NCBI RefSeq assembly: GCF_007752535.1 | Contig: NZ_CP036426.1 | Location: 5,332,001 to 5,396,000 of the forward strand | Length of the DNA stretch: 64,000 nt | Direction of reading: 5' to 3' | DNA from: Tautonia plasticadhaerens | GTDB lineage: Bacteria; Planctomycetota; Planctomycetia; Isosphaerales; Isosphaeraceae | Shown: piece by piece, positions 1 through 64,000 of the stretch | How positions within the stretch are numbered: position 1 is the stretch's first letter | Layout: every line of letters starts with the position of its first letter | The notes under the pieces: generated by a model | Told to the model about the DNA's origin: nothing | What the model saw: only the letters and a program-made list of their open reading frames with translations | Databases searched by the model: none | Program-made: the position numbers and the translations under genes

Positions 1-45
1 CCGGAGCGCGGTCGGGCGACCCGAGCCCCCTCGGCATGGAGCCCA

Positions 46-1845
46 ATGCAGCAGTACAACCCCGCCAACCCCCTGATCGTGCAGGGCGACCGGACGGTCC
101 TGCTCGAGGTCGATAATCCGCTCTACCCCGAGGCCCGAGACGCCCTCGCCCCGTTCGCGGAGCTGGAGAAGAGCCCCGAGCACATCCACACCTACCGGCT
201 CACCCCCCTGTCGCTCTGGAACGCGGCGGCCGCCGGGATGACGGCCGACGAGATGGTGGACGTGCTCGGCCTCTTCACCAAGTTCCCGCTGCCCCCCAGC
301 CTCGGGAATGACCTGGCCGAATTGGTCGGCCGGTACGGCCGGGTCCGGCTGGAGCGGGTCGACGGTGAATTGCGGCTGATCTCCTCCGATCGCCCCTTGC
401 TGGAGGAGCTGGCCCGCCGCAAAGGGTTGCGTGATCTACTCTTCCACCGGATCGACGACACCTCGTTCGCCGTCGACGATTCCCACCGCGGCCTGCTGAA
501 GCAGCAACTCATCGCCGCCGGATACCCGGCCGAGGACCTCGCCGGGTACTCCCCCGGCACCCCCTTGGAGGTGAACCTCCGGGAGGGGGAGGCCCGCTCG
601 GGCCGCGCCTTCCAGGTCCGGGACTATCAGCGGCAGTCGGTCGACGCCTTCTACGCGGGGGGGGACGCCCGGGGGGGCTCCGGGGTGATCGTCCTGCCCT
701 GCGGCGCCGGCAAGACAATCGTCGGCATCGCGGCGATGGCCAAGATCAAGACCCAGACCCTCGTGCTGACCACCAGCACGACCGCCGTCGAGCAGTGGAG
801 GCGCGAGATCCTCGACAAGACGGATCTCACCGACGAGCAAGTCGCCACCTACACCGGGGACTCCGAGAAGAAGATCGCCCCGGTGACGCTGGCCACCTAC
901 CAGATCGTTACCTATCGACCGAGCAAGACCGGCCCCTTCCCCCACTTCAAGCTGTTCGCCGAGCGCGACTGGGGCCTGATCGTCTACGACGAGGTCCACC
1001 TGCTGCCGGCACCCGTCTTCCGGGTGACCGCCGACATCCAGGCCCGACGCCGGCTCGGCCTGACCGCCACCCTGGTCCGGGAGGACGGCCGGGAGGACGA
1101 CGTCTTCAGCCTCATCGGCCCGAAGAAATTCGACGTGCCCTGGCGGATCCTGGAGCAGAAGGGCTGGATCGCCGAGGCCCGGTGCGTCGAGATCCGGGCC
1201 GGGCTGCCGGACCCGAACCGCATGGAGTACGCAATCGCCGAGTGGCGGGACAAGTTCCGACTCGCCAGCGAGAACCCCCTGAAGGACGAGCTGGTCGAGG
1301 AGCTGCTCTCCCGGCACGACGGCCCCGACGACCGCGTCCTGGTCATCGGCCAGTACTTGAACCAGCTCAGGCGCCTCGCCGAACGCTTCGAGATCCCACT
1401 GATCACCGGCCAGACCTCCAACGGCGTCCGGGAGGATCTCTACGGCAAGTTCCGTCGCGGCGAGATCCGCAAGCTGATCCTCTCCAAGGTCGGCAACTTC
1501 GCCATCGACCTGCCCGACGCCAACGTGATGGTCCAGGTCTCCGGCACCTTCGGCAGCCGACAGGAGGAGGCCCAGCGGCTCGGGCGGATCCTCCGGCCCA
1601 AGGGGGGTGAGGAGCCCGCCACCTTCTACTCGCTCGTCTCCCGGGACACCCGGGAGATGGAGTTCGCCCACCATCGCCAGCTCTTCCTGACCGAGCAGGG
1701 CTACTCCTACGAGATCCTCGACGCGTCCGACCTGCTCGACGGCCTCGCCCCCGGCCCCCGCCCCCCCGAGGCCGACGACGAGGCCGACGACGAGGCCGTC
1801 GACTCGCCTCCCCGTCGAGAACGCGCCGGCGCGAGGGGCGAGTGA
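46..1845 (+). CDS. XPB/ERCC3-type superfamily 2 DNA helicase
   Basis: A 599-residue 3'-5' DNA helicase/translocase of the XPB (ERCC3, Rad25) family, expected to unwind DNA in repair or transcription-linked processes. The N-terminal ~190 residues are the XPB damage-recognition-like region. The helicase core follows, with Walker A CGAGKT near residue 221, a DEVH box at 315-318, motif III LTATL and motif VI QRLGRILR near residues 510-517. The C-terminus is an acidic, low-complexity tail. ATG 46 is preceded by GGAG at close spacing. It heads a unit with the 75-residue gene 3 bases downstream and the XPB/Ssl2-like gene after that. Mycobacteria also pair an XPB helicase with a partner of this second type (established knowledge). 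Only 45 bases of upstream sequence are present, so its promoter is not visible. Confidence 0.93.
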   Translation: MQQYNPANPLIVQGDRTVLLEVDNPLYPEARDALAPFAELEKSPEHIHTYRLTPLSLWNAAAAGMTADEMVDVLGLFTKFPLPPSLGNDLAELVGRYGRVRLERVDGELRLISSDRPLLEELARRKGLRDLLFHRIDDTSFAVDDSHRGLLKQQLIAAGYPAEDLAGYSPGTPLEVNLREGEARSGRAFQVRDYQRQSVDAFYAGGDARGGSGVIVLPCGAGKTIVGIAAMAKIKTQTLVLTTSTTAVEQWRREILDKTDLTDEQVATYTGDSEKKIAPVTLATYQIVTYRPSKTGPFPHFKLFAERDWGLIVYDEVHLLPAPVFRVTADIQARRRLGLTATLVREDGREDDVFSLIGPKKFDVPWRILEQKGWIAEARCVEIRAGLPDPNRMEYAIAEWRDKFRLASENPLKDELVEELLSRHDGPDDRVLVIGQYLNQLRRLAERFEIPLITGQTSNGVREDLYGKFRRGEIRKLILSKVGNFAIDLPDANVMVQVSGTFGSRQEEAQRLGRILRPKGGEEPATFYSLVSRDTREMEFAHHRQLFLTEQGYSYEILDASDLLDGLAPGPRPPEADDEADDEAVDSPPRRERAGARGE

Positions 1846-1848
1846 GCG

Positions 1849-2076
1849 ATGACCCCGACCCCCGCGCCCCGGACCCCGATCAAGCTGCACCGCAACGTGG
1901 CCCTGATCCGCACCGAGGATCCCCTCGTGATCGAGGAGCTGATGGCCCGCAAGCCGCTGGCCCGGCTGATCGCCGGCCGCCTGTCGGAGACGGTCCTACT
2001 CGTCAGGCCGGAGGACGAGGCCGCCCTGCTGGAGGAGCTGAGGCGCATGGGGCACGCCCCCCGCGTCGTGCGATGA
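1849..2076 (+). CDS. Small protein matching the C-terminal domain of the downstream XPB-partner protein
   Basis: A 75-residue protein lying 3 bases after the helicase stop and ending 1 base before the next start, so it is clearly part of the operon. I know no named family for it. Its residues 18-69 align without gaps to residues 691-742 of the 747-residue protein encoded next, with 19 identities in 52 positions by my hand count, including shared DP, LRR and G positions. It therefore looks like a free-standing copy of that protein's C-terminal domain. A plausible role, by inference only, is to compete with or complement that domain when it contacts the helicase. Confidence 0.8.
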   Translation: MTPTPAPRTPIKLHRNVALIRTEDPLVIEELMARKPLARLIAGRLSETVLLVRPEDEAALLEELRRMGHAPRVVR

Positions 2077-2077
2077 C

Positions 2078-4321
2078 ATGGCGATGACCGACCCGACGCC
2101 CGACGACCTGCCGACCGACGAGCCCGAGGACGGCCCCGAGGGCGACGCCCAGGACGGGGACGGGGCCTCCCCGATCCCCTGCTCCTATCGCTCCGCCCTG
2201 GCCACGTCCGGCCCATGGCGGCTCCGGGCCATCCTCAAGGAACTGGGCGTCGACCCGGGCCGCCGCTCCCTCGGCCTGGACGAGGCGCTGGCCGAACATC
2301 TCGACGCCCCGAGCACCGTCGGCCGAATCCTCGACGCCCTCGGCCCCGAGCCGCACCAGGCGTTCGGCCTCTTCTCCCGCACCGAGACGCCGGTCTGGCC
2401 GGCCGTCGCCCTCGGCGAGGCCCTGCTCGGCCTGGGCGTCGACCCGGCCCGGGCGCTCGATCGCCCCCTCGCCCTCGGCCTGGTCGCCCCGATGCCGGCC
2501 CCGGACGGCCCCGATGACCAGCTCTTCCCGCTCGTTCCGGGGAGGATCCCCGGGCTGAGGTTCGTCGCCCACCCCGCCGCCCTCGAATCGACCCGCATCC
2601 GCCCCCCGCTCGGGGACGGGCCGGCTACCCTGGGGGAGCCCGCCCGGCTCGTCCGCGAGTCCGACGGCCTCGAGCCGGTGCTCCGCCTGGCGGCCCTCTG
2701 GCAGCTCGCCGACGCCGCGCCCCTGAAACGGACCCGGCAGGGGGATCTCTACAAGCGGGACCGCCAGCGTCTCGACGAGGATCCCGCCCTCGCCGGGCCG
2801 ATCGCCGACGTGCTCCGCCCCGTGGACGACCCCGTCTCCCGCTGGCTCAACCTCGCCCGGTCCGTCGGGCTGCTCCTCGACGAGCCGGATTCCGACCGGA
2901 TCGTCTCCGCGCCCTCTGAGTTCTGGGGCGAGCACGGGGTCCACCTGCCCCAGATGATCGCGGCCCGCTGGCTCGGTGGCGGCGACTTGCGCCTCGGCCC
3001 CGCCGCTGACCCCGGCTCCTCGCTCGCCCTCCGGATCGCCTCCCTGCTCGCCCTCGCCTCGGCCGGGGAGGACGACTGGTTCCTCCTGGAGGAACTCGCC
3101 ACCTGGCTCGGGGCGAGGATGCACCCGCCCGCCCCGGCCGAGTCGAAGCCCGAACGCCGGAAGGGCCGGCCCGAGCCCCCGCCGCCCGACGACCCGATGC
3201 TCGACGCGCTGCATGCCGCCCTGCTCGGCCCGGCCTACCTGCTCGGCCTCGTCCGGGTCGGCGAGTCCGGGCCGGGCGGTCTCCCGGCGGTGCAGCTCTC
3301 CCCCCGGGGCCGCTACGTGCTCGGCCTCGGCCCGCCGCCCCCGCCCCCCCCTCGGATCGAGCAATTCCTGTTCGTCCAGCCGAACTTCGAGATCGTCGCC
3401 TACCGACAGGGGATGAACCCCGCGCTGATCGGCCGACTGAGCCGGTTCGCCCGCTGGGAACAGCTCGGGTCGGCCCTGACGCTCCGGCTCAACTCCGACT
3501 CCATCGACCGCGGCCTCGCCTCCGGCCTCTCGGCCGGTGAGATCCGGGATTGGTTGGGCAAGCATGCCGTCCGCCCCCTCCCCGACGGGGTCTCCGGCGC
3601 CATCGACACCTGGGCCGGCCGACGCGACCGCCTCACCTATTTCTCCTCCGCCACGCTCATCGAGTTCGGCTCCCCCTCCGAGCTGGAGGAGGCCCTGGCC
3701 GATTGGCCTGAGGGCCCCTCCTCGCCGCCGATGCGGGTGGCCGACCGGGTTTTGCTCGTCGAGGACGAAGGCGCGATCCCGTTCAAACGCTTCCGGCTCG
3801 CCGGGGCCCGCGACTATCGCCGCCCCCCCGAGACCTGCGTCGGGGTCGGCGCCGACGGGGTCTCCCTCTCCGCCGACCCGGCCCGGGGCGACCTCTTCGT
3901 CGAGGCCGAGTTGTCCCGGTTCGCCGACCTCGACCCGGACACGCCCGCCGACGCCCTCCGACGCCGATACGTCGTCTCCCCGGAGTCGCTCCGACGGGCC
4001 TCGGCCGAGGGGATGACCGCCGCCTCGCTCTCCCAGTGGTACGCCCACCGGACCGGCGGCAAGATCCCCCCCGCCGTCCGCCTGATCGCCCGCCTGGTCG
4101 ACCTCGAAGGAGAGGGGCTCCCCCCTCCCCTCAAGGCCGACCGACCGCTCTTGCTCCGGGCCCCCGACCCCGAAATCCTCGACGGCCTGCTCCAGCATCC
4201 CGACACCCGCCCGTTGCTCGGCGACCGCCTGGGGCCCACGGCCGCGGTGGTCCGATCCGTCGACCCCGCCGCGCTCCGCGACGCCCTCCGACGGCTCGGC
4301 GTCCGGCTCGATCTGGACTGA
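2078..4321 (+). CDS. XPB/Ssl2-like helicase-associated protein (Helicase_C_3 type)
   Basis: A 747-residue protein without helicase motifs. It contains the segment FVQPNFEIVA near residue 431, characteristic of the XPB/Ssl2-like N-terminal domain family (often called Helicase_C_3). The N-terminal part (about 30-420) is helical and Leu/Ala/Asp-rich, with a Pro-rich linker near residue 350-420. The last ~55 residues form a small domain also present as the separate 75-residue protein upstream. Such proteins are encoded beside bacterial XPB helicases and are presumed partners of them. The start is ATG 2078, one base after the preceding stop, consistent with translational coupling. The exact biochemical role is unknown. 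Confidence 0.8.
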   Translation: MAMTDPTPDDLPTDEPEDGPEGDAQDGDGASPIPCSYRSALATSGPWRLRAILKELGVDPGRRSLGLDEALAEHLDAPSTVGRILDALGPEPHQAFGLFSRTETPVWPAVALGEALLGLGVDPARALDRPLALGLVAPMPAPDGPDDQLFPLVPGRIPGLRFVAHPAALESTRIRPPLGDGPATLGEPARLVRESDGLEPVLRLAALWQLADAAPLKRTRQGDLYKRDRQRLDEDPALAGPIADVLRPVDDPVSRWLNLARSVGLLLDEPDSDRIVSAPSEFWGEHGVHLPQMIAARWLGGGDLRLGPAADPGSSLALRIASLLALASAGEDDWFLLEELATWLGARMHPPAPAESKPERRKGRPEPPPPDDPMLDALHAALLGPAYLLGLVRVGESGPGGLPAVQLSPRGRYVLGLGPPPPPPPRIEQFLFVQPNFEIVAYRQGMNPALIGRLSRFARWEQLGSALTLRLNSDSIDRGLASGLSAGEIRDWLGKHAVRPLPDGVSGAIDTWAGRRDRLTYFSSATLIEFGSPSELEEALADWPEGPSSPPMRVADRVLLVEDEGAIPFKRFRLAGARDYRRPPETCVGVGADGVSLSADPARGDLFVEAELSRFADLDPDTPADALRRRYVVSPESLRRASAEGMTAASLSQWYAHRTGGKIPPAVRLIARLVDLEGEGLPPPLKADRPLLLRAPDPEILDGLLQHPDTRPLLGDRLGPTAAVVRSVDPAALRDALRRLGVRLDLD

Positions 4322-4338
4322 ATCGCCCATCCCGCCGC

Positions 4339-4566
4339 TCACCGCACCACGCCCCCCGAGGCGGGCACGAGCAGGCTCAATCCCCGGATCCGGGATGTGC
4401 AGGGCTGGTTGTCGGTCTGGAACAGGAAGGCGCCCATCGCCAGGATGAGGGGACCAATCGACGACGGCGAGCCGATCAAACGGGCGCCGGCGACGACGGC
4501 CACGGCGGGAACGAATCGACCCATCCCGATCCGGACGGGGCCGCAAATCCCCGGACTGCGGCGCAT
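4339..4566 (-). CDS. Possible small membrane protein downstream of the sigma factor gene
   Basis: A 75-codon reading frame (61 codons from the internal ATG at 4524) on the same strand as the sigma factor, 95 bases beyond its stop. The central stretch is hydrophobic enough for one or two membrane segments (FVPAVAVVAGARLIG and IGPLILAMGAFLF). Third codon positions are strongly G/C, as in real genes here. No clear ribosome binding site is visible before either start, and I do not recognise the family. It could be a small membrane or anti-sigma-like partner, but that is speculative. Confidence 0.35.
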   Translation of the reverse strand: MRRSPGICGPVRIGMGRFVPAVAVVAGARLIGSPSSIGPLILAMGAFLFQTDNQPCTSRIRGLSLLVPASGGVVR

Positions 4567-4603
4567 CCACGGCCGTCGGCCACGGTGGCCTGGTCGCGCC
4601 GTC

Positions 4604-4638
4604 GGGAACGAGTCACGGGAACGAGTCACGGGAACGAG
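4604..4638. repeat. 13-base tandem direct repeat (2.7 copies)
   Basis: The 13-base unit GGGAACGAGTCAC occurs at 4604-4616 and 4617-4629, with a partial third copy at 4630-4638. It lies between the end of the sigma factor gene and the possible small membrane gene. Copy number could vary by slippage, or the repeat could be a binding site array; neither is shown. Confidence 0.8.
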
Positions 4639-4661
4639 GACCGGGGCGGCGTCACGCTCGC

Positions 4662-5246
4662 TCAGCGGGAGCGTTCCTCCGCGGCCTCCCGGAGCTTGCG
4701 GCGGGCCTTGGCGAGGATGGGGCCGACGGAGTTCTCGGGGATGTCCAGTTCCTTGCCGATCTGCCGGTAATTCAGGAAGGACAGGTGGTACATGCGGATG
4801 ACCTTCGCCTCCCGATCGGAGAGGTGCCGGAGCATCGCCTCGACATCCTCGGCCGAGGCGATCGGCTCGACGACCTCCTCGGTGAGATCCTCGACGTCGA
4901 CGGCCGCCCGGTGGGCCCTCGTATGGCCGAGCGAGGCCTCTCGCTGGCGCTTGACCATCTCCTTGACGCAGATCCGGCGGGCGACCACCGTGAGGTAGGT
5001 CGGCAGCGAACTCTGGGCCTTGAAGCGGCGGAGCACGGCGTAATCGTCGTCGACGACTCGCAGCAGGATCTCGGCGCAGATGTCCTCCACGTCGGCCTGG
5101 CTGAGCGTGACGCTCCGGGCGTAGGAGACGTGGTGGATGACGTGATAGATCAGGCCCATGTAGCGGTCGACGAACTCGATCCAGGAGCCGGGCTCCCGCT
5201 TCAGGCATCGGTCGAGCAATTGGCGGTCGAAGTCGCGGAGGGGCAC
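4662..5246 (-). CDS. ECF-like RNA polymerase sigma factor
   Basis: A sigma-70 family protein of about 194 residues. Region 2 lies near residues 10-90 (WIEFVDRYMGLIYHVIHH and the following QADVEDICAEILLRV). Region 4 is at the C-terminus, where LSDREAKVIRMYHLSFLNYR leads into the helix-turn-helix QIGKELDIPENSVGPILAKA. I chose GTG 5246 because GGGAGG lies 7 bases upstream; a longer in-frame extension to 5393 is Pro/Arg-rich and probably untranslated leader. It should redirect RNA polymerase to a stress or envelope regulon. No obvious anti-sigma gene is adjacent, although a small possible membrane gene follows. Confidence 0.88.
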   Translation of the reverse strand: MPLRDFDRQLLDRCLKREPGSWIEFVDRYMGLIYHVIHHVSYARSVTLSQADVEDICAEILLRVVDDDYAVLRRFKAQSSLPTYLTVVARRICVKEMVKRQREASLGHTRAHRAAVDVEDLTEEVVEPIASAEDVEAMLRHLSDREAKVIRMYHLSFLNYRQIGKELDIPENSVGPILAKARRKLREAAEERSR

Positions 5247-5622
5247 GTCCAGACCTCCCAGGTGAGTCGATCGAGCGGGGGGTGTGTCTCGGGGGGCTCG
5301 GGCGGTATCGCGGGCGGGATCGCCCGGCGAGGGAGGGGAGGGAAAGCCCACCCCGGCCTTCGATGGCCCCGGAGCCGACGCCACCGCCTTCATTCTTACG
5401 ACCCGGTCGATCTCCCCCGGACACCGGCCCGGAGGATCGCTCGACGCTCACCAATAAAGTCTTACACCGCGAACGGCTTGGGGCAAGTCGGGCCGCCCCG
5501 ATCGGGACCCCGGGAAACGCCATTCCTCGGACCACTCGGAATTGCTAGACTCGCCCCGACAGGGGGCCCCGCCGGGTCGCCGCCCCTCCCTCCTCCCCCG
5601 GAACCTGGCGAACGCGACGCCC
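5247..5622. other. Divergent intergenic region between sigma factor and response regulator
   Basis: These 376 bases hold no convincing gene. There is a small AT-rich patch at about 5448-5475 that could carry the promoter of the minus-strand sigma gene, and a weak -10-like TAGACT at 5546-5551 facing the response regulator. Neither has a good -35 element. Confidence 0.4.
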
Positions 5623-6081
5623 ATGGACACCACCCCGGACCGCCCGGTCATCCTCATCGCCGACGACCACCCCCAGAACGTCGAGTTGCTGGAGGCGTAC
5701 CTCTCGGGGATCGACTGCGAGATCCTCACCGCCGCCGACGGCGAGGAGACGCTCCAGGTCGTCCGCGAGCAGAAACCGGACCTCGTCCTGCTCGACGTGA
5801 TGATGCCCCGCGTCTCCGGCTTCGAGGTCTGCCGGACGATCCGGGCCGACCCCGAGACGAGCAACACCCTGGTCCTGATCGTGACCGCCCTGAACGAGGC
5901 CGCCGACTTCGAACGCGGCGTCCAGGCCGGGACCGACGACTTCCTGACGAAGCCCGTGAATAAGGTCGAACTGCTCTGCCGGGTCAAGAGCTTGCTCCGG
6001 GTCCGGCACCTCAAGAATCAGCTCGACCGGACCCTCGCCTACCTCTCCGAGGTCGAGGAGGCGAGCCGGGGGCGAGGCTGA
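5623..6081 (+). CDS. Stand-alone response regulator receiver protein
   Basis: A 152-residue single REC domain with no DNA-binding output domain. It has the acidic pair D14-D15, the phosphoacceptor D58 in LVLLDVMMP, the conserved Thr of the VTALNE turn and K110 in LTKPV. The C-terminal helix (residues 112-150) is charged and may form a short coiled coil. ATG 5623 is used because upstream in-frame codons are Arg/Pro-rich and lack similarity to REC domains. No histidine kinase is adjacent, so its partner must be encoded elsewhere. It probably signals by protein-protein contact, as single-domain regulators do. Confidence 0.9.
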   Translation: MDTTPDRPVILIADDHPQNVELLEAYLSGIDCEILTAADGEETLQVVREQKPDLVLLDVMMPRVSGFEVCRTIRADPETSNTLVLIVTALNEAADFERGVQAGTDDFLTKPVNKVELLCRVKSLLRVRHLKNQLDRTLAYLSEVEEASRGRG

Positions 6082-6099
6082 GGGAGCCCCCACTCGCCC

Positions 6100-6130
6100 C
6101 CCCGCCCTCCCCGGGCGGGGGAGGGCGGGG
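6100..6130. terminator. Perfect 13-bp GC hairpin between convergent genes
   Basis: Arms 6100-6112 and 6118-6130 are fully complementary with a 5-base loop. The hairpin sits between the ends of the response regulator and sppA, so it may stop transcription from both sides. No U-tract follows. Confidence 0.6.
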
Positions 6131-6140
6131 CGTCGGTCGA

Positions 6141-7961
6141 TCAGCGGATGCGGACCTCGAATGGCAGGAGGAGCACCGCCGGCTCCCGCTCCACCAGCTT
6201 GCGGAGGGCTTCCGCCCGGGCGGCGACCGACCGGATCGGCTCCGGCAGCACGGACTCGACGCCGAGGACCGGGGCGCGGATCCCCATGCCGTCGAACGCC
6301 TCGGAGAGCGACTCGAAGATCGACTTCGGCTCGGGCAGGACCAGCCGCTCGACCTCGACCTCGGGGCCCAGGTCGGCCAGCGCCTTCGCCTTCGCCACCG
6401 CCTCCTCCAGAGTCCCCAGCTCGTCGACCAGGCCGAGCTCCTTGGCCTTGCGGCCGGAGTAGACCCGGCCCCCGGCCAGGTCCTCCAGGGCGTCGAATTC
6501 CATCTCCCTCCCCTCGGCGGCCTTGGACACGAACTGGCGATACGTGTCCTCCATCATCGCCCGGACGGCCTCCTCCTGCTCCTCGTTGAAGGGGGAGAAG
6601 GGGGAGAACAGGGCCCCATTCTCCCCCACCCGGACCGTGTCGGTCGTCACGCCCACCTTCTCCAGCAGGCCGCCGAGGGCGAACTTGCCGCCGACCACGC
6701 CGATCGAGCCGGTCAGGGTGCCCGGCTCGGCGAAGATCGAGTCGCAGCCCATGCTGATGTAGTACCCGCCGGAGGCGGCGGTGTCGGACATGCTGGCCAC
6801 GATCGGCTTCTCGGCCTCGACGATCGCCCGCCACATCAGGTCGCTTGCCAGGGCGCTGCCGCCGGGGGAGTCGACCCGGAGGACGATCGCCTTGACCGTC
6901 TCGTCCTGCTCGGCCTTCTCGATCTGCTCGACGATCGTGTCGGAGCCCATCACCGCCTCTCCCAGGAAGGACCCCGGGGAGGACTTGCCGGCCTGGATCA
7001 CGCCGGTCGCGTAGATGACGGCCACCTTGGGCGCCTTGGACTCGGCCGCCTTGGTCCCCTCCCCGGACAGTTCCTGGAGCAGCTTCATGAACCCGGCGAA
7101 CCCGGAATAGTCCTCCGGCTCGGGCTCGCCATACTCCTCGTCGAGCTTAACCTCTTTCACGCCGAGCGCCTCGGCCAGGTGCTCCTCGACCTGGTCCGGG
7201 TAGGCCAGCTCGTCGACCAGGCCGACCTCGACCGCCTTGGAGGCCGTGTAGGGGCCGTCGTCGACCAGGGCCCGGGCCACGGCGGCGTCGAGCTTGCGGC
7301 CCTCGGCGATGGACTCGATGAACAGGTCGAACTCGTCGGAGAGGACGGCGGTCAGCTCCTCCCGGAACTCGGGGCTCATCTCGGTCCGGGTGTAGGGCTC
7401 GGCGGCCCCCTTGTATTCGCCGACCTGCAGGTAGTCGGGCTGGACGCCGAGCTTGTCGAACAGCCCTTTGAAGAAGGTGACCTCGGCCGCCAGGCCGGAG
7501 AGCATCAGCGAGCCGCTCTCGGGCATCACCACTCGGTCGGCGGCCGAGGCGACCCAGTAGTCGGCGTTGCCGGCCATCTCCAGCAGGGCGACGACGGGCT
7601 TGCCCGTCTCCCGGAAGTCGGAAATCGCCCGGCGCAGCTCGTTGGCCTTGCCCGGCCCGACGGCCAGGTCCCGGAACCGGAGGACCAGGGCCTTCACCTC
7701 GTCGTCCTTCGCGGCCGTTTCGATCTTCCCCAGCAAGGTCGGCAAATTCTTCTCGATCGGCGAGCCGTCGAGCCCCAGCGGGGACGGGGCCTCGGCCAGG
7801 GTCCCCTTGAGGGTCAGGTCGACCACGATCGGGGGCTTCGACGCCTTCGTCGACTCCTCGTCGGGTTTCCCGGCGTCGGCAGGCTTCGGGTCGTCCTGGG
7901 GGGCGGGGGAAACCCAGCCCGGTGCCAGCAGCACGAGCCAGGCGATGAGTGCGGTGTTCAT
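6141..7961 (-). CDS. sppA: Signal peptide peptidase SppA, 67K type
   Basis: A 606-residue membrane-associated serine protease that degrades cleaved signal peptides and envelope proteins. It has an N-terminal signal/anchor segment and two tandem S49 domains, the length expected for the long SppA form. The catalytic Lys is K184 in VGEYKGAAEP of the first domain. The catalytic Ser is S397 in DTAASGGYY of the second, matching the Lys/Ser dyad of E. coli SppA. The start could be ATG 7961 or the in-frame TTG 7967; the TTG has the better-spaced GGAG. It is divergent from the STAS gene, and a hairpin follows its stop. Confidence 0.93.
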   Translation of the reverse strand: MNTALIAWLVLLAPGWVSPAPQDDPKPADAGKPDEESTKASKPPIVVDLTLKGTLAEAPSPLGLDGSPIEKNLPTLLGKIETAAKDDEVKALVLRFRDLAVGPGKANELRRAISDFRETGKPVVALLEMAGNADYWVASAADRVVMPESGSLMLSGLAAEVTFFKGLFDKLGVQPDYLQVGEYKGAAEPYTRTEMSPEFREELTAVLSDEFDLFIESIAEGRKLDAAVARALVDDGPYTASKAVEVGLVDELAYPDQVEEHLAEALGVKEVKLDEEYGEPEPEDYSGFAGFMKLLQELSGEGTKAAESKAPKVAVIYATGVIQAGKSSPGSFLGEAVMGSDTIVEQIEKAEQDETVKAIVLRVDSPGGSALASDLMWRAIVEAEKPIVASMSDTAASGGYYISMGCDSIFAEPGTLTGSIGVVGGKFALGGLLEKVGVTTDTVRVGENGALFSPFSPFNEEQEEAVRAMMEDTYRQFVSKAAEGREMEFDALEDLAGGRVYSGRKAKELGLVDELGTLEEAVAKAKALADLGPEVEVERLVLPEPKSIFESLSEAFDGMGIRAPVLGVESVLPEPIRSVAARAEALRKLVEREPAVLLLPFEVRIR

Positions 7962-7967
7962 CGGCAA

Positions 7968-8226
7968 GTGGGACTCCAGTCGTCGGGTCGGCCCCGGCCG
8001 GCCCTCGGGAATCGGGAGGGAATCCGGCCGGGGGGCGGATTTTCGATCTCGGCCGTGCTATGGTAATACGAATCTTCGATCGGGTAGATTAGGTGCCGGG
8101 AGCCGGCGACGGAGAACCCGGGCGTTTGGCCACCCGGGGGATGTCGCATCGACCGATCGTGACGCCCCCGTCCGGTCGGCCCGCGATCCCGGCCCCGCCT
8201 TGAACCGGCCTTGAGGAGCTCGCCCC
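7968..8226. promoter_or_regulatory. Divergent promoter region of sppA and STAS genes
   Basis: This 259-base intergenic stretch contains an AT-richer patch at about 8038-8092, unusual for this GC-rich DNA, where promoters for both directions probably lie. I could not find a strong -35/-10 pair. Confidence 0.4.
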
Positions 8227-8586
8227 ATGTCGCAAGGTGCCCGCCAGCGACTCCAGCTCGAGACGATCGACGACGTGGTCGTCGTCAGCTTCACCGACAG
8301 CAAGATCGTCTCCGACGAGGTCATTCAGGAGGTCGGCGAACAGCTCTACGGCCTCGTCGATGAGCAGGGCCACTCCCGGCTCCTGCTGAATTTCAGCAAC
8401 GTCATGTACCTCTCCAGCGCCGCCCTCGGCAAGCTGATCCAGCTGAAGAAGAAGGTCGGCGCCGTCAAGGGGACGATGAAGCTCTGCTGCATCCACCCGG
8501 ACCTGCTGGAGGTCTTCAAGATCACCCGGCTGGACCAGGTCTTCCCGATCTACAAGGACGAGCAGTCGGCCCTCGACTCGTTCTGA
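8227..8586 (+). CDS. STAS-domain anti-sigma factor antagonist
   Basis: A 119-residue single STAS domain of the SpoIIAA/RsbV type. The conserved switch region is YLSSAALGKL near residues 60-69, containing the Ser usually phosphorylated by an RsbW-type kinase. GAGGAG lies upstream of ATG 8227. Proteins of this family release a sigma factor or other target from an anti-sigma kinase in a partner-switching cascade. A second STAS gene follows 38 bases later, but no kinase or PP2C phosphatase gene is present nearby. Confidence 0.9.
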   Translation: MSQGARQRLQLETIDDVVVVSFTDSKIVSDEVIQEVGEQLYGLVDEQGHSRLLLNFSNVMYLSSAALGKLIQLKKKVGAVKGTMKLCCIHPDLLEVFKITRLDQVFPIYKDEQSALDSF

Positions 8587-8624
8587 GCCGGGGCCGGATC
8601 GCCTCGTCGGAAGGCCGCGACGCG

Positions 8625-9077
8625 ATGGGCCCGCCACATGCCGATCCCGGGGCCGCTCCCCCGCCGCCCGGCTCGACGATCCTGGTCGAGTCGGACATGG
8701 GCGGCGGGGTGGTCGTCGTCCGGTTCCTGGTCGACTCGATCTGGACCCCGTCGGTCGTCGATCGGTTCGGTGGCGACCTCCGAGGGCTGGCCGATCGGCT
8801 CGAGCGTCGGGCGGGGGTCGTCCTGGACTTCACCGGCGTCGAGGCGATCGTCAGCACCGGGCTCGGCTGGGTCATCCGCTTCTTCAAGTGGGTGCGGGTC
8901 GAACGCGGGGGCGACGTCGTCTTCTGCGGGCTCGGCCCCTGGCTCTCGGAAGTCTTCCGGCTCCCCGGGCCGGCGCCCTGGGTCATCTATCCGGGCCGTG
9001 ATGAAGCGGTCGCCGCCCTCCGGACCTCCTCGGCCGCCCGCCCGGCCCCCCCCGGGGGGCGAACTTCGGCCCCCTGA
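8625..9077 (+). CDS. Second, divergent STAS-domain protein
   Basis: A 150-residue protein whose residues ~25-130 fit a STAS fold, with VVLDFTGVEAIVSTGLGWVI covering the switch loop (the Ser/Thr of IVSTGLG is at the phosphorylation position). The first ~20 and last ~20 residues are low-complexity Pro/Gly-rich. GGAAGG precedes ATG 8625. It probably works with the adjacent canonical STAS protein, perhaps binding the same or a related kinase. It is less conserved than the first, so the family call is somewhat less certain. Confidence 0.75.
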   Translation: MGPPHADPGAAPPPPGSTILVESDMGGGVVVVRFLVDSIWTPSVVDRFGGDLRGLADRLERRAGVVLDFTGVEAIVSTGLGWVIRFFKWVRVERGGDVVFCGLGPWLSEVFRLPGPAPWVIYPGRDEAVAALRTSSAARPAPPGGRTSAP

Positions 9078-9142
9078 CCGGCCCGGCCTCCCAGGGACTC
9101 GGGACGACCCCCAGACTCGGAACGGATTCGGAGCGGACCGCC

Positions 9143-11791
<2,649 letters not shown>

Positions 11792-11800
11792 TTCGAATGA

Positions 11801-12040
11801 TCAGCGGCCGATGACCGTCGAGGGCAGGAAGCCGCCGTGGGCGCCGGGACGGCCGTCGGCCGCCTTGATCGGCGGCAGGTTGCCCTCCAGGTGGCTCTCG
11901 ATCATGGCGATGAGCCCCCGGAGGTCGGGCCGGGCCCCCTGGTGTCCGATCGTCCGGTCGCCGCCGAGTTGGGCGAGCATCGCTCGGGCGACTCGGCGAA
12001 TCTGTTCCTCGGGACTGATCACGGAATTCACGGGACTCAC
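11801..12040 (-). CDS. Small protein of unknown function
   Basis: A 79-residue protein, convergent with mutS. It begins with a mostly helical segment (SPEEQIRRVARAMLAQLGG) and ends in a Gly/Pro-rich tail. Third-position G/C is high, supporting coding. Three in-frame GTG codons (12040, 12031, 12022) can start it; an AAGG motif is best spaced for the second. I do not recognise the family. Confidence 0.55.
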   Translation of the reverse strand: MSPVNSVISPEEQIRRVARAMLAQLGGDRTIGHQGARPDLRGLIAMIESHLEGNLPPIKAADGRPGAHGGFLPSTVIGR

Positions 12041-12224
12041 CCTTGTGAAGGAGGGATGAACTCCCCGATGGTAGCCGCGCCGTCGAGCGTCCGCCAGGCG
12101 AAATTCTCGACAGCGGGGCCTCCGGGACGGGCTTGATCGGATTGGACGGGATGTCCCGACCCGGCCCGTCTCCCCCCGAACCGGGATCCCCGCCCCCCGC
12201 CCCCGGGAGCGCTTGGGGCCCGGA

Positions 12225-13622
12225 TCACTCCCGATGCGGCCCGTCGCCCTCGGTGTCCCGGGCCAGTCGGCGTTCCTCCTCGAGCTGGCGGTAGAACGGG
12301 TCGGCCGTCCCCCGTGCGTTCTCGCGGAGGACGGCCGCGGTCGAGTCGTCTCGATAGCGGCCCGGGGCCCGATCGGCGAGGACCCGGTTGTAGAGCAAGG
12401 TCACCGAGGCCTTGGGCCGCGAGCCCCGATGCTGCTCGATCGAACGCATCACCTCGACCAGCGGACGCCCCTGCACCACGAACTGGTAGATCCCCCACCA
12501 GGCTGGCGTGCGATCCATGCAGCCGTGACAGTGCACCAGCACCGGCCAGGCGTCCGGGTCGGTCGCCAGCCGGAGCGTCTCGTCGAGGAACGCCTCGGCC
12601 TCGATTGCCGAGGCGGGGCTCCGGACATAGTGGATGCCGTGGGATTCGGCGAAGGCGAGTTCGTCGTCCAGGTGCGGGCTCCGCAGGCCGGGCAGGTCTT
12701 CCTGGAAGAGGTTGATGATCGTCTTGAACCGGTGCCGATCGTGGGCGACTTCCAGTCCCTTGCCGTGGGGCATGGCGCTGATGTAAATCCGCCCCGGCTC
12801 GATCTCCCGGAGCCGCTCCAGAGGCCGGTGATACCAGACCACCTCCAGGCCCGTCGCGATGAACACGGCCGTCATCCCGGCCACCGCCAGGCCGGAGGCG
12901 ACCCGCACCGCCCTCCGGCTCGACATCGGCGGCAGGCTCCGGAGCATCGCCGCCAGGAACAGCCAGGCCCCGCCGATGAAGGCCCATCGCGGCCAGTAGC
13001 CCCCCGGCCCGACCGCCGGCCAGCCCGCGACCCTCAACGCGACCAGCACCGCCGAGGCCCCGAGCAGCGAGAGCACTCCCGCCCGCCTCCCCCGGAGGAT
13101 CAGCAGCGGGACCGCCCGGCGGAGCCGGGCGATCGGCGCCGCGACCATCCCCAGCACGACCGCCGCCGCCGCCCCGAGGCCGATCCTCAGGCCCATCGGC
13201 GCCTCCGAGTCGGCGACGACCCGCCAGCCGAGCCCGTGCCAGCCGTCGAAGGTCGGCCAGGGATTAGCGGCATACCAGAACCCGGCGATCTCCAGCCCCA
13301 GGGCCGAGATCCACAGCACTCCCGCCTTCCCCGACGCTTTCCGCCGGACGACCCCGTAGCCGGCCACCGCGAGGCTCGCGGCGCAGAGGTACAGGCCGAC
13401 CCGGTCGAGGGTGTCCCCCGGCTCGGCCAGTCGGTAGGCCGCCGGCGGGGCGGGGCTGAACGTCGGACGGGCGACCCCGGGGAACTCGCCGTCCGGGCCG
13501 CCCGGGAAGGCGACCGCGTGCCAGATCGCCGGCACCAGGGCGACGGCCAGCACGGTCCAGGGCCAGCGGTCCCGGAGGGATCGGGCCGGGCCGGGTGACT
13601 CGGGTGCGTTGCTCGGTGGCAT
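12225..13622 (-). CDS. Multi-pass membrane protein with C-terminal CX5R protein/lipid phosphatase domain
   Basis: A 465-residue protein. Residues 20-260 contain about seven hydrophobic segments. The remainder is a soluble dual-specificity/tyrosine phosphatase-like domain, with the P-loop HCHGCMDR at 364-371 (nucleophile C365, R371) preceded by VLV, and a likely general-acid Asp in the segment 309-321. The start ATG 13622 is chosen for a GGAGG 7 bases upstream; a longer in-frame form is Arg-rich. Such domains dephosphorylate Tyr/Ser/Thr, inositol phosphates or phospholipids. Anchoring in the membrane suggests a lipid, lipid-linked or membrane-protein substrate (inference). It lies just downstream of an acyltransferase-3 gene on the same strand. 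Confidence 0.75.
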   Translation of the reverse strand: MPPSNAPESPGPARSLRDRWPWTVLAVALVPAIWHAVAFPGGPDGEFPGVARPTFSPAPPAAYRLAEPGDTLDRVGLYLCAASLAVAGYGVVRRKASGKAGVLWISALGLEIAGFWYAANPWPTFDGWHGLGWRVVADSEAPMGLRIGLGAAAAVVLGMVAAPIARLRRAVPLLILRGRRAGVLSLLGASAVLVALRVAGWPAVGPGGYWPRWAFIGGAWLFLAAMLRSLPPMSSRRAVRVASGLAVAGMTAVFIATGLEVVWYHRPLERLREIEPGRIYISAMPHGKGLEVAHDRHRFKTIINLFQEDLPGLRSPHLDDELAFAESHGIHYVRSPASAIEAEAFLDETLRLATDPDAWPVLVHCHGCMDRTPAWWGIYQFVVQGRPLVEVMRSIEQHRGSRPKASVTLLYNRVLADRAPGRYRDDSTAAVLRENARGTADPFYRQLEEERRLARDTEGDGPHRE

Positions 13623-13737
13623 CGGCAATCCTCCGTGATCCTTCGGGCGCGAGGCGGCCCCGCCCTCCGTCCCGTCGGCGGGTGCCCGCTGTTGTACGAC
13701 GGCGGGCCGATCGGGCAAAGGCCAATCCCCCCGCCGA

Positions 13738-14955
13738 TCACCCCCCGCCGGGTCTCGCGCCGGATTCGCCGGCCAGCGGGTGCCCGGCCCCGGCCGTCGG
13801 CCTCGACGGCCCGACGATCGGCGGGTTGAGGAAGTGCCGCTCCACGAGTTGGAAGAAGCCGCAACTGATCAACACCGCCAGGGTGGACACCAGGGGCACC
13901 GTGACCAGCGCCCTCGGCCAGAAGTCGGTGATCCCCAGCTCATGCATCCCGAACGTGCCGACCGTCGTCACCGGCAGGTGGTAGAGGTAGACGCTGTAGC
14001 TCCGACGGCCCAGGAAGGTCATGGGTCGCATCCACGACCGGGAGCAGATCCAGGCGTCCCGGTCCTTCAGCCCGATCAGCAGCAAGCCGAACAGCGCGGT
14101 CGTCCCGGTCGAATAGGCGACCGGCTGGTTCGGGATCCGGGCCGAGAAACCGACGACGGCCATGCCGACCAGCGCCGCTTCCACCGCCCGGTCCTTCCAG
14201 GGTTCCGACGGGACGTTCAGCCTCCAGTAGACCGCCAGCCCCACCGCGAACTGATGCCAGAGGTCGACGAACGTCCCCTCCAGGTACCGGATCATCCCCA
14301 CGTCCGCCGCCGCCACCCGGACCAGCACGATCGCCAGGGTCAGCCAGCCCATCGCCGAGAACAGTCGCTTCGAGGCGACGATCAACAGCAAGAAGCAGAG
14401 GAAGTAGAATTGCTCCTCGAAGCAGAGCGACCACGCCACCCGGGTGAAGATCTTCGCCGGGCCCCCGCCCACGAGGTGCCGCCACGTCTCGGTGAGCGTG
14501 ACGTTGCCGGCCCACTGCGGCGCCGTCAGATCCTGGGGCAGGATCAGCTCCAGCCCGAAGGGGGAGTGGCAGCACAACAGCCGCTCCAGCCCCAGCCGTT
14601 GCAGGCCGATCGTCACCAGCAGGAACCACGCCAGCGCCGCCCAGTAGGGCGGGTAGATCCGCCAGACCCTCCTCGCCACGAACCGAGCGGGGGATGACCC
14701 CCGCCTCCGGGTCGCGTCGACGCTGGCCGCGATGCAGTAACCGCTGATGACGAAGAACAGGGGCACGCCGAGGTCGAGCCTGCGGAGGACGAGGTTCAGC
14801 CAACGGCCGACCTCCTCGAACGCCCCCGGCTCCGGCGTCTCACCCGCCAGAAGGGCGAAGCCGGCGTGATGCAGCACCACCATCAGGCACGCCACCCCTC
14901 GGAAGGCGTCGAGCAGGGCGTATCTCGGGTTCCGGATCAGCGGGGGCAATTCCAT
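13738..14955 (-). CDS. Acyltransferase 3 (OafA/YrhL) family membrane protein
   Basis: A 405-residue integral membrane protein with about ten hydrophobic segments. It starts with the typical NPRYALLDAFRGVACLMVVL segment, carries the essential His in VLHHAGFAL, and has the RRVWRIYPPYWAAL motif of family members. These enzymes transfer acetyl or other acyl groups onto cell-surface sugars or lipids. The gene lies 115 bases upstream of the membrane phosphatase and may be cotranscribed with it. No strong ribosome binding site is seen before ATG 14955. The acceptor cannot be told from the sequence. Confidence 0.9.
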   Translation of the reverse strand: MELPPLIRNPRYALLDAFRGVACLMVVLHHAGFALLAGETPEPGAFEEVGRWLNLVLRRLDLGVPLFFVISGYCIAASVDATRRRGSSPARFVARRVWRIYPPYWAALAWFLLVTIGLQRLGLERLLCCHSPFGLELILPQDLTAPQWAGNVTLTETWRHLVGGGPAKIFTRVAWSLCFEEQFYFLCFLLLIVASKRLFSAMGWLTLAIVLVRVAAADVGMIRYLEGTFVDLWHQFAVGLAVYWRLNVPSEPWKDRAVEAALVGMAVVGFSARIPNQPVAYSTGTTALFGLLLIGLKDRDAWICSRSWMRPMTFLGRRSYSVYLYHLPVTTVGTFGMHELGITDFWPRALVTVPLVSTLAVLISCGFFQLVERHFLNPPIVGPSRPTAGAGHPLAGESGARPGGG

Positions 14956-15074
14956 CGGTCGGGTCGATCGCGTTCGGCCTTCGGGAGGGATCGGACCGCC
15001 CCTATCCTAACGTCGATGACCCGCCGATGCCGCGGCCCGAGGGCGGCGGCATCGGCGTCGGGGCCCGCCGGGGC

Positions 15075-17303
15075 TCAGCCGGAGTCCCCGCCGCCGTTGC
15101 CGCCCTCATCGTAGTCGCCGCGGCGTCGGCCGCCCTCGTCCTCGTCGGGCCTGGCGCCGACCTGCTCCTCGGCGGCCTCGCTGCGATCGGGGTCCTCGGG
15201 GGGAGGATTCTTCGGCTCCGCGGAGGCCTCCGAGAACCCGAGCCAGTACCAGACCGGCACCAGGCCGAGCCCCACGACGATGCAGAGGCCGATCCACGCC
15301 CCCGAATAAGGGAACCACGTCGGCGGCGGGCTGCCGCAGATCAAGGACCCGACGCCGACGAGCATCGAGAAGATCGACAGCGCCGATGCGATCACGGCGC
15401 CGATTCCCCGGTAGAGCCGGTGCCGGTCGGCGATGGGGTCGCCGCCGTTGGCCTCGGCGACCGGCCCCCAGAAGCCGGGGGGGCGGGTCCTTCGGTAGAA
15501 CTCGCCGAGGCTCTCGTCGCTCTCCGGCCCCATCGCCAGTGCCGTCCCGATGCCGATGCCCGAGGCGAGCACGGCCATGGTCAGCATCCGCACCGCCTCG
15601 ATCCAGGCCTGGAGGTCCGGGTCGTCCGACCGGACCAGCAGGAGCAGCGGGGCCGTCAGGGCGAGCGAGGCGATCGTCGCGGCGATCTCCCCCCAGGCAT
15701 TGACCCGCCACCAGAGCCAGCGCAAAACCAGCAGCGGGCCGATCCCCGCACCCAGGAGCAGGCTCGCCTGCCAGGCGTCCCGGATCGAGGGGAGCTGGCT
15801 CATGATCGCCAGCGAGATGACCAGGATGGCCACGTTCGACCCCCGGGCGACCCAGACCAGTTCCCTCGGGCCGGGATCCCGCTTGAACAGGTGGCGACTG
15901 AGGAACCGCTTGTAGATGTCGTTGGTCCAGTAGGACGCGCCCCAGTTCAAGTGCGTGTCGACCGTCGAGGCCAGGGCCGCCAGCATCCCGGTCAGCATCA
16001 GTCCCAGCAGGCCCGGGGGCAGCAGGGCCTTGAACCCCTCGACATAGGCGAATTCACGGTCTTCCTTGATCCGCTGCCGGGCGAAGTCCTGCTCCCCCTC
16101 GTCGGGGGCCTGCGAGGCGGCCTCCTTGGGCTCCTGGACGGGGCGGGGCTCGACGTCCTCCTCATCCGCTCCGGGGACCTGTCGGGCCTCGGCGGCGACC
16201 TCGTTCCCGCCTCCGGGCTCGGGGCCGACGTCGGTGGGGATCAGCAGCAGCAGGCCCAGGCCGATCGGCAGCCAGAGCAGGCTCCGGACGAAGATCTGGA
16301 CGGTCGTCAGCGTCAAGGCCGCGAATCGGGCGTCGCGGGGGGATCGGCAGGCCATCGCCCGCTGGGCGAGGTAGCCGGTGCCGTCGGCGTTGATCTGGAA
16401 GAACCACTGCGTCGCATAGACGACGAGCAGGGCGAGGCTCGCCTCCCTCGCCCGGCTCGGCGTGAAGGCGAGGATCTCGGTCGCCGAGATCCCCCCGGGG
16501 CCGTTGCCGCCGCCGAACTTCTCCTGGATCCCCTGCTGAAGGGCGCCGAACCCGCCGACCTCCCGCACCACCATGAAGGCGAACGCCCCGGTCGCCACCA
16601 GGGCCAGGCCGAGTTGCACGGCGTCGGTCGCCACCACGCTCCGCAGCCCGCCCGTGGCCGAGTAGCCGAGCGTCACCAGCAGGATCGCCAGGATCGACAG
16701 GAGGTTGTTCGCCGACAAGACGTACAGGTCCGGGTCTCCCGGGACCCGGGTGCTCAGGTCCAGCCCGAGCCACTCGACGAGCGAGGCGACCGGGTCGAAC
16801 AGCAGCGCGGGCAGCCACTCGTTCCAGGTCAGGAACGGCTCGGCGATCCGGGTCGAGGCCAGCAACACCATCGCCAGCACGGTGCAATTGAAGATGGTGC
16901 CGAAGTAGATCGCCTTGAACCCCCGGAGCGCCGCGGCCGGCTTCCTGCCGTAGCGCAGCTCGGTCAGCTCGGCGTCGGTGATCACCCCGGCGCGCTGCCA
17001 GCTGCCGGCCAGGATGAACCCGAGCACGAGGAAGGCGACGCCGTAGATCCAGAGCCGCCAGACGGCGAAGATCCCCGAGACCGCGATCATCCCCGCCACC
17101 AGCAGCGGCGTGTCGGCGGCGAACTGCGTGGCCGCCATGCTCAGGCCCGCCTTCCAGCCCGGCAGGGTCCGCCCGGCGAGGAAATACTCCTCCACGTTCT
17201 TCGACGCCACGTCCTTGGACTTGATCCCGTTGCGGATCGCATAGACGATGAACGCGATGATGATCAGGTAATCGATCCAGTGGACGGCACCCTGCCCCTG
17301 CAT
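15075..17303 (-). CDS. Sodium:solute symporter (SSF family)
   Basis: A 742-residue transporter with about 13 membrane segments, starting WIDYLIIIAFIVYAIRNG, with the SSF-typical EEYFLAGRTLPGWKAGLSMA segment near residues 35-55 and TGGLRSVVATDAVQ further on. The substrate is not identifiable. It has a long charged insertion of about 60 residues rich in Glu/Pro/Asp between membrane segments, and a hydrophilic C-terminal tail ending in a Gly/Asp-rich stretch. I set the start at ATG 17303. The open frame continues upstream only because it is antisense to the next gene. Confidence 0.9.
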   Translation of the reverse strand: MQGQGAVHWIDYLIIIAFIVYAIRNGIKSKDVASKNVEEYFLAGRTLPGWKAGLSMAATQFAADTPLLVAGMIAVSGIFAVWRLWIYGVAFLVLGFILAGSWQRAGVITDAELTELRYGRKPAAALRGFKAIYFGTIFNCTVLAMVLLASTRIAEPFLTWNEWLPALLFDPVASLVEWLGLDLSTRVPGDPDLYVLSANNLLSILAILLVTLGYSATGGLRSVVATDAVQLGLALVATGAFAFMVVREVGGFGALQQGIQEKFGGGNGPGGISATEILAFTPSRAREASLALLVVYATQWFFQINADGTGYLAQRAMACRSPRDARFAALTLTTVQIFVRSLLWLPIGLGLLLLIPTDVGPEPGGGNEVAAEARQVPGADEEDVEPRPVQEPKEAASQAPDEGEQDFARQRIKEDREFAYVEGFKALLPPGLLGLMLTGMLAALASTVDTHLNWGASYWTNDIYKRFLSRHLFKRDPGPRELVWVARGSNVAILVISLAIMSQLPSIRDAWQASLLLGAGIGPLLVLRWLWWRVNAWGEIAATIASLALTAPLLLLVRSDDPDLQAWIEAVRMLTMAVLASGIGIGTALAMGPESDESLGEFYRRTRPPGFWGPVAEANGGDPIADRHRLYRGIGAVIASALSIFSMLVGVGSLICGSPPPTWFPYSGAWIGLCIVVGLGLVPVWYWLGFSEASAEPKNPPPEDPDRSEAAEEQVGARPDEDEGGRRRGDYDEGGNGGGDSG

Positions 17304-17639
17304 GACGATCGGCTCCGGACGAGTCTCAGCCTCGGGATCGACCGGGCCGCCGGGCGGCGGCCGTCGCATCGACCCGCAACAGACCGGATCGCACCGAGGG
17401 CTCACGGGGTGGGACGAAATCCCAGGGCGGCCCCGGCCCGTGGGCCGTCCCGAAGGGCGTGGCCCTCCGCTCACCCGCGGCCTTGCGCCTCGCAGCAATC
17501 CGGACGATTCCGTATCCGGTATCGAGCAAACGAGATGCCGCCTCATCGGCACGAGCCTTGCGACCACGAACCGCATCGGCGTCGGCCCCGCCGGGCCGGC
17601 CGGACGATCGCCCGATCCCATCCACGAAGGAGCATCGCG
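17304..17639. other. Divergent intergenic region, no gene seen
   Basis: These 336 bases separate the symporter gene from a plus-strand unknown gene. They presumably hold both promoters. No clear promoter hexamers or repeats stand out. Confidence 0.4.
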
Positions 17640-18086
17640 ATGCGCAATCCCGAAGCACACATCACCAAGATCCGGGGCTTCGCCTGGTATGCCTTCCGCG
17701 ACCCGACCACCTCGACCGGCCCGGCCGGCGAGCACCCGTTCGGCGCCGAGGGGTCCGAGGAGGGCTCCCCCGAGCTGACCCCGGTCGAACTGCCGGAGAA
17801 CGTCGAGGCCGCCTGGCGGACGACGATCACGATGGACGGCCTGTCGAACCAGAGCCCCGGCACCGCCTTCCTCGTCCTCACGAAGACCCGGGACCAGCCC
17901 GAGCTGAACGCCGGATGGGACGTCGAGCCCGCCGTCCTCCGGAACGACTTCCAGCTGGAGCAGAAGGGGGATCGCTGGGTCCACCTCTCCCGGGTCATCA
18001 CCGCCCCGGCCGGCGGCAAGTCGCTCGGCGAGTACGAGTTCGAGGTTGACCGGAACATGCAGGGCTCCGGCCGGGACCGTGGCTGA
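17640..18086 (+). CDS. Conserved-looking protein of unknown function
   Basis: A 148-residue soluble protein with no signal peptide or membrane segment. AAGGAG lies 7 bases upstream of ATG 17640. The composition is normal for a folded protein (several Trp, Tyr and Phe), with an acidic low-complexity loop at residues 25-55. The remainder alternates polar/hydrophobic, suggesting a beta-rich fold. I do not recognise the family. It converges on fhcD and is separated from it by a hairpin. Confidence 0.75.
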   Translation: MRNPEAHITKIRGFAWYAFRDPTTSTGPAGEHPFGAEGSEEGSPELTPVELPENVEAAWRTTITMDGLSNQSPGTAFLVLTKTRDQPELNAGWDVEPAVLRNDFQLEQKGDRWVHLSRVITAPAGGKSLGEYEFEVDRNMQGSGRDRG

Positions 18087-18109
18087 TCCCGAGCCGTTCC
18101 TCGCCCCGT

Positions 18110-18132
18110 CCCCTCCCCCGAACCGGGAGGGG
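18110..18132. terminator. 8-bp hairpin between convergent genes
   Basis: Arms 18110-18117 and 18125-18132 (CCCCTCCC and GGGAGGGG) with a 7-base loop lie between the unknown gene and fhcD. Confidence 0.5.
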
Positions 18133-18137
18133 CCGGG

Positions 18138-19082
18138 CTAGGATCCCCTCCCGAGCAGATCCCGGAGCCGGATGTGGAACGGCCCGAGCTTGCCGCCGTA
18201 GTTCCCCGCCGTGATCTCGACGACCCCCGGCCTCGCCCCCGCCCGGAGCCCCGCGAGCGTCGCCCGCTCGACCGATTCGAGTGTGAGTCCGTCGATCACA
18301 ATTTCATACGCACATCGGACCTCGTCCGGCAGGTGCGAGGTCACCAGGCCCCGGAGCATCGGCGAGTACGCCTCGTTCGAGCTGGCGACGAGCCCCTTGT
18401 ACTTGCTCCCCACCTTCGAGCCCGACCGCGCGATCCCCCCCGGGAACGGCAGGATGACGCCCGGCACGGCCCGCATCGCGTCGACGGCCGCCTCGGTCGC
18501 CTCCAGGACCGTCCTCGGATCGACGCCGAGGAGGATGATGTTGCCCCCCGCCACGCCGGTCGTCGTGCCGAAGGATTCCTCGCAGGTGAACTCGCCGTCC
18601 ATGACCGGCACCCTCCAGAAGCGGCGATCGCCCAGCTTCTTGCTGACCTGCCAGCCGTCGCCGAAGTAGCGAAGCTTGCCGCCGATGACGATCGACTCCC
18701 CCCCGGGGTCGATCGGCAGGCCGTTGTAGCAGGCGGAGGTCGGGCAGGTCATCACGCACTGGCCGACTCGCTTGACGAGGGCCTGCTCCAACGCCTCCCG
18801 GCTGAAGGCGAAGGCGAGCACCGCCACGCCGGGCCTGCCGTCGGGCGTCTCGTCGGGGGGGAGCATCCGCTCGATCCCCGCCTCGGCGTCGCAGCCGATC
18901 ACGCTGGAGGCGTACCCGGTCATCGTCCGCCCGGCGACCTCGGCCCATCGGGGGGAATCGGCCGTGATGACCAGCCGGGCCCCGGTCATCGGGAATGCCT
19001 CGGCGAACGAGTCGTCGATGGCGACGCCGTCGAGCTGCATCGGGGGCTCCGGGGTGTCACGCACGGTCTGGTCCGATCCCAT
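18138..19082 (-). CDS. fhcD: Formylmethanofuran:tetrahydromethanopterin formyltransferase (Ftr/FhcD)
   Basis: A 314-residue cytosolic enzyme that moves a formyl group between a methanofuran-type carrier and tetrahydromethanopterin. In bacteria it is subunit D of the formyltransferase/hydrolase (Fhc) complex of formaldehyde oxidation. Family features include the segments MTGARLVITADSPRW and CPTSACYNGL, a Gly-rich GVAGGNIILLGVD segment, and a C-terminal GNYGGKLGPFHIRLRDLL. ATG 19082 overlaps the fhcB stop by one base and has GGAG 5 bases away, so translation is probably coupled. The length matches the family. fhcA and fhcC are not found in the window. Confidence 0.94.
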   Translation of the reverse strand: MGSDQTVRDTPEPPMQLDGVAIDDSFAEAFPMTGARLVITADSPRWAEVAGRTMTGYASSVIGCDAEAGIERMLPPDETPDGRPGVAVLAFAFSREALEQALVKRVGQCVMTCPTSACYNGLPIDPGGESIVIGGKLRYFGDGWQVSKKLGDRRFWRVPVMDGEFTCEESFGTTTGVAGGNIILLGVDPRTVLEATEAAVDAMRAVPGVILPFPGGIARSGSKVGSKYKGLVASSNEAYSPMLRGLVTSHLPDEVRCAYEIVIDGLTLESVERATLAGLRAGARPGVVEITAGNYGGKLGPFHIRLRDLLGRGS

Positions 19083-20398
19083 CACGTCTCCAAACGATCG
19101 AGGATCGCCGACAGCACCGCGCGGTCGATCGGCCGGGACGGGTCGAGGGCCGGGCGGAGCGGCAGCGAGACCTCGTCGGAGCGGACGACCGTCCCGCCGC
19201 CGTCGATGCCCGGCATGGCGCAGGCGATGGAGACGCCGTCGGGGACCGGGTCGGCGGTCGCGCCGGGAGAAATCCGGATGGCCGGGACGGAGCCCGAGAG
19301 ACTCCGCGGGGATCCCACGCCCTCCAGGTCCAGCACCACGTCGACCTCACCCCGATCGAGCCGGGCCTGACCCTCGGCGTCGAGCGGCCGGTATCGGGGA
19401 GCGCCGTCGGACAGGTCGACGGCCAGCGGGGCCCCGAGCCTCCCCGTCAGGACGGCCTCGGCCCCGGCCGGGTTGCCGGGCCCGGCCAGGGGGAGGGCGA
19501 CGCATCGGGTCGTCCGGTTGAGGTCATCGACCAACCGCATCAGCGCCTCGATCGCATCGAGCCCCCCGGCCCCGAGCCCCTCGGCGAAGGCGATGACCCC
19601 GTATCGGGCGCCCCGCAACCGTTCGGCCCAGTCCCCGAGTTCCTCCGCCGGGACTCCGCAGGAACGCCCCACCCGGGCCGGATCGACCGGCATGCCGAGG
19701 ACCATCGCCCGGAGGGCCCGGAACGCCTCGGCGTGCCGCTCGGGGGGGATCGCGATCGCCGAGTCGGCACGCCCCCGGGACGCCGAGTCGCCCCGGTCGA
19801 CGACGAGGACGGTCCTCCCCGATCGGCCTCCGGGGACGAAGCGCCCCGGGGGCTCGATCAGCCGATCCCAGAGGCGTCCACCCGGGATCCAGGGTTGGAG
19901 ATCCCAGAGGATGATCACGTCCGCCCGACTCTTCACCTCGCCGAACGAGGCGAACGCCCCGCCAGCGCGCTGGATCGCCTCGACCCGGGGCCGGGCCGAG
20001 GCCGAGTGCGCCGGGTCGATCACCGCACCGACCCGGTCGGCCAGCTCGACCGCGACGGCCTGGGCCTCGACCGTCGTCCCGGACAGCCCGCCGACCATCG
20101 GCGCCTTCGAGGCGGCCAGCAGGGCGGCCGCCCGGTCGATCGCCTGTTCCAGCGTCGCCGGCCGCCCGTCGATGGTCGCCGGCGGCCGGTCGGCGTGCCG
20201 GTGATCGTCCAGGAACCAGGCCCGGCCCCGGGGGCAGGCGCGTTCGGCCTCGACGATCCGGTCGCCCCGGACGGTCAGCGTGATGTCGTCGCAGAGCAGG
20301 CCGCAGGCCAGGCAGGTCGCGTCGTCCACCCGCCCCCGCACGGGAGGCTCTCCCGATTCGGGAGCGAGATCGGGGGCGGGCTCGGTGGGTTGGGTCAT
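19082..20398 (-). CDS. fhcB: Formyltransferase/hydrolase complex subunit B (FwdB/FhcB-like)
   Basis: A 438-residue homologue of formylmethanofuran dehydrogenase subunit B, a molybdopterin-oxidoreductase-fold protein. The N-terminus keeps four cysteines, C29, C32, C36 and C55 (CLACGLLC then ACPRG), in the spacing of a 4Fe-4S site. At about residues 127-137, where archaeal enzymes carry the Cys or Sec that binds Mo/W, the sequence is DPAHSASARP with no Cys. Bacterial FhcB is not thought to oxidise formylmethanofuran itself but to scaffold the complex (established knowledge). It is directly upstream of fhcD and translationally coupled to it. Confidence 0.9.
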   Translation of the reverse strand: MTQPTEPAPDLAPESGEPPVRGRVDDATCLACGLLCDDITLTVRGDRIVEAERACPRGRAWFLDDHRHADRPPATIDGRPATLEQAIDRAAALLAASKAPMVGGLSGTTVEAQAVAVELADRVGAVIDPAHSASARPRVEAIQRAGGAFASFGEVKSRADVIILWDLQPWIPGGRLWDRLIEPPGRFVPGGRSGRTVLVVDRGDSASRGRADSAIAIPPERHAEAFRALRAMVLGMPVDPARVGRSCGVPAEELGDWAERLRGARYGVIAFAEGLGAGGLDAIEALMRLVDDLNRTTRCVALPLAGPGNPAGAEAVLTGRLGAPLAVDLSDGAPRYRPLDAEGQARLDRGEVDVVLDLEGVGSPRSLSGSVPAIRISPGATADPVPDGVSIACAMPGIDGGGTVVRSDEVSLPLRPALDPSRPIDRAVLSAILDRLET

Positions 20399-20651
20399 GG
20401 CGGGCTCGGCTCGGGGGGACGACCGGGGCGCAATCCTACCAGCCCGGGGCCCGGGGGGCCACGCCCGGGGGCGGCCTCATGCCGGGCATCGGCCTTGATT
20501 CCTCCGGGAGACCAGATCATCATGAATTTCATCGAAGGCGTCGGATCGCTCGACCCGCCGACCGCACCCCCCTCCCCGCCCGCCGCCGACGCCCGAGCCG
20601 GACCCGCCGACGACCAGGCCCCCAGCGCAAGACCCGCCGGAGAAGACACCG

Positions 20652-21227
20652 ATGATCCGACCCCTGCTCGCCACGCTCTCCCTCGCCCTGCTCCTGGCCG
20701 GGCCGTCGCGATCGGAAGAAGAGGCCAAGTGCGTGCTCGACTTCACCGTGGCCGACATCGAGGGCAACGAGGTCGACCTCTCGCGATACGAGGGGGAGGT
20801 CCTGATGATCGTCAACACCGCCAGCTACTGCGGCTACACCCCGCAGTACGAGGGGCTGGAGGAACTCTACCGCTCCTACAGCGACAAGGGCTTCAAGGTC
20901 CTCGCCTTCCCCGCCAACGAGTTCGGCGCCCAGGAGCCCGGCACCAACGCCGAGATCCGGACCTTTTGCAAGTCGAACTACGACGTGACCTTCCCACTGT
21001 TCTCGAAGATCGTGGTCAAGGGCTCGGGCATCCACCCGCTCTACGCCTTCCTGACCGACGAGCAGGCCCATCCCCAGGTCGGCGGGCCGATCCGGTGGAA
21101 CTTCACCAAGTTCCTGGTCGATCGCAATGGCAACGTCGTCGCCCGGTTCGAGCCGGGAGACGCCCCCAAGTCGGACAAGGTCATCGATGCCGTCGAGAAG
21201 GCCCTCGCCGCGACCGAGACCGAGTGA
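20652..21227 (+). CDS. Exported glutathione peroxidase-like thiol peroxidase
   Basis: A 191-residue protein with a signal peptide (about residues 1-21) followed by a GPx/thioredoxin-fold domain. The catalytic Cys is C60 in NTASYCGYT. The conserved Gln/Asn context is FPANEFGAQEPG and the Trp lies in RWNFTKFLVD. Cys rather than selenocysteine occupies the active site, so it is probably thioredoxin-dependent. It should reduce peroxides outside the cytoplasm. GGAG precedes ATG 20652. It heads a four-gene unit continuing with an AlkA-like gene 34 bases downstream. Confidence 0.93.
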   Translation: MIRPLLATLSLALLLAGPSRSEEEAKCVLDFTVADIEGNEVDLSRYEGEVLMIVNTASYCGYTPQYEGLEELYRSYSDKGFKVLAFPANEFGAQEPGTNAEIRTFCKSNYDVTFPLFSKIVVKGSGIHPLYAFLTDEQAHPQVGGPIRWNFTKFLVDRNGNVVARFEPGDAPKSDKVIDAVEKALAATETE

Positions 21228-21261
21228 CGCCGGGCCGCCGACGGCACCGATCCCCCGGCTC

Positions 21262-21912
21262 ATGCGGGTCGACCCGTGGGCCGTCGCGGTCGCCCACTTG
21301 CTGGGGATCGACGACCGCTGGCGTCCCCTGATCTCCCGGATCGGCCCCTGCCGGCTCCGACGCCAGCCGGACCGGTTCGGCATCCTCGTCCGGGCGATCG
21401 TCGGCCAGCAGATCTCTTCCCGGGCCGCGACCTCGATCAACCGAAGGCTCCTGGATCTCCAGGGCGCCGACCGCCACGACGCCGGGGCCCTGCTCCGGCT
21501 CGGCCCCGAGGGGGTCCGCTCCTGCGGGCTCTCGGGGGTGAAGGCCGGATACGTCCTGAACCTCAGCGAGGCGGTCGCCTCCGGCTCGATCACGCTGAAC
21601 CGGATCGGCCGGCTGGATGACGCGGAGATCATCCGTCGGCTGACCGCGATCAAGGGCATCGGCTCCTGGACGGCCGAGATGTTCCTGATCTTCGCCCTGA
21701 ACCGGCCCGACGTGCTCTCGGTGGGGGATCTCGGCGTCCGGGTCGGCATCCGGTCCCACTTCGGGCTCGACGAGATGCCGTCCCCCCGCCGTTGCGTCGA
21801 GCTGGCCGAGCCCTGGCGGCCCTTCCGGTCGATCGCGATGTGGTACTTCTGGCGGGGGATCGACACCCCCCCCGTCCCACCCCCCGCCCTCGAGCCCGGG
21901 ACCGACGCATGA
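21262..21912 (+). CDS. alkA: DNA-3-methyladenine glycosylase II (AlkA-type HhH-GPD)
   Basis: A 216-residue base-excision repair glycosylase removing alkylated purines. It has the QQISSRAATSINRRL segment, the helix-hairpin-helix LTAIKGIGSWTAEMFL and the catalytic Asp D156 in LSVGDLGVRVG. It lacks the N-terminal beta domain of E. coli AlkA, as many shorter family members do. I use ATG 21262 since codons upstream overlap the GPx gene and lack similarity. Its stop overlaps the next start (ATGA). Confidence 0.92.
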   Translation: MRVDPWAVAVAHLLGIDDRWRPLISRIGPCRLRRQPDRFGILVRAIVGQQISSRAATSINRRLLDLQGADRHDAGALLRLGPEGVRSCGLSGVKAGYVLNLSEAVASGSITLNRIGRLDDAEIIRRLTAIKGIGSWTAEMFLIFALNRPDVLSVGDLGVRVGIRSHFGLDEMPSPRRCVELAEPWRPFRSIAMWYFWRGIDTPPVPPPALEPGTDA

Positions 21913-22391
21913 CGACCCCCCTGAGCGTCGCTTCCGTCCTGATCGCCGCCGCCCTCTCGGGCGGCGAGCCCCCATTCCGGCCCGAACCCGACCGCAACGG
22001 GATCCTCGAACTCCCGGCCTCCCGGGCGGGCCTGCTCGGCGACCGGCTCCGCATCGAGGGGGCGCCAAGCTACGTGGTCGACTGGACCTCGGCCACCGAC
22101 CGTGTCCAATGGGACTTCGAGCTGGCCGAGGCGGGCCGGTTCGTCGTCCTGGTCGAATATGGCGCGCCCGCCGGCCGGGGCGGCGCGACCTTCGAGGTCG
22201 TCGCGGCCGACCAGCGACGGCAGGCCGCCGTCCACGCCACCGGGGGCGCCTCCCGGTTCCTGCCCCAGCCGATGAAGGGGGCGATCGACCTGCCGGGCGG
22301 CCCGAACCGCCTGGAGGTCCGGGCGCTCGACGCCCCCGGGGGGCTCGTCATGAACCTCCGGCGGATCCGGCTCGTGCCCGCCCAGGAGTGA
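21909..22391 (+). CDS. Exported small beta-sandwich protein (CBM6/DUF5077-like)
   Basis: A 160-residue protein with a short signal peptide (TPLSVASVLIAAALSGG). Its domain resembles the carbohydrate-binding-like beta-sandwich modules often attached to planctomycete glycosidases (VQWDFELAEAGRFVVLVEYG, then PGGPNRLEVRALD and a terminal MNLRRIRLVP strand). No enzymatic motif is seen. The ATG overlaps the alkA stop by 4 bases and the stop is 8 bases before the D-aminoacylase gene. The family assignment is tentative. Confidence 0.65.
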   Translation: MTTPLSVASVLIAAALSGGEPPFRPEPDRNGILELPASRAGLLGDRLRIEGAPSYVVDWTSATDRVQWDFELAEAGRFVVLVEYGAPAGRGGATFEVVAADQRRQAAVHATGGASRFLPQPMKGAIDLPGGPNRLEVRALDAPGGLVMNLRRIRLVPAQE

Positions 22392-22399
22392 ACGGTCCC

Positions 22400-23962
22400 A
22401 TGCGATTCGACGTGCTCATCAAGGGTGGCCAGGTCGTCGACGGCACCGGCGCCCCCCCCTACTCGGCCGACGTCGGCCTGCTCGACTCCTCGATCGCCGA
22501 GGTCGGACGCCTCCCCGGGGCCGAGGCCAATCAGGTCATCGACGCCGCCGGCCTCTACGTCGTCCCCGGCTTCATCGACGCCCACGTCCACGGCGACCTG
22601 ATGCTGCTGGCCGACCCGGTCCACCGGCCCGCCCTGAAGCAGGGCGTCACGACCTACATCATCGGCCAGGACGGCGTCGCCTTCGCCCCCGCCTCGAAGC
22701 CGACACTCGACTACATGCGCCGGTATACGCATGGGTTCAACGGCAACCCCGATTCGATCGAGTACGACTGGTCCTCGGTCCCCGAGTACCTTTCCCGGTT
22801 CGACCGCACCACCGCCCTGAACGTCGCCTTCCTGATCCCCAACGGCAACGTCAGGATGGAGGTCATGGGCCTCGACACCCGCCCGGCCACCGACGACGAG
22901 CTGCGCGCCATGCGGCGGATCGTCCGGGAGGGGCTGGACGCCGGGGCCGTCGGCCTCTCCAGCGGGATGGACTACATCCCCAGCCTCTATGCCGACGTCC
23001 GGGAGATCTCCGCCCTCTGCGAGGAACTCGCCCCGGTCGACGGCGTCTACGTCTCCCACATCCGGGGCTACGGGCCGAGGGCGCCGCAGGGGGTCGGCGA
23101 GATCGCCGAGGTGGCGAAGAACTCCGGCGCCGCCGTGCACATCTCGCACTACAACGGCCCGGCGGAGCTGCTCCTCGGGCTGGTGGACCGGCACCGGGCC
23201 GAGGGGGTCGACCTGACCTTCGACAGCTACCCCTACCTCGTCGGCAGCACGATCCTCGGCATGGTCTCGCTCCCCTCCTGGGTCCAGGAAGGGGGCATCG
23301 AGGCGACCGTCGCCCGCCTGTCCGACCCCCGGATCCGGGCCCAGCTTCACTCGGAATGGTTCTCCGAGGCGATCCCCTACCCGCTCGATTCCATTACCCT
23401 GACCATGGTCGCCAACCCCGACGACCGATGGGCCGAGGGGATGAACCTGATCGAGGCCAGCAAGCAAGCCGGCGTCTCGCCGGGGGACTTCGTCTGCGAC
23501 GTGCTCGTCCGCTCCGGGATGGCCGTCGGCATCTTCGGCGCCCGGGCCGGCGACCGCACCGAGGCCGATATCCGGGCGATCCTCCGCCACCCGGCCCACA
23601 TGGCCGGCTCCGACGGAATCTTCTGCGGCAGCCACCCCCATCCCCGGGGCTGGGGCGCCTTCGCCCGCTACCTCGGCTATCACACCCGGGAGCTGGGCGA
23701 CTACGACTGGGGCTCGGCGATGGTCCACCTCGCCGGCCACGCCGCCCGGCGCTATCGCCTGACCGACCGCGGCCTGATCCGCCCCGGGTTCGCCGCCGAC
23801 CTCGCGGTGTTCGACCCGATCGCCGTGACCGACCGCTCGACCTACGCCTCCGGCCGCACCGAGGCCGAGGGGGTCCGCCACGTCTTCGTCAACGGCACCC
23901 TCGCCCTGTTCGACGGCGAGCCCACCGGCGCCACCCCCGGCCGGGCCCTGCGTCGGGGCTGA
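22400..23962 (+). CDS. N-acyl-D-amino-acid deacylase (D-aminoacylase) family amidohydrolase
   Basis: A 520-residue metal-dependent amidohydrolase. It has the N-terminal DVLIKGGQVVDGTGAP strand region, the metal-binding HxH in GFIDAHVHGD, a further His in VHISHYNG and the family-typical HPHPRGWGAFARYLG with the preceding SDG (catalytic Asp). The C-terminal beta domain contains GFAADLAVFDP. It should hydrolyse N-acyl-D-amino acids, for example from peptidoglycan or exogenous peptides. It is the last gene of the GPx unit and is followed by two hairpins. Confidence 0.92.
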   Translation: MRFDVLIKGGQVVDGTGAPPYSADVGLLDSSIAEVGRLPGAEANQVIDAAGLYVVPGFIDAHVHGDLMLLADPVHRPALKQGVTTYIIGQDGVAFAPASKPTLDYMRRYTHGFNGNPDSIEYDWSSVPEYLSRFDRTTALNVAFLIPNGNVRMEVMGLDTRPATDDELRAMRRIVREGLDAGAVGLSSGMDYIPSLYADVREISALCEELAPVDGVYVSHIRGYGPRAPQGVGEIAEVAKNSGAAVHISHYNGPAELLLGLVDRHRAEGVDLTFDSYPYLVGSTILGMVSLPSWVQEGGIEATVARLSDPRIRAQLHSEWFSEAIPYPLDSITLTMVANPDDRWAEGMNLIEASKQAGVSPGDFVCDVLVRSGMAVGIFGARAGDRTEADIRAILRHPAHMAGSDGIFCGSHPHPRGWGAFARYLGYHTRELGDYDWGSAMVHLAGHAARRYRLTDRGLIRPGFAADLAVFDPIAVTDRSTYASGRTEAEGVRHVFVNGTLALFDGEPTGATPGRALRRG

Positions 23963-24015
23963 GTCGACGCCCCGACAGGTCGGCTCCCTCCCTCCGCCCC
24001 TTCTCCGGGAAGGGG
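23952..24015 (+). terminator. Two consecutive hairpins at the end of the D-aminoacylase unit
   Basis: The first hairpin has arms 23952-23959 and 23969-23976 (8 bp) with the stop codon in its loop. The second has arms 23997-24003 and 24009-24015 (7 bp). Together they are a plausible terminator; no long T-run follows. Confidence 0.5.
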
Positions 24016-24129
24016 GGGCATCGATCGACCGCAGGGCCGCACGCCTCCCCCGCGCCCCACTCACCCGGCCGTGCTCACCCTCACCCCGAGGGCGTGGACG
24101 GCCGCCGATTGACGTCTCCGTCGATTCTC

Positions 24130-24453
24130 CCCAGTTGCGCAGGGGCGGCCAAAAGCGGACAAAAACTTATTCTTCTGTCATATAACGATTTGCGTCGTTG
24201 GACGCTATAAAATGCGAGGGCAGGCCGCCTTTTTGTGACTAATGCGACCGGAAAAATCGATGATGTTAACGTAAGGCACGTAAACGGTGATCGAAGGTGA
24301 TCGCCGGAGCCGAGTGGTCGACGACTGACCCCTGCGATGGAGCTTCCCGCCATGTCTCCCACCTCGAATGATTCGATCCGCGGTAGCTTCCCCTTCCTGG
24401 CGACGATTTCGAACGACACGATCGAACTTGGATTGACTTCGAAGAGGATCCTC
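24130..24453 (+). promoter_or_regulatory. AT-rich leader of the DUF433 gene
   Basis: This stretch is far richer in A/T than anything around it, notably 24150-24290. It includes TATAAA at 24206-24211, directly after a short inverted repeat GCGTC/GACGC (24192-24196 and 24201-24205), and T- and A-runs downstream. I see no -35 at standard spacing, so a specialised promoter, operator or transferred DNA are all possible. Confidence 0.45.
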
Positions 24454-25086
24454 ATGGACACCACCCTGTTCGACGAGACGTCCCGAGTCCGCACCCCCCT
24501 GACCGTCCTCGCCGGCCCCGACCCGACGTTCTCGAAGAATCTGGACGCCCTCCGGGCCGAGTTGGCCCCGGTCGGGATGGTCGAGGGCGTGATGGTCGAC
24601 CGCATCGTGCTGGCGGCCTCCCGCCTCCGGGCGGCGATCGCCTGCGACGGCGACCCCGACTCGGCCGACGAGCGGATCTCCCGGGCCGAGCAGTCCTTCG
24701 ACCGCGCCCTGGCTGCCCTGAACGCCTCCCGGGCCTCCCGGGCCGAGGGCTGGGGCCGGGCCGCGTCCGGCTCCTCCAAGGCCAACGACCTGCCCATGCC
24801 GTTTCCCGCCGCCGTGACGCCCGAGCCCGCCCCCGCCGCCCGCCCGGCCTCGGGGGTCCAGGCCGAGGGCGGCAACTGGCGCGATCGCCTGGTCTTCGAC
24901 GAGCACGTCTCCGACGAGTCCCCCGTCGTCCGCGGCACCTGGATCACCGCCGGACGGGTCGTCTCCATGGTCGTCGACGGCATGACCTGGGACGACATCC
25001 TCCGCCGCTACCCGGAGCTGACCGAGCGGGACATCCGCGCCTGCGTCTGCTTCACCGAGGAGCAGGACGGGCCGATCTCCCTCTGA
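24454..25086 (+). CDS. DUF433-domain protein with helical N-terminal region
   Basis: A 210-residue protein. The C-terminal ~60 residues match the DUF433 helix-turn-helix-like domain (VRGTWITAGRVVSMV, then MTWDDILRRYPELTERDIRAC), known from VapB-like antitoxin contexts. The N-terminal part has a helical segment (NLDALRAELAPVGMVEG and MVDRIVLAASRLRAA) resembling one found in uncharacterised mobile-element-associated proteins. The start ATG 24454 has AGAGG 6-7 bases upstream; an ATG at 24337 would add 39 residues of weakly protein-like sequence. No toxin gene is adjacent. Confidence 0.75.
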   Translation: MDTTLFDETSRVRTPLTVLAGPDPTFSKNLDALRAELAPVGMVEGVMVDRIVLAASRLRAAIACDGDPDSADERISRAEQSFDRALAALNASRASRAEGWGRAASGSSKANDLPMPFPAAVTPEPAPAARPASGVQAEGGNWRDRLVFDEHVSDESPVVRGTWITAGRVVSMVVDGMTWDDILRRYPELTERDIRACVCFTEEQDGPISL

Positions 25087-25128
25087 GCCGGGCCCGGCGG
25101 GGCCGGTGCCGATCGACGCCCGGGCACC

Positions 25129-25180
25129 AACGCCCGCCGGGGCCGTCCTCCACGTGGTGAGGTCGGCCCCGGCGGGCGTT
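25129..25180 (+). terminator. Strong 17-bp terminator hairpin
   Basis: Arms 25129-25145 and 25164-25180 are perfectly complementary over 17 bp with an 18-base loop that can itself partly pair. TT closes the arm and a further T follows. It lies 42 bases after the DUF433 stop and is the most convincing terminator in this part of the window. Confidence 0.8.
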
Positions 25181-25291
25181 TCGCGTAAGCCGGGCCGGCC
25201 CGACGCCGAGGACGACTCGAAGGCCGGTCCCGGGATGTGATACCTTGGGTGGCCTTCGCTGGCCCGATCGTCGACCGGTTATGAGCCCCTC

Positions 25292-27082
25292 ATGGCACTG
25301 CTGAGCCTTCGGAACGTCGGCCTGTCCTTCGGCGGCCCCCGCCTGCTGGACGGCGTGGATCTCGCGGTGGAGCGGGGAGACCGCGTCTGCCTCCTCGGGC
25401 GCAACGGGGAGGGCAAGAGCACGCTGCTCCGCCTGATCGAGGGGGTGCTCCCGAATGACTCGGGGGAGGTCATCCGCGCCCAGGGACTCCGAGTCTCCCG
25501 GCTCCCGCAGGAAGTGCCCCAGGCGAGGGCCGGCACCGTCGCCGAACTCGTGGCCGAGGGGCTGCCCGACGACGACCACGCCCTCGGCCCGGCCGATCAC
25601 CGCGTCCTGGCGATCGTCTCCCGGGTCGACCTCGACCCCGACTCCCCGTTCGAATCCCTCTCCTCGGGGATGAAGCGCCGGACCTTGCTCGCCCGGTCGC
25701 TCGTGGCCGACCCGGACGTCCTCCTGCTCGACGAGCCGACCAACCACCTCGACATCGAGTCGATCCGGTGGCTTGAGGACTTCCTCCTCCGATGGGGAGG
25801 GACCCTGATCTTCGTCACCCACGACCGGGCCCTGCTGGAGCGGCTCGCGACCCGGATCGTCGAGCTGGACCGGGGGACGCTCTACGCCTTCGACTGCGAC
25901 TACCCGACCTACCTCCAACGCCGGGAGGAGCAGCTCGCCGCCGAGGAGAAGCAGGCCGCCCTCTTCGACAAGAGGCTCGCCCAGGAGGAGACCTGGATCC
26001 GCAAGGGGATCGAGGCCCGCCGCACCCGCAACGAGGGCCGCGTCCGCGCCCTGAAGGCGATGCGGGAGGCCCACCGCAAGCGCCGGGACCGCCAGGGGAC
26101 CGCGAGGCTCCAGGCCCAGGAAGCCGACCGCTCCGGCGCCCTCGTGATCGAGGCCAAGGGGGTCGGCTTCTCCTACGGCGACCGGCCGGTGATCCGGGAC
26201 CTGACCACCACCCTCATGCGGGGGGACAAGGTCGGCATCATCGGCCCGAACGGCTCCGGGAAGTCGACCCTGCTCCGGCTGCTGCTCGGCCACCTCGAAC
26301 CGGACCGGGGGGCGATCCGGCACGGCACGAACCTGGAGATTTCCTACTTCGACCAGCTCAAGGAGACGCTCGACGAGGACAGGACCGTCCAGCAGAACGT
26401 CAGCGAATACGAGACGATCACCGTCGACGGCCGGCAGCGTCACGTCCTCGGCTACCTCCAGGACTTCCTCTTCGCCCCCGAGCGATCCCGGACGCTGGTC
26501 AAGGTCCTCTCCGGCGGCGAGCGCAGCCGCCTGCTCCTGGCGAAGCTGTTCACCCGGCCGTCGAACGTGCTGGTGCTGGACGAGCCGACCAACGACCTCG
26601 ACATCGAGACCCTGGAGCTGCTCGAAGGCCTGCTCGTCGGGTATGCCGGCACGCTCATGATGGTCAGCCACGACCGGGCGTTCCTGAATAACGTCGTCGC
26701 CGGCACCCTGGCGATCGACCCCGACGGCACCGTCCGGGAATACGACGGCGGCTACGACGACTACCTCCGCCAGCGCAAGGACGAGGCCCCCCCGGCGCCG
26801 GACGAGTCGACCACCCCGGCGAAACCCGCCCCCCCCGCGAAGGAGCGCCCCCGGAGGCTCAATTCGAAAGAGCAGCGGGAGCTGGACGGCCTGCCCGCCC
26901 GGATCGAGGACCTGGAGACCCGCATCGGCGCCTTGCACGACGCGATGGCCTCACCCGAATTCTACAAGCAGGACGGCGACCGCATCGCCGCCGCCAAGGC
27001 CGACCTCGACGACCTGGAGGCACAGCTCGCCAGCTGCTTCGGGCGCTGGGAGGAGTTGGAGGCGGTCCGCTCCGCCTCCTGA
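25292..27082 (+). CDS. ABC-F family ATPase, Uup-like
   Basis: A 596-residue soluble protein with two ABC ATPase domains and no membrane segments. The first has Walker A GRNGEGKST, signature LSSGMKRR and Walker B LLLDEPTNHLD. The second has GPNGSGKST, LSGGERSR and LVLDEPTNDLD. The inter-domain linker (about residues 205-275) is charged and helical. A C-terminal coiled-coil region (residues ~530-590) is typical of Uup, which acts on ribosomes and influences DNA transactions. The distinction between Uup and other ABC-F types rests on the C-terminal extension. Confidence 0.92.
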   Translation: MALLSLRNVGLSFGGPRLLDGVDLAVERGDRVCLLGRNGEGKSTLLRLIEGVLPNDSGEVIRAQGLRVSRLPQEVPQARAGTVAELVAEGLPDDDHALGPADHRVLAIVSRVDLDPDSPFESLSSGMKRRTLLARSLVADPDVLLLDEPTNHLDIESIRWLEDFLLRWGGTLIFVTHDRALLERLATRIVELDRGTLYAFDCDYPTYLQRREEQLAAEEKQAALFDKRLAQEETWIRKGIEARRTRNEGRVRALKAMREAHRKRRDRQGTARLQAQEADRSGALVIEAKGVGFSYGDRPVIRDLTTTLMRGDKVGIIGPNGSGKSTLLRLLLGHLEPDRGAIRHGTNLEISYFDQLKETLDEDRTVQQNVSEYETITVDGRQRHVLGYLQDFLFAPERSRTLVKVLSGGERSRLLLAKLFTRPSNVLVLDEPTNDLDIETLELLEGLLVGYAGTLMMVSHDRAFLNNVVAGTLAIDPDGTVREYDGGYDDYLRQRKDEAPPAPDESTTPAKPAPPAKERPRRLNSKEQRELDGLPARIEDLETRIGALHDAMASPEFYKQDGDRIAAAKADLDDLEAQLASCFGRWEELEAVRSAS

Positions 27083-27086
27083 ATCA

Positions 27087-27120
27087 CGGCCCCGATCCCA
27101 CCCGACGTTCCCGGGGGCCG
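27087..27120. terminator. Weak hairpin between convergent genes
   Basis: Arms 27087-27093 and 27114-27120 (7 bp) with a 20-base loop fill the 39-base gap between the ABC-F gene and the TolC-like gene. Confidence 0.35.
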
Positions 27121-27121
27121 A

Positions 27122-29278
27122 TCAGGGGATGGGGCCCGGTGCGGCCTCGGGGAGCCCGGGTCCGACCGGGGCGTCGATCGCCGCGCCGGGGGCGGCGTCC
27201 GGGCCGGGAGGGATGGCCCCCGGCCTGGGGGCGCCGGGGGCGAGACCGGGGAAGATCGCGGGAGGAGGCGGGATCGGGTCGGCGGGGACGACGGCGTCGG
27301 GGTCGGCCGACATCGGCCGGGCGATCTCGTCCTCGGGGAGGATGGTCGGCGGGGCTGTCCTCGCCACCTCGGGGGTGACGGCGTCGAGGCCGACGGCGGC
27401 GCGGTAGTCGGCCAGGGCGGAGAAGTACTTCCCCTCGGCCAGCACGCGGAGCACCTGGGCGTCGAGCACCTGCTGCTGGCGGACCACGAAGAACAGCAAG
27501 GGGGAGGCGGCCTGAATCTCCAGACGCTGCCGCTCGGCCTCGGCGAGCTGCCGGTAGACGACCTCGTTGTTGCGGTAGAAGGCCAGCGACTCGTACGCGG
27601 CCCGCAGCGAGGCGGCGGCGTTCAGCACGTCGGCCTGGATCTGGTCCCGGGCGAACTGGGTCCGGGCCGAGATCTGGCGGAGCACCGCGTCGGCCGCCCG
27701 CACGCGGCCCCGGGCGTACCGGCGCTGCAACGGCACGTCGAAGAAGAGGGAGGATTCCAGGATGAACGGCCGGAAGTCCGAGCCGAGGTCCACGTCCCGG
27801 ACGCCGACGTTCTGCTCGGTGTAGACGTAGAAATTCAGCTTGGGCAGCAGGAGGTTCTCGGCCAGGTCCCGGTCGACCTCCGCCTTGTCGTACTCCAGCA
27901 TCAGGCTGAAGATCTCGGGCCTGAGCCTCAGGGCGACGGCCACGTCCCGTTCCACCTGGGCCTGGTCGGGCCGCTCGGCGTCGGGGAAGGCCAGCGGGAT
28001 CTGTCGGACGTCGGGCATCGAGGGGAGGCCCCGGAGGTCCCTCAGGTAGAACGAGAGGAAGACGGCGGCCTGCTGGAGGTCCCGGCGGGCGTTGACCACC
28101 TCCTGCTGCCGCTTGATCAGCACGGCCTGGAAGGCGATCACGTCCACCTGGGCGACCCTGCCGATCTCCGGGCTCGCCTGCTCGGCCAGCGCGCGGAACT
28201 GGGCCTGGGAGAGTTCCAGCAGGTCCTGGTACACCGCATAGGCCTGCCCGGCGGCCACCCAGGCCCAGTAGGCCTTGGCGGCGTCCTTCAGCAGGCTGAC
28301 CCGCTCCTTGAGGATCGTCGGCTCCACCTTCCGGCGCTCGATCTCCGTCTGGTACAGCTTCGCACGCTTGGGGTCGATCCGGAGGTTCTGCAAGAGGGGC
28401 TGCTCGAAGCCGTTGACGAACGCCCCGCCCCCCCGGGTGTTCAGGTAGTTGTAGTAGACCGGGAACTGCCCCTGGGCCAGCCGGTAGCCGGAGAAGACCT
28501 TGCCGCCGCTGGCGAGGATCGGCTGCTCCAGGAACAGGTCCTGGACGGATCGGTCGTAGAAGCCGAGCGGGTAGTTGCGCGAGTCGAGGTTCACGTTCAG
28601 GTCGAAGGATCCGCGGGCGGAGGTGAGGTCCCCCTCGGCGACGTTCCGCTGCTCCAGGATCGCCAGGAAGGGCGGGTATCGACGCTCGGCCGAGCCCCGG
28701 ACCACCTCCAGCATCAATGGGGGTTCGGGGGGCAGGTTGTCGACCCGGGGGGCGCCCCGGGGGACCGAGGGCGCGCCGAGCTGCAGCCCCGGCGCCTCGG
28801 GCAGCTCGAACGGGTCGAGTTCCCGGCCGTCGGCGGCGGGCTGTCCCCCGATCGGCTCCCGGCCGAGCAGGCCGGGCAGGGTGAGCAGTGCGTCGGGCTG
28901 GGGGGCGATGCCCGGGGCGAGCGTCCCCCCCTGTCCCGGGATGAGGCCCGGGAAGAACGTGCCGCCCGGCGTGACGCTCGGCGTGAAGGGGGTGAACGGG
29001 CCGGGGTCCGTGGGGAAGAAGGGGGAGGCCCCCATCACCCGGGGGGGGCCGGACAGGGGAGTCGCCATGTCGCTGGGGGGGAGCCCCTGGCCGAAGGGAG
29101 CCATGCCCATCGCCCGGGGGGGGCCGGGCATGCTGTCGGGCTGGAAGGAGAAGGGGAACGTCGACCGGCCCGGCGAGGGCAGCTCGATCGCATCCTGCGA
29201 GACCGCGTCCGGGGCCGGGATGACTGCCCCGAGCACCCCGGCCGCGATCGCGATGAGCCTCCGCGTCCTGCGGCTCAT
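27122..29278 (-). CDS. TolC-like outer membrane efflux protein
   Basis: A 718-residue protein with a signal peptide (MSRRTRRLIAIAAGVLGA onward). A Gly/Pro/Phe-rich low-complexity segment runs over about residues 30-180. The rest is the long helical OMF fold with repeated features (ELSQAQFRALAEQ, ALRLRPEIFSLMLEYDKAEV, AAASLRAAYESLAFYRNNE). The C-terminal ~70 residues are again Pro/Ala-rich. It would form the outer-membrane channel of a tripartite exporter. Its ATG overlaps the stop of the adaptor gene (ATGA), so the two are translationally coupled. Confidence 0.87.
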   Translation of the reverse strand: MSRRTRRLIAIAAGVLGAVIPAPDAVSQDAIELPSPGRSTFPFSFQPDSMPGPPRAMGMAPFGQGLPPSDMATPLSGPPRVMGASPFFPTDPGPFTPFTPSVTPGGTFFPGLIPGQGGTLAPGIAPQPDALLTLPGLLGREPIGGQPAADGRELDPFELPEAPGLQLGAPSVPRGAPRVDNLPPEPPLMLEVVRGSAERRYPPFLAILEQRNVAEGDLTSARGSFDLNVNLDSRNYPLGFYDRSVQDLFLEQPILASGGKVFSGYRLAQGQFPVYYNYLNTRGGGAFVNGFEQPLLQNLRIDPKRAKLYQTEIERRKVEPTILKERVSLLKDAAKAYWAWVAAGQAYAVYQDLLELSQAQFRALAEQASPEIGRVAQVDVIAFQAVLIKRQQEVVNARRDLQQAAVFLSFYLRDLRGLPSMPDVRQIPLAFPDAERPDQAQVERDVAVALRLRPEIFSLMLEYDKAEVDRDLAENLLLPKLNFYVYTEQNVGVRDVDLGSDFRPFILESSLFFDVPLQRRYARGRVRAADAVLRQISARTQFARDQIQADVLNAAASLRAAYESLAFYRNNEVVYRQLAEAERQRLEIQAASPLLFFVVRQQQVLDAQVLRVLAEGKYFSALADYRAAVGLDAVTPEVARTAPPTILPEDEIARPMSADPDAVVPADPIPPPPAIFPGLAPGAPRPGAIPPGPDAAPGAAIDAPVGPGLPEAAPGPIP

Positions 29279-30990
29279 TTCGGCCTCTTCACCTTGGGTT
29301 TGTCGTCCTTCTCGCCGCTCGCCCCGGCCTTGGCCGAGGGCTCGTCCTTCGCGACCACCGGGGCGAACCCGTTGAGCCGCCGCCAGATCTCGAAGCCCAG
29401 CGGGACCTCCCGGAGCAGGACCCACCCGTTGGCCCGGGCGCCCTGCCGGAGGAACTCGTCCGACGGCCAGGGGCTCCGGACGTAGGCGAACGCGCCCCCC
29501 GTGCTTTCCATCGGCTCATCGGGCCGGAATTCCCCAGAGATCCCGCCGATCGTCAACTCCCCGACGCCCGGATCGTCCCCGTCCGGCTCCACGGCGACGA
29601 CCGTCGCCGAGGCGCCGCTGAGTCGGCCGGTCACCACGTCGCCGGCCGAGAACCGGCCCCGCCGCAGGCCGCCGTAGTTCAGCTCCGGGCCGTCCATGTC
29701 GGGCACGACCAGGATCCGGAACTTGCCCGGCTTGGTCTGGGTCGAGTCCACCAGGGCCACCTTGCCGGGGAAGGTCCCCACGGCCGCCGACGGCCAGCCG
29801 ATGAACTGCAACGCCGGCCAGCCCTCGAACTGGAGCCTCGCCTGGTCGCCGGCCCGGACCAGCGGCACGTCCCGGCCCGGCAGGTAGATCTCGGCGGCCA
29901 GGTGGGGAGTCTCGGGGATGAGGATCGCCAGCGGGTCGCCGTCCTTGACGTAGGCGCCGGCCCCCACGTTGGTCAGCAGCCGGAGCACCGTCCCGGCCCG
30001 GGGGGCGAGCACCTGGCCGCCCTGCTGCTGCTGCCGGATCTTCACGCGGGCGTCCTGGATCTCGTTCTCGGCCTTCTGCACGTAGCCCTGGGCGATCGCC
30101 ACGTCGGACTTGGCCTTCTCGATCTCGGCCTCGGCCTTGGCCTCGACCGCATCCCGCTTGGCCTGGTACGCCTCGACGGATTTCTGGGCCTGGGCCAACG
30201 CCGCCTCGGCCTGGCGGAGCTTCTGCTCGGCGGTGCGGTAGATCTGCTCGGCCTTGACGCGGTCGGCCCCGGACCCGAGGCCTCGCTCGTAGAGCTTCGT
30301 CGACTGGTCGAAGAGGATCTCGTAGCCGGCGGCGTCGGCCTCGGCCTCGGTGACCTTCCCCTCGGCCTCGGTGACCTTCCGCTCGGCCTCGGCGACGGAG
30401 GCCTCGGCCTCGGCGATGGCCTGGACCTTCTCCAGCCGCTTCTGGACCAGGGCGGCCTCGTAGGCCCGGACCGTCTGCTCGGCCTGGTCCAGGGCCATCT
30501 CGTAGTTCCCCAGCTGGAGGTCGAGCGTCTCCACGTACAGCGGGTCGATGTTCTCGACCGAGGCGATCGGGTCGCCGGCCTTCACCACGTCCCCCTCGTT
30601 GACGTAGTAGCGCATGACCCGGCCGTAGATCGGCGCGTCCACCATGAACTCGCGGTCCAGGGGGTGGAAGCCGATCACCTGGCCGTCGCCGTAGACCGAC
30701 TGCCGCCAGGGGACGAGCATCATCAGGGCCGGCAGGGCGACGAAGGCGAACATCAGCATGACGCCGACCTTCCTCGCCACCCTCGGCGTGCCGACCTGCC
30801 GCAGGGCGGGCATCCCCGAGCCGCCGTCGAAGGCCCGGGCCGGCAGGCCGGGGCGGGGCCGGGTGCTCGGCACCCCCGAGACGGGACGCCGGGCCGGGGC
30901 CCGGTGCGCGGGGATCGCCCCCGGCAGGGTGGCGTCGGCCTCGGGGGGCAAGGGTTCGGCTGGGGTGCTCGGCCTCAGTTCAGTCGACAT
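29275..30990 (-). CDS. HlyD-family membrane fusion (adaptor) protein
   Basis: A 571-residue adaptor. A hydrophilic Pro-rich N-terminus precedes one membrane segment at residues 74-94. A biotinyl-lipoyl-like half follows (YGRVMRYYVNEGDVVKAGDP), then a long coiled-coil hairpin (about residues 145-290, rich in Ala/Glu/Lys/Gln), the second lipoyl half (GTVLRLLTNVGAGAYVKDGD) and a beta-barrel domain. The C-terminal extension after residue 480 is unusual and ends in a Lys-rich tail. ATG 30990 overlaps the ABC gene by 16 bases. It links the ABC transporter to the TolC-like protein. Confidence 0.9.
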   Translation of the reverse strand: MSTELRPSTPAEPLPPEADATLPGAIPAHRAPARRPVSGVPSTRPRPGLPARAFDGGSGMPALRQVGTPRVARKVGVMLMFAFVALPALMMLVPWRQSVYGDGQVIGFHPLDREFMVDAPIYGRVMRYYVNEGDVVKAGDPIASVENIDPLYVETLDLQLGNYEMALDQAEQTVRAYEAALVQKRLEKVQAIAEAEASVAEAERKVTEAEGKVTEAEADAAGYEILFDQSTKLYERGLGSGADRVKAEQIYRTAEQKLRQAEAALAQAQKSVEAYQAKRDAVEAKAEAEIEKAKSDVAIAQGYVQKAENEIQDARVKIRQQQQGGQVLAPRAGTVLRLLTNVGAGAYVKDGDPLAILIPETPHLAAEIYLPGRDVPLVRAGDQARLQFEGWPALQFIGWPSAAVGTFPGKVALVDSTQTKPGKFRILVVPDMDGPELNYGGLRRGRFSAGDVVTGRLSGASATVVAVEPDGDDPGVGELTIGGISGEFRPDEPMESTGGAFAYVRSPWPSDEFLRQGARANGWVLLREVPLGFEIWRRLNGFAPVVAKDEPSAKAGASGEKDDKPKVKRPK

Positions 30991-33254
30991 AGCCCGGTCT
31001 CCCTCAGCCAGACTTCGAGATCCCTGGCCCGCCCGTTGGCCGGCTCCAGCGTGTGCTCGATGCGACCCTCGGCCAGGATCACCGCCCGGTCGCAGTGGCC
31101 GACGACCTCCTGGCTGTGCGAGACGATCACCAGCGTCCAGGGGGCCGAGCGGTCGAACAGCGTCTCCAGGACCCGGCTCCGGGCGTCCAGGTCCATGCCG
31201 TCCAGCCCCTCGTCGACGATCAGCAGCCTCGGATCCCCGGCGATCGCCCGGGCCAGCATCAGCCTCCTGGCCTGGCCGAGCGACAGCGGCGCCCCCTTGC
31301 TCGAGAGCATCGTGTGCAGGCCGTCGGGCAGGTCGGAGACCTCCTCCAGCAGCCCGACCGCGTCCAGCGCCCGCCTCACGTCGACCAGCGAGAGCCAGAG
31401 CCGGCCCACCCGCACGTTCTCCAGGATCGTGTCCTCGATCGCCTCCACCCCCTTGACCACCGCCACCTCCGCCCGGAGCGATTCGAGCCGGAAGTCCCGG
31501 GTGTTCGTCCGGTCCAGCTCGATCGAGCCGCCCGACGGCTGCCTCAGGCCGTAGATCAGGTCGACCAGGGTGCTCTTGCCCGAGCCGCTCGGGCCGATGA
31601 CCGCCATCCGCTCCCCCGCCCGGACTTCCAGGTCGAGGTGGCGGAGCACGTCCCGGTGGTCCTCGAAGGCGTAGGAGACGTTCCGCAAGGTCAATGCCGC
31701 CCCCCGGGAATCGAGTTCCCGGTGGACCTCGCCGTCGGGCCGCTCCAGCGGCAGGTCGACCAGCACGCCTAGCTTGTCCATCGCCGCCATCAGGTCGTAC
31801 CAGGCCTCCAGGTGCTTGCCCAGCTTCGTGAACGAGGCGAGCACGGTGGCGATGATCAGCTCCGCCGCCACGAGCTGGCCTAGCGTCAGCTGCTCCTGGA
31901 TCACCAGGTAGCCGCCCAGCCCCAGCAGCGCCGAGCTGGCGATCGCCTGGAGTGCTAGGGCGAAGATGATCTGCCGCATCAGGATGCCGAAGTGCCGACG
32001 GCGTGCCGACAGGTAGCGTCGGGTCGCCGAGTCGGCCCGGTCCATGGCGAAGTCGGACCCGCCGTCGACCTTGTACGCCAGGGGCGCCCGGGCGATCTCC
32101 TCCAGGCCGCCGGCCACCTCGTACTTGGAGACCGACTCCTGGATGCTCGTCCGGATCGCCCCCCGGCCCAGCAGGTAGATGATCAGCGTCATCGACAGCA
32201 GGAGGACCAGGTCGAAGCCCAGCAGGAACGGGTGGTAGAAGGCCAGCACCACCAGGCCGATCGCCGCCCCGAGGATCACCGAGATGCCGTCCAGCAGCAG
32301 CAGGGCCGCCACCTTCTGCACCGTCAGCACGTCGAAGAACCGGTTGACCAGCTCGGGGCCGTTGTTGCGGTCGTACGCGTCGATCCGGACCCGGGGGAGC
32401 CGGTACGCCAGGTCGGCCGTCACCCGGACGAACAGCCTCCGCTGCATCAGCTCGACCATGTAGGTCTGCAAGGCCCGGAGGATCGCCGCCAGCGACAGGC
32501 AGGCGAAGAGGATCAGCGTCAGGACGATCAACTGCTGCAGCAGCAGGTTCAGGGCGACGGTCGTCACCACCGCCTCGATCGCCAGCGGGGTGGCAAGCGA
32601 GAGGATGCCGACCCCCACCGCGTAGGCGACGATCAGCCAGAGGTCCTTCCTCGCCTCCGCCTGCAATAACCCCAGCAGCCGCTTCAGCGGGGAGGGCCCG
32701 TGTCCATGAGCGTGCCCGTGACCGTGTCCGTGTCCGTGTCCGTGTCCGTGTCCGTGGGCCTTCTGGCCGTGCCGGTGGTAGTTCTCGTCGGCGTCGGGAT
32801 CCCGGAGGGCGTGGCAGGGGGCCAGGGGGAGGACCATCATCCAGGTTGCCTCGACGCCGGCCCCCTCCAGGCCGAGCCTGCGGGCCAGGTCCCGGGCCGA
32901 GATCGTCGGCCCGACGTCCCCTCGGTCGGCGGCCGCCAGGCGGCCCGAGTTGCCCCGGCGTCCGACCAGGGTGATCCACTCCCCGGGGCGGCCGTCCCGG
33001 CCGGGGGCGTAGGTCACCACCGGCATGTCGGGGCGGGCGGTGGCGATCGCCTCCCGGGCCGACCACCGGGTCGGGGTCATCCGGAGGCCGAACTGCTTGC
33101 CCATCATCGACAGGCGGGCCTGCCAGGTCTCCTCGGCCGGTCCGGGGAACTCGCGCTCGGCCTGGTAGATCAGCTGTCTCCCCAGCACCGGGTCGTATTC
33201 CTGACCGGCCGCCTGGGTGCAGGCATCGAGCACCACGTCGCTGGCCCAGCCCAT
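30975..33254 (-). CDS. ABC exporter (peptidase-like domain, His-rich linker, TM and ATPase domains)
   Basis: A 759-residue type I secretion/bacteriocin-type exporter. Residues 1-150 resemble a degenerate C39-like domain, without the catalytic Cys/His arrangement that I can recognise. Residues 167-186 are ten alternating His with Gly (one Ala). About six membrane segments follow (residues ~200-480). The ATPase has Walker A GPSGSGKST near 553, signature LSLGQ near 656 (usual LSGGQ) and Walker B RLLIVDEGLD. It likely exports a peptide, protein or other substrate through the adaptor and TolC-like partner. The His-rich linker could bind Zn, Ni or Cu (inference). Confidence 0.88.
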   Translation of the reverse strand: MGWASDVVLDACTQAAGQEYDPVLGRQLIYQAEREFPGPAEETWQARLSMMGKQFGLRMTPTRWSAREAIATARPDMPVVTYAPGRDGRPGEWITLVGRRGNSGRLAAADRGDVGPTISARDLARRLGLEGAGVEATWMMVLPLAPCHALRDPDADENYHRHGQKAHGHGHGHGHGHGHGHAHGHGPSPLKRLLGLLQAEARKDLWLIVAYAVGVGILSLATPLAIEAVVTTVALNLLLQQLIVLTLILFACLSLAAILRALQTYMVELMQRRLFVRVTADLAYRLPRVRIDAYDRNNGPELVNRFFDVLTVQKVAALLLLDGISVILGAAIGLVVLAFYHPFLLGFDLVLLLSMTLIIYLLGRGAIRTSIQESVSKYEVAGGLEEIARAPLAYKVDGGSDFAMDRADSATRRYLSARRRHFGILMRQIIFALALQAIASSALLGLGGYLVIQEQLTLGQLVAAELIIATVLASFTKLGKHLEAWYDLMAAMDKLGVLVDLPLERPDGEVHRELDSRGAALTLRNVSYAFEDHRDVLRHLDLEVRAGERMAVIGPSGSGKSTLVDLIYGLRQPSGGSIELDRTNTRDFRLESLRAEVAVVKGVEAIEDTILENVRVGRLWLSLVDVRRALDAVGLLEEVSDLPDGLHTMLSSKGAPLSLGQARRLMLARAIAGDPRLLIVDEGLDGMDLDARSRVLETLFDRSAPWTLVIVSHSQEVVGHCDRAVILAEGRIEHTLEPANGRARDLEVWLRETGLCRLN
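32723..32756. repeat. Hexanucleotide repeat encoding the His-Gly run
   Basis: The plus strand carries consecutive GTGTCC units (minus strand GGACAC), coding for alternating His and Gly inside the exporter. Changes in copy number would lengthen or shorten the linker by two residues each without breaking the frame. Confidence 0.85.
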
Positions 33255-33333
33255 TCGCTCGCCCTCGCCCCGGCCACTCGCGTCGGCCCGGCCCGGGACC
33301 GCCCCGGACGCCCGACCACCCGCCCTCGTCGGC

Positions 33334-33639
33334 CTAGATCGCCGCCCGCCGCCGATCGACCTCGCGACCCAGGGCCCGACCGGCCCGGTCGACCGCCCGG
33401 CTGATCGCCTCGAACGCCTCGTCTCCGCTGTCCTCGACCCCCACCGAGCCGTCGGGCATCCCCAGCGTCACCCCGCATCGGACCCCCGGCACGGCCGACC
33501 CGCCGTCGATCGAGAGCCGGAGCGTCACCCGTCCCAGCCTCGGGCCGAACCGGCCCAGCGCCGAGCCGACCCGGCGGCCCGCGTGTTCCCGGATCGCCCG
33601 GTCGACGACGACCCCCACCCCTCGGACGACCACTCGCAT
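33334..33639 (-). CDS. HPF/RaiA-like ribosome hibernation-type protein
   Basis: About 101 residues from ATG 33639. The pattern fits the short HPF/sigma-54 modulation fold: MRVVVRGVGVVVDRAIREHA (strand-helix), then a VTLRLSIDGG strand, and the C-terminal helix DEAFEAISRAVDRAGRALGR, which parallels the MYAAIDGLIDKLARQL region of E. coli HPF. Family members bind the ribosomal decoding region and silence ribosomes under stress. It sits 79 bases upstream of the ABC exporter on the same strand and divergent from the LysR gene. The call is from fold-level pattern, so moderately certain. Confidence 0.65.
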   Translation of the reverse strand: MRVVVRGVGVVVDRAIREHAGRRVGSALGRFGPRLGRVTLRLSIDGGSAVPGVRCGVTLGMPDGSVGVEDSGDEAFEAISRAVDRAGRALGREVDRRRAAI

Positions 33640-33751
33640 CGCCTCGTTCCCGCGCCCGGCCAGGTTCCCGACACGAGGGCCGACTCCGGCCCCCACCTCC
33701 CTACTCTAGGCAGACGTAGCCCGGTCGACAAATAGAAGGGTCGCGCGTTTC

Positions 33752-33770
33752 CCATCGATTTTTCCGATGG
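33752..33770. promoter_or_regulatory. LysR-type binding box ATC-N9-GAT
   Basis: A 6-bp inverted repeat CCATCG/CGATGG (33752-33757 and 33765-33770) contains ATC-N9-GAT at 33754-33768, the exact LysR-family consensus, with the nested T-N11-A (T33755, A33767). It lies 60 bases before the NhaR-like gene and 115 bases before the HPF-like gene, so it can serve both directions. Confidence 0.6.
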
Positions 33771-33830
33771 ATCGCCGCCCCCCCTCCCCGATTCGATGCC
33801 CTTGCGGCCCCGGCCGAGTCGCGTATCCTG

Positions 33831-34736
33831 ATGCGAGTGGACGCGCTCAACTACCACCACCTGCATTACTTCTGGATGGTCGCCCGGGAGGGGAGCATCG
33901 CCGCCGCCTGCGAGCAGCTCGACGTCTCCCAGCCGACGATCAGTGCCCAGATCCGGGCCCTGGAGCGCTCCCTCGGCCTCCGCCTCTTCGAGCGCCAGGG
34001 CCGGGGCCTGGTGCTCACCGACGCCGGGCGGGTCGCCTACCGCTATGCCGACGAGATCTTCTCGCTCGGCCGGGAACTGCGAGACGTCATCTCCGGCAGG
34101 CCCGCCGGCCACCCGCTCCGCCTCTCCGTCGGCGTGATCGACGCCCTGCCGAAGCTGGTGGTCGCTCAGCTCCTGGAACCGGCCCTGCACCTGGAGGAGC
34201 CGGTGCGGATCGTCTGCACCGAGGGGAAGGTGGAGGAGCTGCTCAGCGACCTCGCCCGGCACCGCCTGGACATCGTCCTCTCCGACGCCCCGATCGCACC
34301 CGGGGCCGCGATCCGGGCCTTCAACCACCTGCTCGGCGAGTGCGGCGTCTCCCTCTTCGCCCCCGCAGACCTCGCCGAGGCCCTCTCTGCCGGCTTCCCC
34401 AGCTCGATCACCGGCGCCCCAATCCTCATGCCCGGCGAGCGGACGACGCTCCGGAGGTCGCTCGACCACTGGCTGGACGACCTCGGATTGCGGCCCCGGG
34501 TCGTCGGCGAGTTCGTCGACAGCGCGCTGATGAAGGCATTCGGCCACGCGGGGGCCGGCCTGTTCCCGGCGCCGACGGTCATCGAACGCCAGGTCTGCGA
34601 ACAGTACGGGGTGGCGGTCGTCGGCCGGGTCGAGCAGGTCCGGGAGCAGTTCTACGCGATCTCGATCGAACGCCGACTGAAACACCCGGCCGTCGTCGCC
34701 GTCTTCGAGGCCGCCCGCCGCGACCTGTTCTCGTGA
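33831..34736 (+). CDS. NhaR-like LysR-family transcriptional regulator
   Basis: A 301-residue regulator. The N-terminal winged helix begins LNYHHLHYFWMVAREGSIA and continues QPTISAQIRALERSLG and FERQGRGLVLTDAG. It closely resembles E. coli NhaR in motif order, including the effector-domain segments DIVLSDAPI, GECGVSLF, GEFVDSALMKAFGHAGAG and a C-terminal HPAVVAVFEAARRDLFS. NhaR senses Na+ and pH and can control surface genes. Here no Na+/H+ antiporter is next to it; instead it is divergent from the HPF/ABC exporter operon. Confidence 0.9.
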   Translation: MRVDALNYHHLHYFWMVAREGSIAAACEQLDVSQPTISAQIRALERSLGLRLFERQGRGLVLTDAGRVAYRYADEIFSLGRELRDVISGRPAGHPLRLSVGVIDALPKLVVAQLLEPALHLEEPVRIVCTEGKVEELLSDLARHRLDIVLSDAPIAPGAAIRAFNHLLGECGVSLFAPADLAEALSAGFPSSITGAPILMPGERTTLRRSLDHWLDDLGLRPRVVGEFVDSALMKAFGHAGAGLFPAPTVIERQVCEQYGVAVVGRVEQVREQFYAISIERRLKHPAVVAVFEAARRDLFS

Positions 34737-34747
34737 GGGGATGACGA

Positions 34748-34769
34748 CGGCCGGCCCTCGGGCCGGCCG
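34748..34769. terminator. 9-bp GC hairpin between convergent genes
   Basis: Arms 34748-34756 and 34761-34769 (CGGCCGGCC/GGCCGGCCG) with loop CTCG, just after the LysR gene and before the end of the thioredoxin-protease gene. Confidence 0.6.
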
Positions 34770-34816
34770 GTTCGTCTCGATGTCGATGACGGACACGATC
34801 CGGGGTGCGGCCGGGA

Positions 34817-36349
34817 TCAGCCGCCCGACCCCCGGATCCTCGACCAGGCGCCCCGGGCCGTCTCGGCGGACTGGGTCGACCCGGCGGGGACGGGACGGTC
34901 CACGGATCGGCCCGACGTGCCGGCCTGCCTGTTCCCCTCCACGGCCAAGCCCCCCGGCTGGATCGGCTTCCACCCCGACCGGACGGGGCGATCGGCCCGG
35001 CCGATCTCCGACCTCGGCACCGAGGCGTCGACCTGGGAGGGGGCGGCACCGGAGTGCTCCGGCAGGCTGATCCCCAGGAACTCGGGGGGGGGCACCTCGA
35101 TCGGCTCGACCGCCAGGACCCGGCCGCTGCGGTCGGCCAGGGCGTCGGACTCGGGGGGCGTCTGGCCCCGGAAGGTCACGTCGTCGGAGGGGGCCCGGGC
35201 CTGCCGCCCCGGCGTCCCGGCGTCGGCCACGTAGACCGGCGCCCGGTACTGGTAGAGGTGCGACAGGTTGTTGCGGTCGAGGATCGCGTAGATCGACCTC
35301 GGCGAGGCGTACAGCCCCCGGCCGACCGACGGGTCGAAGGCGAAGTTGCAGACCCCGGCGACGTAGCCGTTGTCCGTGAACAGGCCCCCGCCTGACCTCC
35401 CCTGCTTCGGCGAGTGCAGGCACTCGATCGCGTCGTAGGACTGCTTCCCGGGCACCCGGAACCGGGAGCTGGGGGCGTAGATGACGGTGTTCCAGGCCGT
35501 GGCATCCTCGCCGTGCGAGCAGCCGACGGTGTACATCCCCATCCGCTCCTCCGCCTTCCAGTGCGGCGGCACCACCCGGGAGGAGGGGACGGCCCGGCCG
35601 GGGCGGATCCGGACCAGGGCCACGTCCCGGTCGAAGTCGTAGTCGATCACCTCGCCGGGGATCGGCTCGCCGACCGGCCGGACGGTCTGCCCGCCGGGGC
35701 CGCCGAGCTTGCCGTCGAACAGCTCGACCATCACCGGCAGGTTGAATTGCCGGGCCGAGGGCTGCCTCCCCTTCACGCTGAAGATGTGGGCGCAGGTGAG
35801 GATGATCGACTCCTCGTCGTTACTGGCGATCACCGTCCCCGAGCCGAAGCCCAGGGTCCCCCGGTCGTGGACCCGGATCCGGACCACGGTCGCCCAGGGG
35901 TCCGGCAGCCGGGTCGAGCCGGCGGAGCGGTCCGAGGCCTGGCGGATCTCGGGCCGGGACTCGTTCGTGACCGGGGTCGGCCCGAGCGCGTCCCGGTAGA
36001 GGTCGGCCAGCTCCCGGGCCTCGATCAGCCCTTCCTTGCGGGCCAGCTCCCGGCCCTGGTCGTCGACGACGACGAAGGTCGGGACCCCTTCGATCCGGTA
36101 CCGCTCGGCCAGCTCGGGATGTTGGTCGACGTCGATCGACCGCACCGGATAGTTGTTCTCTTCCAGCAGCGCGACCCGGGGCCGCATCTGCTTGCAGGGC
36201 GGACACCACTCGGCGTGGAAGTCGAGGATCGCCGGGCCCCGGGCCGACGCGCTCGCCCCGGCGTTCGGGCCGGGGGACGCCGGGGAGGCGTCGGCGTTGC
36301 TCGGGGCGAGGGCCAGGGCCAGCGTCAGGATCAGGGGGGCGGTGGTCAT
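34817..36349 (-). CDS. Exported thioredoxin-trypsin-like serine protease fusion
   Basis: A 510-residue exported protein. After a signal peptide (about 1-22) there is a thioredoxin domain with C49-P-P-C52 and cis-Pro P90. A chymotrypsin-like protease domain follows with the apparent triad H188 (LTCAHIF), D242 (DFDRDVALVRI) and S319 (GRSGGGLF). Residues beyond ~400 are a Pro/Ser/Arg-rich tail. AAGGAG lies 10 bases before ATG 36349. The thioredoxin part may reduce or isomerise disulfides in a substrate or in the protease itself (inference). Confidence 0.85.
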   Translation of the reverse strand: MTTAPLILTLALALAPSNADASPASPGPNAGASASARGPAILDFHAEWCPPCKQMRPRVALLEENNYPVRSIDVDQHPELAERYRIEGVPTFVVVDDQGRELARKEGLIEARELADLYRDALGPTPVTNESRPEIRQASDRSAGSTRLPDPWATVVRIRVHDRGTLGFGSGTVIASNDEESIILTCAHIFSVKGRQPSARQFNLPVMVELFDGKLGGPGGQTVRPVGEPIPGEVIDYDFDRDVALVRIRPGRAVPSSRVVPPHWKAEERMGMYTVGCSHGEDATAWNTVIYAPSSRFRVPGKQSYDAIECLHSPKQGRSGGGLFTDNGYVAGVCNFAFDPSVGRGLYASPRSIYAILDRNNLSHLYQYRAPVYVADAGTPGRQARAPSDDVTFRGQTPPESDALADRSGRVLAVEPIEVPPPEFLGISLPEHSGAAPSQVDASVPRSEIGRADRPVRSGWKPIQPGGLAVEGNRQAGTSGRSVDRPVPAGSTQSAETARGAWSRIRGSGG

Positions 36350-37248
36350 GCCGCATGGACTCCTTCTTCCCGGGCGTCGACCCGCCGATCGGGCAGCGGG
36401 GCGGCCCGCCTCGACGTCTCGCGACGCCGAGCAGGACCGCCCGACCGCACGGGGCGAGTCGGCCGCGAACGTTCCCCCGGGACCGGCCTTCGTGACCGAC
36501 CCGGGGGGCACCGGCCGGTCTGGCCGGCGCCGGGAAACCACCGAGGATGAGGACGAGAGACGAGGGGCGATCGCCCGGATCGATTCCCGCGCGTCGATCG
36601 GTCCCAGGGGCCTGTCGGCCCGGGCGATCGAGCGGGGATGGTCCGCGCCGCCGGCCTGGGCAGGCCGGCGGGACGCCGAGGAAAGAGGGGAGGATTCGAG
36701 GGAGGAGACTGCATGCCGAGGGGATAGGAATCCCCCGGCCCTTCCTGGGAGTAGCCCCTGGTCACCGACCCCGGGCCCCGACCTCGTGTCGGGACCCGGT
36801 GCCGCCGCGTCCGGGCCACCGCGCAAACAACGATCGAGTCGAGGGGGCCCGGAAGCCTCCCGATCGGCTCGATCGTCTTCGCTCGGCGGCACGTCCACGG
36901 CTGGCGGGCCTCTTTCTACTCGGAGCGGGCATGGAGCACCAGATCAGTTATCGGCCCGGATGTCGCCCGGCTCGACCGATTCTCGAAAAAGAATCCGCCC
37001 CCGCGTTCGGGCTGTGCCGGGGGGCGCGGATCGGGGGGTCGATCGGGCTGCGAGGGAACCGGGCCGGGCCTAGGGGCGTCGAAGAGGGCCGCCGGTTTGC
37101 CGGGGGGCAGAAGGTCATGTAGAGTTGCTCCAGTCTGCCCGGTCGGACGGCAGTCGCGGCAACTCGCTCGGCCACGCCCCCACGGACGTCCTCGCTCGCC
37201 GCCGCGACCCGAGCCGACCGATCGCCGAAGTCGTCCCCGGCGGGCGAC
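36350..37248. other. Long GC-rich intergenic region without convincing genes
   Basis: About 0.9 kb. Open frames on both strands are dominated by Arg, Pro, Gly and Ser and have no recognisable domains or good ribosome binding sites. It separates divergent genes, so it should contain at least the promoter of the thioredoxin-protease gene. I saw no tRNA or other structured RNA. Confidence 0.45.
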
Positions 37249-37278
37249 TTGCGAAGGCGTCGCCCTCCGCGCTACAAT
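37249..37278 (+). promoter_or_regulatory. Sigma-70-like promoter for the coiled-coil gene
   Basis: A -35 TTGCGA (37249-37254), an 18-base spacer and a -10 TACAAT (37273-37278). Transcription would begin near 37285, giving a leader of about 165 bases before ATG 37451. Confidence 0.55.
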
Positions 37279-37450
37279 GCATGGAACGACGGCACCTTCG
37301 CGGACCCGGCTCTCGGGTCGCTCGCCGCTCCGGTCGAGACCACCTCCACCAAGTCCACGGTCCAGCCCCCTCTCGCCTCGCCGACACCCGGGCGCGCCGA
37401 CGTGGGCCGGGCGGCCGACCGTCTGACTCCGATCGCAACGGGATGGGACC

Positions 37451-38311
37451 ATGACGTTCGTCGGAAAAATCCTCGTCATCGTGATCCTGGCCTTCGCCCT
37501 GTTCTTCCTCGCCCTGTCGACGGTGGTCTTCACCGCCTCGACGAACTGGCGGGATGCCTACGGCGAGGTGACCACCAGCCGGGACGAGCTGCAGCAGCAG
37601 CTCAACACCGCCAAGAACGACCTGGCGGCCCAGAAGGCCGCCCTCGATAAGGAAGTCGCCGACCGCGACGCCCGGATCGGCCAGCTCACGGCCCAGGCCA
37701 CCGACCTGAACAATCAAATCGGGACGTTGCAGGCCGACGTCACCAGCCTCCGGACCCAGGTCGAGGAGGCCCAGCGGACCACCCAGACCCAGGTGCAACT
37801 CGCCCAGGCCGCCACCGGCGAGGCCACCCAGCTCCGCGAGCAGTTCCAGGCCGCCCAGCAGGTGGCCAACGACTACGCGGCCCAGCAGTCGCAGCTCAAC
37901 GAGCAGATCTTCAACCTCGAGCGCCAGCTCGACACCGCCACCCGCAACAACGAAGACCTCCGCACCGCCCTGGCCGACTACCAGAACTACCTGGAGTCCC
38001 GAGGCCTGCCCGCCGACCGCGACCTGGTCCGCCAGGCCGCCCAGGGCGTCGTCGTCTCGCCCGACATCGAGGGCCGCGTCCTCCGCGTCGCCAATGATTA
38101 CATCGAGATCTCCATCGGCGAGGACGACGGGGTCAGGGCCGGGCAGGAGTACTTCATCTTCCGCACCGGCGATTCCCCGCAGTACATCGGCAAGCTCAAG
38201 GTCACGCTGACCGAGGCCGACAAGTCCGTCGCCCGCGTGATCGAGCCTTACCTGGGCCGCAAGGTAACGGAGGGAGACAGTGTCGCAGGCAAGATCCAGC
38301 CGAGGAGCTAG
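37451..38311 (+). CDS. Membrane-anchored coiled-coil protein with C-terminal beta domain
   Basis: A 286-residue protein with one N-terminal membrane segment (residues 5-28). A long Gln/Ala/Asp-rich coiled coil spans about residues 35-185. A small C-terminal domain (residues 190-286) has beta features such as GRVLRVANDYIEISIGEDDG, where the IGEDDGVRAGQEY pattern resembles beta-barrel modules in bacterial envelope proteins. It probably sits in the inner membrane with its coiled coil outside. Function unknown. It overlaps the next small gene by 32 bases. Confidence 0.8.
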   Translation: MTFVGKILVIVILAFALFFLALSTVVFTASTNWRDAYGEVTTSRDELQQQLNTAKNDLAAQKAALDKEVADRDARIGQLTAQATDLNNQIGTLQADVTSLRTQVEEAQRTTQTQVQLAQAATGEATQLREQFQAAQQVANDYAAQQSQLNEQIFNLERQLDTATRNNEDLRTALADYQNYLESRGLPADRDLVRQAAQGVVVSPDIEGRVLRVANDYIEISIGEDDGVRAGQEYFIFRTGDSPQYIGKLKVTLTEADKSVARVIEPYLGRKVTEGDSVAGKIQPRS

Positions 38312-38516
38312 GTCCGGCGCCGGCCGGGCCCGGGGGGGCACCCGCTCCCAGTCGACCGCCACCCAGCGCGGCCGAGGGGTCTACGTCCAGGAGGCTAAGA
38401 GCGACATCTTCGTGGTGCTGCTCGGTGTCGCCCTCGGCGCGATGGTCCTCGGGTGCCTCTTCCTCGTCCTCAAGCTCAACCAGTACGGCTTCTCCGCCGG
38501 CGGGCCGGGCGCCTGA
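38280..38516 (+). CDS. Small single-pass membrane protein
   Basis: A 78-residue protein starting at GTG 38280 with GGAGGG a few bases upstream, inside the 3' end of the coiled-coil gene. An Arg/Ser/Gly-rich basic N-terminus (about 35 residues) is followed by one membrane helix (IFVVLLGVALGAMVLGCLFL) and a short tail. The overlap indicates coupled translation and probably a joint role with the coiled-coil protein. Family not recognised. Confidence 0.7.
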   Translation: MSQARSSRGARSGAGRARGGTRSQSTATQRGRGVYVQEAKSDIFVVLLGVALGAMVLGCLFLVLKLNQYGFSAGGPGA

Positions 38517-38573
38517 CGCCCCTCCCTGCCCCGACCCAGGCCGACGCGCCCGGTCAACCCCCGGACCACCGTG

Positions 38574-38606
38574 AGCCGCCGCCCCGACCCGTTCGGGACG
38601 GCGGCT
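38574..38606 (+). terminator. 14-bp hairpin followed by TT
   Basis: Arms 38574-38587 and 38593-38606 pair with a single mismatch around a 5-base loop, followed by TTCG, ending the two-gene unit. Confidence 0.7.
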
Positions 38607-38608
38607 TT

Positions 38609-39111
<503 letters not shown>

Positions 39112-39199
39112 CTGAAGGACAGGGATCCAGGCAATTCCGAATGAAACACCATCCGCCGATCGGAACGCCTGGCGGGAACGTCCGATCGGCGAGACGCGA

Positions 39200-39248
39200 C
39201 GGCCCGCCGGCGGGGCGGACCCATGTGGCCCAGCCCGCCGGCGGGCCG
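39200..39248. terminator. 15-bp GC hairpin downstream of the esterase gene
   Basis: Arms 39200-39214 and 39234-39248 are perfectly complementary with a 19-base loop, 60 bases beyond the minus-strand esterase stop. Confidence 0.55.
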
Positions 39249-39308
39249 TTCCGCCGGGTCGGTCATCGGTCTCCCGGCCCGGGGCTCAGCCCACGGCCCC
39301 CCGGTCGC

Positions 39309-40298
39309 TCAGCGGACCACCCGCCTCGGGGGGCATTGCTCGAAAAAATCCCAGATCGCGACGCTGCCGTCGAAGTCCTGGCTCGCCTTGCCGACCATCT
39401 GGACGTGGTAATTCAGTGGTCGCCCCGGCCAGTTGTGCCCGGCACCGTCGATCCGGTAGATCGTCACCAGGGTCCCGCCCTCGCCCGGGGGGTAGCGGTA
39501 GACCCGGGTGGTCGTCCCGTCATCCTCGGGGCCGTCGGGCAGCGTATCGACGTTCGGCTCCCCGGAGATGCCGTCGAGCTCCAGGTAGCGGGCGATCGTC
39601 TCCTCGACCGGGGCCACTCGCCCCCGGTCCTGCGGTAAGATCGGGGCGATCGGGCCCCCGGTTGCGGGCATCAGCGGGTCGTCGTTGCCGATGATCGCCA
39701 CCAGCGACACCGGGAACTTCGGGTCGAACCGGGAGGCGACCGGCTCCGACATCCCGCCGCTCACCGGCGCGATCCCGGCCACCACGTCCGAGGCCTCCGC
39801 CGCCAGCCGGTGGCAGAACATCGCCCCGCTGGAGATCCCCGTCGCGAACACCCGGCCCGGGTCGATCACCCCCCGGTCCGACAGCTCGTCGACGATCGAC
39901 CGGACCAGCGCCACGTCGTCGAACCGCTCGTCGGTCTCGGCACTGGTCCCCTCCTTCGAGTACAGAGCCCCGAACCCGCGGCTCCGGACCACCGGCGACC
40001 CGGGCGCGTAGTCCCAGTTCCGGCCGATCCCCTGGGGGTAGACGACCACGAACCCTTCCTCGTCCGCGATCGGCTCGAACCGGGCGTATTTCTGGACCGT
40101 GTCCGCCGATCCCCCCTCCCCATGGAAGACGAACACCGCCGGGGACGCCCCCGACCAGCCCCGGGGCAGGTAGACGCGATACGACCGCTCCTGCTCCCGG
40201 ACCGCCAGCGTCCGGTCGACCGCCGCCCCGGCCGAGAAGCCATCCGGGGCGTCCGGGAGCGTCATTCCGGGCAGAAACAGCAGGGCGAGTGACCACAT
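39309..40298 (-). CDS. PHB-depolymerase-like (LpqC family) exported esterase
   Basis: A 329-residue alpha/beta hydrolase with an N-terminal signal peptide (MWSLALLFLPGMTLPDAPDG). It shows the oxyanion region FVFHGEGG, the nucleophile elbow TGISSGAMFCHRL, a likely catalytic Asp in IGNDDPLMP and the His in IDGAGHNWPG, an order typical of the LpqC/poly(3-hydroxybutyrate) depolymerase family. Members hydrolyse polyesters or feruloyl/acetyl esters of plant polysaccharides. The natural substrate cannot be told. ATG 40298 has GGAG about 11 bases upstream. Confidence 0.9.
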   Translation of the reverse strand: MWSLALLFLPGMTLPDAPDGFSAGAAVDRTLAVREQERSYRVYLPRGWSGASPAVFVFHGEGGSADTVQKYARFEPIADEEGFVVVYPQGIGRNWDYAPGSPVVRSRGFGALYSKEGTSAETDERFDDVALVRSIVDELSDRGVIDPGRVFATGISSGAMFCHRLAAEASDVVAGIAPVSGGMSEPVASRFDPKFPVSLVAIIGNDDPLMPATGGPIAPILPQDRGRVAPVEETIARYLELDGISGEPNVDTLPDGPEDDGTTTRVYRYPPGEGGTLVTIYRIDGAGHNWPGRPLNYHVQMVGKASQDFDGSVAIWDFFEQCPPRRVVR

Positions 40299-40487
40299 CG
40301 GCTCGGCTTCTCCGTCGAGTTCGGGTTCGAGGACTCGCCCGACCCCGGCCCCCGGACTCGGGGACCGTCGGCCCGGCGATCCCATCCGGGATGCCCGGGA
40401 TGGACCATTATTGTTCCCTGAACCCTATCACAAGGTCCATGCCGACTCCCAACTTGGGCGCCCGACTCGACCCCGGTACTGAACTTA

Positions 40488-40516
40488 TTGACACTGGAAG
40501 GTGCAGCCCCTACAAT
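40488..40516 (+). promoter_or_regulatory. Near-consensus sigma-70 promoter for the rad52-like unit
   Basis: A perfect -35 TTGACA (40488-40493), an exact 17-base spacer and a -10 TACAAT (40511-40516). Transcription should start near 40523. This is the best promoter match in the window, and it lies in a locally AT-richer stretch. Confidence 0.8.
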
Positions 40517-40543
40517 CTGTACACCTGGACAACGGTCGCGGTG

Positions 40544-40702
40544 ATGGACCCGGCCCTTGAGTTCCGGGAGCCGGGCCCGATCCGGGGCCGGCGATGCACC
40601 CGGTGGTTCTACCTAGCGAGGGCGGCGGACGGCCGATTCCGCAAGGACTTGCGACGAATCGAGGCCGGATCGTCCGATCCTCCGGGGGGCGAGACACGAT
40701 GA
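40544..40702 (+). CDS. Possible leader ORF overlapping the rad52-like start
   Basis: A 52-codon frame beginning about 20 bases after the predicted transcript start and ending with TGA at 40700-40702, which overlaps the next ATG (ATGA). The peptide is Arg-rich without recognisable domain. Third-position G/C is intermediate. The overlap suggests translational coupling, but no strong ribosome binding site is seen. Confidence 0.35.
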   Translation: MDPALEFREPGPIRGRRCTRWFYLARAADGRFRKDLRRIEAGSSDPPGGETR

Positions 40703-41493
40703 CCCAGTACCCCGACATCTTCGCGGCCCTCGCCGCGCCCTTCGCGACGCACGAGGTCAAGGTCCGGCAGCAGGCCGGCCGACAGCTCCACTACATCACC
40801 GCCCGGACGGCCATGAACCGGCTCGACAGCATCCTGGGGCCAGAAAACTGGTGGGACGAGTTCATCCCGTCGGATCACTCGGTCCTCTGCAAGCTGACGA
40901 TCCGGCTGCCCGACGGCACCCTGCTCACCAAGGCCGACGCCGGCGGCTACGCCGGGATGTCGGACCAGGGGGATGACGACAAGAGCGGCTATTCCGACGC
41001 CTTCAAGCGGGCCGCCGTGAAGTTCGGCATCGCCCGCTACCTCTACCGGGACGGCGTCCCCGAGTTCGTCCGGGAACGGGTCCCCGCCCAGGAGGTCGCC
41101 TCCGGGGAGCCCCAGCCGACGATCTCCTCGGCCTCACCCGTGCCCGCCCCCGCCGAGTCCCCGGCCCGCCGGGACCGCGAACAGCCGGCCCGGGCCCGGA
41201 ACGGCGTCCAGACGGCCCCCCCCCGGGAGTCGGGCGGCCACGGCGGCGGGGTCGTCGGAACCCCTCCCCGGTCCGGCCGGGCGCTGTTCGCCTGGGTGAA
41301 GGACCAGGAGAGCCGGCACGAGGTCGGCCTGCTGCAATACCTGAACAAGTGGGGCAAGCTCCAGGACTTCCCGGGGCGCATGGTCGACTGGGACGCCGAC
41401 CAGGTGGCCAACGCCTACCAGGAGGCGATGCGGAAGATCCAGTCCAGCCAGCCCGACCGCAATGAGGCCCTCGAGGAGGCGCTGGCGAACTGA
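40699..41493 (+). CDS. Rad52/Rad22-family single-strand annealing protein
   Basis: A 264-residue protein. The N-terminal ~130 residues match the Rad52 family core: LHYITARTAMNRLDSILGPE, NWWDEF, then LTKADAGGYAGMSDQGDDDK and the highly typical SGYSDAFKRAAVKFGIARYL. A Pro/Ala/Arg-rich linker (about 135-195) leads to a small helical C-terminal domain (FAWVKDQESRHEVGLLQYL). Such proteins coat single strands and anneal complementary DNA. In bacteria they are common in phages and in DdrA-like radiation-tolerance genes. No phage genes are nearby. Confidence 0.9.
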   Translation: MTQYPDIFAALAAPFATHEVKVRQQAGRQLHYITARTAMNRLDSILGPENWWDEFIPSDHSVLCKLTIRLPDGTLLTKADAGGYAGMSDQGDDDKSGYSDAFKRAAVKFGIARYLYRDGVPEFVRERVPAQEVASGEPQPTISSASPVPAPAESPARRDREQPARARNGVQTAPPRESGGHGGGVVGTPPRSGRALFAWVKDQESRHEVGLLQYLNKWGKLQDFPGRMVDWDADQVANAYQEAMRKIQSSQPDRNEALEEALAN

Positions 41494-41584
41494 CCCGCCG
41501 ACACCCGCGATGCCCCGGCGAATCGGAGCCAGCCCGACGCCGGGGCCCCTCGCCGGCGGATCAACGCCCCTCGGTGCCGGACCC

Positions 41585-41617
41585 GCCCCGGGGCCGCCGC
41601 AAGGCGGTCTCCGGGGC
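41585..41617. terminator. Hairpin with GCAA loop between convergent genes
   Basis: GCCCCGG (41585-41591) pairs with CCGGGGC (41111 offset: 41611-41617), and inside it CCGCC (41594-41598) pairs with GGCGG (41603-41607) around a GCAA tetraloop. Confidence 0.55.
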
Positions 41618-41658
41618 GTCGTCATTCCGGGAGGCGTCCCCGGGGCCCGGGCGAGGGA

Positions 41659-42153
41659 TCAGGATCTCAGATCCGCCTCGCAGATGACCTCGAAGCCGGT
41701 ATCCCGGAGGATCTGGCCGGCCAGCTCCACGTTGTCGATGTGCATCGCCACGGCGGCCCGCCCGTGGGGGTGCACGATCAGCGGGTAGGCGTAGTGGATG
41801 TTCACCTCGCCCTGGAGCAGCGCGGTGCAGATGTCCGAGAGGGTCCGGGAGCCGGCGGTCAGCTCGGCCACGAGCAGCTCGTTCTCGGCGAAGGGGAGTT
41901 CGGAGTTCCGCAAGATCTCCCGGCCCTGCTCGCTGTGGCTGAGCATGATCCGGACGATGCAGCAGTCGGCCGAATCGGCGATCGACAGGCCGACGATCCG
42001 GACCTTCGACCCGGAGAACGACTTCACCAGCTCCAGCAGTTGCCCGACCCGATTCTCCAGGAACACGGAGAACTGGGTGATGGTCGGCCAGCTGTACCCT
42101 TCGAGCGTCTCGAATTCGAGGCCGCTCGACCCTCCTCCTTCTCCCAGGCTCAT
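41659..42153 (-). CDS. Tandem ACT-domain protein
   Basis: A 164-residue protein that appears to contain two ACT folds. The first covers residues 25-95 (ITQFSVFLENRVGQLLELVKSF, with VRIVGLSIADSADCCIVRIM). The second covers 95-160 (ENELLVAELTAGSRTLSDIC and a C-terminal helix). ACT domains bind amino acids and regulate metabolic enzymes. The protein has no catalytic domain, so it may be a free-standing amino-acid sensor or regulatory subunit. No partner enzyme gene is adjacent. Confidence 0.85.
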   Translation of the reverse strand: MSLGEGGGSSGLEFETLEGYSWPTITQFSVFLENRVGQLLELVKSFSGSKVRIVGLSIADSADCCIVRIMLSHSEQGREILRNSELPFAENELLVAELTAGSRTLSDICTALLQGEVNIHYAYPLIVHPHGRAAVAMHIDNVELAGQILRDTGFEVICEADLRS

Positions 42154-42620
42154 GGCGTCTCCCCGATCATCCCTGGTTGGAGCCGATGCGACGCACGGGG
42201 ACGATCCCGCCGGGGGGGAGAGGGGCCCCTTCGGCCGTCGAGGGCCGGGCGCGGAACGTCACCCTAACCGGTGATCGTCCAAAATGTAACGATGGATCGC
42301 CCGGCGGTCAATCGCCCACCCGGCCCCGCTCGGGTCGGCAAGGCCGAGCGTCGGGCGGGCAGGACCCGGTATTTTGGGAAAGCCGGGGGCCTCGCGGTGC
42401 CGATGCAAGGATGACGAATGAGGATCGAATCCCGAGGGCGTCCCGTGCGTCCCTGGGATTCGGGCCGCCGCGCCGGGCGTGCCGGCGACGCCGAAGGGCG
42501 AGTGCGGTCCTCGCTTCGGAACCGGAAGCCGAGGGGCGATCCGGCCCGACCGATGCGCCTGGCCCGACCCGGGCCGATCGCCCGGCCCCCCCGGATCGAA
42601 CCCGTGCAGAGGTGGTGTCC
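42154..42620. other. Divergent intergenic region, no confident gene
   Basis: A 467-base gap between the ACT gene and a secreted protein gene. A short AT-richer patch near 42275-42295 may hold the ACT promoter. An Arg-rich frame at 42418-42624 overlaps the downstream ATG (ATGA) but does not look like a real protein. Confidence 0.4.
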
Positions 42621-43946
42621 ATGAACTGGCGACTGCGAGACCTGGTCCGGGCCGGGGCGGCCTTGGGCCTGCTCTTCTCGATGGCCGGAGACTCGGCCCG
42701 GGCCCAGGAGCCGATCGGGCTCCCGCCGTCCCCCGAGCTGCTCGGCGAGACGATCGACATCCTCCGCGCCCAGCGCTCCGGCGACCTGGCCGTCGAGGCC
42801 CGGGGGGCCGGCAACGACCGCGTCCGGCTCCGGATCAAGAACACCTCGGACCGGCGCCTCCACGTCGTCCTCCCGCCCGGCCTGGTCGCGTCGGCCGCCT
42901 CGGGCCAGTTCCAGAGCATGGGCCTGGGCGCCCCGACCAATCAGCCGGAGGCCTTCGGCCGGTTCGAGTCCCCCTCCCCCGCCGGGCTTCCCGGCTTCCA
43001 ATCGATCCCCGTCTCCGGCGAGTCCACCGCCCAGGCGGTCACGGTCCCGAGCGGCGAGGAAGTCTCCGTCTCCCTGCCCGCCGTCTGCCTGAACTACGGG
43101 CTGGCGGACCCGAAGCCGGCCGACCGCTTCGAGTTGCTGGACGTCTCCGAGTACTCCCCCGACGCCCGGGTCCAGCGCGCCCTGCGGTCGCTGGCGACCT
43201 ACGGCACCGGCCGTCGGGTGGCCCAGGTCGTCATGTGGAACGTCTGCAACGGCCTGGCGATCCCCCAGGTCGAGCGGCTCTCCCCCAAGCTGGCCAATCA
43301 GTGGGAGCTGGCCCTGGCCGGCCGCTTCGTCGAGGCGCTCGACGCCTCCACCTCCGGCGAGCTGGTCGACCCCGCCTACCTCACCTCCGGCCGGGTCTTC
43401 GTCCGGGTCCAGGGCGAGGGCGACCTGGCCGACGACGCCTCCCGGCTGGCCGACGCCCTCGACGGCGCCCCCCTGCTCGGCCTGCCCGCCCGGGTCGTCC
43501 GCGGGGCCGACGAGCCGACCGCCTCCGGCCCGGCCCTCTACCTGGTCGTGACCCTCACCTCCTCGACCGACAGCCAGACCGCCGGGCGGATCGCCGTCCA
43601 CGGCGTCGGCCGGGATCGGGAGTGGACCAACGGCGGCACCGCCAAGCTGGCGCTCGACGCACCGACCTCCTCGGTCGATGCCATCATGCTCGGCTCGGGC
43701 ATCGACCGCGCCGTCGCCTCCAAGTTCGTCACGGTCCGCAGCCTCGGCAACGCCGACGGCGGCAACCGGCTGGTCGTCGAGAACGGCCTGCCGATGACGC
43801 TCGCCGGCCTGACGCTGGACACCGCCGCCACCGGCGGCGCCCTCGTCCCGTTCGACGGCATCGGCGTCGGCCCGCTTCGATCGGCCGAGGTCCTCGTCCC
43901 CGCCGCCTCCGGCCGGGTGGATTCCCTTCAGCTGAACGGCCTGTGA
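42621..43946 (+). CDS. Exported protein of unknown function
   Basis: A 441-residue protein with a clear signal peptide (LVRAGAALGLLFSMAGDSARA, cleavage after about 28). The mature part looks beta-rich, with a first domain (residues 50-150, KNTSDRRLHVVLPPG) and a helical central region around residues 180-260 (RVQRALRSLATYGTG, VMWNVCNGL, LANQWELALAGRFVEALD). The C-terminal part has repeated beta strands. AGAGG precedes ATG 42621. I do not recognise a named family. It probably acts in the periplasm or at the cell surface. Confidence 0.75.
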   Translation: MNWRLRDLVRAGAALGLLFSMAGDSARAQEPIGLPPSPELLGETIDILRAQRSGDLAVEARGAGNDRVRLRIKNTSDRRLHVVLPPGLVASAASGQFQSMGLGAPTNQPEAFGRFESPSPAGLPGFQSIPVSGESTAQAVTVPSGEEVSVSLPAVCLNYGLADPKPADRFELLDVSEYSPDARVQRALRSLATYGTGRRVAQVVMWNVCNGLAIPQVERLSPKLANQWELALAGRFVEALDASTSGELVDPAYLTSGRVFVRVQGEGDLADDASRLADALDGAPLLGLPARVVRGADEPTASGPALYLVVTLTSSTDSQTAGRIAVHGVGRDREWTNGGTAKLALDAPTSSVDAIMLGSGIDRAVASKFVTVRSLGNADGGNRLVVENGLPMTLAGLTLDTAATGGALVPFDGIGVGPLRSAEVLVPAASGRVDSLQLNGL

Positions 43947-44012
43947 GCCGATGAATGGGAAGCCGGGTTAGCACCAGCCCGGCCCCTTCCTCAGAATCGT
44001 CGAAGCTATGCG

Positions 44013-44078
44013 AGAGGGCCCGGCCCTCCGCGCCGGATCGCTCCCGAGCGACCCCGGCCCGGGGGCGCCGGGCCCTCT
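44013..44078 (+). terminator. 12-bp stem with inner hairpin
   Basis: Outer arms 44013-44024 and 44067-44078 pair perfectly, with a further small hairpin inside. It lies 67 bases past the exported-protein stop; the rest of the 317-base gap (43947-44263) shows nothing else. Confidence 0.6.
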
Positions 44079-44263
44079 GGCATTCGAACGTCCGGCTCGG
44101 GTTGCGGGCGCCGACGACGGGCCCCGGCCCGAGACGGGACGCGATGTTCCCACTCGTGGCCTGACGGTCGAGATCGGATTCTGGTAGCCTCCGATCCCAA
44201 GGTGGCCCGGCCCGATGTTGCGGCTCGGTTGCTCTCCTTGAGGTCGGTCGAGGGTCGCACGCG

Positions 44264-44869
44264 ATGATGGATCATGCTTCGGCCTCGACGCCGGGAGGAG
44301 CCCCCGGGAAGCCGATCGGCTCGGCTCGGCCTCCCAGGCGGATCACGCTGGCCGACCTGATGATCCTGGTCGTCTCGGCGGGATTGGCCGTGACGGTCCT
44401 CCGACTCTATTACGCAGAGCCGGCGACGTATCGCGGTGCCTGGAGACTCGCCGAGGTCCCGCTCTCTCTGAAGATCTGGAGCCAGGTCATTCTGGCGATC
44501 CCGTTCCTTGCCCTGGCGGCCCCTGCCTTGTTACTGCTGCGATTCAGAGCCCCCCGCCCTGACCGACAGGACGCCTTTCACCAGCCGGGCATGGTGGCCT
44601 GCCTCGCCGTGACCTGCGTCTCGATCCATGCGGCCCTTTCGGCCACGATGCTCAGCACCCTGCCCATGGTCCCCCTGGCCAACCCCGCTACGACGTTCCT
44701 CGCCACCGTGGATCGCTCGGGAGGAGCGGTGATCATCGTCTGGCTGGCCCTCGTGCTGGCCGGGGGATGGCGGCCGTCGCGGGACTGGGTCGATCGAAGC
44801 GGCCGGGCGCTCGGGGTGCTCCTGATCCTCGTCTACCTGCTGTCGATCGCCCGATTCCTCCCGTTCTGA
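44264..44869 (+). CDS. Four-pass integral membrane protein of unknown function
   Basis: A 201-residue protein with about four or five hydrophobic helices (residues ~30-48, 68-92, 105-130, 148-165 and 180-198) after a hydrophilic N-terminus. It starts at ATG 44264, preceded by GAGGG. No conserved motif is recognised. Neighbours do not suggest a role. Confidence 0.65.
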   Translation: MMDHASASTPGGAPGKPIGSARPPRRITLADLMILVVSAGLAVTVLRLYYAEPATYRGAWRLAEVPLSLKIWSQVILAIPFLALAAPALLLLRFRAPRPDRQDAFHQPGMVACLAVTCVSIHAALSATMLSTLPMVPLANPATTFLATVDRSGGAVIIVWLALVLAGGWRPSRDWVDRSGRALGVLLILVYLLSIARFLPF

Positions 44870-45047
44870 GGCCGACGGATCGCCAGGGCCGCGCATCGGC
44901 GTCGGATTGTCCGGGTCGCATCACCCGGCCGGGCCCGGCCGCCGTTCCGCCCCGGTTGATCGCCGGGACTCCGGGACGCTACACTCGATGCCGATCGCCT
45001 CGACCCGCCCCCCCCGATTTGCCCCGATGGGCCAGGATCACGCAGTC

Positions 45048-45317
45048 ATGACCCGATGCCGCGTCTCCTACGACGGCCGAGTCCAGGGCGTGGGATTCCG
45101 GGCCACGGCCTGCCGGATCGCCGACGATTTCGAGGTGGGCGGCACGGTCCGCAACCTGGACGACGGGCGGGTCGAGCTGGTCGTCGAGGGCCCGGAGGAC
45201 GAGGTGGAGACGTTCCTGGCGGCGGTCCGTTCCGAACTCCGGCGGGTCATCCGCGAGGAGCATTCGGAAAACCTCCCCCCGGGCGAACCATTCCCCGGGT
45301 TCCGCGTAGCATACTGA
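45048..45317 (+). CDS. acyP: Acylphosphatase
   Basis: An 89-residue cytosolic enzyme that hydrolyses carboxyl-phosphate bonds. It carries the signature GRVQGVGFRATA with the phosphate-binding Arg, and the catalytic Asn in VRNLDDGRVELVVEG. I chose ATG 45048; an upstream in-frame ATG at 45027 would add seven residues. Confidence 0.93.
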   Translation: MTRCRVSYDGRVQGVGFRATACRIADDFEVGGTVRNLDDGRVELVVEGPEDEVETFLAAVRSELRRVIREEHSENLPPGEPFPGFRVAY

Positions 45318-45435
45318 AGCAGTCAGTCGGCCCGCGTCCCCGATCCGTCGGGCGCGGTCGGCGTCCGGGCGGCCTCCGCCCTCATCCATCCCCACGCATC
45401 GACCCGACAACGACGCGAGCCGAGCCCCCACTGCC

Positions 45436-46257
45436 ATGAAAGCGCTGACCATCGCGCGCGCGACCGCCACCCAGGCGATCCGCCAGCCGGCCTTCATCGT
45501 CCTGCTAGCCTTCGCCTCGATGATCCTGATCACCTCGGTGTTCCTGCCGTACTTCACGTTCGGCGAGGACATCAAGATGTACAAGGACACCGGGCTGACC
45601 ACCATCACCTTCTTCGCCCTGCTGCTGGCGCTGTTGACCAGCAGCTCGGCCGTGGCCGAGGAGATCGAGGGGAAGACGGCGGTCACGCTGCTCTCCAAGC
45701 CGGTGAACCGCCGGCAGTTCATCCTGGGCAAGTTCCTTGGGATCGAGCTGGCGGTGCTCGTGCTGTTCCTGATCCTCGGGGCCCTGTTCTCCGCCGGGGT
45801 CTGGTACAAGTACGTGTACGACCTCCGGGAGGGGGCGGGCGGCACGGTCGACTCGGCCATGCGGATCAAGCAGGTGCTCCAGGTCATGCCGGGGCTGGCG
45901 CTGGGCTTCTTCGAGGTGACGGTGATCGCCGCCATCAGCGTGGCGATCTCGACCCGCCTGCCGATGCTGGTGAACCTGATCACCTGCATCTCGATCTTCT
46001 TCCTCGGCCACCTCACCGAGGTCCTGGTCCGCCAGGCCGAGGCGATCCGGGCCAACGAGCTGGTCACCTTCATGGCCCGCCTCTTCCAGTGGGCCCTGCC
46101 GTTCCTGGAGTTCTTCAACGCCGGCCCGGCGATCTCGACCGGGGTGATCATCCCCTGGGTCGGTTACGTGCTGCCGGCGCTGCTCTACTGCGTGTTGTAT
46201 AGTGGAGCGGCCCTGCTGTTCGCGTTCCTGCTATTCGAGACCCGCGACGTGGCGTGA
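45436..46257 (+). CDS. ABC-2 type transporter permease
   Basis: A 273-residue membrane protein with six hydrophobic segments. It starts MKALTIARATATQAIRQPAF, then the first membrane helix, and contains the typical SSAVAEEIEGKTAVTLLSKP and NRRQFILGKFLG segment of ABC-2 permeases (NosY/GldF-like). Its ATPase partner is not adjacent: the next gene is a type-1 exporter with its own, degraded, ATPase domain. A hairpin lies about 17 bases after the stop. It may therefore pair with a distant ATPase. Confidence 0.88.
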   Translation: MKALTIARATATQAIRQPAFIVLLAFASMILITSVFLPYFTFGEDIKMYKDTGLTTITFFALLLALLTSSSAVAEEIEGKTAVTLLSKPVNRRQFILGKFLGIELAVLVLFLILGALFSAGVWYKYVYDLREGAGGTVDSAMRIKQVLQVMPGLALGFFEVTVIAAISVAISTRLPMLVNLITCISIFFLGHLTEVLVRQAEAIRANELVTFMARLFQWALPFLEFFNAGPAISTGVIIPWVGYVLPALLYCVLYSGAALLFAFLLFETRDVA

Positions 46258-46273
46258 CGCCCCGCACCCGGGC

Positions 46274-46298
46274 CGGCCCGCCCGAAGCACGCGGGCCG
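46274..46298 (+). terminator. 8-bp hairpin after the ABC-2 permease gene
   Basis: Arms 46274-46281 and 46291-46298 pair around a 9-base loop. It may attenuate or end transcription before the next ABC gene; no T-run. Confidence 0.35.
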
Positions 46299-46354
46299 CG
46301 CCGACCGGCCCCGGGGCGCCCAACGCCCCGCCCCGGGGGAGGGGTCCGAGAGAC

Positions 46355-48235
46355 ATGAGCTGGGACGATTATCGCCGCGTCCGCCGAGGCGCGAGGATCG
46401 ATTCCACCCGCCAGGCGGTCATCCACCTCGCCGGGGTCGTCCAGTCGCTGCTGGTCGTCGCCCTGGTCCTGGTGGTCGGCCTGGTCATCGCGCTGATCGA
46501 CTCCGGGCCGGGCGAAGCGACGGTGAGGCTGGAGGGCTCGGGGGATCGCACGCTGGCCCGGATCTCCCTGGCCCTGCCGGGCGACCCCAGCGGGGCCGCC
46601 TCGCTGGAATCCCGGCGGGTCGCCGCCCAGGGGATCCTCGCCATCCTCGTCGCGGTGGCGCTCGGGCTGCTGCTGGCGATCACCACCCTCGACGCCCTCC
46701 GGCGCTGGGCCGCCGCCCGGCTCTCGGCCCGCCTGGGGGCCGCGCTCCGGCGGCAGATCCACCGCCAGATGTACCGCTTCGGCCAGTCGTCCCTGCCGAC
46801 CGAGGGGATCGGCCCGATCGTCGACCTGTTCACCCGGCAGGTCGACGACCTCCGGGACGGCTTCCGCGCCGGGCTCGACGGCCTCTGGCGGCTCCCCGTC
46901 CTGTTCATCGGCCTGCTGGTGCTGGCGTTGGCCCTCTCGTGGCAGATGGCGCTGTTCCTCGGCGTGCTGGGCCTGCTGGTGGCCCTGCTCGCCTCCTCGC
47001 TGCTGCGACGCTCCTCGTCGTCCGCCACGGCCGCCGAGCGCGACTCGGCCATGAAGATGAGCCTGCTGCACGAGGACCTCGGCCAGATCCGCACCGTTCG
47101 GGTCTTCGCCATCGAGGGGGCCGACAACCGCCGCTTCGACGACCACCTGGAGGAGTATCGCGAGGCCGACGCCTCCCGGCTCCCGTTCGACACCCGGCCC
47201 GGCCCCGGCGTGGCGCTGCTGCTGGGGATCGCCGGCGCCCTGGCCTTCGGCATGGTCGGCTACCTCGCCCTCGCCGGGGCCCTGGAACCGTCGACCGCGC
47301 TGACGTTGGCCCTCACCCTCGGCCTGCTGCCGCTGCCCCTCTCCGGCTGGGCCCGGATGCGCCGCGTCCGGCGTCGGGCCGCGCGGGCCGCCTTCGACGT
47401 GGCCCGGTTCCTCGACCGTCGCCCCGAGCTGCTCCAGGTCCCCGCCGCGAAGTTCCTCTCGCCGGTTCGCAACCGGATCGTCCTGGAGAACGTCTCGGTC
47501 GAGGGCCCCACCGGCCGTCGCCTGCTGGAGGGCGTCTCCCTGGAGCTGCCCGCCGGCTCCCGGACCGCTCTCATGGGCCGGGACGAGGACAGCAAGCAGG
47601 CCCTCGTCTGCCTGCTCCCCCGCCTGCTCGACCCCCGCACCGGCCGGGTCCGCATGGACGGCCTGGATCTCCGGGAGGTCACGCTCGACTCCCTCCGCGC
47701 CCAGGTCTCCACCGTCTTCCAGTCCGACCTGATCTTCAGCGACACCGTCCGCTTCAACATCGGCCTGGGGGACCCCAGCTACGACCTCCCCCGGATGATC
47801 GAGGCCGCCAAGAACGCCCACGCCCACCACATCATCCAGGACCTCCCCGAGGGCTACGACACCTACGTCGGCCCGCTCGGCCACTACCTCCGGGTGGACG
47901 AGCAGTACCGGATCGCCCTGGCCCGGGCCTGGCTGCACGACCCCTCGATCCTCATCATTGAGGAGCCGACCGTCCCCCTCGACGAGACGATCAAGCCCCT
48001 GATCGACGACGCCGTCGCCCGCCTCTCCCAGGGCCGCACGGTCCTGTTCCTCGCCCACCGGCTCTCGACCATCCGGGCATGCGACCGCGTCATCGTCCTC
48101 CACAACGGCCGGATCGAGGCCAGCGGCACCGCCCGGGACCTCCAGGCCGAGAGCAAGCTCTACCGGCACCTCCAGTACCTGGAATTCAACCAGTTCGCCG
48201 CCGGGGGCATCGAGGCCGGGCAGATGCACGGCTGA
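46355..48235 (+). CDS. ABC exporter half-transporter with degenerate nucleotide-binding motifs
   Basis: A 626-residue protein with the type I exporter layout: membrane domain (about 1-370) and ATPase-like domain (about 380-600). The usual Walker A is replaced by MGRDEDSKQAL, the LSGGQ signature by LRVDEQ, and Walker B has ILIIEEP instead of a DE pair. The Q-loop (VFQSDLIF), the D-loop Asp (PLDE) and the H-loop (LFLAHRLSTI) remain. It reads through without frameshift, so it is a maintained protein. It may bind but not hydrolyse ATP, or work as one half of a heterodimer (inference). Confidence 0.88.
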   Translation: MSWDDYRRVRRGARIDSTRQAVIHLAGVVQSLLVVALVLVVGLVIALIDSGPGEATVRLEGSGDRTLARISLALPGDPSGAASLESRRVAAQGILAILVAVALGLLLAITTLDALRRWAAARLSARLGAALRRQIHRQMYRFGQSSLPTEGIGPIVDLFTRQVDDLRDGFRAGLDGLWRLPVLFIGLLVLALALSWQMALFLGVLGLLVALLASSLLRRSSSSATAAERDSAMKMSLLHEDLGQIRTVRVFAIEGADNRRFDDHLEEYREADASRLPFDTRPGPGVALLLGIAGALAFGMVGYLALAGALEPSTALTLALTLGLLPLPLSGWARMRRVRRRAARAAFDVARFLDRRPELLQVPAAKFLSPVRNRIVLENVSVEGPTGRRLLEGVSLELPAGSRTALMGRDEDSKQALVCLLPRLLDPRTGRVRMDGLDLREVTLDSLRAQVSTVFQSDLIFSDTVRFNIGLGDPSYDLPRMIEAAKNAHAHHIIQDLPEGYDTYVGPLGHYLRVDEQYRIALARAWLHDPSILIIEEPTVPLDETIKPLIDDAVARLSQGRTVLFLAHRLSTIRACDRVIVLHNGRIEASGTARDLQAESKLYRHLQYLEFNQFAAGGIEAGQMHG

Positions 48236-48302
48236 CCTGCATATACCGCACCGGGGACACCGGAGCGGGCCGCCGGGTAGTTCCCAGGGATCTCGAAGAA
48301 CG

Positions 48303-48325
48303 GGTCAAAATCGCTGGATTTGACC
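48303..48325. promoter_or_regulatory. Palindrome GGTCAAA-N9-TTTGACC
   Basis: A perfect 7-bp inverted repeat (48303-48309 and 48319-48325) about 137 bases upstream of the Calx-beta gene, in an AT-richer spot, with TTGACC able to serve as a -35. It looks like an operator for a dimeric regulator. Confidence 0.45.
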
Positions 48326-48461
48326 GGTCTGTGGTGCTAGGGTTGTCTCGCCCGAACGATGAGCCTCGGGCGACTGACGGGCGGTCCTCCCGGTTCTGGG
48401 GAGGGCAGTCCTCGCCGTCGATCGACGGCCCCCTGGCGCGTCTCGGGCCGGAGACCCCCCG

Positions 48462-49715
48462 ATGATTGCCCTTCGTCATCGCCGACGGCGAGCCTCGATC
48501 GCCCATCGACCAATCATTGGTCGACTCCCGATCGAGTCACTGGAAGGCCGGGCCCTGCTCTCCCGGGTCTTCTTCGACACGCAGGTCGTCCGCGCCGCCG
48601 AGCCGACCGGATCGGTCGAGCTGACGCTCCGGCGCTTCGGCCCTCCGGAGCAACTTGCCGCCGAGGAGACGTTCCCCGTCTCCTATGGGGACGAGACCGC
48701 CACCTCGGGCGTCGACTATCAGCCCACGCCGACGAGCGTCACCTTCGCCCCCGGCGAGGAATCGGTCACCTTCTCCGTCCCGATCCTGCCCGACCAAGAG
48801 GACGACGACGACGAGACCTTCACCGTCACCGCCACCGGCGACCCGATCCCCCCCGAGGAGATCTTCCCCCCCGGAATCCCCGTCCCGCCGGGCTTCCCAC
48901 CGCAACTGAACGTCGCGACGACGACCGTCCGGATCTCGGACAGCGCCGACATCACCTCGCCGACGATCGCCGGCCTCCAGATGATCCCCGCCCGGGGAGG
49001 CCACCGGATCGCCGCCGTCCGCCTCACCTTCAGCGAGCCGATGGACCCGGCCCTGGCGTCGAACCCGGCCTCCTATGCCCTGTTCGCCCAGTACCCGTTC
49101 CGCTTCATGGGGAGCACCGGCTCCTACAACGGGACCCCGATCGCCATCCGATCGGCCACCTACGAGCCGGCCTCCAACTCCGTGCTCCTGCAACCCGCCC
49201 GGCAATTGCCGGGGAGCCTGGCGTACGTCCTCCGCCACGCGGGGCCGGACGACTTCACTCCAATCCTGCCGCTGACCGACCTCGCCGGAAATCCGATCAC
49301 CAGTTTTCCCGAGTTCGATGCGTTCGGGAACGGCCAGTTCTCCCTGACCTTCGCCCGGGGCCGGAGGCTGCTGCTCCAGGAGATCGGGAGTGCGTTCGGG
49401 ACCCCCAATGGGGTCACCCTCTTCCAGCTCCAGGGGAGGGGGACCCTGGAATTCGTCCAGGCCCCGTTCCTCTCCTCGTCGGAATCGTTCGACCCGGACA
49501 CCCAGATCTTCCCCACGTCCTCCGAGCTTCGGGTCGTCGAGGCCGGGCCAACACCGGTCACGATTGTCGGCCGGGGCGTCGGGCCGCGATACCTCTTCTT
49601 CAGCGGCAACGCGATCCGGGTCGTCTCCCCGGTCCCCGTGAATCTTCGACTCCAGAACCGATCCGACGACCCGACGTTCCCCACGTTCCAGGTCAGCGAG
49701 GTTGTCATCACCTGA
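48462..49715 (+). CDS. Exported Calx-beta domain protein
   Basis: A 417-residue surface or secreted protein. The N-terminus has the planctomycete-type export motif IESLEGRALLSR (residues 24-35). A Calx-beta domain follows (about 45-150: VSYGDETATSGVDYQP, FAPGEESVTFSVPI, acidic EDDDDETFTV), known to bind Ca2+ or act as adhesion module. The remaining ~260 residues contain a Big-like domain (AVRLTFSEPMDPALASN, LTDLAGNPITSF). No catalytic motif is seen. It likely serves adhesion or the cell surface. Confidence 0.85.
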   Translation: MIALRHRRRRASIAHRPIIGRLPIESLEGRALLSRVFFDTQVVRAAEPTGSVELTLRRFGPPEQLAAEETFPVSYGDETATSGVDYQPTPTSVTFAPGEESVTFSVPILPDQEDDDDETFTVTATGDPIPPEEIFPPGIPVPPGFPPQLNVATTTVRISDSADITSPTIAGLQMIPARGGHRIAAVRLTFSEPMDPALASNPASYALFAQYPFRFMGSTGSYNGTPIAIRSATYEPASNSVLLQPARQLPGSLAYVLRHAGPDDFTPILPLTDLAGNPITSFPEFDAFGNGQFSLTFARGRRLLLQEIGSAFGTPNGVTLFQLQGRGTLEFVQAPFLSSSESFDPDTQIFPTSSELRVVEAGPTPVTIVGRGVGPRYLFFSGNAIRVVSPVPVNLRLQNRSDDPTFPTFQVSEVVIT

Positions 49716-49761
49716 TCGGCACGACTCCCGGGCGTCCGGCCCGAGACACCATCGCCCCGAC

Positions 49762-49793
49762 GGCCGGCGGGGCGTCCTCGACGCCCGCCGGCC
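49762..49793. terminator. 14-bp hairpin between convergent genes
   Basis: Arms 49762-49776 and 49780-49793 pair with one bulged G and a 3-base loop, between the Calx-beta gene and the SDR gene. Confidence 0.6.
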
Positions 49794-49807
49794 CGATCGG
49801 CCGAAGA

Positions 49808-50539
49808 TCAGGCGAAGTCGTCCACCGTCGGCTTGATGACCAGCTCCGGCACGTGGGCCCTCGCCGGCAGCTCGGCCAGGAACCGGACGGCGGCGGCCAC
49901 GTCCTCCGGTTGGAGGATCTGTGCCCTCCGCTCGGCCGACACCGGCACGGGCCGACGGTCGAGGATCGGCGTCTCGACCTCGCCGGGGTGGATCGCCGTC
50001 GACCGGATCCCGTACTTCCCCTCTTCGCGGCCGATGCACCAGGCCAGCGCGTTCTGGCCGAACTTCGACGCCGAGTACGCCGAGCCCCCCAGCACGCTGG
50101 CCCGGATGCCCGCGATCGAGGCGATCTGGACGATCAGCCCCCGCTTATGCCTGCGCATCGACGGCAGCACGAAGTGGACGAGGTTGAACGCGCCGGTCAG
50201 GTTCGTGGCGATGAGGCTGTCCCAGTCGCCCGGGTCCAGCTCCTCCAGCGACCGCCTCGGGATGTTGATCCCCGCGTTGCAGACGAGGATGTCGACGCCG
50301 CCGAAGTCGTCCAGCACCCGCTCGACCATCCCCGCCACCGCCGCCCGGTCGGCCACGTCGCAGGGCTCGACCCGGCACCTCCCCGCCGCCTCGCCCCCCA
50401 GCCCCTTCACCACGTCCTCCAGCTTCCCCCGGTCCCGGCCGACGAGGGCCACCCTCAGGCCGGCCCCGGCCAGGTCCTCGGCGATCGCGCGGCCCATGCC
50501 GCTGCCCGCGCCGGTGATCAAAGCGGTTCGGTGCTCCAC
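49808..50539 (-). CDS. Short-chain dehydrogenase/reductase (SDR)
   Basis: A 243-residue cytosolic NAD(P)-dependent oxidoreductase with the classical motifs: cofactor loop TGAGSGMGRA at residues 9-18, the NAG motif in ILVCNAGINIP, the catalytic Ser in the strand before ASVLGGSAYSASKFG and the YxxxK pair there. Substrate unknown. It lies downstream of the subtilase gene but a hairpin in the gap suggests separate transcription. Confidence 0.92.
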   Translation of the reverse strand: MEHRTALITGAGSGMGRAIAEDLAGAGLRVALVGRDRGKLEDVVKGLGGEAAGRCRVEPCDVADRAAVAGMVERVLDDFGGVDILVCNAGINIPRRSLEELDPGDWDSLIATNLTGAFNLVHFVLPSMRRHKRGLIVQIASIAGIRASVLGGSAYSASKFGQNALAWCIGREEGKYGIRSTAIHPGEVETPILDRRPVPVSAERRAQILQPEDVAAAVRFLAELPARAHVPELVIKPTVDDFA

Positions 50540-50651
50540 GTCCGGGTGCCTCCTGGGGGGGTTGCTCGTCGCTCGGGTGTTCGCGTCGAGGGGACGGTTC
50601 GGGATCCCTCGGGCCGCCGTTCGGTCGGGTGCCCGAGGCCCGGGAACCGAG

Positions 50652-50697
50652 CGAGGGACCCCGCCGGCGTCTCGACGACGCCCGGCGCGGTCCCTCG
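50652..50697 (-). terminator. Extended hairpin after the subtilase gene
   Basis: Outer arms 50652-50660 and 50689-50697 (9 bp) pair, with a further imperfect inner stem. It is placed just beyond the subtilase stop on the minus strand. Confidence 0.6.
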
Positions 50698-50737
50698 AAG
50701 GTTTGGCAACGGATTCTAACCGGCGGCCCCGGGATGC

Positions 50738-52795
50738 TCAACGCATCGACCGTCTCGCCTCCAGGACCGAGATCAGGCGGGACGAGGCGGCCGGGAACGC
50801 CCGGGTCGGCTCGGGGCGGGCGCGGAGCCGGGCGGCCGCCGTGGCACGGGAGGTCCTCAGGAACTGGGCCCGGCTCCAGAGCGCCGGGGTGCCCGGCGTG
50901 CCGAGGCTCCAGGCCCGGACCCCGAGGGTCGGGGCCGAGCCCCCCCGGCCGAACAGCAGGTCGAGCGGGGAGGGCGACGCACCCGGCCCCGCCTCCGATT
51001 CCCCGATCGGGGCGGCCGGGGCCTCCTCGGCCGACGGATCGTCGAGGTCGACAGGGGCCGACTCGTCATCGAATAACTCGTCGACGACCTCGGGCGAGAC
51101 GGGCGGCACGACCGGGGCGTCCGGCCCCGTCGGCGGCTCGTCGCCGCTGGGCGCGTCGGCCGGGGTGGCGGGTTCGAGGTCGGCGCCAAGCGGCGGTACG
51201 GGCGAGGGCTCAGGGGAGGCGGGCCCCTCTGGGGGCTGGTCCTCCCCCGCGCCCGGCGAGGGCGGCGAGGCGATCGGCCCGGGCGAGGAGGGCGGCGGCG
51301 GGGAGGCCTCCGGCTCGGTCGGCGCCGGGGTGGCCGGGGCCTCCCCCTGCGTCGGCACCTCGGACGCGGGAGCCTCCGACGCCGGTTCCTCCGGCGACCC
51401 CCCCGAGGGTGGGGCGACCGGCCCCGAACCCGAGCCCGGGTCGCCGGCCGAAGGCCCCTGCCCTCCCGGCGTCGCCGGGGGCTCGGACGGCGCCGAACCG
51501 CCCCCCGTCGATCCCGATCCGCCCGACCCCGATCCTCCCGACCCGACCGGCGGCTCCGCCACCGGCACCGAAGGGCGGTCGACCTGCCCCCCCTGGCTCG
51601 GCGGGGTGGTGGTCCCGCCCCCCCCCGGGGGCGGAGTGGGCGTGACGACGACTGGGGGGGGCGTCGGGGTCGGCTTCGGGGCCGGGGGGGACGGCACCCG
51701 CTCCGCCGCGGCGGGGAGGTCGAGCCGGCCGATCGTGATCCCCGAGGCCGCGTCCCGCACCGGCACGGCCGAGTCCCGCAGCCAGCCTTCCAGCTGGTCG
51801 ACGCTCGGCAGGGTGCCGAACCGCTTCAGGTACAATTCCTGGAGCAGCAGCACCGAGCCCGTCACCAGCGGGGCGGCGAAGCTCGTCCCGTCCAGCGGGG
51901 CGAACGAGGTGCCCACCCAGGGCCCCACCACCTGCCGGCCCGGGGCGAGCAGGTCGGTGGCCGACTTCCCCCCGGCGGCCCGGCCGAGCCGCTGGGCGTC
52001 GGCCGCGATCGCGTCGGCCCCGTCGGAGCCGGTCACGCTGATCGTGTTGTCCACGATCGCCGTGAACCCCATCCCCTGCTGGCCCGAGTAGCTGTTCCCC
52101 GCCGCCGTGACCACGGGGATCTTCAGCCCCTCCAGCGCGTCGATCAGGTCGATGATCCGGGTCACCACCGGGCCGGCGAACAGCGAGGGGGCCGTCAGGT
52201 AGTTCTTGCCGTCGGAGATCGACAGGTTCACGACGCTGATCTTGTAGCGCTCGTGATTGGTGATGACCCATTGAAGCGCGTCGGCGATCGCCTCGAAGCT
52301 GCCCCGGCCGTCGTCGCCGAAGACCCGGAGCGCGGCGACCTCGGCCCCGGGGGCCACGCCGAGCGCCTGCTCGTCCCGGGAGGCGATAATGCCGGCCACG
52401 GCCGTCCCGTGCGCCGACTGCGAGGCCCTCGGGTCGGCGTCGCCGTCCCCGAAGTCGTGGCCGGCGAGCACGACCCGGCCGTCGCCGAAGCCGCCGCCGA
52501 AGGCCGGGTGGTCGTAGTCGACCCCCGTGTCGATCACCGCCGCGGTCAGCCCGGCGCCGGTCACGCCGAAGCGGGCCCGGGCCTCGGAGGCCCCGATGAT
52601 GGCGTCCTGCGCGGTCGTCGCCGCCGAGGACGAGGCGACGAGGGCCGGCGGCGACTCGGCCAGGATCGGCTCCAACTCGGCGGCCGGACCGACGACGGCC
52701 CCTCCCCCGGTCGAGGCCGTGCTGAGCAGGCATCGCGACTCGAAGGCCTCGACGCCGGGGCGGCTCGGATGCCGGGGGGGTCGGTTGCGCATCAT
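50738..52795 (-). CDS. Exported subtilisin-like serine protease (S8)
   Basis: A 685-residue protein with the planctomycete N-terminal motif VEAFESRCLLS. A complete subtilisin domain follows (about residues 70-370): Asp in AAVIDTGVDYDHPAFG, His in SAHGTAVAGIIAS, Asn in TAAGNSYSG and Ser in DGTSFAAPLVTGS. The C-terminal ~300 residues are a Pro/Gly/Ser/Glu-rich low-complexity tail of disordered type. The protease probably works outside the cell or at its surface. The tail might tether it to the envelope (inference). Confidence 0.92.
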   Translation of the reverse strand: MMRNRPPRHPSRPGVEAFESRCLLSTASTGGGAVVGPAAELEPILAESPPALVASSSAATTAQDAIIGASEARARFGVTGAGLTAAVIDTGVDYDHPAFGGGFGDGRVVLAGHDFGDGDADPRASQSAHGTAVAGIIASRDEQALGVAPGAEVAALRVFGDDGRGSFEAIADALQWVITNHERYKISVVNLSISDGKNYLTAPSLFAGPVVTRIIDLIDALEGLKIPVVTAAGNSYSGQQGMGFTAIVDNTISVTGSDGADAIAADAQRLGRAAGGKSATDLLAPGRQVVGPWVGTSFAPLDGTSFAAPLVTGSVLLLQELYLKRFGTLPSVDQLEGWLRDSAVPVRDAASGITIGRLDLPAAAERVPSPPAPKPTPTPPPVVVTPTPPPGGGGTTTPPSQGGQVDRPSVPVAEPPVGSGGSGSGGSGSTGGGSAPSEPPATPGGQGPSAGDPGSGSGPVAPPSGGSPEEPASEAPASEVPTQGEAPATPAPTEPEASPPPPSSPGPIASPPSPGAGEDQPPEGPASPEPSPVPPLGADLEPATPADAPSGDEPPTGPDAPVVPPVSPEVVDELFDDESAPVDLDDPSAEEAPAAPIGESEAGPGASPSPLDLLFGRGGSAPTLGVRAWSLGTPGTPALWSRAQFLRTSRATAAARLRARPEPTRAFPAASSRLISVLEARRSMR

Positions 52796-53616
52796 GGGAC
52801 TGGGCTCTCGGGCGGCCGCGACGGACCGACCGGCCGTGCCGTCGCGAGACGCCTCGGGCCCTCGAGGCCGACGCGGGGCGATGCGTCGGGGTCGCGAGGG
52901 GTTCGGTCCGGGGCGGGCGCGCCGTCGCCGATCGGGGGGACTCGGGGGGCGGGCGACCGCGTCGGCCCGTCGTCGGGGCCGGTCGCGGTGGTCGCGGCGT
53001 GCCTCGCATCCTGCGGCCCGATCGGGCCGACCGACCCGATCGTCCGGCGGCGGGGCCCGTCCTGGCCCCGCCTGGTCCGCCCGGGATTGCCCCGGGCCGT
53101 CCCGATCGCCGGTCGCCGGGCCGGCCTCACGGCCCTTAGCCCGATCCGACGATCCCTCGCTGCCCCATCGAATCGGCCGGCCTCGTCGCCGGCCTTCACG
53201 CCCCGCCGGGAAACTCCCCGGCCCTTACCCGCGCGACCGCCCCGTCCGATCCGCCCCTCATCCGTCGCATCCCGGGCGTGTCCCCCCGCCCGGGATGATC
53301 CCTCACAATCCGGCCCTCGCCTCCCGTCGCCCCACGGTCGGCCCGGGCCGTCTCCGCCCGGGGAAGGTTATCGTCCGGGACCTGATTGAAAGATTGCCTT
53401 GTACCCGATTGTAAACTGGTCGATGGGTCTCCAAACCCCTACCGCCCGTCGGACCCCGACGACCCCACGTGCCGGCCCACCCCCGCAGGCCCTCCCCGGC
53501 CCGGGACCCGACGGCCGCCCGGCCGCGGCCCCGTCCGCCCCGTCGGCGGCAAATCGTGCGCCTCTCCCGGCCGCCTCGCGGCCGAGACGCATCGGGGTCG
53601 CTCGATCTAACCTCCC
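52796..53616. other. GC-rich intergenic region without convincing genes
   Basis: About 0.8 kb between divergent genes. The reading frames are Arg/Pro/Gly-rich and unlike proteins. Near 53386-53415 there is a possible plus-strand promoter (TTGAAA, 18-base spacer, TGTAAA) in a locally AT-rich spot, which would give a leader of about 310 bases to kdsB. Confidence 0.45.
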
Positions 53617-53645
53617 TTGACGCCCCCCCGCCCGGCCGATACCCT
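53617..53645 (+). promoter_or_regulatory. Possible kdsB promoter
   Basis: TTGACG (53617-53622), a 17-base C-rich spacer and TACCCT (53640-53645), about 80 bases upstream of kdsB. The -35 is good, the -10 weak. Confidence 0.35.
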
Positions 53646-53733
53646 GCCTCCCACCCGGCGGGCCGATTCTGCCGCGCCCCCGACCTCGAGGGCTTCGCCC
53701 GCCCTCGACCGCCACGGAAGGCGAGGTGACCCG

Positions 53734-54564
53734 ATGCCTGCCGACGCCCGACCCGCCGCCGAGGACGCCGCCCGGCCGCATCGAGACGGCCCCGCCGACC
53801 GTCGGGGCCCGGTCGTCGCCATCATCCCCGCCCGGTATGCGTCCAGCCGGTTGCCGGGCAAGCCGCTGCTCCGCGAGACGGGCCGGCCGCTGATCCAGCA
53901 CGTGGTCGAGGCCGCCGGGCGCTCCCGCAGGATCGACCGCGTGATCGTCGCCACCGACGATCCCCGGATCCTCGACGCCGTCCGCCGCCTGGGTGGCGAG
54001 GCCGTCCTCACCCGGGACGACCACCCCAGCGGCACCGACCGGGTCGCCGAGGTCGCCGCCCGGCTCCCCGAGTGCCGGATCGTCGTCAACCTCCAGGGGG
54101 ACGAGCCCGAGATCGAGCCCGAGGCCCTCGACCTCGTCGTCGATTTGCTCGACGCCGACCCCTCCTCCCCGATGGCGACCATCTGCACGCCGATCCGGGA
54201 CCGCGAGACCTACCTCGACCCCTCCTGCGTCAAGGTCGTCCGCTCCCCGACCGGCCGCGCCCTCTATTTCTCCCGACGCCCGATCCCCTGCCACCGGGAC
54301 GGCGAGCCCGACCCGTCGACCGGCCCGCTCGGCTTCCTCCACCTCGGCCTCTACGCCTACCGCCGGGAGTTCCTCCTCCGGCTCGCCACGCTCCCCCCCT
54401 CCCCCCTGGAGCTGGCCGAGCGGCTGGAACAGCTCCGGGTCCTCGAGGCCGGCGAGCCGATCGCCGTGGGGGTCGTGCCCCACGCCCCCGCGGGCATCGA
54501 CACCCCGGAGGACTACCGCGCCTTCCTCTCCCGATGGCGAGCCCGAGATGGCCGAGCCGCCTGA
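53734..54564 (+). CDS. kdsB: 3-deoxy-manno-octulosonate cytidylyltransferase (KdsB)
   Basis: A 276-residue cytosolic enzyme activating Kdo as CMP-Kdo for lipopolysaccharide core synthesis. It has the N-terminal signature VVAIIPARYASSRLPGKPL, then VIVATDDPRI, RDDHPSGTDRVAEV, NLQGDEPEI and the C-terminal LELAERLEQLRVLEAG segment. An extra hydrophilic N-terminus (~26 residues) precedes the domain. Purine-rich sequence GGAAGGCGAGG lies before ATG 53734. The stop overlaps the following hydrolase gene by 17 bases. It implies a Kdo-containing envelope. Confidence 0.96.
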   Translation: MPADARPAAEDAARPHRDGPADRRGPVVAIIPARYASSRLPGKPLLRETGRPLIQHVVEAAGRSRRIDRVIVATDDPRILDAVRRLGGEAVLTRDDHPSGTDRVAEVAARLPECRIVVNLQGDEPEIEPEALDLVVDLLDADPSSPMATICTPIRDRETYLDPSCVKVVRSPTGRALYFSRRPIPCHRDGEPDPSTGPLGFLHLGLYAYRREFLLRLATLPPSPLELAERLEQLRVLEAGEPIAVGVVPHAPAGIDTPEDYRAFLSRWRARDGRAA

Positions 54565-55348
54565 TCCCCCGCACCCGGCCGATCCCCCCCCCGCCGCCTG
54601 CCTCGTGCTCCACGGCCTCGGCGGCGGCCCCTACGAGGCCGGGCCGCTCCTCCGGGCCCTGGAGGCGTCCGGCCTCGCCGTCGAGGCCCCCGTCTATCCC
54701 GGCCACGAGGGGCCGGGGCCCCACATGCCCCGGTCCACCTGGCGGCAATGGTTCGGGGTCGTCGGCTCGGCCTTCGACCGGCTCCGAGAGGCCCACGGCC
54801 GGGTCGCCGTGGTCGGCTTCTCCACCGGGGGGACGCTGGCGCTGCATCTGGCCGCGTCGAGGCCGGTCGACCGGATGGCGCTGATGGCGCCGTTCCTGGC
54901 GGTCCGACACCGGTGGTACTACGGCGTCCGCCCCGAGCACTATCTGCTCACCCTCGGCCGGGTCGTCCGCCGGGTCCCCCGGCGGAGGTCGGCCGTCACC
55001 GACCGCGTCGTCCGGGACGAGCTGGAGCGCTCGATCCCCTTCCGGACCTTCAGCCTCGACGCCGCCCGAAGCGCCGTCGAGCTGATCCGGCTGGTCCGGG
55101 CCGAGGCGGGCTCCGTCACGGCGCCGACCCTCATCATCCAGTCCCGCTTCGACTCGGTCGTCGACCCGGCGGGGGCCCGCTGGCTGTTCGACCACCTCGG
55201 CACGCCCGAGGTTGAACGGGAGCTGGTCTGGCTCGACCGGTCGGACCACCTGCTCGCCCTCGACGTCGAGCGCGAGGCGGTCATCGGCCGGGTCCTGGCG
55301 TTCCTCGGCCGGGCCCCCGGGCCCGGATCGGCCGGGGGCGGGGCCTGA
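54548..55348 (+). CDS. Alpha/beta hydrolase, monoacylglycerol lipase/carboxylesterase type
   Basis: A 266-residue hydrolase. It shows the oxyanion segment LVLHGLGGGPYEAGPLL, the nucleophile elbow VVGFSTGGTLALHLA, a likely Asp in IQSRFDSVVDP and His in WLDRSDHLLALD. The order and size match bacterial carboxylesterase/monoacylglycerol lipases (Est30-like). It starts inside kdsB, so the two are translationally coupled; a role in lipid or envelope turnover is a fair guess. Confidence 0.9.
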   Translation: MAEPPDPPHPADPPPAACLVLHGLGGGPYEAGPLLRALEASGLAVEAPVYPGHEGPGPHMPRSTWRQWFGVVGSAFDRLREAHGRVAVVGFSTGGTLALHLAASRPVDRMALMAPFLAVRHRWYYGVRPEHYLLTLGRVVRRVPRRRSAVTDRVVRDELERSIPFRTFSLDAARSAVELIRLVRAEAGSVTAPTLIIQSRFDSVVDPAGARWLFDHLGTPEVERELVWLDRSDHLLALDVEREAVIGRVLAFLGRAPGPGSAGGGA

Positions 55349-55412
55349 GCCGGGGGGAGGCGGCCGGGCGATCGCCCCGCACGCCGCCCCCGCCCGGATC
55401 GACGCCGGCCGA

Positions 55413-55922
55413 TCAGTGGGCGGCCTTGACGTTGATCGAGGACTCGGCCAGCTCGGTCAGCTTGGCGTCGGTGGCCTTCTCCTCGTCCAGGGTCTCTTGG
55501 AGCAGCCGGGCGACGGTCTGGTTGCCGTGCCGCAGGGCGAAGTTCCGGGCGCTGCCGTACGCGGCGATCTCGTAGTGCTCCACCCGCTGCGCGGCGGCGA
55601 TCAGGGCGGCGTCCTTGACGTCGGGGTCGCCCTTGGCGTCGATGACCTCCTCGCCCTCGGAGATCAGGCCCTTGATGGCGTTGCAGGTGACGGCCTTGGG
55701 CTCCTTGCCCATCGCCTTGAAGGCCTGCTCCAGCCGGGTGACCTGCCCCTCGGTCTCCCTCAGGTGCGCCTCGATCCCCGCCTTGAGCTTGGCGTCGTGC
55801 GCGGCGTTGGCCATCTTGGGCAGGGCCTTGGTCAGGCGCTGCTCGGCGTCGTACAGGTCGCCGAGCTGGTCGCAGACCAGGTCTTCCATCGAATTCAGTT
55901 CCTTGCTCGTGAACAAGCCCAT
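55413..55922 (-). CDS. Ferritin-like DUF892 (YciE/YciF) stress protein
   Basis: A 169-residue four-helix-bundle protein of the YciF family. Typical pieces are the N-terminal SMEDLVCDQLGDLYDAEQRL, the EAHLRETEGQVTRLEQAF helix with metal-binding Glu, and AAAQRVEHYEIAAYGSARNF. Members are induced in general stress and may bind di-iron. GGGAGG lies upstream of ATG 55922. It is divergent from the truncated haemoglobin gene. Confidence 0.93.
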   Translation of the reverse strand: MGLFTSKELNSMEDLVCDQLGDLYDAEQRLTKALPKMANAAHDAKLKAGIEAHLRETEGQVTRLEQAFKAMGKEPKAVTCNAIKGLISEGEEVIDAKGDPDVKDAALIAAAQRVEHYEIAAYGSARNFALRHGNQTVARLLQETLDEEKATDAKLTELAESSINVKAAH

Positions 55923-56143
55923 GGGTGTTCCTCCCGGTCGTTGGTGATGCGTGTCCGTCCGGGCCGCACGCCCGTGCGGCCCCCCCCGACCCGCCCGCAA
56001 AGTCCGTTCCGAGCGGTGACGGCCGGTTGCGGATCCCCGCCCCTCGCGTAGAATCGACCCATCGGCGGGCGGACGAGGCCGGGGCACCCCCGACACCCCC
56101 CGGCGCGAGGCGAGGCGGCATCGATCGACCGGAGGCGGCCCGG

Positions 56144-56524
56144 ATGGGAGACGAAGCGACCCTCTTCGAGCGGATCGGCGGCGAGCCGGCGATGGCCCGG
56201 ATCCTCGACGAGTTCTACGCCCGGGTCCTCGACGACCCGGAGCTGGGGCCGTTCTTCCGGCACGCCTCGATGGACTCCCTCCGCCGCATGCAGCTCGAAT
56301 TCCTCGGCGCCGCCCTGGATGGCCCGCTGGGCTACTCCGGCCTCGCCCTCTCCCACGCGCACCAGGGCCGGGGCATCACCGCCCGCCACTTCAACCGCTT
56401 CACCCAGCACTTCCTGGAGACCCTCCGCGCCCGGGGGGTCGGGGAGGCGGAGGTGGTCGACGTCATCGCTCGCATCAACACCTATGCCGACGACATCGTC
56501 GGCCGGTCGGCCGTCAGCGAATAG
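56144..56524 (+). CDS. Truncated haemoglobin, group I-like
   Basis: A 126-residue globin starting LFERIGGEPAMARILDEFYARV, with FFRHASMDSLRRMQLEFLGAAL as the distal region and the proximal His H73 in SHAHQGRGIT, followed by ARHFNRFTQHFLETL. It binds O2 or NO and is often linked to nitrosative stress defence. GGAGG precedes ATG 56144. Confidence 0.93.
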   Translation: MGDEATLFERIGGEPAMARILDEFYARVLDDPELGPFFRHASMDSLRRMQLEFLGAALDGPLGYSGLALSHAHQGRGITARHFNRFTQHFLETLRARGVGEAEVVDVIARINTYADDIVGRSAVSE

Positions 56525-56624
56525 CCCCCTCCCCCCGCGTTCGGCACGCCGATTGCTTCAATCCTCGCCCATCGATCCGACGGGCGCGTCCGCCCGTCTT
56601 GTCCGGGAGGCGGAGGGACGAGGC

Positions 56625-56924
56625 ATGCGCATCAAACGGGTCAATTCCGACGTCGGCGAGAAAGTCGCGAGCATCGCGCTCTGGCTGCTCGGCCTGGGCG
56701 TCATCCTGGCGATCTGGGGCGGCGTCTGGTCGTTCTACCTCTTCCGCAACCCGCCCGAGCGGGAGTTGATGGCCTTCTTCGCCGCGGGCCTGCTGCTCTC
56801 GGGGCTCGACCTGATCGCCATCGGGCTGCTCTCCGGCCGGATCGGCCGGGCCGCCCGGGATCGGGACGAGCCGGCCGATCGGGTCGCCGTCTCTACACCC
56901 GACCGGACCGGTCACACCGCCTGA
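56625..56924 (+). CDS. Small two-pass membrane protein (first of a related pair)
   Basis: A 99-residue protein with two membrane helices (about residues 15-40 and 48-70) joined by a short loop FRNPPERE, and a charged C-terminus. GGAGGGACG precedes ATG 56625. Residues 28-61 align without gaps with residues 26-59 of the next gene (17 of 34 identical by hand count). Function unknown. Confidence 0.75.
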   Translation: MRIKRVNSDVGEKVASIALWLLGLGVILAIWGGVWSFYLFRNPPERELMAFFAAGLLLSGLDLIAIGLLSGRIGRAARDRDEPADRVAVSTPDRTGHTA

Positions 56925-57011
56925 GCCGGGCACCGACGGCGGCCCCCTGGGCCGCCCGCCCCCCGATGAGACCCCCAAACGACCCCAACCACGGACCCGG
57001 AGCGCCCGACG

Positions 57012-57260
57012 ATGCCGACCCTCTCGAACGATCCCGAGGCTTCCTGGGCCGGCACGGCGCTTTCCGGCGTCACGGCCGGCTCGCTGCTGACGATCTGGAG
57101 CGGCCTCTGGCTCGCCTTCCTCTCCCGGAACGAGCCGGAGCACTCTTTCTGGACCTACCTCGCCGCCGGCTGCCTGCTCACCGGCCTCGCCTTCTTCGGC
57201 GGGGGCCTGAGCATGGGCCTGGTCCGGAGGCACACCGAGGACGAGGCCGAGCAGGCCTGA
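57012..57260 (+). CDS. Small two-pass membrane protein (second of a related pair)
   Basis: An 82-residue protein with two membrane helices (about 15-36 and 44-68). The segment LTIWSGLWLAFLSRNEPE parallels LAIWGGVWSFYLFRNPPE of the preceding gene, so the two arose by duplication. It starts 87 bases after the first gene's stop. Function unknown. Confidence 0.75.
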   Translation: MPTLSNDPEASWAGTALSGVTAGSLLTIWSGLWLAFLSRNEPEHSFWTYLAAGCLLTGLAFFGGGLSMGLVRRHTEDEAEQA

Positions 57261-57282
57261 CCCCCCGGACCGGTCCGGGGGG
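57261..57282. terminator. 22-base perfect palindrome
   Basis: CCCCCCGGA/TCCGGGGGG arms with central CCGG, immediately after the stop of the small membrane gene and before the convergent DUF3500 gene. Confidence 0.7.
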
Positions 57283-57309
57283 CTTCGGGAGGGTCCGTGC
57301 GGCCCCGGG

Positions 57310-58320
57310 TCAGGCTCGGCCGCCCGGCGCCTGCCCGGCGAAATCGACCCACGCGTGCACGTGGGGCGTGCCGTGGAAGTGCCAGGAGAAGGCCGGGCCC
57401 TCGACCTTCCAGACGTCCCGGATGCGGCCCCCGGCTGCCCCGCCGCCCCCGTAATCGGTCAACCGGAGTGGGTCGATCCCCCCTGCGGAGTCCAGGAGGG
57501 CCAGCACCCCCGCCCGACTCGCCTCGCTGAAGGGGGAAAGCATGGCCCCGATCAGCCCGAGGACCATCCGCTTCTGCCGGCCGTCGAGGTCCCCGACGCG
57601 GATCCCCCGCTCCCCCCCCGGGCCGGGGGCCAGGGGGGATTCGGCGAGGGCCCGGGCTCGCCGGTCGCCGTCCAATGACCGGAAGAGCGCGTCGGCCCGC
57701 TCCGCCTGATCCCACCAGACGTTCCGGGAGCGGCCCCCGACCTCGACGACCGGTGCCGGGGCGTGGCCGTAGAAGATCGGCCCGCCGAAAGGCCACCCCC
57801 CGGACCGGTCGCCGTCGGCCCTCAGGGTGACGTGCCGGCCGGTCAGGACCCACTCGAAGGGCGTGACGGTGCCCGGCGTGCCGAAGAGGGCGACGTGGTA
57901 GGCCTCGAAGCCGCCGGAGTCGTCGCCCATCTGCCTCATGAAGCGGTCGAAGCCGTCCTCGGAGGTGATCCCCCGCAGGATCTCCCGGCAAAGCTCCCGC
58001 TGCGCGCCCTCCAGGTCGCCGATCGTCGGCCCAACGATCGCCCAGTTGTGCTCGACGCGGGAACGGAGCGGGTGGTCGTGGGGGAAGCAGATGGCCTCGC
58101 GCTGGTCGGTCGTCAGCGTGCCGAACAGCCGGGCGACCGCCGAGTCGGCCGGTTCCGGCGACATCGGGACGACCCCGCCGGACCGCCCCCGGGACTCGGG
58201 CCTCGTCCCGGTCGACGGGACGCCGATCCGCGGCATGGCGGCCGCCCCCAGCCCGGAGGCGCCGACGGCCCGGACGAACGCCCGGCGGGTCGGCCGGCCG
58301 TCGCGGGGTGTCGCTGGCAT
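57310..58320 (-). CDS. DUF3500 protein with Tat signal
   Basis: A 336-residue protein with a twin-arginine leader (PTRRAFVRAVGASGLGAAAM). The body fits the DUF3500 family: TTDQREAICFPHDHPLRSRVEHNWAIV near residues 70-95, EWVLTGRHVTLRADGD, GGPIFYGHAPA, and the C-terminal FSWHFHGTPHVHAWVDF rich in His. Tat export suggests a folded, perhaps metal-containing periplasmic protein. The function is unknown. GAGGAGG lies upstream of ATG 58320. Confidence 0.88.
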   Translation of the reverse strand: MPATPRDGRPTRRAFVRAVGASGLGAAAMPRIGVPSTGTRPESRGRSGGVVPMSPEPADSAVARLFGTLTTDQREAICFPHDHPLRSRVEHNWAIVGPTIGDLEGAQRELCREILRGITSEDGFDRFMRQMGDDSGGFEAYHVALFGTPGTVTPFEWVLTGRHVTLRADGDRSGGWPFGGPIFYGHAPAPVVEVGGRSRNVWWDQAERADALFRSLDGDRRARALAESPLAPGPGGERGIRVGDLDGRQKRMVLGLIGAMLSPFSEASRAGVLALLDSAGGIDPLRLTDYGGGGAAGGRIRDVWKVEGPAFSWHFHGTPHVHAWVDFAGQAPGGRA

Positions 58321-58549
58321 CGGCGTCCTCCTCGGTCGTCGTCCCGGGGCCCCCTGACCGATCGGCCCCCCGACGACGGCCCGAGGCCCGGCCGTGCCCA
58401 CTCTATCAGGAGTCCGGCCCGGGGGGGAATCGGCCGCTCTCGTCCCGGGGCCGCCCGACGGCCCCCGAAAACATCGGGCATCGCCGCCCCCGATGTCGCC
58501 GAGTTGGGAACGAGCCGACCGTGATTGCATCACCCAAGGAGGATGCTCG

Positions 58550-59044
58550 ATGGAGAACTGGACCGCCGGCGTGTCTCGCCTGATCCTGGACCGCACCGTC
58601 GAGGAACTGTTCGCCTCGATGATCGTCGCCCTGGTCATCGCCGGGGCGGCGGCCCCCCTGGGGGCCTGGCTCTGCCGGTCGAGGGAGGACGGGGCGACCC
58701 GGCTCACCGCCGTGATGTTCGTCTCCACGCTACTCGGCATGATCGTGGCCGGCAGCTTCGTCGAGCGGGAGCACCAATCCGCGAAGGGGTCGCTCGCGCT
58801 CGCCCCGCCCCCCCACCACTTCAACCCGGGGTGGAGGGGGATGAGGCGCCTGCCCATGTACTACCAGATGAAGGGCATCCTCGACGCCGACGGCGACGGC
58901 CACGTCTCGACCGAGGAGTTCCAGGACGCGTCCGAGGCCCTCGGCACCGAGGACCGGCTTCAACACTCCGGCCCGCCCATGGCCCCTAGCGACGGCGGCC
59001 GGGGCGACGTCCCCCGGCCCCGTCGGGCGGCCGAGGGGATCTGA
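58550..59044 (+). CDS. Membrane protein with an EF-hand
   Basis: A 164-residue protein with two membrane helices (about residues 20-42 and 52-70), then a soluble part. A canonical EF-hand loop D112-A-D114-G-D116-G-H-V-S-T-E-E follows, giving a Ca2+ site, with a Pro/Gly/Arg-rich tail. An ideal AAGGAGG lies upstream of ATG 58550. Family not recognised; Ca2+ sensing at the membrane is a reasonable inference. It is divergent from the DUF3500 gene. Confidence 0.8.
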   Translation: MENWTAGVSRLILDRTVEELFASMIVALVIAGAAAPLGAWLCRSREDGATRLTAVMFVSTLLGMIVAGSFVEREHQSAKGSLALAPPPHHFNPGWRGMRRLPMYYQMKGILDADGDGHVSTEEFQDASEALGTEDRLQHSGPPMAPSDGGRGDVPRPRRAAEGI

Positions 59045-59216
59045 CGCCCCCGGGGGGCCGGGGCCTCGGGCCGGGGGCCGGTCCACGTCCCGTCCGCCCC
59101 CCGCCCCGAGGTGCGGTCGGGCCCCGGATTTGCATCGACCTCCGCCGAAGACGGGGGCGTGACGCCGACGCTCCGGCCGTCCCGCGTCCCCTCCTCGAAT
59201 CGACGGAGAATCACCG

Positions 59217-59756
59217 ATGAATCATCCTAACGAGACGACCTTTGGCCGGGCGATGCTGCTGGCGGGCGTCACCGGCCTGCGATCGGCGCTCGGCCCCGCC
59301 CTGGTCTCCGCGTCCAGGCGGGGGCCCGGCCGGGAGGCGCTGGCCCTGGCCGCGATGGCCGAGCTGGTCGTGGACAAGCTCCCCTTCGCCCCCAGCCGCA
59401 GCAGCCTCCCGGGCTTGCTCCCCCGGGTCCTCGCCGGGTACTGGGTCGCCCAGCAGGTGGCCCGGGACGACCACTCCCGGGATCCCTCGATCCCCCTCGC
59501 CGGTGCCGCCGCCGCCGCGCTCACGGCGTTGATCGCCCCGCAACTCCGGTGGGCGATCGGCCGCTCCTTCCGCGTCCCCGATCCCGTGATCGGCGCCCTC
59601 GAGGACGCCCTGGCCCTCTACCTCGGCAGCCTCGCCGCCGGCCTCACCGAGGGCGACCTCCGCGACCTCGCCTCCGACGCCCTGGGCGAGCTTCGACAGG
59701 GCCGCGTCACGCCCGCCTTCCGCCAGTTCGGCGGCCGGCTGCTCCCCTCCCGCTGA
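59217..59756 (+). CDS. DUF4126-like membrane protein
   Basis: A 179-residue protein with a hydrophobic N-terminal half. The pattern TGLRSALGPALV and ELVVDKLPFAPSR resembles the GxRS...DKLPFTPSR signature of a family of small bacterial membrane proteins I associate with DUF4126. The C-terminus has a further hydrophobic stretch and an amphipathic tail. Function unknown. Confidence 0.65.
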   Translation: MNHPNETTFGRAMLLAGVTGLRSALGPALVSASRRGPGREALALAAMAELVVDKLPFAPSRSSLPGLLPRVLAGYWVAQQVARDDHSRDPSIPLAGAAAAALTALIAPQLRWAIGRSFRVPDPVIGALEDALALYLGSLAAGLTEGDLRDLASDALGELRQGRVTPAFRQFGGRLLPSR

Positions 59757-59960
59757 ATCGGCCCGGGGCCGCCACGCCGGGGGGATGTTCGGCGGAACAT
59801 GAGCTGATTTCGATCGCGTGACGATTTCGGCCGATGACGCGGCGATCGCCGCGACCCGCTTGACTCCGCCGCCCCGCGCTGGTGCAATACCCGGCACGAT
59901 CAGGCCCGGCCCCCGGCCTCGCGCCGGGGCCGGGAACCCCCCCACGAGACTCGCCGCACC

Positions 59961-60269
59961 ATGCCTCGGCTGCAACGGCTCTTGATCTGGTGCTCGATGG
60001 CGCTGGCCGGGACGTTCGTCCTGGCGGGCCCCGGCGTGCACCTGCTCTCGCCGTGCGGCCACGAGGCCGGGCACGACCCCGGCGGCCTCCCCGATCGGGA
60101 CGATTCCTGCCCGATCTGCGCGCTCCACTCCCAGGCCCAGGCGCCCGCCCCGGTCGCCTCGGTCGACCGGCCGGCCCCCGCGTTCGGCCCCGTCGAGGCC
60201 CATTCGGATGAGGCCCGACGCCTCGACCTCCCCTCCTGCCTGCTCCCCCGGGCACCGCCGCTCGCTTGA
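59961..60269 (+). CDS. Small exported Cys/His-rich protein (DUF2946-like)
   Basis: A 102-residue protein with an N-terminal signal or membrane helix (LLIWCSMALAGTFVLAGPGV). A short Cys/His segment follows, SPCGHEAGHDPGG, then DDSCPICALHSQAQ. The CPICALHSQ motif resembles DUF2946-type proteins often linked to copper or other metals. The remainder is Pro/Ala-rich. Assignment tentative. Confidence 0.55.
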   Translation: MPRLQRLLIWCSMALAGTFVLAGPGVHLLSPCGHEAGHDPGGLPDRDDSCPICALHSQAQAPAPVASVDRPAPAFGPVEAHSDEARRLDLPSCLLPRAPPLA

Positions 60270-60762
60270 CGCGGGCCGGTCCCGTCCCGCGCCCCCTGCC
60301 GCACTCCGGCCCGACCCGGGCCCCCGGCAGGCCCATGACATGACGGCCCTCGTCCCGGTCCCCCGAGGCGAGCGTCGACGTCGATGATGTCGATCCGGTC
60401 GGGGGTCCGCCTCCCGCCGGGCCGCAACCACGTCCCCGGTCCCGGGGCCTGAACCCGGACCCCGGTCCGTCGACCGACGGTCGGATGCGCCGCGCGTCTC
60501 CCGCCCCGAGGGCGTCCATCGCCTCGGGAGCGGGGACCGCCGCCCGTCCCCGATCGCCGCCGACGACCCGTCCCGACGGGGCACGGCGTCCGCGCCGGTC
60601 CCGGCCCTCGAATCCCGGATCGCTCCGGCCGCGCGCCCGTCGGGGGTGACATCACCCCCGGCCCCGGTCGCGGTGCGCCCGGCGATCCCCTCGACCACGC
60701 CCCCGGGCCGCCGTCGGCGCGTCGCCGACGGGCCGGGTGCGCTTGCGTAGGAGTCTGCTCCG
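60270..60762. other. Intergenic region, no gene seen
   Basis: A 493-base GC-rich gap before the PEP-CTERM gene. No AT-rich Zur-type box or clear promoter could be recognised; frames are Arg/Gly/Pro-rich. Confidence 0.4.
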
Positions 60763-61557
60763 ATGAATCGTTTCCGATCCGTTGCCGCGACGGCCGCCCT
60801 GCTCCTGGTGACCTCGGCCGGGGCCTGCCGGGCCGAGTCCGTCGGCTACTACGTCGCCCGGGATTCCCAGCAGGAACTCTCGGGGGGCGTCACCAATCCG
60901 AACTTCGACCGGCTGACCTTCCTGTTCAACCACGGCAACCACTTCCACAGCATCGGCCGCTTCGGGGGCGGACCGAATCAGCTCCCCGAGTCGTACGTCG
61001 GCGGCCGGATCACCCTGGCCGAGGGCTTCGGCGCCATGGCCGGGCGGTTCGTCAGCGTCCGCTACCACAACGCCGACCCGGCGAGCGAATACAGCGACCT
61101 CCGGGTCGCCTCGATCCACACCCTGGCCGACGCCCCGGTCGGCTCCGAGGAGGAGGTCCTTTACAATAGCTCGGCCGGGCGCTGGAGCGATTTGCCGCTG
61201 GACGGCGCGATGGTCGCCCTGGAGGTGGTGGAACTGTCCGAGGGCCTCAACGCGACCTTCGGCGACGGGTCGGAGGTCGCCACCGGGGTCGGCGACCGGC
61301 TGACGCTCGGCGCGGGCGATTCGTTCACCGGCCCGTTGCAATTCTTCACCGACCTCGGCGTCGCGGCCCGGACGGGGCTCTCCGCCACGTTCCGGCTCAT
61401 CGATGTGAACGCCGGCTCGCCGTTGCTCGGCTCGGGCGACTTCCGGTTCGACTTCGCCACCGTCCCCGAGCCCGGCTCCGCCGTCCTGGTCGGCCTCGGC
61501 CTGGCCGGCCTGGCCGGCCTGCGGTGGCGTCGCTCCCGTCGGCCCCGCCTCGCCTGA
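60763..61557 (+). CDS. PEP-CTERM exported protein resembling the all3515 zinc-related family
   Basis: A 264-residue protein with a signal peptide (about 1-24) and a typical PEP-CTERM tail (VPEPGSAVLVGLGLAGLAGL followed by a basic RWRRSRR cluster), which is recognised by exosortase. The start of the mature part, VGYYVARDSQQELSGG, and especially NFDRLTFLFNHGNHFHSIGRF, resemble the all3515-type PEP-CTERM proteins of cyanobacteria described as Zur-repressed. The His cluster could bind zinc. AGGAG lies before ATG 60763. No exosortase gene is in the window. Confidence 0.75.
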   Translation: MNRFRSVAATAALLLVTSAGACRAESVGYYVARDSQQELSGGVTNPNFDRLTFLFNHGNHFHSIGRFGGGPNQLPESYVGGRITLAEGFGAMAGRFVSVRYHNADPASEYSDLRVASIHTLADAPVGSEEEVLYNSSAGRWSDLPLDGAMVALEVVELSEGLNATFGDGSEVATGVGDRLTLGAGDSFTGPLQFFTDLGVAARTGLSATFRLIDVNAGSPLLGSGDFRFDFATVPEPGSAVLVGLGLAGLAGLRWRRSRRPRLA

Positions 61558-61592
61558 GTTGATCGCCGCGTCACGCGGCCGATTGACGCGAA

Positions 61593-61630
61593 ACGGGCCG
61601 GGCCGATCCCCCCGGATCGGCCCGGCCCGT
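61593..61630 (+). terminator. Strong 17-bp terminator hairpin
   Basis: Arms 61593-61609 and 61614-61630 pair perfectly with a CCCC loop. A GTTC-rich stretch with short tandem repeats follows. It ends the PEP-CTERM gene. Confidence 0.8.
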
Positions 61631-61786
61631 GCGTTCGTCCGTTCGTTCGTCCGAGTCGATCCGGCCGGGCGACCCCGGCCATCGTCCCCCGCATCGGAAC
61701 GATTTCTCAACTCATCGGGATTCTTTCATCATCCATGATCCGTTCGCCGTCTGCTCGCCTCGCGTCGGTCCCCCGGCGGTCGGGCC

Positions 61787-62785
61787 TCATCGGGCCGAGG
61801 CCAGGCTCGGCCGGCCGAGGATCTGCTCGGTCGGGAAGCGGTCGCCCGGGCAGGCGGTCGGGGTGTTCGAGGCGGCGTCGTGGGTGCCGACGCGGTCCCC
61901 GGGGATCGCGTAGCGGTCCTGCAGGTACGCCACCAGGGCCCGGGCGGCCTCGACCTGCTTCGGCGTGGGGGCGGCCTCGTCGAGGTTCCCCACCAGGCAG
62001 ATGCCGATGCCGTACTCGTTGACGCTCGGGTGCTTGGCGTCCCGGCAGTGGGCGCCGGCCCGCTGGTCGGACCAGCGGCGGGTCACCTCGATCGTCCCGT
62101 CGGGGCTGTCGGTGCCGTTGCCGATGACGAAGTGGTAGCTGCACCCGTCCAGTCCCGCCCGGTCCCGGTGCTGGCGGTCGATCTGGGCGTAGCCCCCGCT
62201 GGGGGAGGCGCTATGATGCAGCACCACGTACCGCCAGGGCCGGTCGGCCTTGGGCGGCTGGACCAGGTCGATCGGGTCGTCGGCCATCGCCTGCACGCGG
62301 GCCCGCAGTTCCGACCGGGAGCTGGCGAGCCGGGCGTTGGCGTCCCGGCTCGGGGCCTTCCGGCTCATCGGCGGGCCGACGTCGATCCGGGGCGGGTCGC
62401 CGACGTCCGAGGGGAGCGGCTCCACCGCGCTCGGCGTCGGCTCGGGCAGGGGCTCCTCCTCCGGCAGCGGCGAGAGGTTCAACTCCGGCTCCCCCGCCGG
62501 GGCGGGGCCGGCCGGCGGCGACACGTAGGTGCCGTAGGTGTCCTCGTACCCCGGGGCCGGGGACGACACGTCATAGTCGTAATCATAGGATCCCGGGTCA
62601 GTCGGGATCACCGTGGCCGACGAGGGGCTGGGGTCGATCAGGACCGGCTCGGGGTCGACGAAGACCGGCCGCAGGGCCGATCGCCGGTGCTTGCAGCCGG
62701 ACGTGCCGGCCATGACGACCATCAGGCCGACGACCATCAGCCGGGCCAGCGTCCTCGTCCGGGGGGTCTTCCATCGGGCGTCCAT
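61787..62785 (-). CDS. Lipoprotein N-acetylmuramoyl-L-alanine amidase (Amidase_2/PGRP fold)
   Basis: A 332-residue lipoprotein. The lipobox is VMAGTSGC (Cys about residue 31). A Pro/Tyr/Asp-rich linker spans ~35-165. The amidase domain follows with Zn ligands and active-site features: YVVLHHSAS, the Tyr/His in GCSYHFVIGNG, AGAHC, NEYGIGICLVGNL and the final VGTHDAASNTPTACPGD. It should cleave the amide bond between muramic acid and L-Ala in peptidoglycan. GGAG lies upstream of ATG 62785. It suggests the organism has or recycles peptidoglycan. Confidence 0.93.
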   Translation of the reverse strand: MDARWKTPRTRTLARLMVVGLMVVMAGTSGCKHRRSALRPVFVDPEPVLIDPSPSSATVIPTDPGSYDYDYDVSSPAPGYEDTYGTYVSPPAGPAPAGEPELNLSPLPEEEPLPEPTPSAVEPLPSDVGDPPRIDVGPPMSRKAPSRDANARLASSRSELRARVQAMADDPIDLVQPPKADRPWRYVVLHHSASPSGGYAQIDRQHRDRAGLDGCSYHFVIGNGTDSPDGTIEVTRRWSDQRAGAHCRDAKHPSVNEYGIGICLVGNLDEAAPTPKQVEAARALVAYLQDRYAIPGDRVGTHDAASNTPTACPGDRFPTEQILGRPSLASAR

Positions 62786-63223
62786 GAGACGTCTCCACTC
62801 GGGGCTCGATTCGTACCGCGATGCGGGGTCGGTGTGGGTCAAAGCAAGGGCGGTGCCGAGCGATCGGACCCCGGCGCGCCGGGATCCTCGGATTCGCCTC
62901 AAGTCTACACCCCGATGGGACGAGTGGCCGGGCGAGGCGGGCCGATTTCCCGGAGAACGGCTCAAGTCCCCGCCCGGACCGGCCGGGGGCCCGTGTAAGT
63001 CCTGCAATTCGGCGGACGATCCGTCCGTCGCGACCCGCACGACCGCCCCAGCCGGTCCGGGCCGCCCCGGCCTCGCTGGCATCCGGGTGGGGGCGTCGGT
63101 ATGCTAATGGGTCCGACCCGCCCCCCCCGCCCCGACGACCGGCCCGTCCCGCACGACCCGCACGACCCGACCGGGGCCGACGTTTTCTTCCCGACCGTGT
63201 GATCGCCCAGGAGACCGAGGTCG
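62786..63223. other. Divergent intergenic region before leuS
   Basis: A 438-base gap between the amidase and leuS. A weak -10-like TATGCT (63100-63105) lies in the right direction for leuS, without a good -35. No gene or riboswitch-like/T-box structure could be recognised by eye. Confidence 0.4.
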
Positions 63224-64000
63224 ATGCCGGCCTACCACCCCCAGCGCATCGAGACGAAGTGGCAGCAGTACTGGGACGCGCACCAGACGTTCCGGGTCGC
63301 CGACCTCGTCCCCGACCGGCCCAAGCTCTACATCCTCGACATGTTCCCGTACCCCTCCGGCGCCGGCCTGCACGTCGGCCACCCCGAGGGCTACACCGCC
63401 ACCGACATCCTCTGCCGCTTCAAGCGCAACCGGGGCTTCAACGTCCTGCACCCGATGGGCTGGGACGCCTTCGGCCTGCCCGCCGAGCAGTACGCCATCC
63501 AGACCGGCACCCACCCTGCGGTCACCACCCAGAAGAACATCGACACCTTCCGGCGCCAGATCAAGGCCCTCGGCTTCTCCTACGACTGGTCACGGGAGGT
63601 CGACACCACCGACCCCGACTACTACCGGTGGACCCAGTGGATCTTCCTCAAGCTCTACGACACCTGGTATGACCCGGCGTTCGCGTGGACCGACGCCGAG
63701 GGCCGCACCCGGCGCGGCAAGGGCCGGCCGATCGCCGAACTCCCCGTCCCCGAGGACTGCCCCGACCCGGACTCGTATCGCGACGCCCGACGCCTCGCCT
63801 ACCGCGCCGAGGTCCCCGTCAACTGGTGCCCCGAGCTGGGCACCGTGCTGGCGAACGAGGAGGTCATCGACGGCAAGTCCGAGCGCGGCAACCACCCCGT
63901 CGTCCGGATGCCCCTGAAGCAGTGGATGCTCCGGATCACCTCCTACGGCGACCGGCTCATCGAGGATCTCGAATTCGTCGACTGGCCCCGCGCCATCAAG
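63224..64000 (+). CDS. leuS: Leucyl-tRNA synthetase, 5' part (runs off the window)
   Basis: The first 259 codons of class I LeuRS, which charges tRNA-Leu. It starts [15 protein letters not shown], has [22 protein letters not shown] with the HIGH-type motif HVGH, then the [18 protein letters not shown] segment and the zinc/insertion region leading to [16 protein letters not shown]. The domain carrying editing and the KMSKS loop lie beyond position 64000. AGGAG lies a few bases before ATG 63224. Confidence 0.97.

Follow-up and report, generated by a model that had tools for sequence, protein, structure and literature searches.

The three genes near the beginning of the window (the whole stretch of 64,000 nucleotides of the Tautonia plasticadhaerens genome that was analysed) probably correspond, in a bacterium, to the XPB-p52-p8 portion of TFIIH, a machinery that has been described only from eukaryotes but seems to be present in bacteria as a three-gene set. 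The genes specify an XPB helicase (positions 46–1845), a small protein of 75 aa (1849–2076) and a partner of 747 aa (2078–4321). They are inherited together, and their joining in a complex and their function would, by analogy, follow those of the TFIIH subunits. All three lie on the forward strand of a genome of 9.4 Mb, and the coordinates agree with the preliminary description of this DNA, which had placed the small gene between XPB and partner with gaps of 3 bases (to XPB) and 1 base (to the partner). Downstream of the operon, on the reverse strand (4662–5393), is a gene whose translation alone resembles a sigma-factor-type protein.

The 75 aa protein is a p8/Tfb5-like single domain, as judged by PDB profile searches, the Pfam Tfb5 family, an AlphaFold2 model and Foldseek. 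By itself, the small ORF gave no Pfam or NCBIfam match. When a profile built from 21 small-protein sequences was used to search the entire PDB, the best five matches were all entries of yeast Tfb5 (E 0.005–0.009, the top one 0.0053). Yeast Tfb5 scored 19.4 bits with this profile, a value reached by none of 20,000 shuffled sequences (best shuffle, 13.0 bits), and a useful yardstick is the score of about 22 bits with which yeast Tfb5 finds human p8 (phmmer). In the same comparison the partner's last domain gave 1.0 bits, which is within the range of the shuffles, and the XPB segment gave 9.7 bits. Human p8 was not among the PDB matches of the small-protein profile up to E 10. Pfam Tfb5 (PF06331) was matched by five of the 21 members, the best at E 0.006, and is the family matched by the most members. 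A scan of 45 whole genomes with PF06331 returned 19 weak matches, eight of them on the 0.2-kb small gene, and its gathering cut-off was reached in none of the 45. Since this cut-off was never reached and human p8 was not found, the protein is called p8-like, and not a member of PF06331.

The AlphaFold2 model of the small protein (pLDDT 83.7) has a b-a-b-b-a fold, and Foldseek placed Tfb5 at ranks 2, 3, 5 and 12. Superposition of the model on Tfb5 with VIA-align gave Z scores of 5.3–5.6, with unrelated proteins scoring up to 6.7, the ferredoxin-like fold being a common one. As the Tfb5 score of 5.6 does not rise above those of unrelated folds, structure alone leaves the question of p8 identity undecided. 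Two other profiles were compared with the PDB. The wider one, which combined the small domain with the related domain of the Chloroflexota middle genes described below, brought designed repeat proteins to the top, Tfb5 having the higher score over a single stretch; its E-values were dropped as support because the repeat proteins rank first by summed weak repeats. The other, a profile of the partner's last domain, gave no TFIIH match.

The operon contains one type of small domain in four copies: as the free protein, twice in the partner (residues ~521–577 and 684–742) and once in XPB (~110–165). Only the relationship to the partner's last domain (684–742; positions 4127–4303, forward strand) had been noticed previously, as a gapless match with 19 identities counted by hand, and it was borne out. 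A BLASTP comparison of the single pair found 22 identities in 59 positions (37%) over partner residues 684–741 (E 3e-7), and an hhalign comparison of the small-protein profile with partner residues 673–747 was significant (probability 97%, E 6e-11), the 56 ungapped columns with 34% identity corresponding to about 19 residues. When sliding windows of 75 aa along the partner and XPB were compared with the small-protein profile (hhalign), the only matching regions were the partner C-terminus, partner residues ~516–577 and XPB residues ~110–165; all remaining windows of both proteins gave probabilities below 7%. The latter two copies, and the relationship to TFIIH, had not been seen before. The inner copy in the partner (residues 521–577; 3638–3808, forward strand) matches the small-protein profile at E 4e-7, and the copy in XPB (373–540, forward strand), in the position of a DRD-like domain, has a probability of 95.6–95.8% and E ~1e-8. 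Placing the XPB segment at the DRD position in this p8-like family makes the NTD and DRD of XPB, and the clutch and CTD of p52, look like one and the same two-domain unit. Across 199 genomes of the phylum, the small-protein profile detected 13 free-standing genes, all below E 1e-18, and a clear gap separates them from the next matches, which begin at about 1e-6. These weaker matches lie mostly inside long reading frames, and the last domain of the window's partner is among them.

Over residues ~50–577 the partner (2078–4321) is homologous to p52, and to this is added a C-terminal unit that resembles the XPB NTD and ends in a p8-like domain. Its AlphaFold2 model has a mean pLDDT of 86.3, and in a Foldseek search of the whole PDB the top 18 matches were p52/Tfb2 chains of TFIIH (best E 1.5e-10) and XPB chains came next. 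VIA-align superimposed residues 50–576 of the model on residues 18–459 of human p52 (Z ~14.6), with an overall rmsd of ~19 Å that reflects a different arrangement of the domains in the two structures; the p52-equivalent region spans positions 2225–3808 on the forward strand. Within it, the clutch domain (residues 426–519; 3353–3634, forward strand) matches the NTD of human XPB with Z 15.0 and an rmsd of 1.7 Å over 92 residues (VIA-align), and Pfam PF13625 is found at residues 431–542. The region of residues 521–577 was aligned to human p52 as far as residues 454–459; it is the equivalent of the p52 CTD, the binding site of p8 in TFIIH, and the partner's last domain sits in the extension beyond the p52-like region. 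That extension (residues 617–747; 3926–4318, forward strand) comprises an XPB-NTD-like part and a p8-like domain, and positions 617–736 of the partner profile match residues 49–174 of human XPB (E 4.5e-5). At the sequence level, a profile of 30 partners matched human p52 at E 8e-10, and every match up to E 0.03 was a p52/Tfb2 or XPB chain. Pfam Tfb2 (PF03849) was matched by ten of the 30 members (best 2.3e-9). The window's partner alone reached E 0.021 for Pfam Tfb2, which is under the cut-off, and also matched PF13625; in a phmmer search of the PDB with this single sequence, p52 was the only match (E 0.14). Membership of p52/Tfb2 is indicated both by the full-length domain architecture, in the structure search, and by significant sequence similarity, in the profile comparison.

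XPB itself (599 aa, 46–1845) consists of a clutch-type NTD, the p8-like domain and RecA1/RecA2. It matches the DNA repair helicase XPB family NF045503 with 850.6 bits (E 4.6e-256; cut-off, 610 bits), as well as PF13625 and ERCC3_RAD25_C, the clutch domain covering residues 10–137 (73–456, forward strand; PF13625, E 2.1e-38). A scan of the whole genome found no match over the cut-off for p44/Ssl1 or p34/Tfb4 and, since these were not found, the operon represents a sub-module at most, and not TFIIH. The idea that XPB replaces Mfd could be ruled out because Mfd occurs in all well-assembled genomes of the order, with or without XPB: it was found in 42 of the 45 genomes, including all 26 well-assembled ones and, among these, those that lack XPB.

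Purifying selection shows the small ORF to be a genuine gene, which evolves like XPB and more slowly than the partner. Compared with five relatives of the same order, dN/dS was ~0.05–0.37 for the small gene, 0.08–0.30 for XPB and 0.22–0.65 for the partner (ratios calculated from separate dN and dS values). In the order sample, XPB was detected in 40 of 45 genomes and the small gene in 39, these being 39 of the 40 XPB-positive and none of the five XPB-negative genomes (Fisher 5e-6, uncorrected for relatedness); the single exception among the XPB-positive genomes has a completeness of 68%. The phylum sample had a free-standing small gene in 13 of 97 XPB-positive and 0 of 102 XPB-negative genomes (Fisher 6e-5, likewise uncorrected). 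The small gene was also present at related loci, as the preliminary description would have it: the order XPB, small gene, partner is kept in 21 genomes of the order (the window's own included, and one with a partner ending at a contig edge) and in distantly related genomes of the phylum. L100–L102, which belong to one genus of the order, have the small gene behind XPB, with the partner ~3 kb off on the opposite strand (L101) or not seen in the stretch examined. In two relatives from the phylum (L098, L099) the partner frame overlaps XPB and no small gene was detected between them.

A wider survey covered 80 named XPB loci from many phyla. The small gene follows XPB in Gemmatales, other Planctomycetota and one Troglogloeales genome, and stands ahead of a partner gene in Hydrogenedentota (two genomes), Myxococcales (one) and Chloroflexi (one). 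Many of the 80 loci are without the small gene, some of them with XPB directly adjoining the partner. Several Chloroflexota (L113, L131, L142, L149, L159) carry a frame of 669–865 aa between XPB and partner, with p52-like stretches and a p8-like C-terminus, and a frame similar to this middle gene is found immediately 5' of the partner at an Acidobacteriota locus. The middle gene of L113 has an additional C-x-C...C-x-H motif resembling a SWIM finger. Outside the bacteria, Thorarchaeota (L147 8692–12126, L165 and L174) have an NTD-bearing XPB that is 57–58% identical to the query, and a p52-like partner of ~575–609 aa lies 2–4 kb downstream. A conserved ORF of 95–116 aa between the two was considered as a small gene and rejected, as it does not match the small-protein profile. 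The matches of this profile in Thorarchaeota were weak, in two of four genomes, and lay in a 570 aa frame taken as XPB itself.

Group profiles and a tree bear on the ancestry of the small domain. In hhalign comparisons, the small domain matched the domain of the Chloroflexota middle genes at E 4e-21, the partner domains at 2e-13 and the XPB domain at 4e-10. A FastTree phylogeny of ~64 columns set the small and middle-gene domains apart from those of the partner and XPB with a support of 0.91, and with low support elsewhere. Because the middle-gene domain is the closest and the tree makes this separation, the small protein appears from its sequence to be an old paralogue, not a local duplicate of the partner's end. 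It could be speculated, with slightly less than even confidence, that bacteria had the XPB-p52-p8 translocase module as an operon before eukaryotic TFIIH, or independently of it, that p8 is a separated p52-like C-terminal domain, and that the eukaryotic subunits derive from the prokaryotic module. An ancestry that is tenable but somewhat doubtful makes the small protein what is left, as the C-terminal domain, of a middle gene that once encoded a complete p52-like protein and lost its other domains in Planctomycetota, Hydrogenedentota and others, so that the likeness to eukaryotic p8 would be a parallel outcome in the same domain family and not the shared inheritance of a free-standing p8. The Chloroflexota operons, with a p52-like protein ending in the small domain between XPB and partner, speak for such an origin, as does the comparison of group profiles, in which no two groups are closer than the small and middle-gene domains, but the reverse direction, a fusion of the small domain to a p52-like protein, is equally possible and the tree, from so short an alignment, is weakly supported. 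The two accounts differ in ancestry alone; the mechanism would be the same, and a remnant of this kind is compatible with reading the operon as an XPB-p8-p52 module.

The preliminary description held that a copy of the partner's own C-terminal domain had been released as a subunit, possibly a regulator of the helicase, which implies no specific relation to p8. The significant similarity to partner residues 684–742 speaks for this, but the C-terminus of the Chloroflexota middle genes is closer to the small protein, the tree separates the small and middle-gene domains from those of the partner and XPB, and Tfb5 is matched by the small protein and not by the partner's last domain, which scored like a shuffled sequence; an origin as a freed duplicate is now unlikely. 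Slightly less probable again is that the small protein, as an accessory factor of the XPB operon with no relation to p8, has converged on a common small fold. Ferredoxin-like folds are indeed widespread, unrelated proteins were superimposed with higher Z scores and the E-values for Tfb5 are around 0.005, but the sequence profile, Pfam, the shuffles and the fold search all point to Tfb5, and the operon partner is independently a p52, the protein that p8 binds. An anti-phage or other mobile defence system built on an XPB-like motor is very improbable. Helicases with accessory genes are a frequent defence layout and XPB has weak PbeA helicase-domain matches, but the small protein and partner have no PADLOC match and, unlike mobile defence genes, XPB is present in 40 of the order's 45 genomes and its gene order is conserved.

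The reading of the operon as an XPB-p52-p8 module can be set beside what has been described for TFIIH. There, the p52 clutch and the XPB NTD form a pair (PMC6422496), p8 and the p52 CTD are alike in fold and pair through strands (PMC7708078, PMC6422496), and p52/p8 stimulate the XPB ATPase but keep its DNA-driven rate limited (PMC7708078). TFIIH stability in human cells requires p8 only if the p52 CTD is present (PMC12618060). By analogy, the clutch of the p52-like protein would dock onto the XPB NTD, and a pseudo-symmetric heterodimer would arise from the small subunit and one of that protein's p8-like domains, most likely residues 521–577, the equivalent of the p52 CTD. The small protein may in this way prevent the partner from mispairing, and the pair would brace the second RecA domain of XPB, which would set the ATPase and DNA translocation of the helicase and make the complex more stable. 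In the cell, the module probably serves to open DNA during repair, without replacing Mfd. The earlier proposal of a three-component module with the small protein as a regulator of the helicase finds good support in the gene order, the co-occurrence and the TFIIH parallel as far as the module is concerned, while the complex and the regulatory function are what TFIIH would lead one to expect; the transcription-coupled role that was also suggested would be speculative.

Loss of p8 or p52 from eukaryotic TFIIH leads to trichothiodystrophy and xeroderma pigmentosum, and we know of no settled function for bacterial XPB. If the module is what it appears to be, bacterial XPB gains a defined complex, a small system becomes available for asking how p8 and p52 control XPB, and the findings bear on the origin of TFIIH. 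A survey of the open-access literature, for the most part of titles and abstracts, turned up no description of a bacterial p8 or p52; the nearest publication in that material concerns archaeal RAD25-related 'TFIIH-like' genes (PMC9258230).

Among known systems, the archaeal XPB-Bax1 helicase-nuclease complex (PMC13024598) resembles the operon in giving XPB a dedicated partner, but Bax1 is a nuclease on the thumb and HD2 of XPB, with no p52/p8 counterpart described. Bacterial loci in which XPB occurs in one region with a partner-like gene for a helicase-associated PF13625 protein, for example in Actinobacteria, are also similar, but no free-standing small gene was detected at the Actinobacteria loci. 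Compared with p52 (GTF2H4, yeast Tfb2), the partner differs in its length (747 aa against 462 in human), in the additional C-terminal XPB-NTD-like and p8-like unit and in an identity of ~15–18% in structural alignments, but it has the same domain order, with N-terminal helical domains followed by the clutch and the p8-binding CTD. The small protein differs from p8 (TTDA, GTF2H5, yeast Tfb5) in being bacterial and below the Pfam gathering cut-off, and in having a G..P+V motif conserved at its C-terminus and one more predicted strand (residues 72–74) in its model. It is otherwise, like p8, a single domain of ~65–75 aa with a predicted b-a-b-b-a fold and a recognisably similar sequence (E 0.005), its operon partner is p52-like, and it is homologous to a domain of that partner.

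Follow-up and report, generated by a model that had tools for sequence, protein, structure and literature searches.

A class-wide family of planctomycete ABC half-exporters with eroded nucleotide-site motifs, encoded beside an orphan ABC-2 permease

Results

Gene order and predicted protein

The window, by which we mean the entire 64,000-nucleotide stretch of the Tautonia plasticadhaerens genome under analysis, carries on its plus strand an acylphosphatase gene (45048..45317; PF00708, E 1e-18), an orphan ABC-2 permease gene (45436..46257; PF12679) and, just downstream, a gene of the ABC exporter type (46355..48235). The last of these encodes a half-exporter in which a transmembrane domain (TMD) is followed by an eroded nucleotide-binding domain (NBD); we refer to its product as pseudo-ABC. 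The acylphosphatase gene is often, not always, part of the cluster, and precedes the permease in 17 loci of our clustering set, the window included. Farther upstream, the window has at 42714-43943 (+) a gene for a conserved protein without a Pfam match, which is found upstream of the cluster in nine loci of Isosphaeraceae and their relatives. On the downstream side, Isosphaeraceae loci (e.g. L052, L054) share a conserved order of SDR, subtilase-like and kdsB-like genes, all named by eye, and the window contains a kdsB-like frame about 5.4 kb beyond pseudo-ABC. Elsewhere in the window, a 759-aa ABC protein encoded on the minus strand (30975-33254) beside an HlyD-like frame combines a canonical Walker A (GPSGSGKS) with alterations in the Q-loop (VKGVEA) and the signature (LSLGQ).

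The pseudo-ABC frame runs from an ATG at 46355 to a stop codon at 48233-48235 and encodes 626 residues with no internal stop, in line with the full reading frame reported in the first-pass annotation. Although the frame could begin at a GTG at 46202, we took the ATG as the start, since the alignment with three congeners begins at residue 1. Pfam places PF00664 at residues 98-320 (E 5e-19) and PF00005 at 391-539 (E 1e-13); among 45 members of the eroded family (set A3), PF00664 was matched in 41 and PF00005 in all 45. A TMD of the ABC_membrane family thus precedes an ABC_tran domain in one chain, as in type IV exporters, and the consensus Walker A, signature and Walker B motifs with which such exporters hydrolyse ATP are absent. 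The sequence relatives of pseudo-ABC are MsbA and ABCB proteins; its score against the MsbA_lipidA profile, 239 bits, is far under the MsbA equivalog cut-off of 602 bits.

An AlphaFold2 model of pseudo-ABC, built from 45 eroded sequences, reached a mean pLDDT of 83.6 and a pTM of 0.79, with the NBD modelled best (mostly >90). When compared with the PDB, the model matched TM287/288, TmrAB, MsbA, ABCB8 and further ABCB chains (Foldseek E values as low as 7e-30), and VIA-align gave Z ~30 with an rmsd mostly of 5-9 over ~500 residues. By its domain order and the ABCB fold of the model, pseudo-ABC is a type IV (MsbA/ABCB-like) half-exporter.

Erosion of the nucleotide-site motifs

The predicted nucleotide site of pseudo-ABC departs from the consensus at four places. 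At the A-loop, F-x-Y is replaced by V-E-G at residues 382-384, and the position of the Tyr is occupied by Gly384 (47504..47506), a column that holds Tyr in 32/32 canonical homologues and in 0/76 eroded rows. The Walker A region reads MGRDEDSKQAL; comparison of columns with the canonical rows identifies residues 408-416, GRDEDSKQA (47576..47602), as the former motif, including a derived Asp410. In the signature region, YLRVDEQYRIALARA, the former motif is LRVDE at 512-516 (47888..47902), where Ser513 is present in 32/32 canonical and 6/76 eroded rows. In the Walker B region, ILIIEEPTVPLDE, the former motif is ILIIEEP at 532-538 (47948..47968), with Asp536 changed to Glu, Glu537 kept and Ala538 changed to Pro. 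Present in the protein are the Q-loop VFQ with Gln456 (47720..47722), the D-loop Asp (Asp543, in PLDE) and the H-loop AHRLS with His568 (48056..48058), as well as Lys414. Four paralogues in the same genome (L002-L005) have Walker A and Walker B intact at the same columns.

Erosion of Walker A, signature and Walker B had been proposed on first inspection, and all three are indeed altered, but Walker A keeps its Lys and, of the Walker B acidic pair, only the Asp is replaced, leaving the catalytic Glu in place. The loss of the A-loop Tyr comes in addition to the motifs then named. Similarly, the Q-, D- and H-loops do remain in the window protein as claimed, whereas Gln456 (43/76 eroded rows) and His568 (35/76) are not conserved family-wide.

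We compared 76 eroded with 32 canonical rows, leaving out L005 (which overlaps L003), L006 (very divergent) and nine duplicate loci. All 32 canonical homologues were intact at the columns of the Walker A glycines, the Lys and the Walker B Asp-Glu, and therefore the pattern of erosion is not due to chance. P-loop Gly411 and Gly413, for instance, occur in 32/32 canonical rows versus about 1% of the eroded ones; the A-loop Tyr, these two glycines, the Ser/Thr and the signature Ser are missing in nearly all eroded rows. New residues have become nearly fixed, namely Asp410 (65/76), Ala416 (63/76), Phe or Tyr in place of Gln518 after the signature (71/76) and Pro538 (74/76), while Walker B shows Glu536, the former Asp, in 72/76 rows. 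One sequence, L178, reads VDEP and so has the Walker B Asp, its other motifs being eroded.

To quantify retention we used 58 NBD positions with a conservation of 90% or more among the canonical rows, of which 13 were assigned to the nucleotide site on what we take to be established features of ABC structures. Median retention in the eroded rows was 46% at these 13 positions versus 92% at the 45 others (Mann-Whitney p 0.004). Judged from the alignment, the nucleotide site has been lost in a targeted way, and the remaining NBD has been kept, with the helical subdomain and the catalytic Glu among the parts retained.

Because Lys414 persists in 37/76 rows and Glu537 in 76/76, a weak or altered binding of nucleotides is conceivable, and the domain might be a sensor of a nucleotide or other phosphate ligand rather than dead. 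The retention of Gln456 and His568 in part of the rows and the strong constraint on the NBD would be in keeping with such a sensor. However, the A-loop Tyr and the P-loop glycines are gone from practically all rows, acidic residues stand where phosphates bind (Asp410, and often Glu or Asp at 411-413), and the Lys, Gln and His differ between eroded lineages, all of which makes altered binding distinctly unlikely in our view.

Ancestry and constraint of the eroded family

An eroded orthologue was present in 25/25 family genomes (that of the window plus 24), represented in G010 by a fragment of the NBD where a contig ends; the family codes f1-f13 are tied to Isosphaeraceae through identical loci only (e.g. 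L024 and L050, L036 and L054). Among 80 named loci, 51 were eroded and the other 29 were canonical ABC exporters in other clades. The eroded ones come from Isosphaeraceae (Singulisphaera, Paludisphaera), Gemmataceae (Gemmata, Fimbriiglobus, Limnoglobus), Planctomycetaceae (Schlesneria, Planctomyces) and unplaced planctomycetes. A phylum-wide draw of 393 genomes gave a full match in 59, all from the same class and all with a single copy (59/59), at a strict cut calibrated at E 1e-125 that misses very diverged orthologues such as that of G008 (267 bits), absence here meaning not detected. When loci from this draw were read for motifs, 30/30 were eroded. The G008 match, 31% identical, at first seemed ordinary and turned out to be a further eroded orthologue at the same place. 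In this orthologue (L134:6128-8095), PF00664 is undetected and PF00005 falls under the cut-off, and EEP is still present.

With the motif columns dropped, a tree of 71 eroded and 34 canonical rows united the eroded sequences in one clade (SH-aLRT 100), and a mixture-model tree of 41 rows (23 eroded, 18 canonical) supported that clade with 100/100. On these trees, the putative pseudo-ATPase half-exporter arose once in Planctomycetia and was then kept. NBD dN/dS ranged from 0.014 to 0.253 in 13 pairs, the 14th being saturated, among pairs that share rows and of which many are near saturation. NBD identity exceeded whole-protein identity in 13/14 pairs. These measures indicate strong purifying selection on the seemingly dead NBD.

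The first reading of this gene had favoured selection over decay and had asked for an alignment of orthologues, which supports that view: the substitutions are fixed, in the family genomes and in a class-wide clade. An orthologue with intact motifs at the same locus, the sign of a copy that is simply degenerating, was sought and none was found. That pseudo-ABC is a decaying pseudogene, as the lost motifs and the further eroded G008 orthologue might be taken to mean, is scarcely credible in the face of open full-length frames, the low NBD dN/dS of 13 pairs, newly fixed residues and persistence across the class. Decay of a single copy was likewise rejected, given erosion in all family genomes, the single clade, the low dN/dS and the class-wide spread. 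Pseudo-ABC thus bears the sequence marks of a pseudo-ATPase: residues of the catalytic site are gone, the fold and purifying selection persist, and the changes are fixed in orthologues.

The neighbouring permease

The model of the neighbouring permease (pLDDT 82) found its best fold match in NosY (E 1.5e-4, TM ~0.63-0.67), and ranks 1-11 of the PDB search were NosDFY or NosFY chains of NosY length. An ABC-2 permease lacking its own ATPase had been noted just upstream of pseudo-ABC, and this was borne out: the permease is there, and other NBDs in the same genome come no nearer than ~13 kb.

In 39/47 named eroded loci with enough upstream sequence, the permease gene precedes that of pseudo-ABC in the same orientation; four of the 51 (L073, L083, L092, L105) were excluded because theirs was short. 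The remaining eight comprise seven loci in which no ABC-2 permease was detected upstream (L061, L063, L064, L065, L082, L093, L100) and L084, where a different ABC-2 permease is accompanied by its own ATPase. In the family genomes the pair is adjacent in 24/25, the 25th being cut by a contig end. A separate draw yielded 36 genomes with both genes, adjacent in 33 and apart in three (G031, G196, G216), and the permease was upstream of pseudo-ABC in 28/30 of the phylum-draw loci read.

These exceptions bear on another explanation, namely that pseudo-ABC is a stand-alone pseudo-transporter, an ATP-free homodimer acting as facilitator, channel, scramblase or membrane scaffold and merely co-transcribed with the permease. 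Retention of the full TMD and frame, the three genomes with the genes apart and the seven loci without a detected permease all agree with it. Against it stand the adjacency of one and the same permease family in 33/36 and 39/47 cases and the NBD, which is better conserved than the TMD in most pairs, an odd feature for a channel made of the TMD only. We therefore regard a stand-alone function as unlikely.

Of 52 class genomes listed, 36 had both genes, 15 the permease without a detected pseudo-ABC and one (G298) neither; pseudo-ABC without the permease occurred in none of the 52. The 15 genomes imply that the permease does not need pseudo-ABC, and the counts as a whole make the permease the more widespread of the two, which pseudo-ABC accompanies. 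Where pseudo-ABC is missing, the permease frames are often 510-627 codons long (L136, L138, L184, L185, L189-L192), suggesting an N-terminal extension of ~250 residues.

Candidate ATPases and half-exporter partners

Around 43 pseudo-ABC loci, other NBDs were encoded within 10 kb in only two (L070, L084), and both resemble stand-alone import or ABC-2 type ATPases. Nor was a cognate ATPase found near the permease in 15 class loci lacking an adjacent pseudo-ABC (0/15, in stretches of 12-15 kb). Outside the class, a canonical ATPase lies ~4.5 kb from a permease homologue in 2/11 loci (L202, L203); in these two, the distant homologues are found near a NatA-like ABC ATPase and SPFH/HflKC-like frames (SPFH named by eye), a setting that is possibly ancestral. 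The relative of this ATPase in the window's genome (52% identity) is encoded next to a 945-aa ABC-2 permease of its own, and it is possible that one ATPase is shared between that permease and the orphan. Cluster 27, considered as the permease ATPase at the locus, was rejected, its members being an unrelated protein with which an ATPase-like stretch is merged only in L070. If the permease is an active transporter, the ATPase that drives it is probably encoded away from the locus; in the window's genome, the ATPase at G000:C1:8017132-8017899 is one candidate.

The same surroundings were searched for a heterodimer partner, as the first-pass annotation had advised, and no half-exporter was found alongside pseudo-ABC (10 kb around 43 loci; ~13 kb in the window's genome). 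Pseudo-ABC might nevertheless be the degenerate half of a heterodimeric exporter such as TM287/288, TmrAB or TAP, with the intact half encoded elsewhere; TM287/288 and TmrAB are among its closest folds, and the genome does encode the canonical half-exporters L002-L005. NBD dimers have a head-to-tail geometry, in which each composite site pairs the Walker half of one protomer with the signature of the other. In a heterodimer no canonical site would be regained: the pseudo-ABC protomer lacks both the Walker A/Walker B half and the signature half, so that a dead half would sit in each composite site. In known degenerate exporters, according to PMC7756269, one site stays canonical and the degenerate site binds ATP as well. 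A dimer with pseudo-ABC would fall short of the at least one canonical composite site of such exporters, both half-sites being eroded; moreover, the locus has no conserved half-exporter, and neither of the two NBDs near it is half-exporter-like. We consider such a heterodimer very unlikely.

Discussion

Our data describe a half-exporter whose NBD has lost much of its nucleotide site and is otherwise conserved. The partner to which conservation points is not another half-exporter but the ABC-2 permease encoded upstream. We give about an even chance to pseudo-ABC being a non-hydrolysing structural or regulatory partner of this permease. It would form an ABCB-shaped dimer without canonical ATP binding or hydrolysis and serve the NosY-like permease as a structural or regulatory subunit that may hold or gate it, or hand over a substrate to it; the ATPase would be supplied from elsewhere, if the permease is an active transporter. 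The non-hydrolysing or regulatory role suggested at the outset would fit these sequences, from which we also infer a loss of ATP binding and a physical complex with the permease. Neighbourhood of the two genes does not amount to proof of that complex.

More speculatively, and with a good deal of doubt, the two proteins may constitute a hybrid machine, in which a type IV half-exporter whose engine is dead and an engineless NosY-like permease form one complex with no ABC ATPase of its own. The former NBD would then have been rebuilt as a docking or ligand-sensing domain marked by the fixed motif D410 ... F/Y518 ... E-E-P.

ATP hydrolysis defines ABC transporters, and in this bacterial family, which spans a class, practically all copies read lack both half-sites and the NBD is still the better conserved half in most comparisons. 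Such proteins would be annotated as ordinary ABC exporters. They offer a natural test of NBD roles other than hydrolysis, and likewise of whether an orphan ABC-2 permease relies on a pseudo-ABC partner or on a borrowed ATPase. Exporters with a degenerate site are already a known kind, as are pseudo-ATPases; in searches of the open-access literature we found no description of an ABC exporter, planctomycete or other, with all its sites lost, nor of a class-wide exporter family combining the loss of both half-sites with a link to an orphan permease.

Among known systems, the homodimeric half-exporters MsbA and ABCB share with pseudo-ABC the order of TMD and NBD, the fold and sequence kinship; unlike them, pseudo-ABC has no canonical nucleotide site and is encoded beside an orphan ABC-2 permease. 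TM287/288, TmrAB, BmrCD, TAP and MRP have likewise lost consensus residues of NBD motifs under selection. According to PMC7756269, however, these heterodimers with a degenerate site retain one canonical site and have ATP bound in the other, whereas both half-sites of pseudo-ABC are dead and it has no linked half-exporter. In NosDFY, the NosY permease, whose fold is shared by the permease at our locus, works with the ATPase NosF; here no NosF-like ATPase gene adjoins the permease, and pseudo-ABC is the constant neighbour instead. In animals, SUR1/ABCC8 and CFTR are ABC proteins that have turned into regulators or channels and still bind ATP. Their lineage is unrelated to that of pseudo-ABC, and they provide a precedent for the ABC-exporter fold serving as a regulator or channel.
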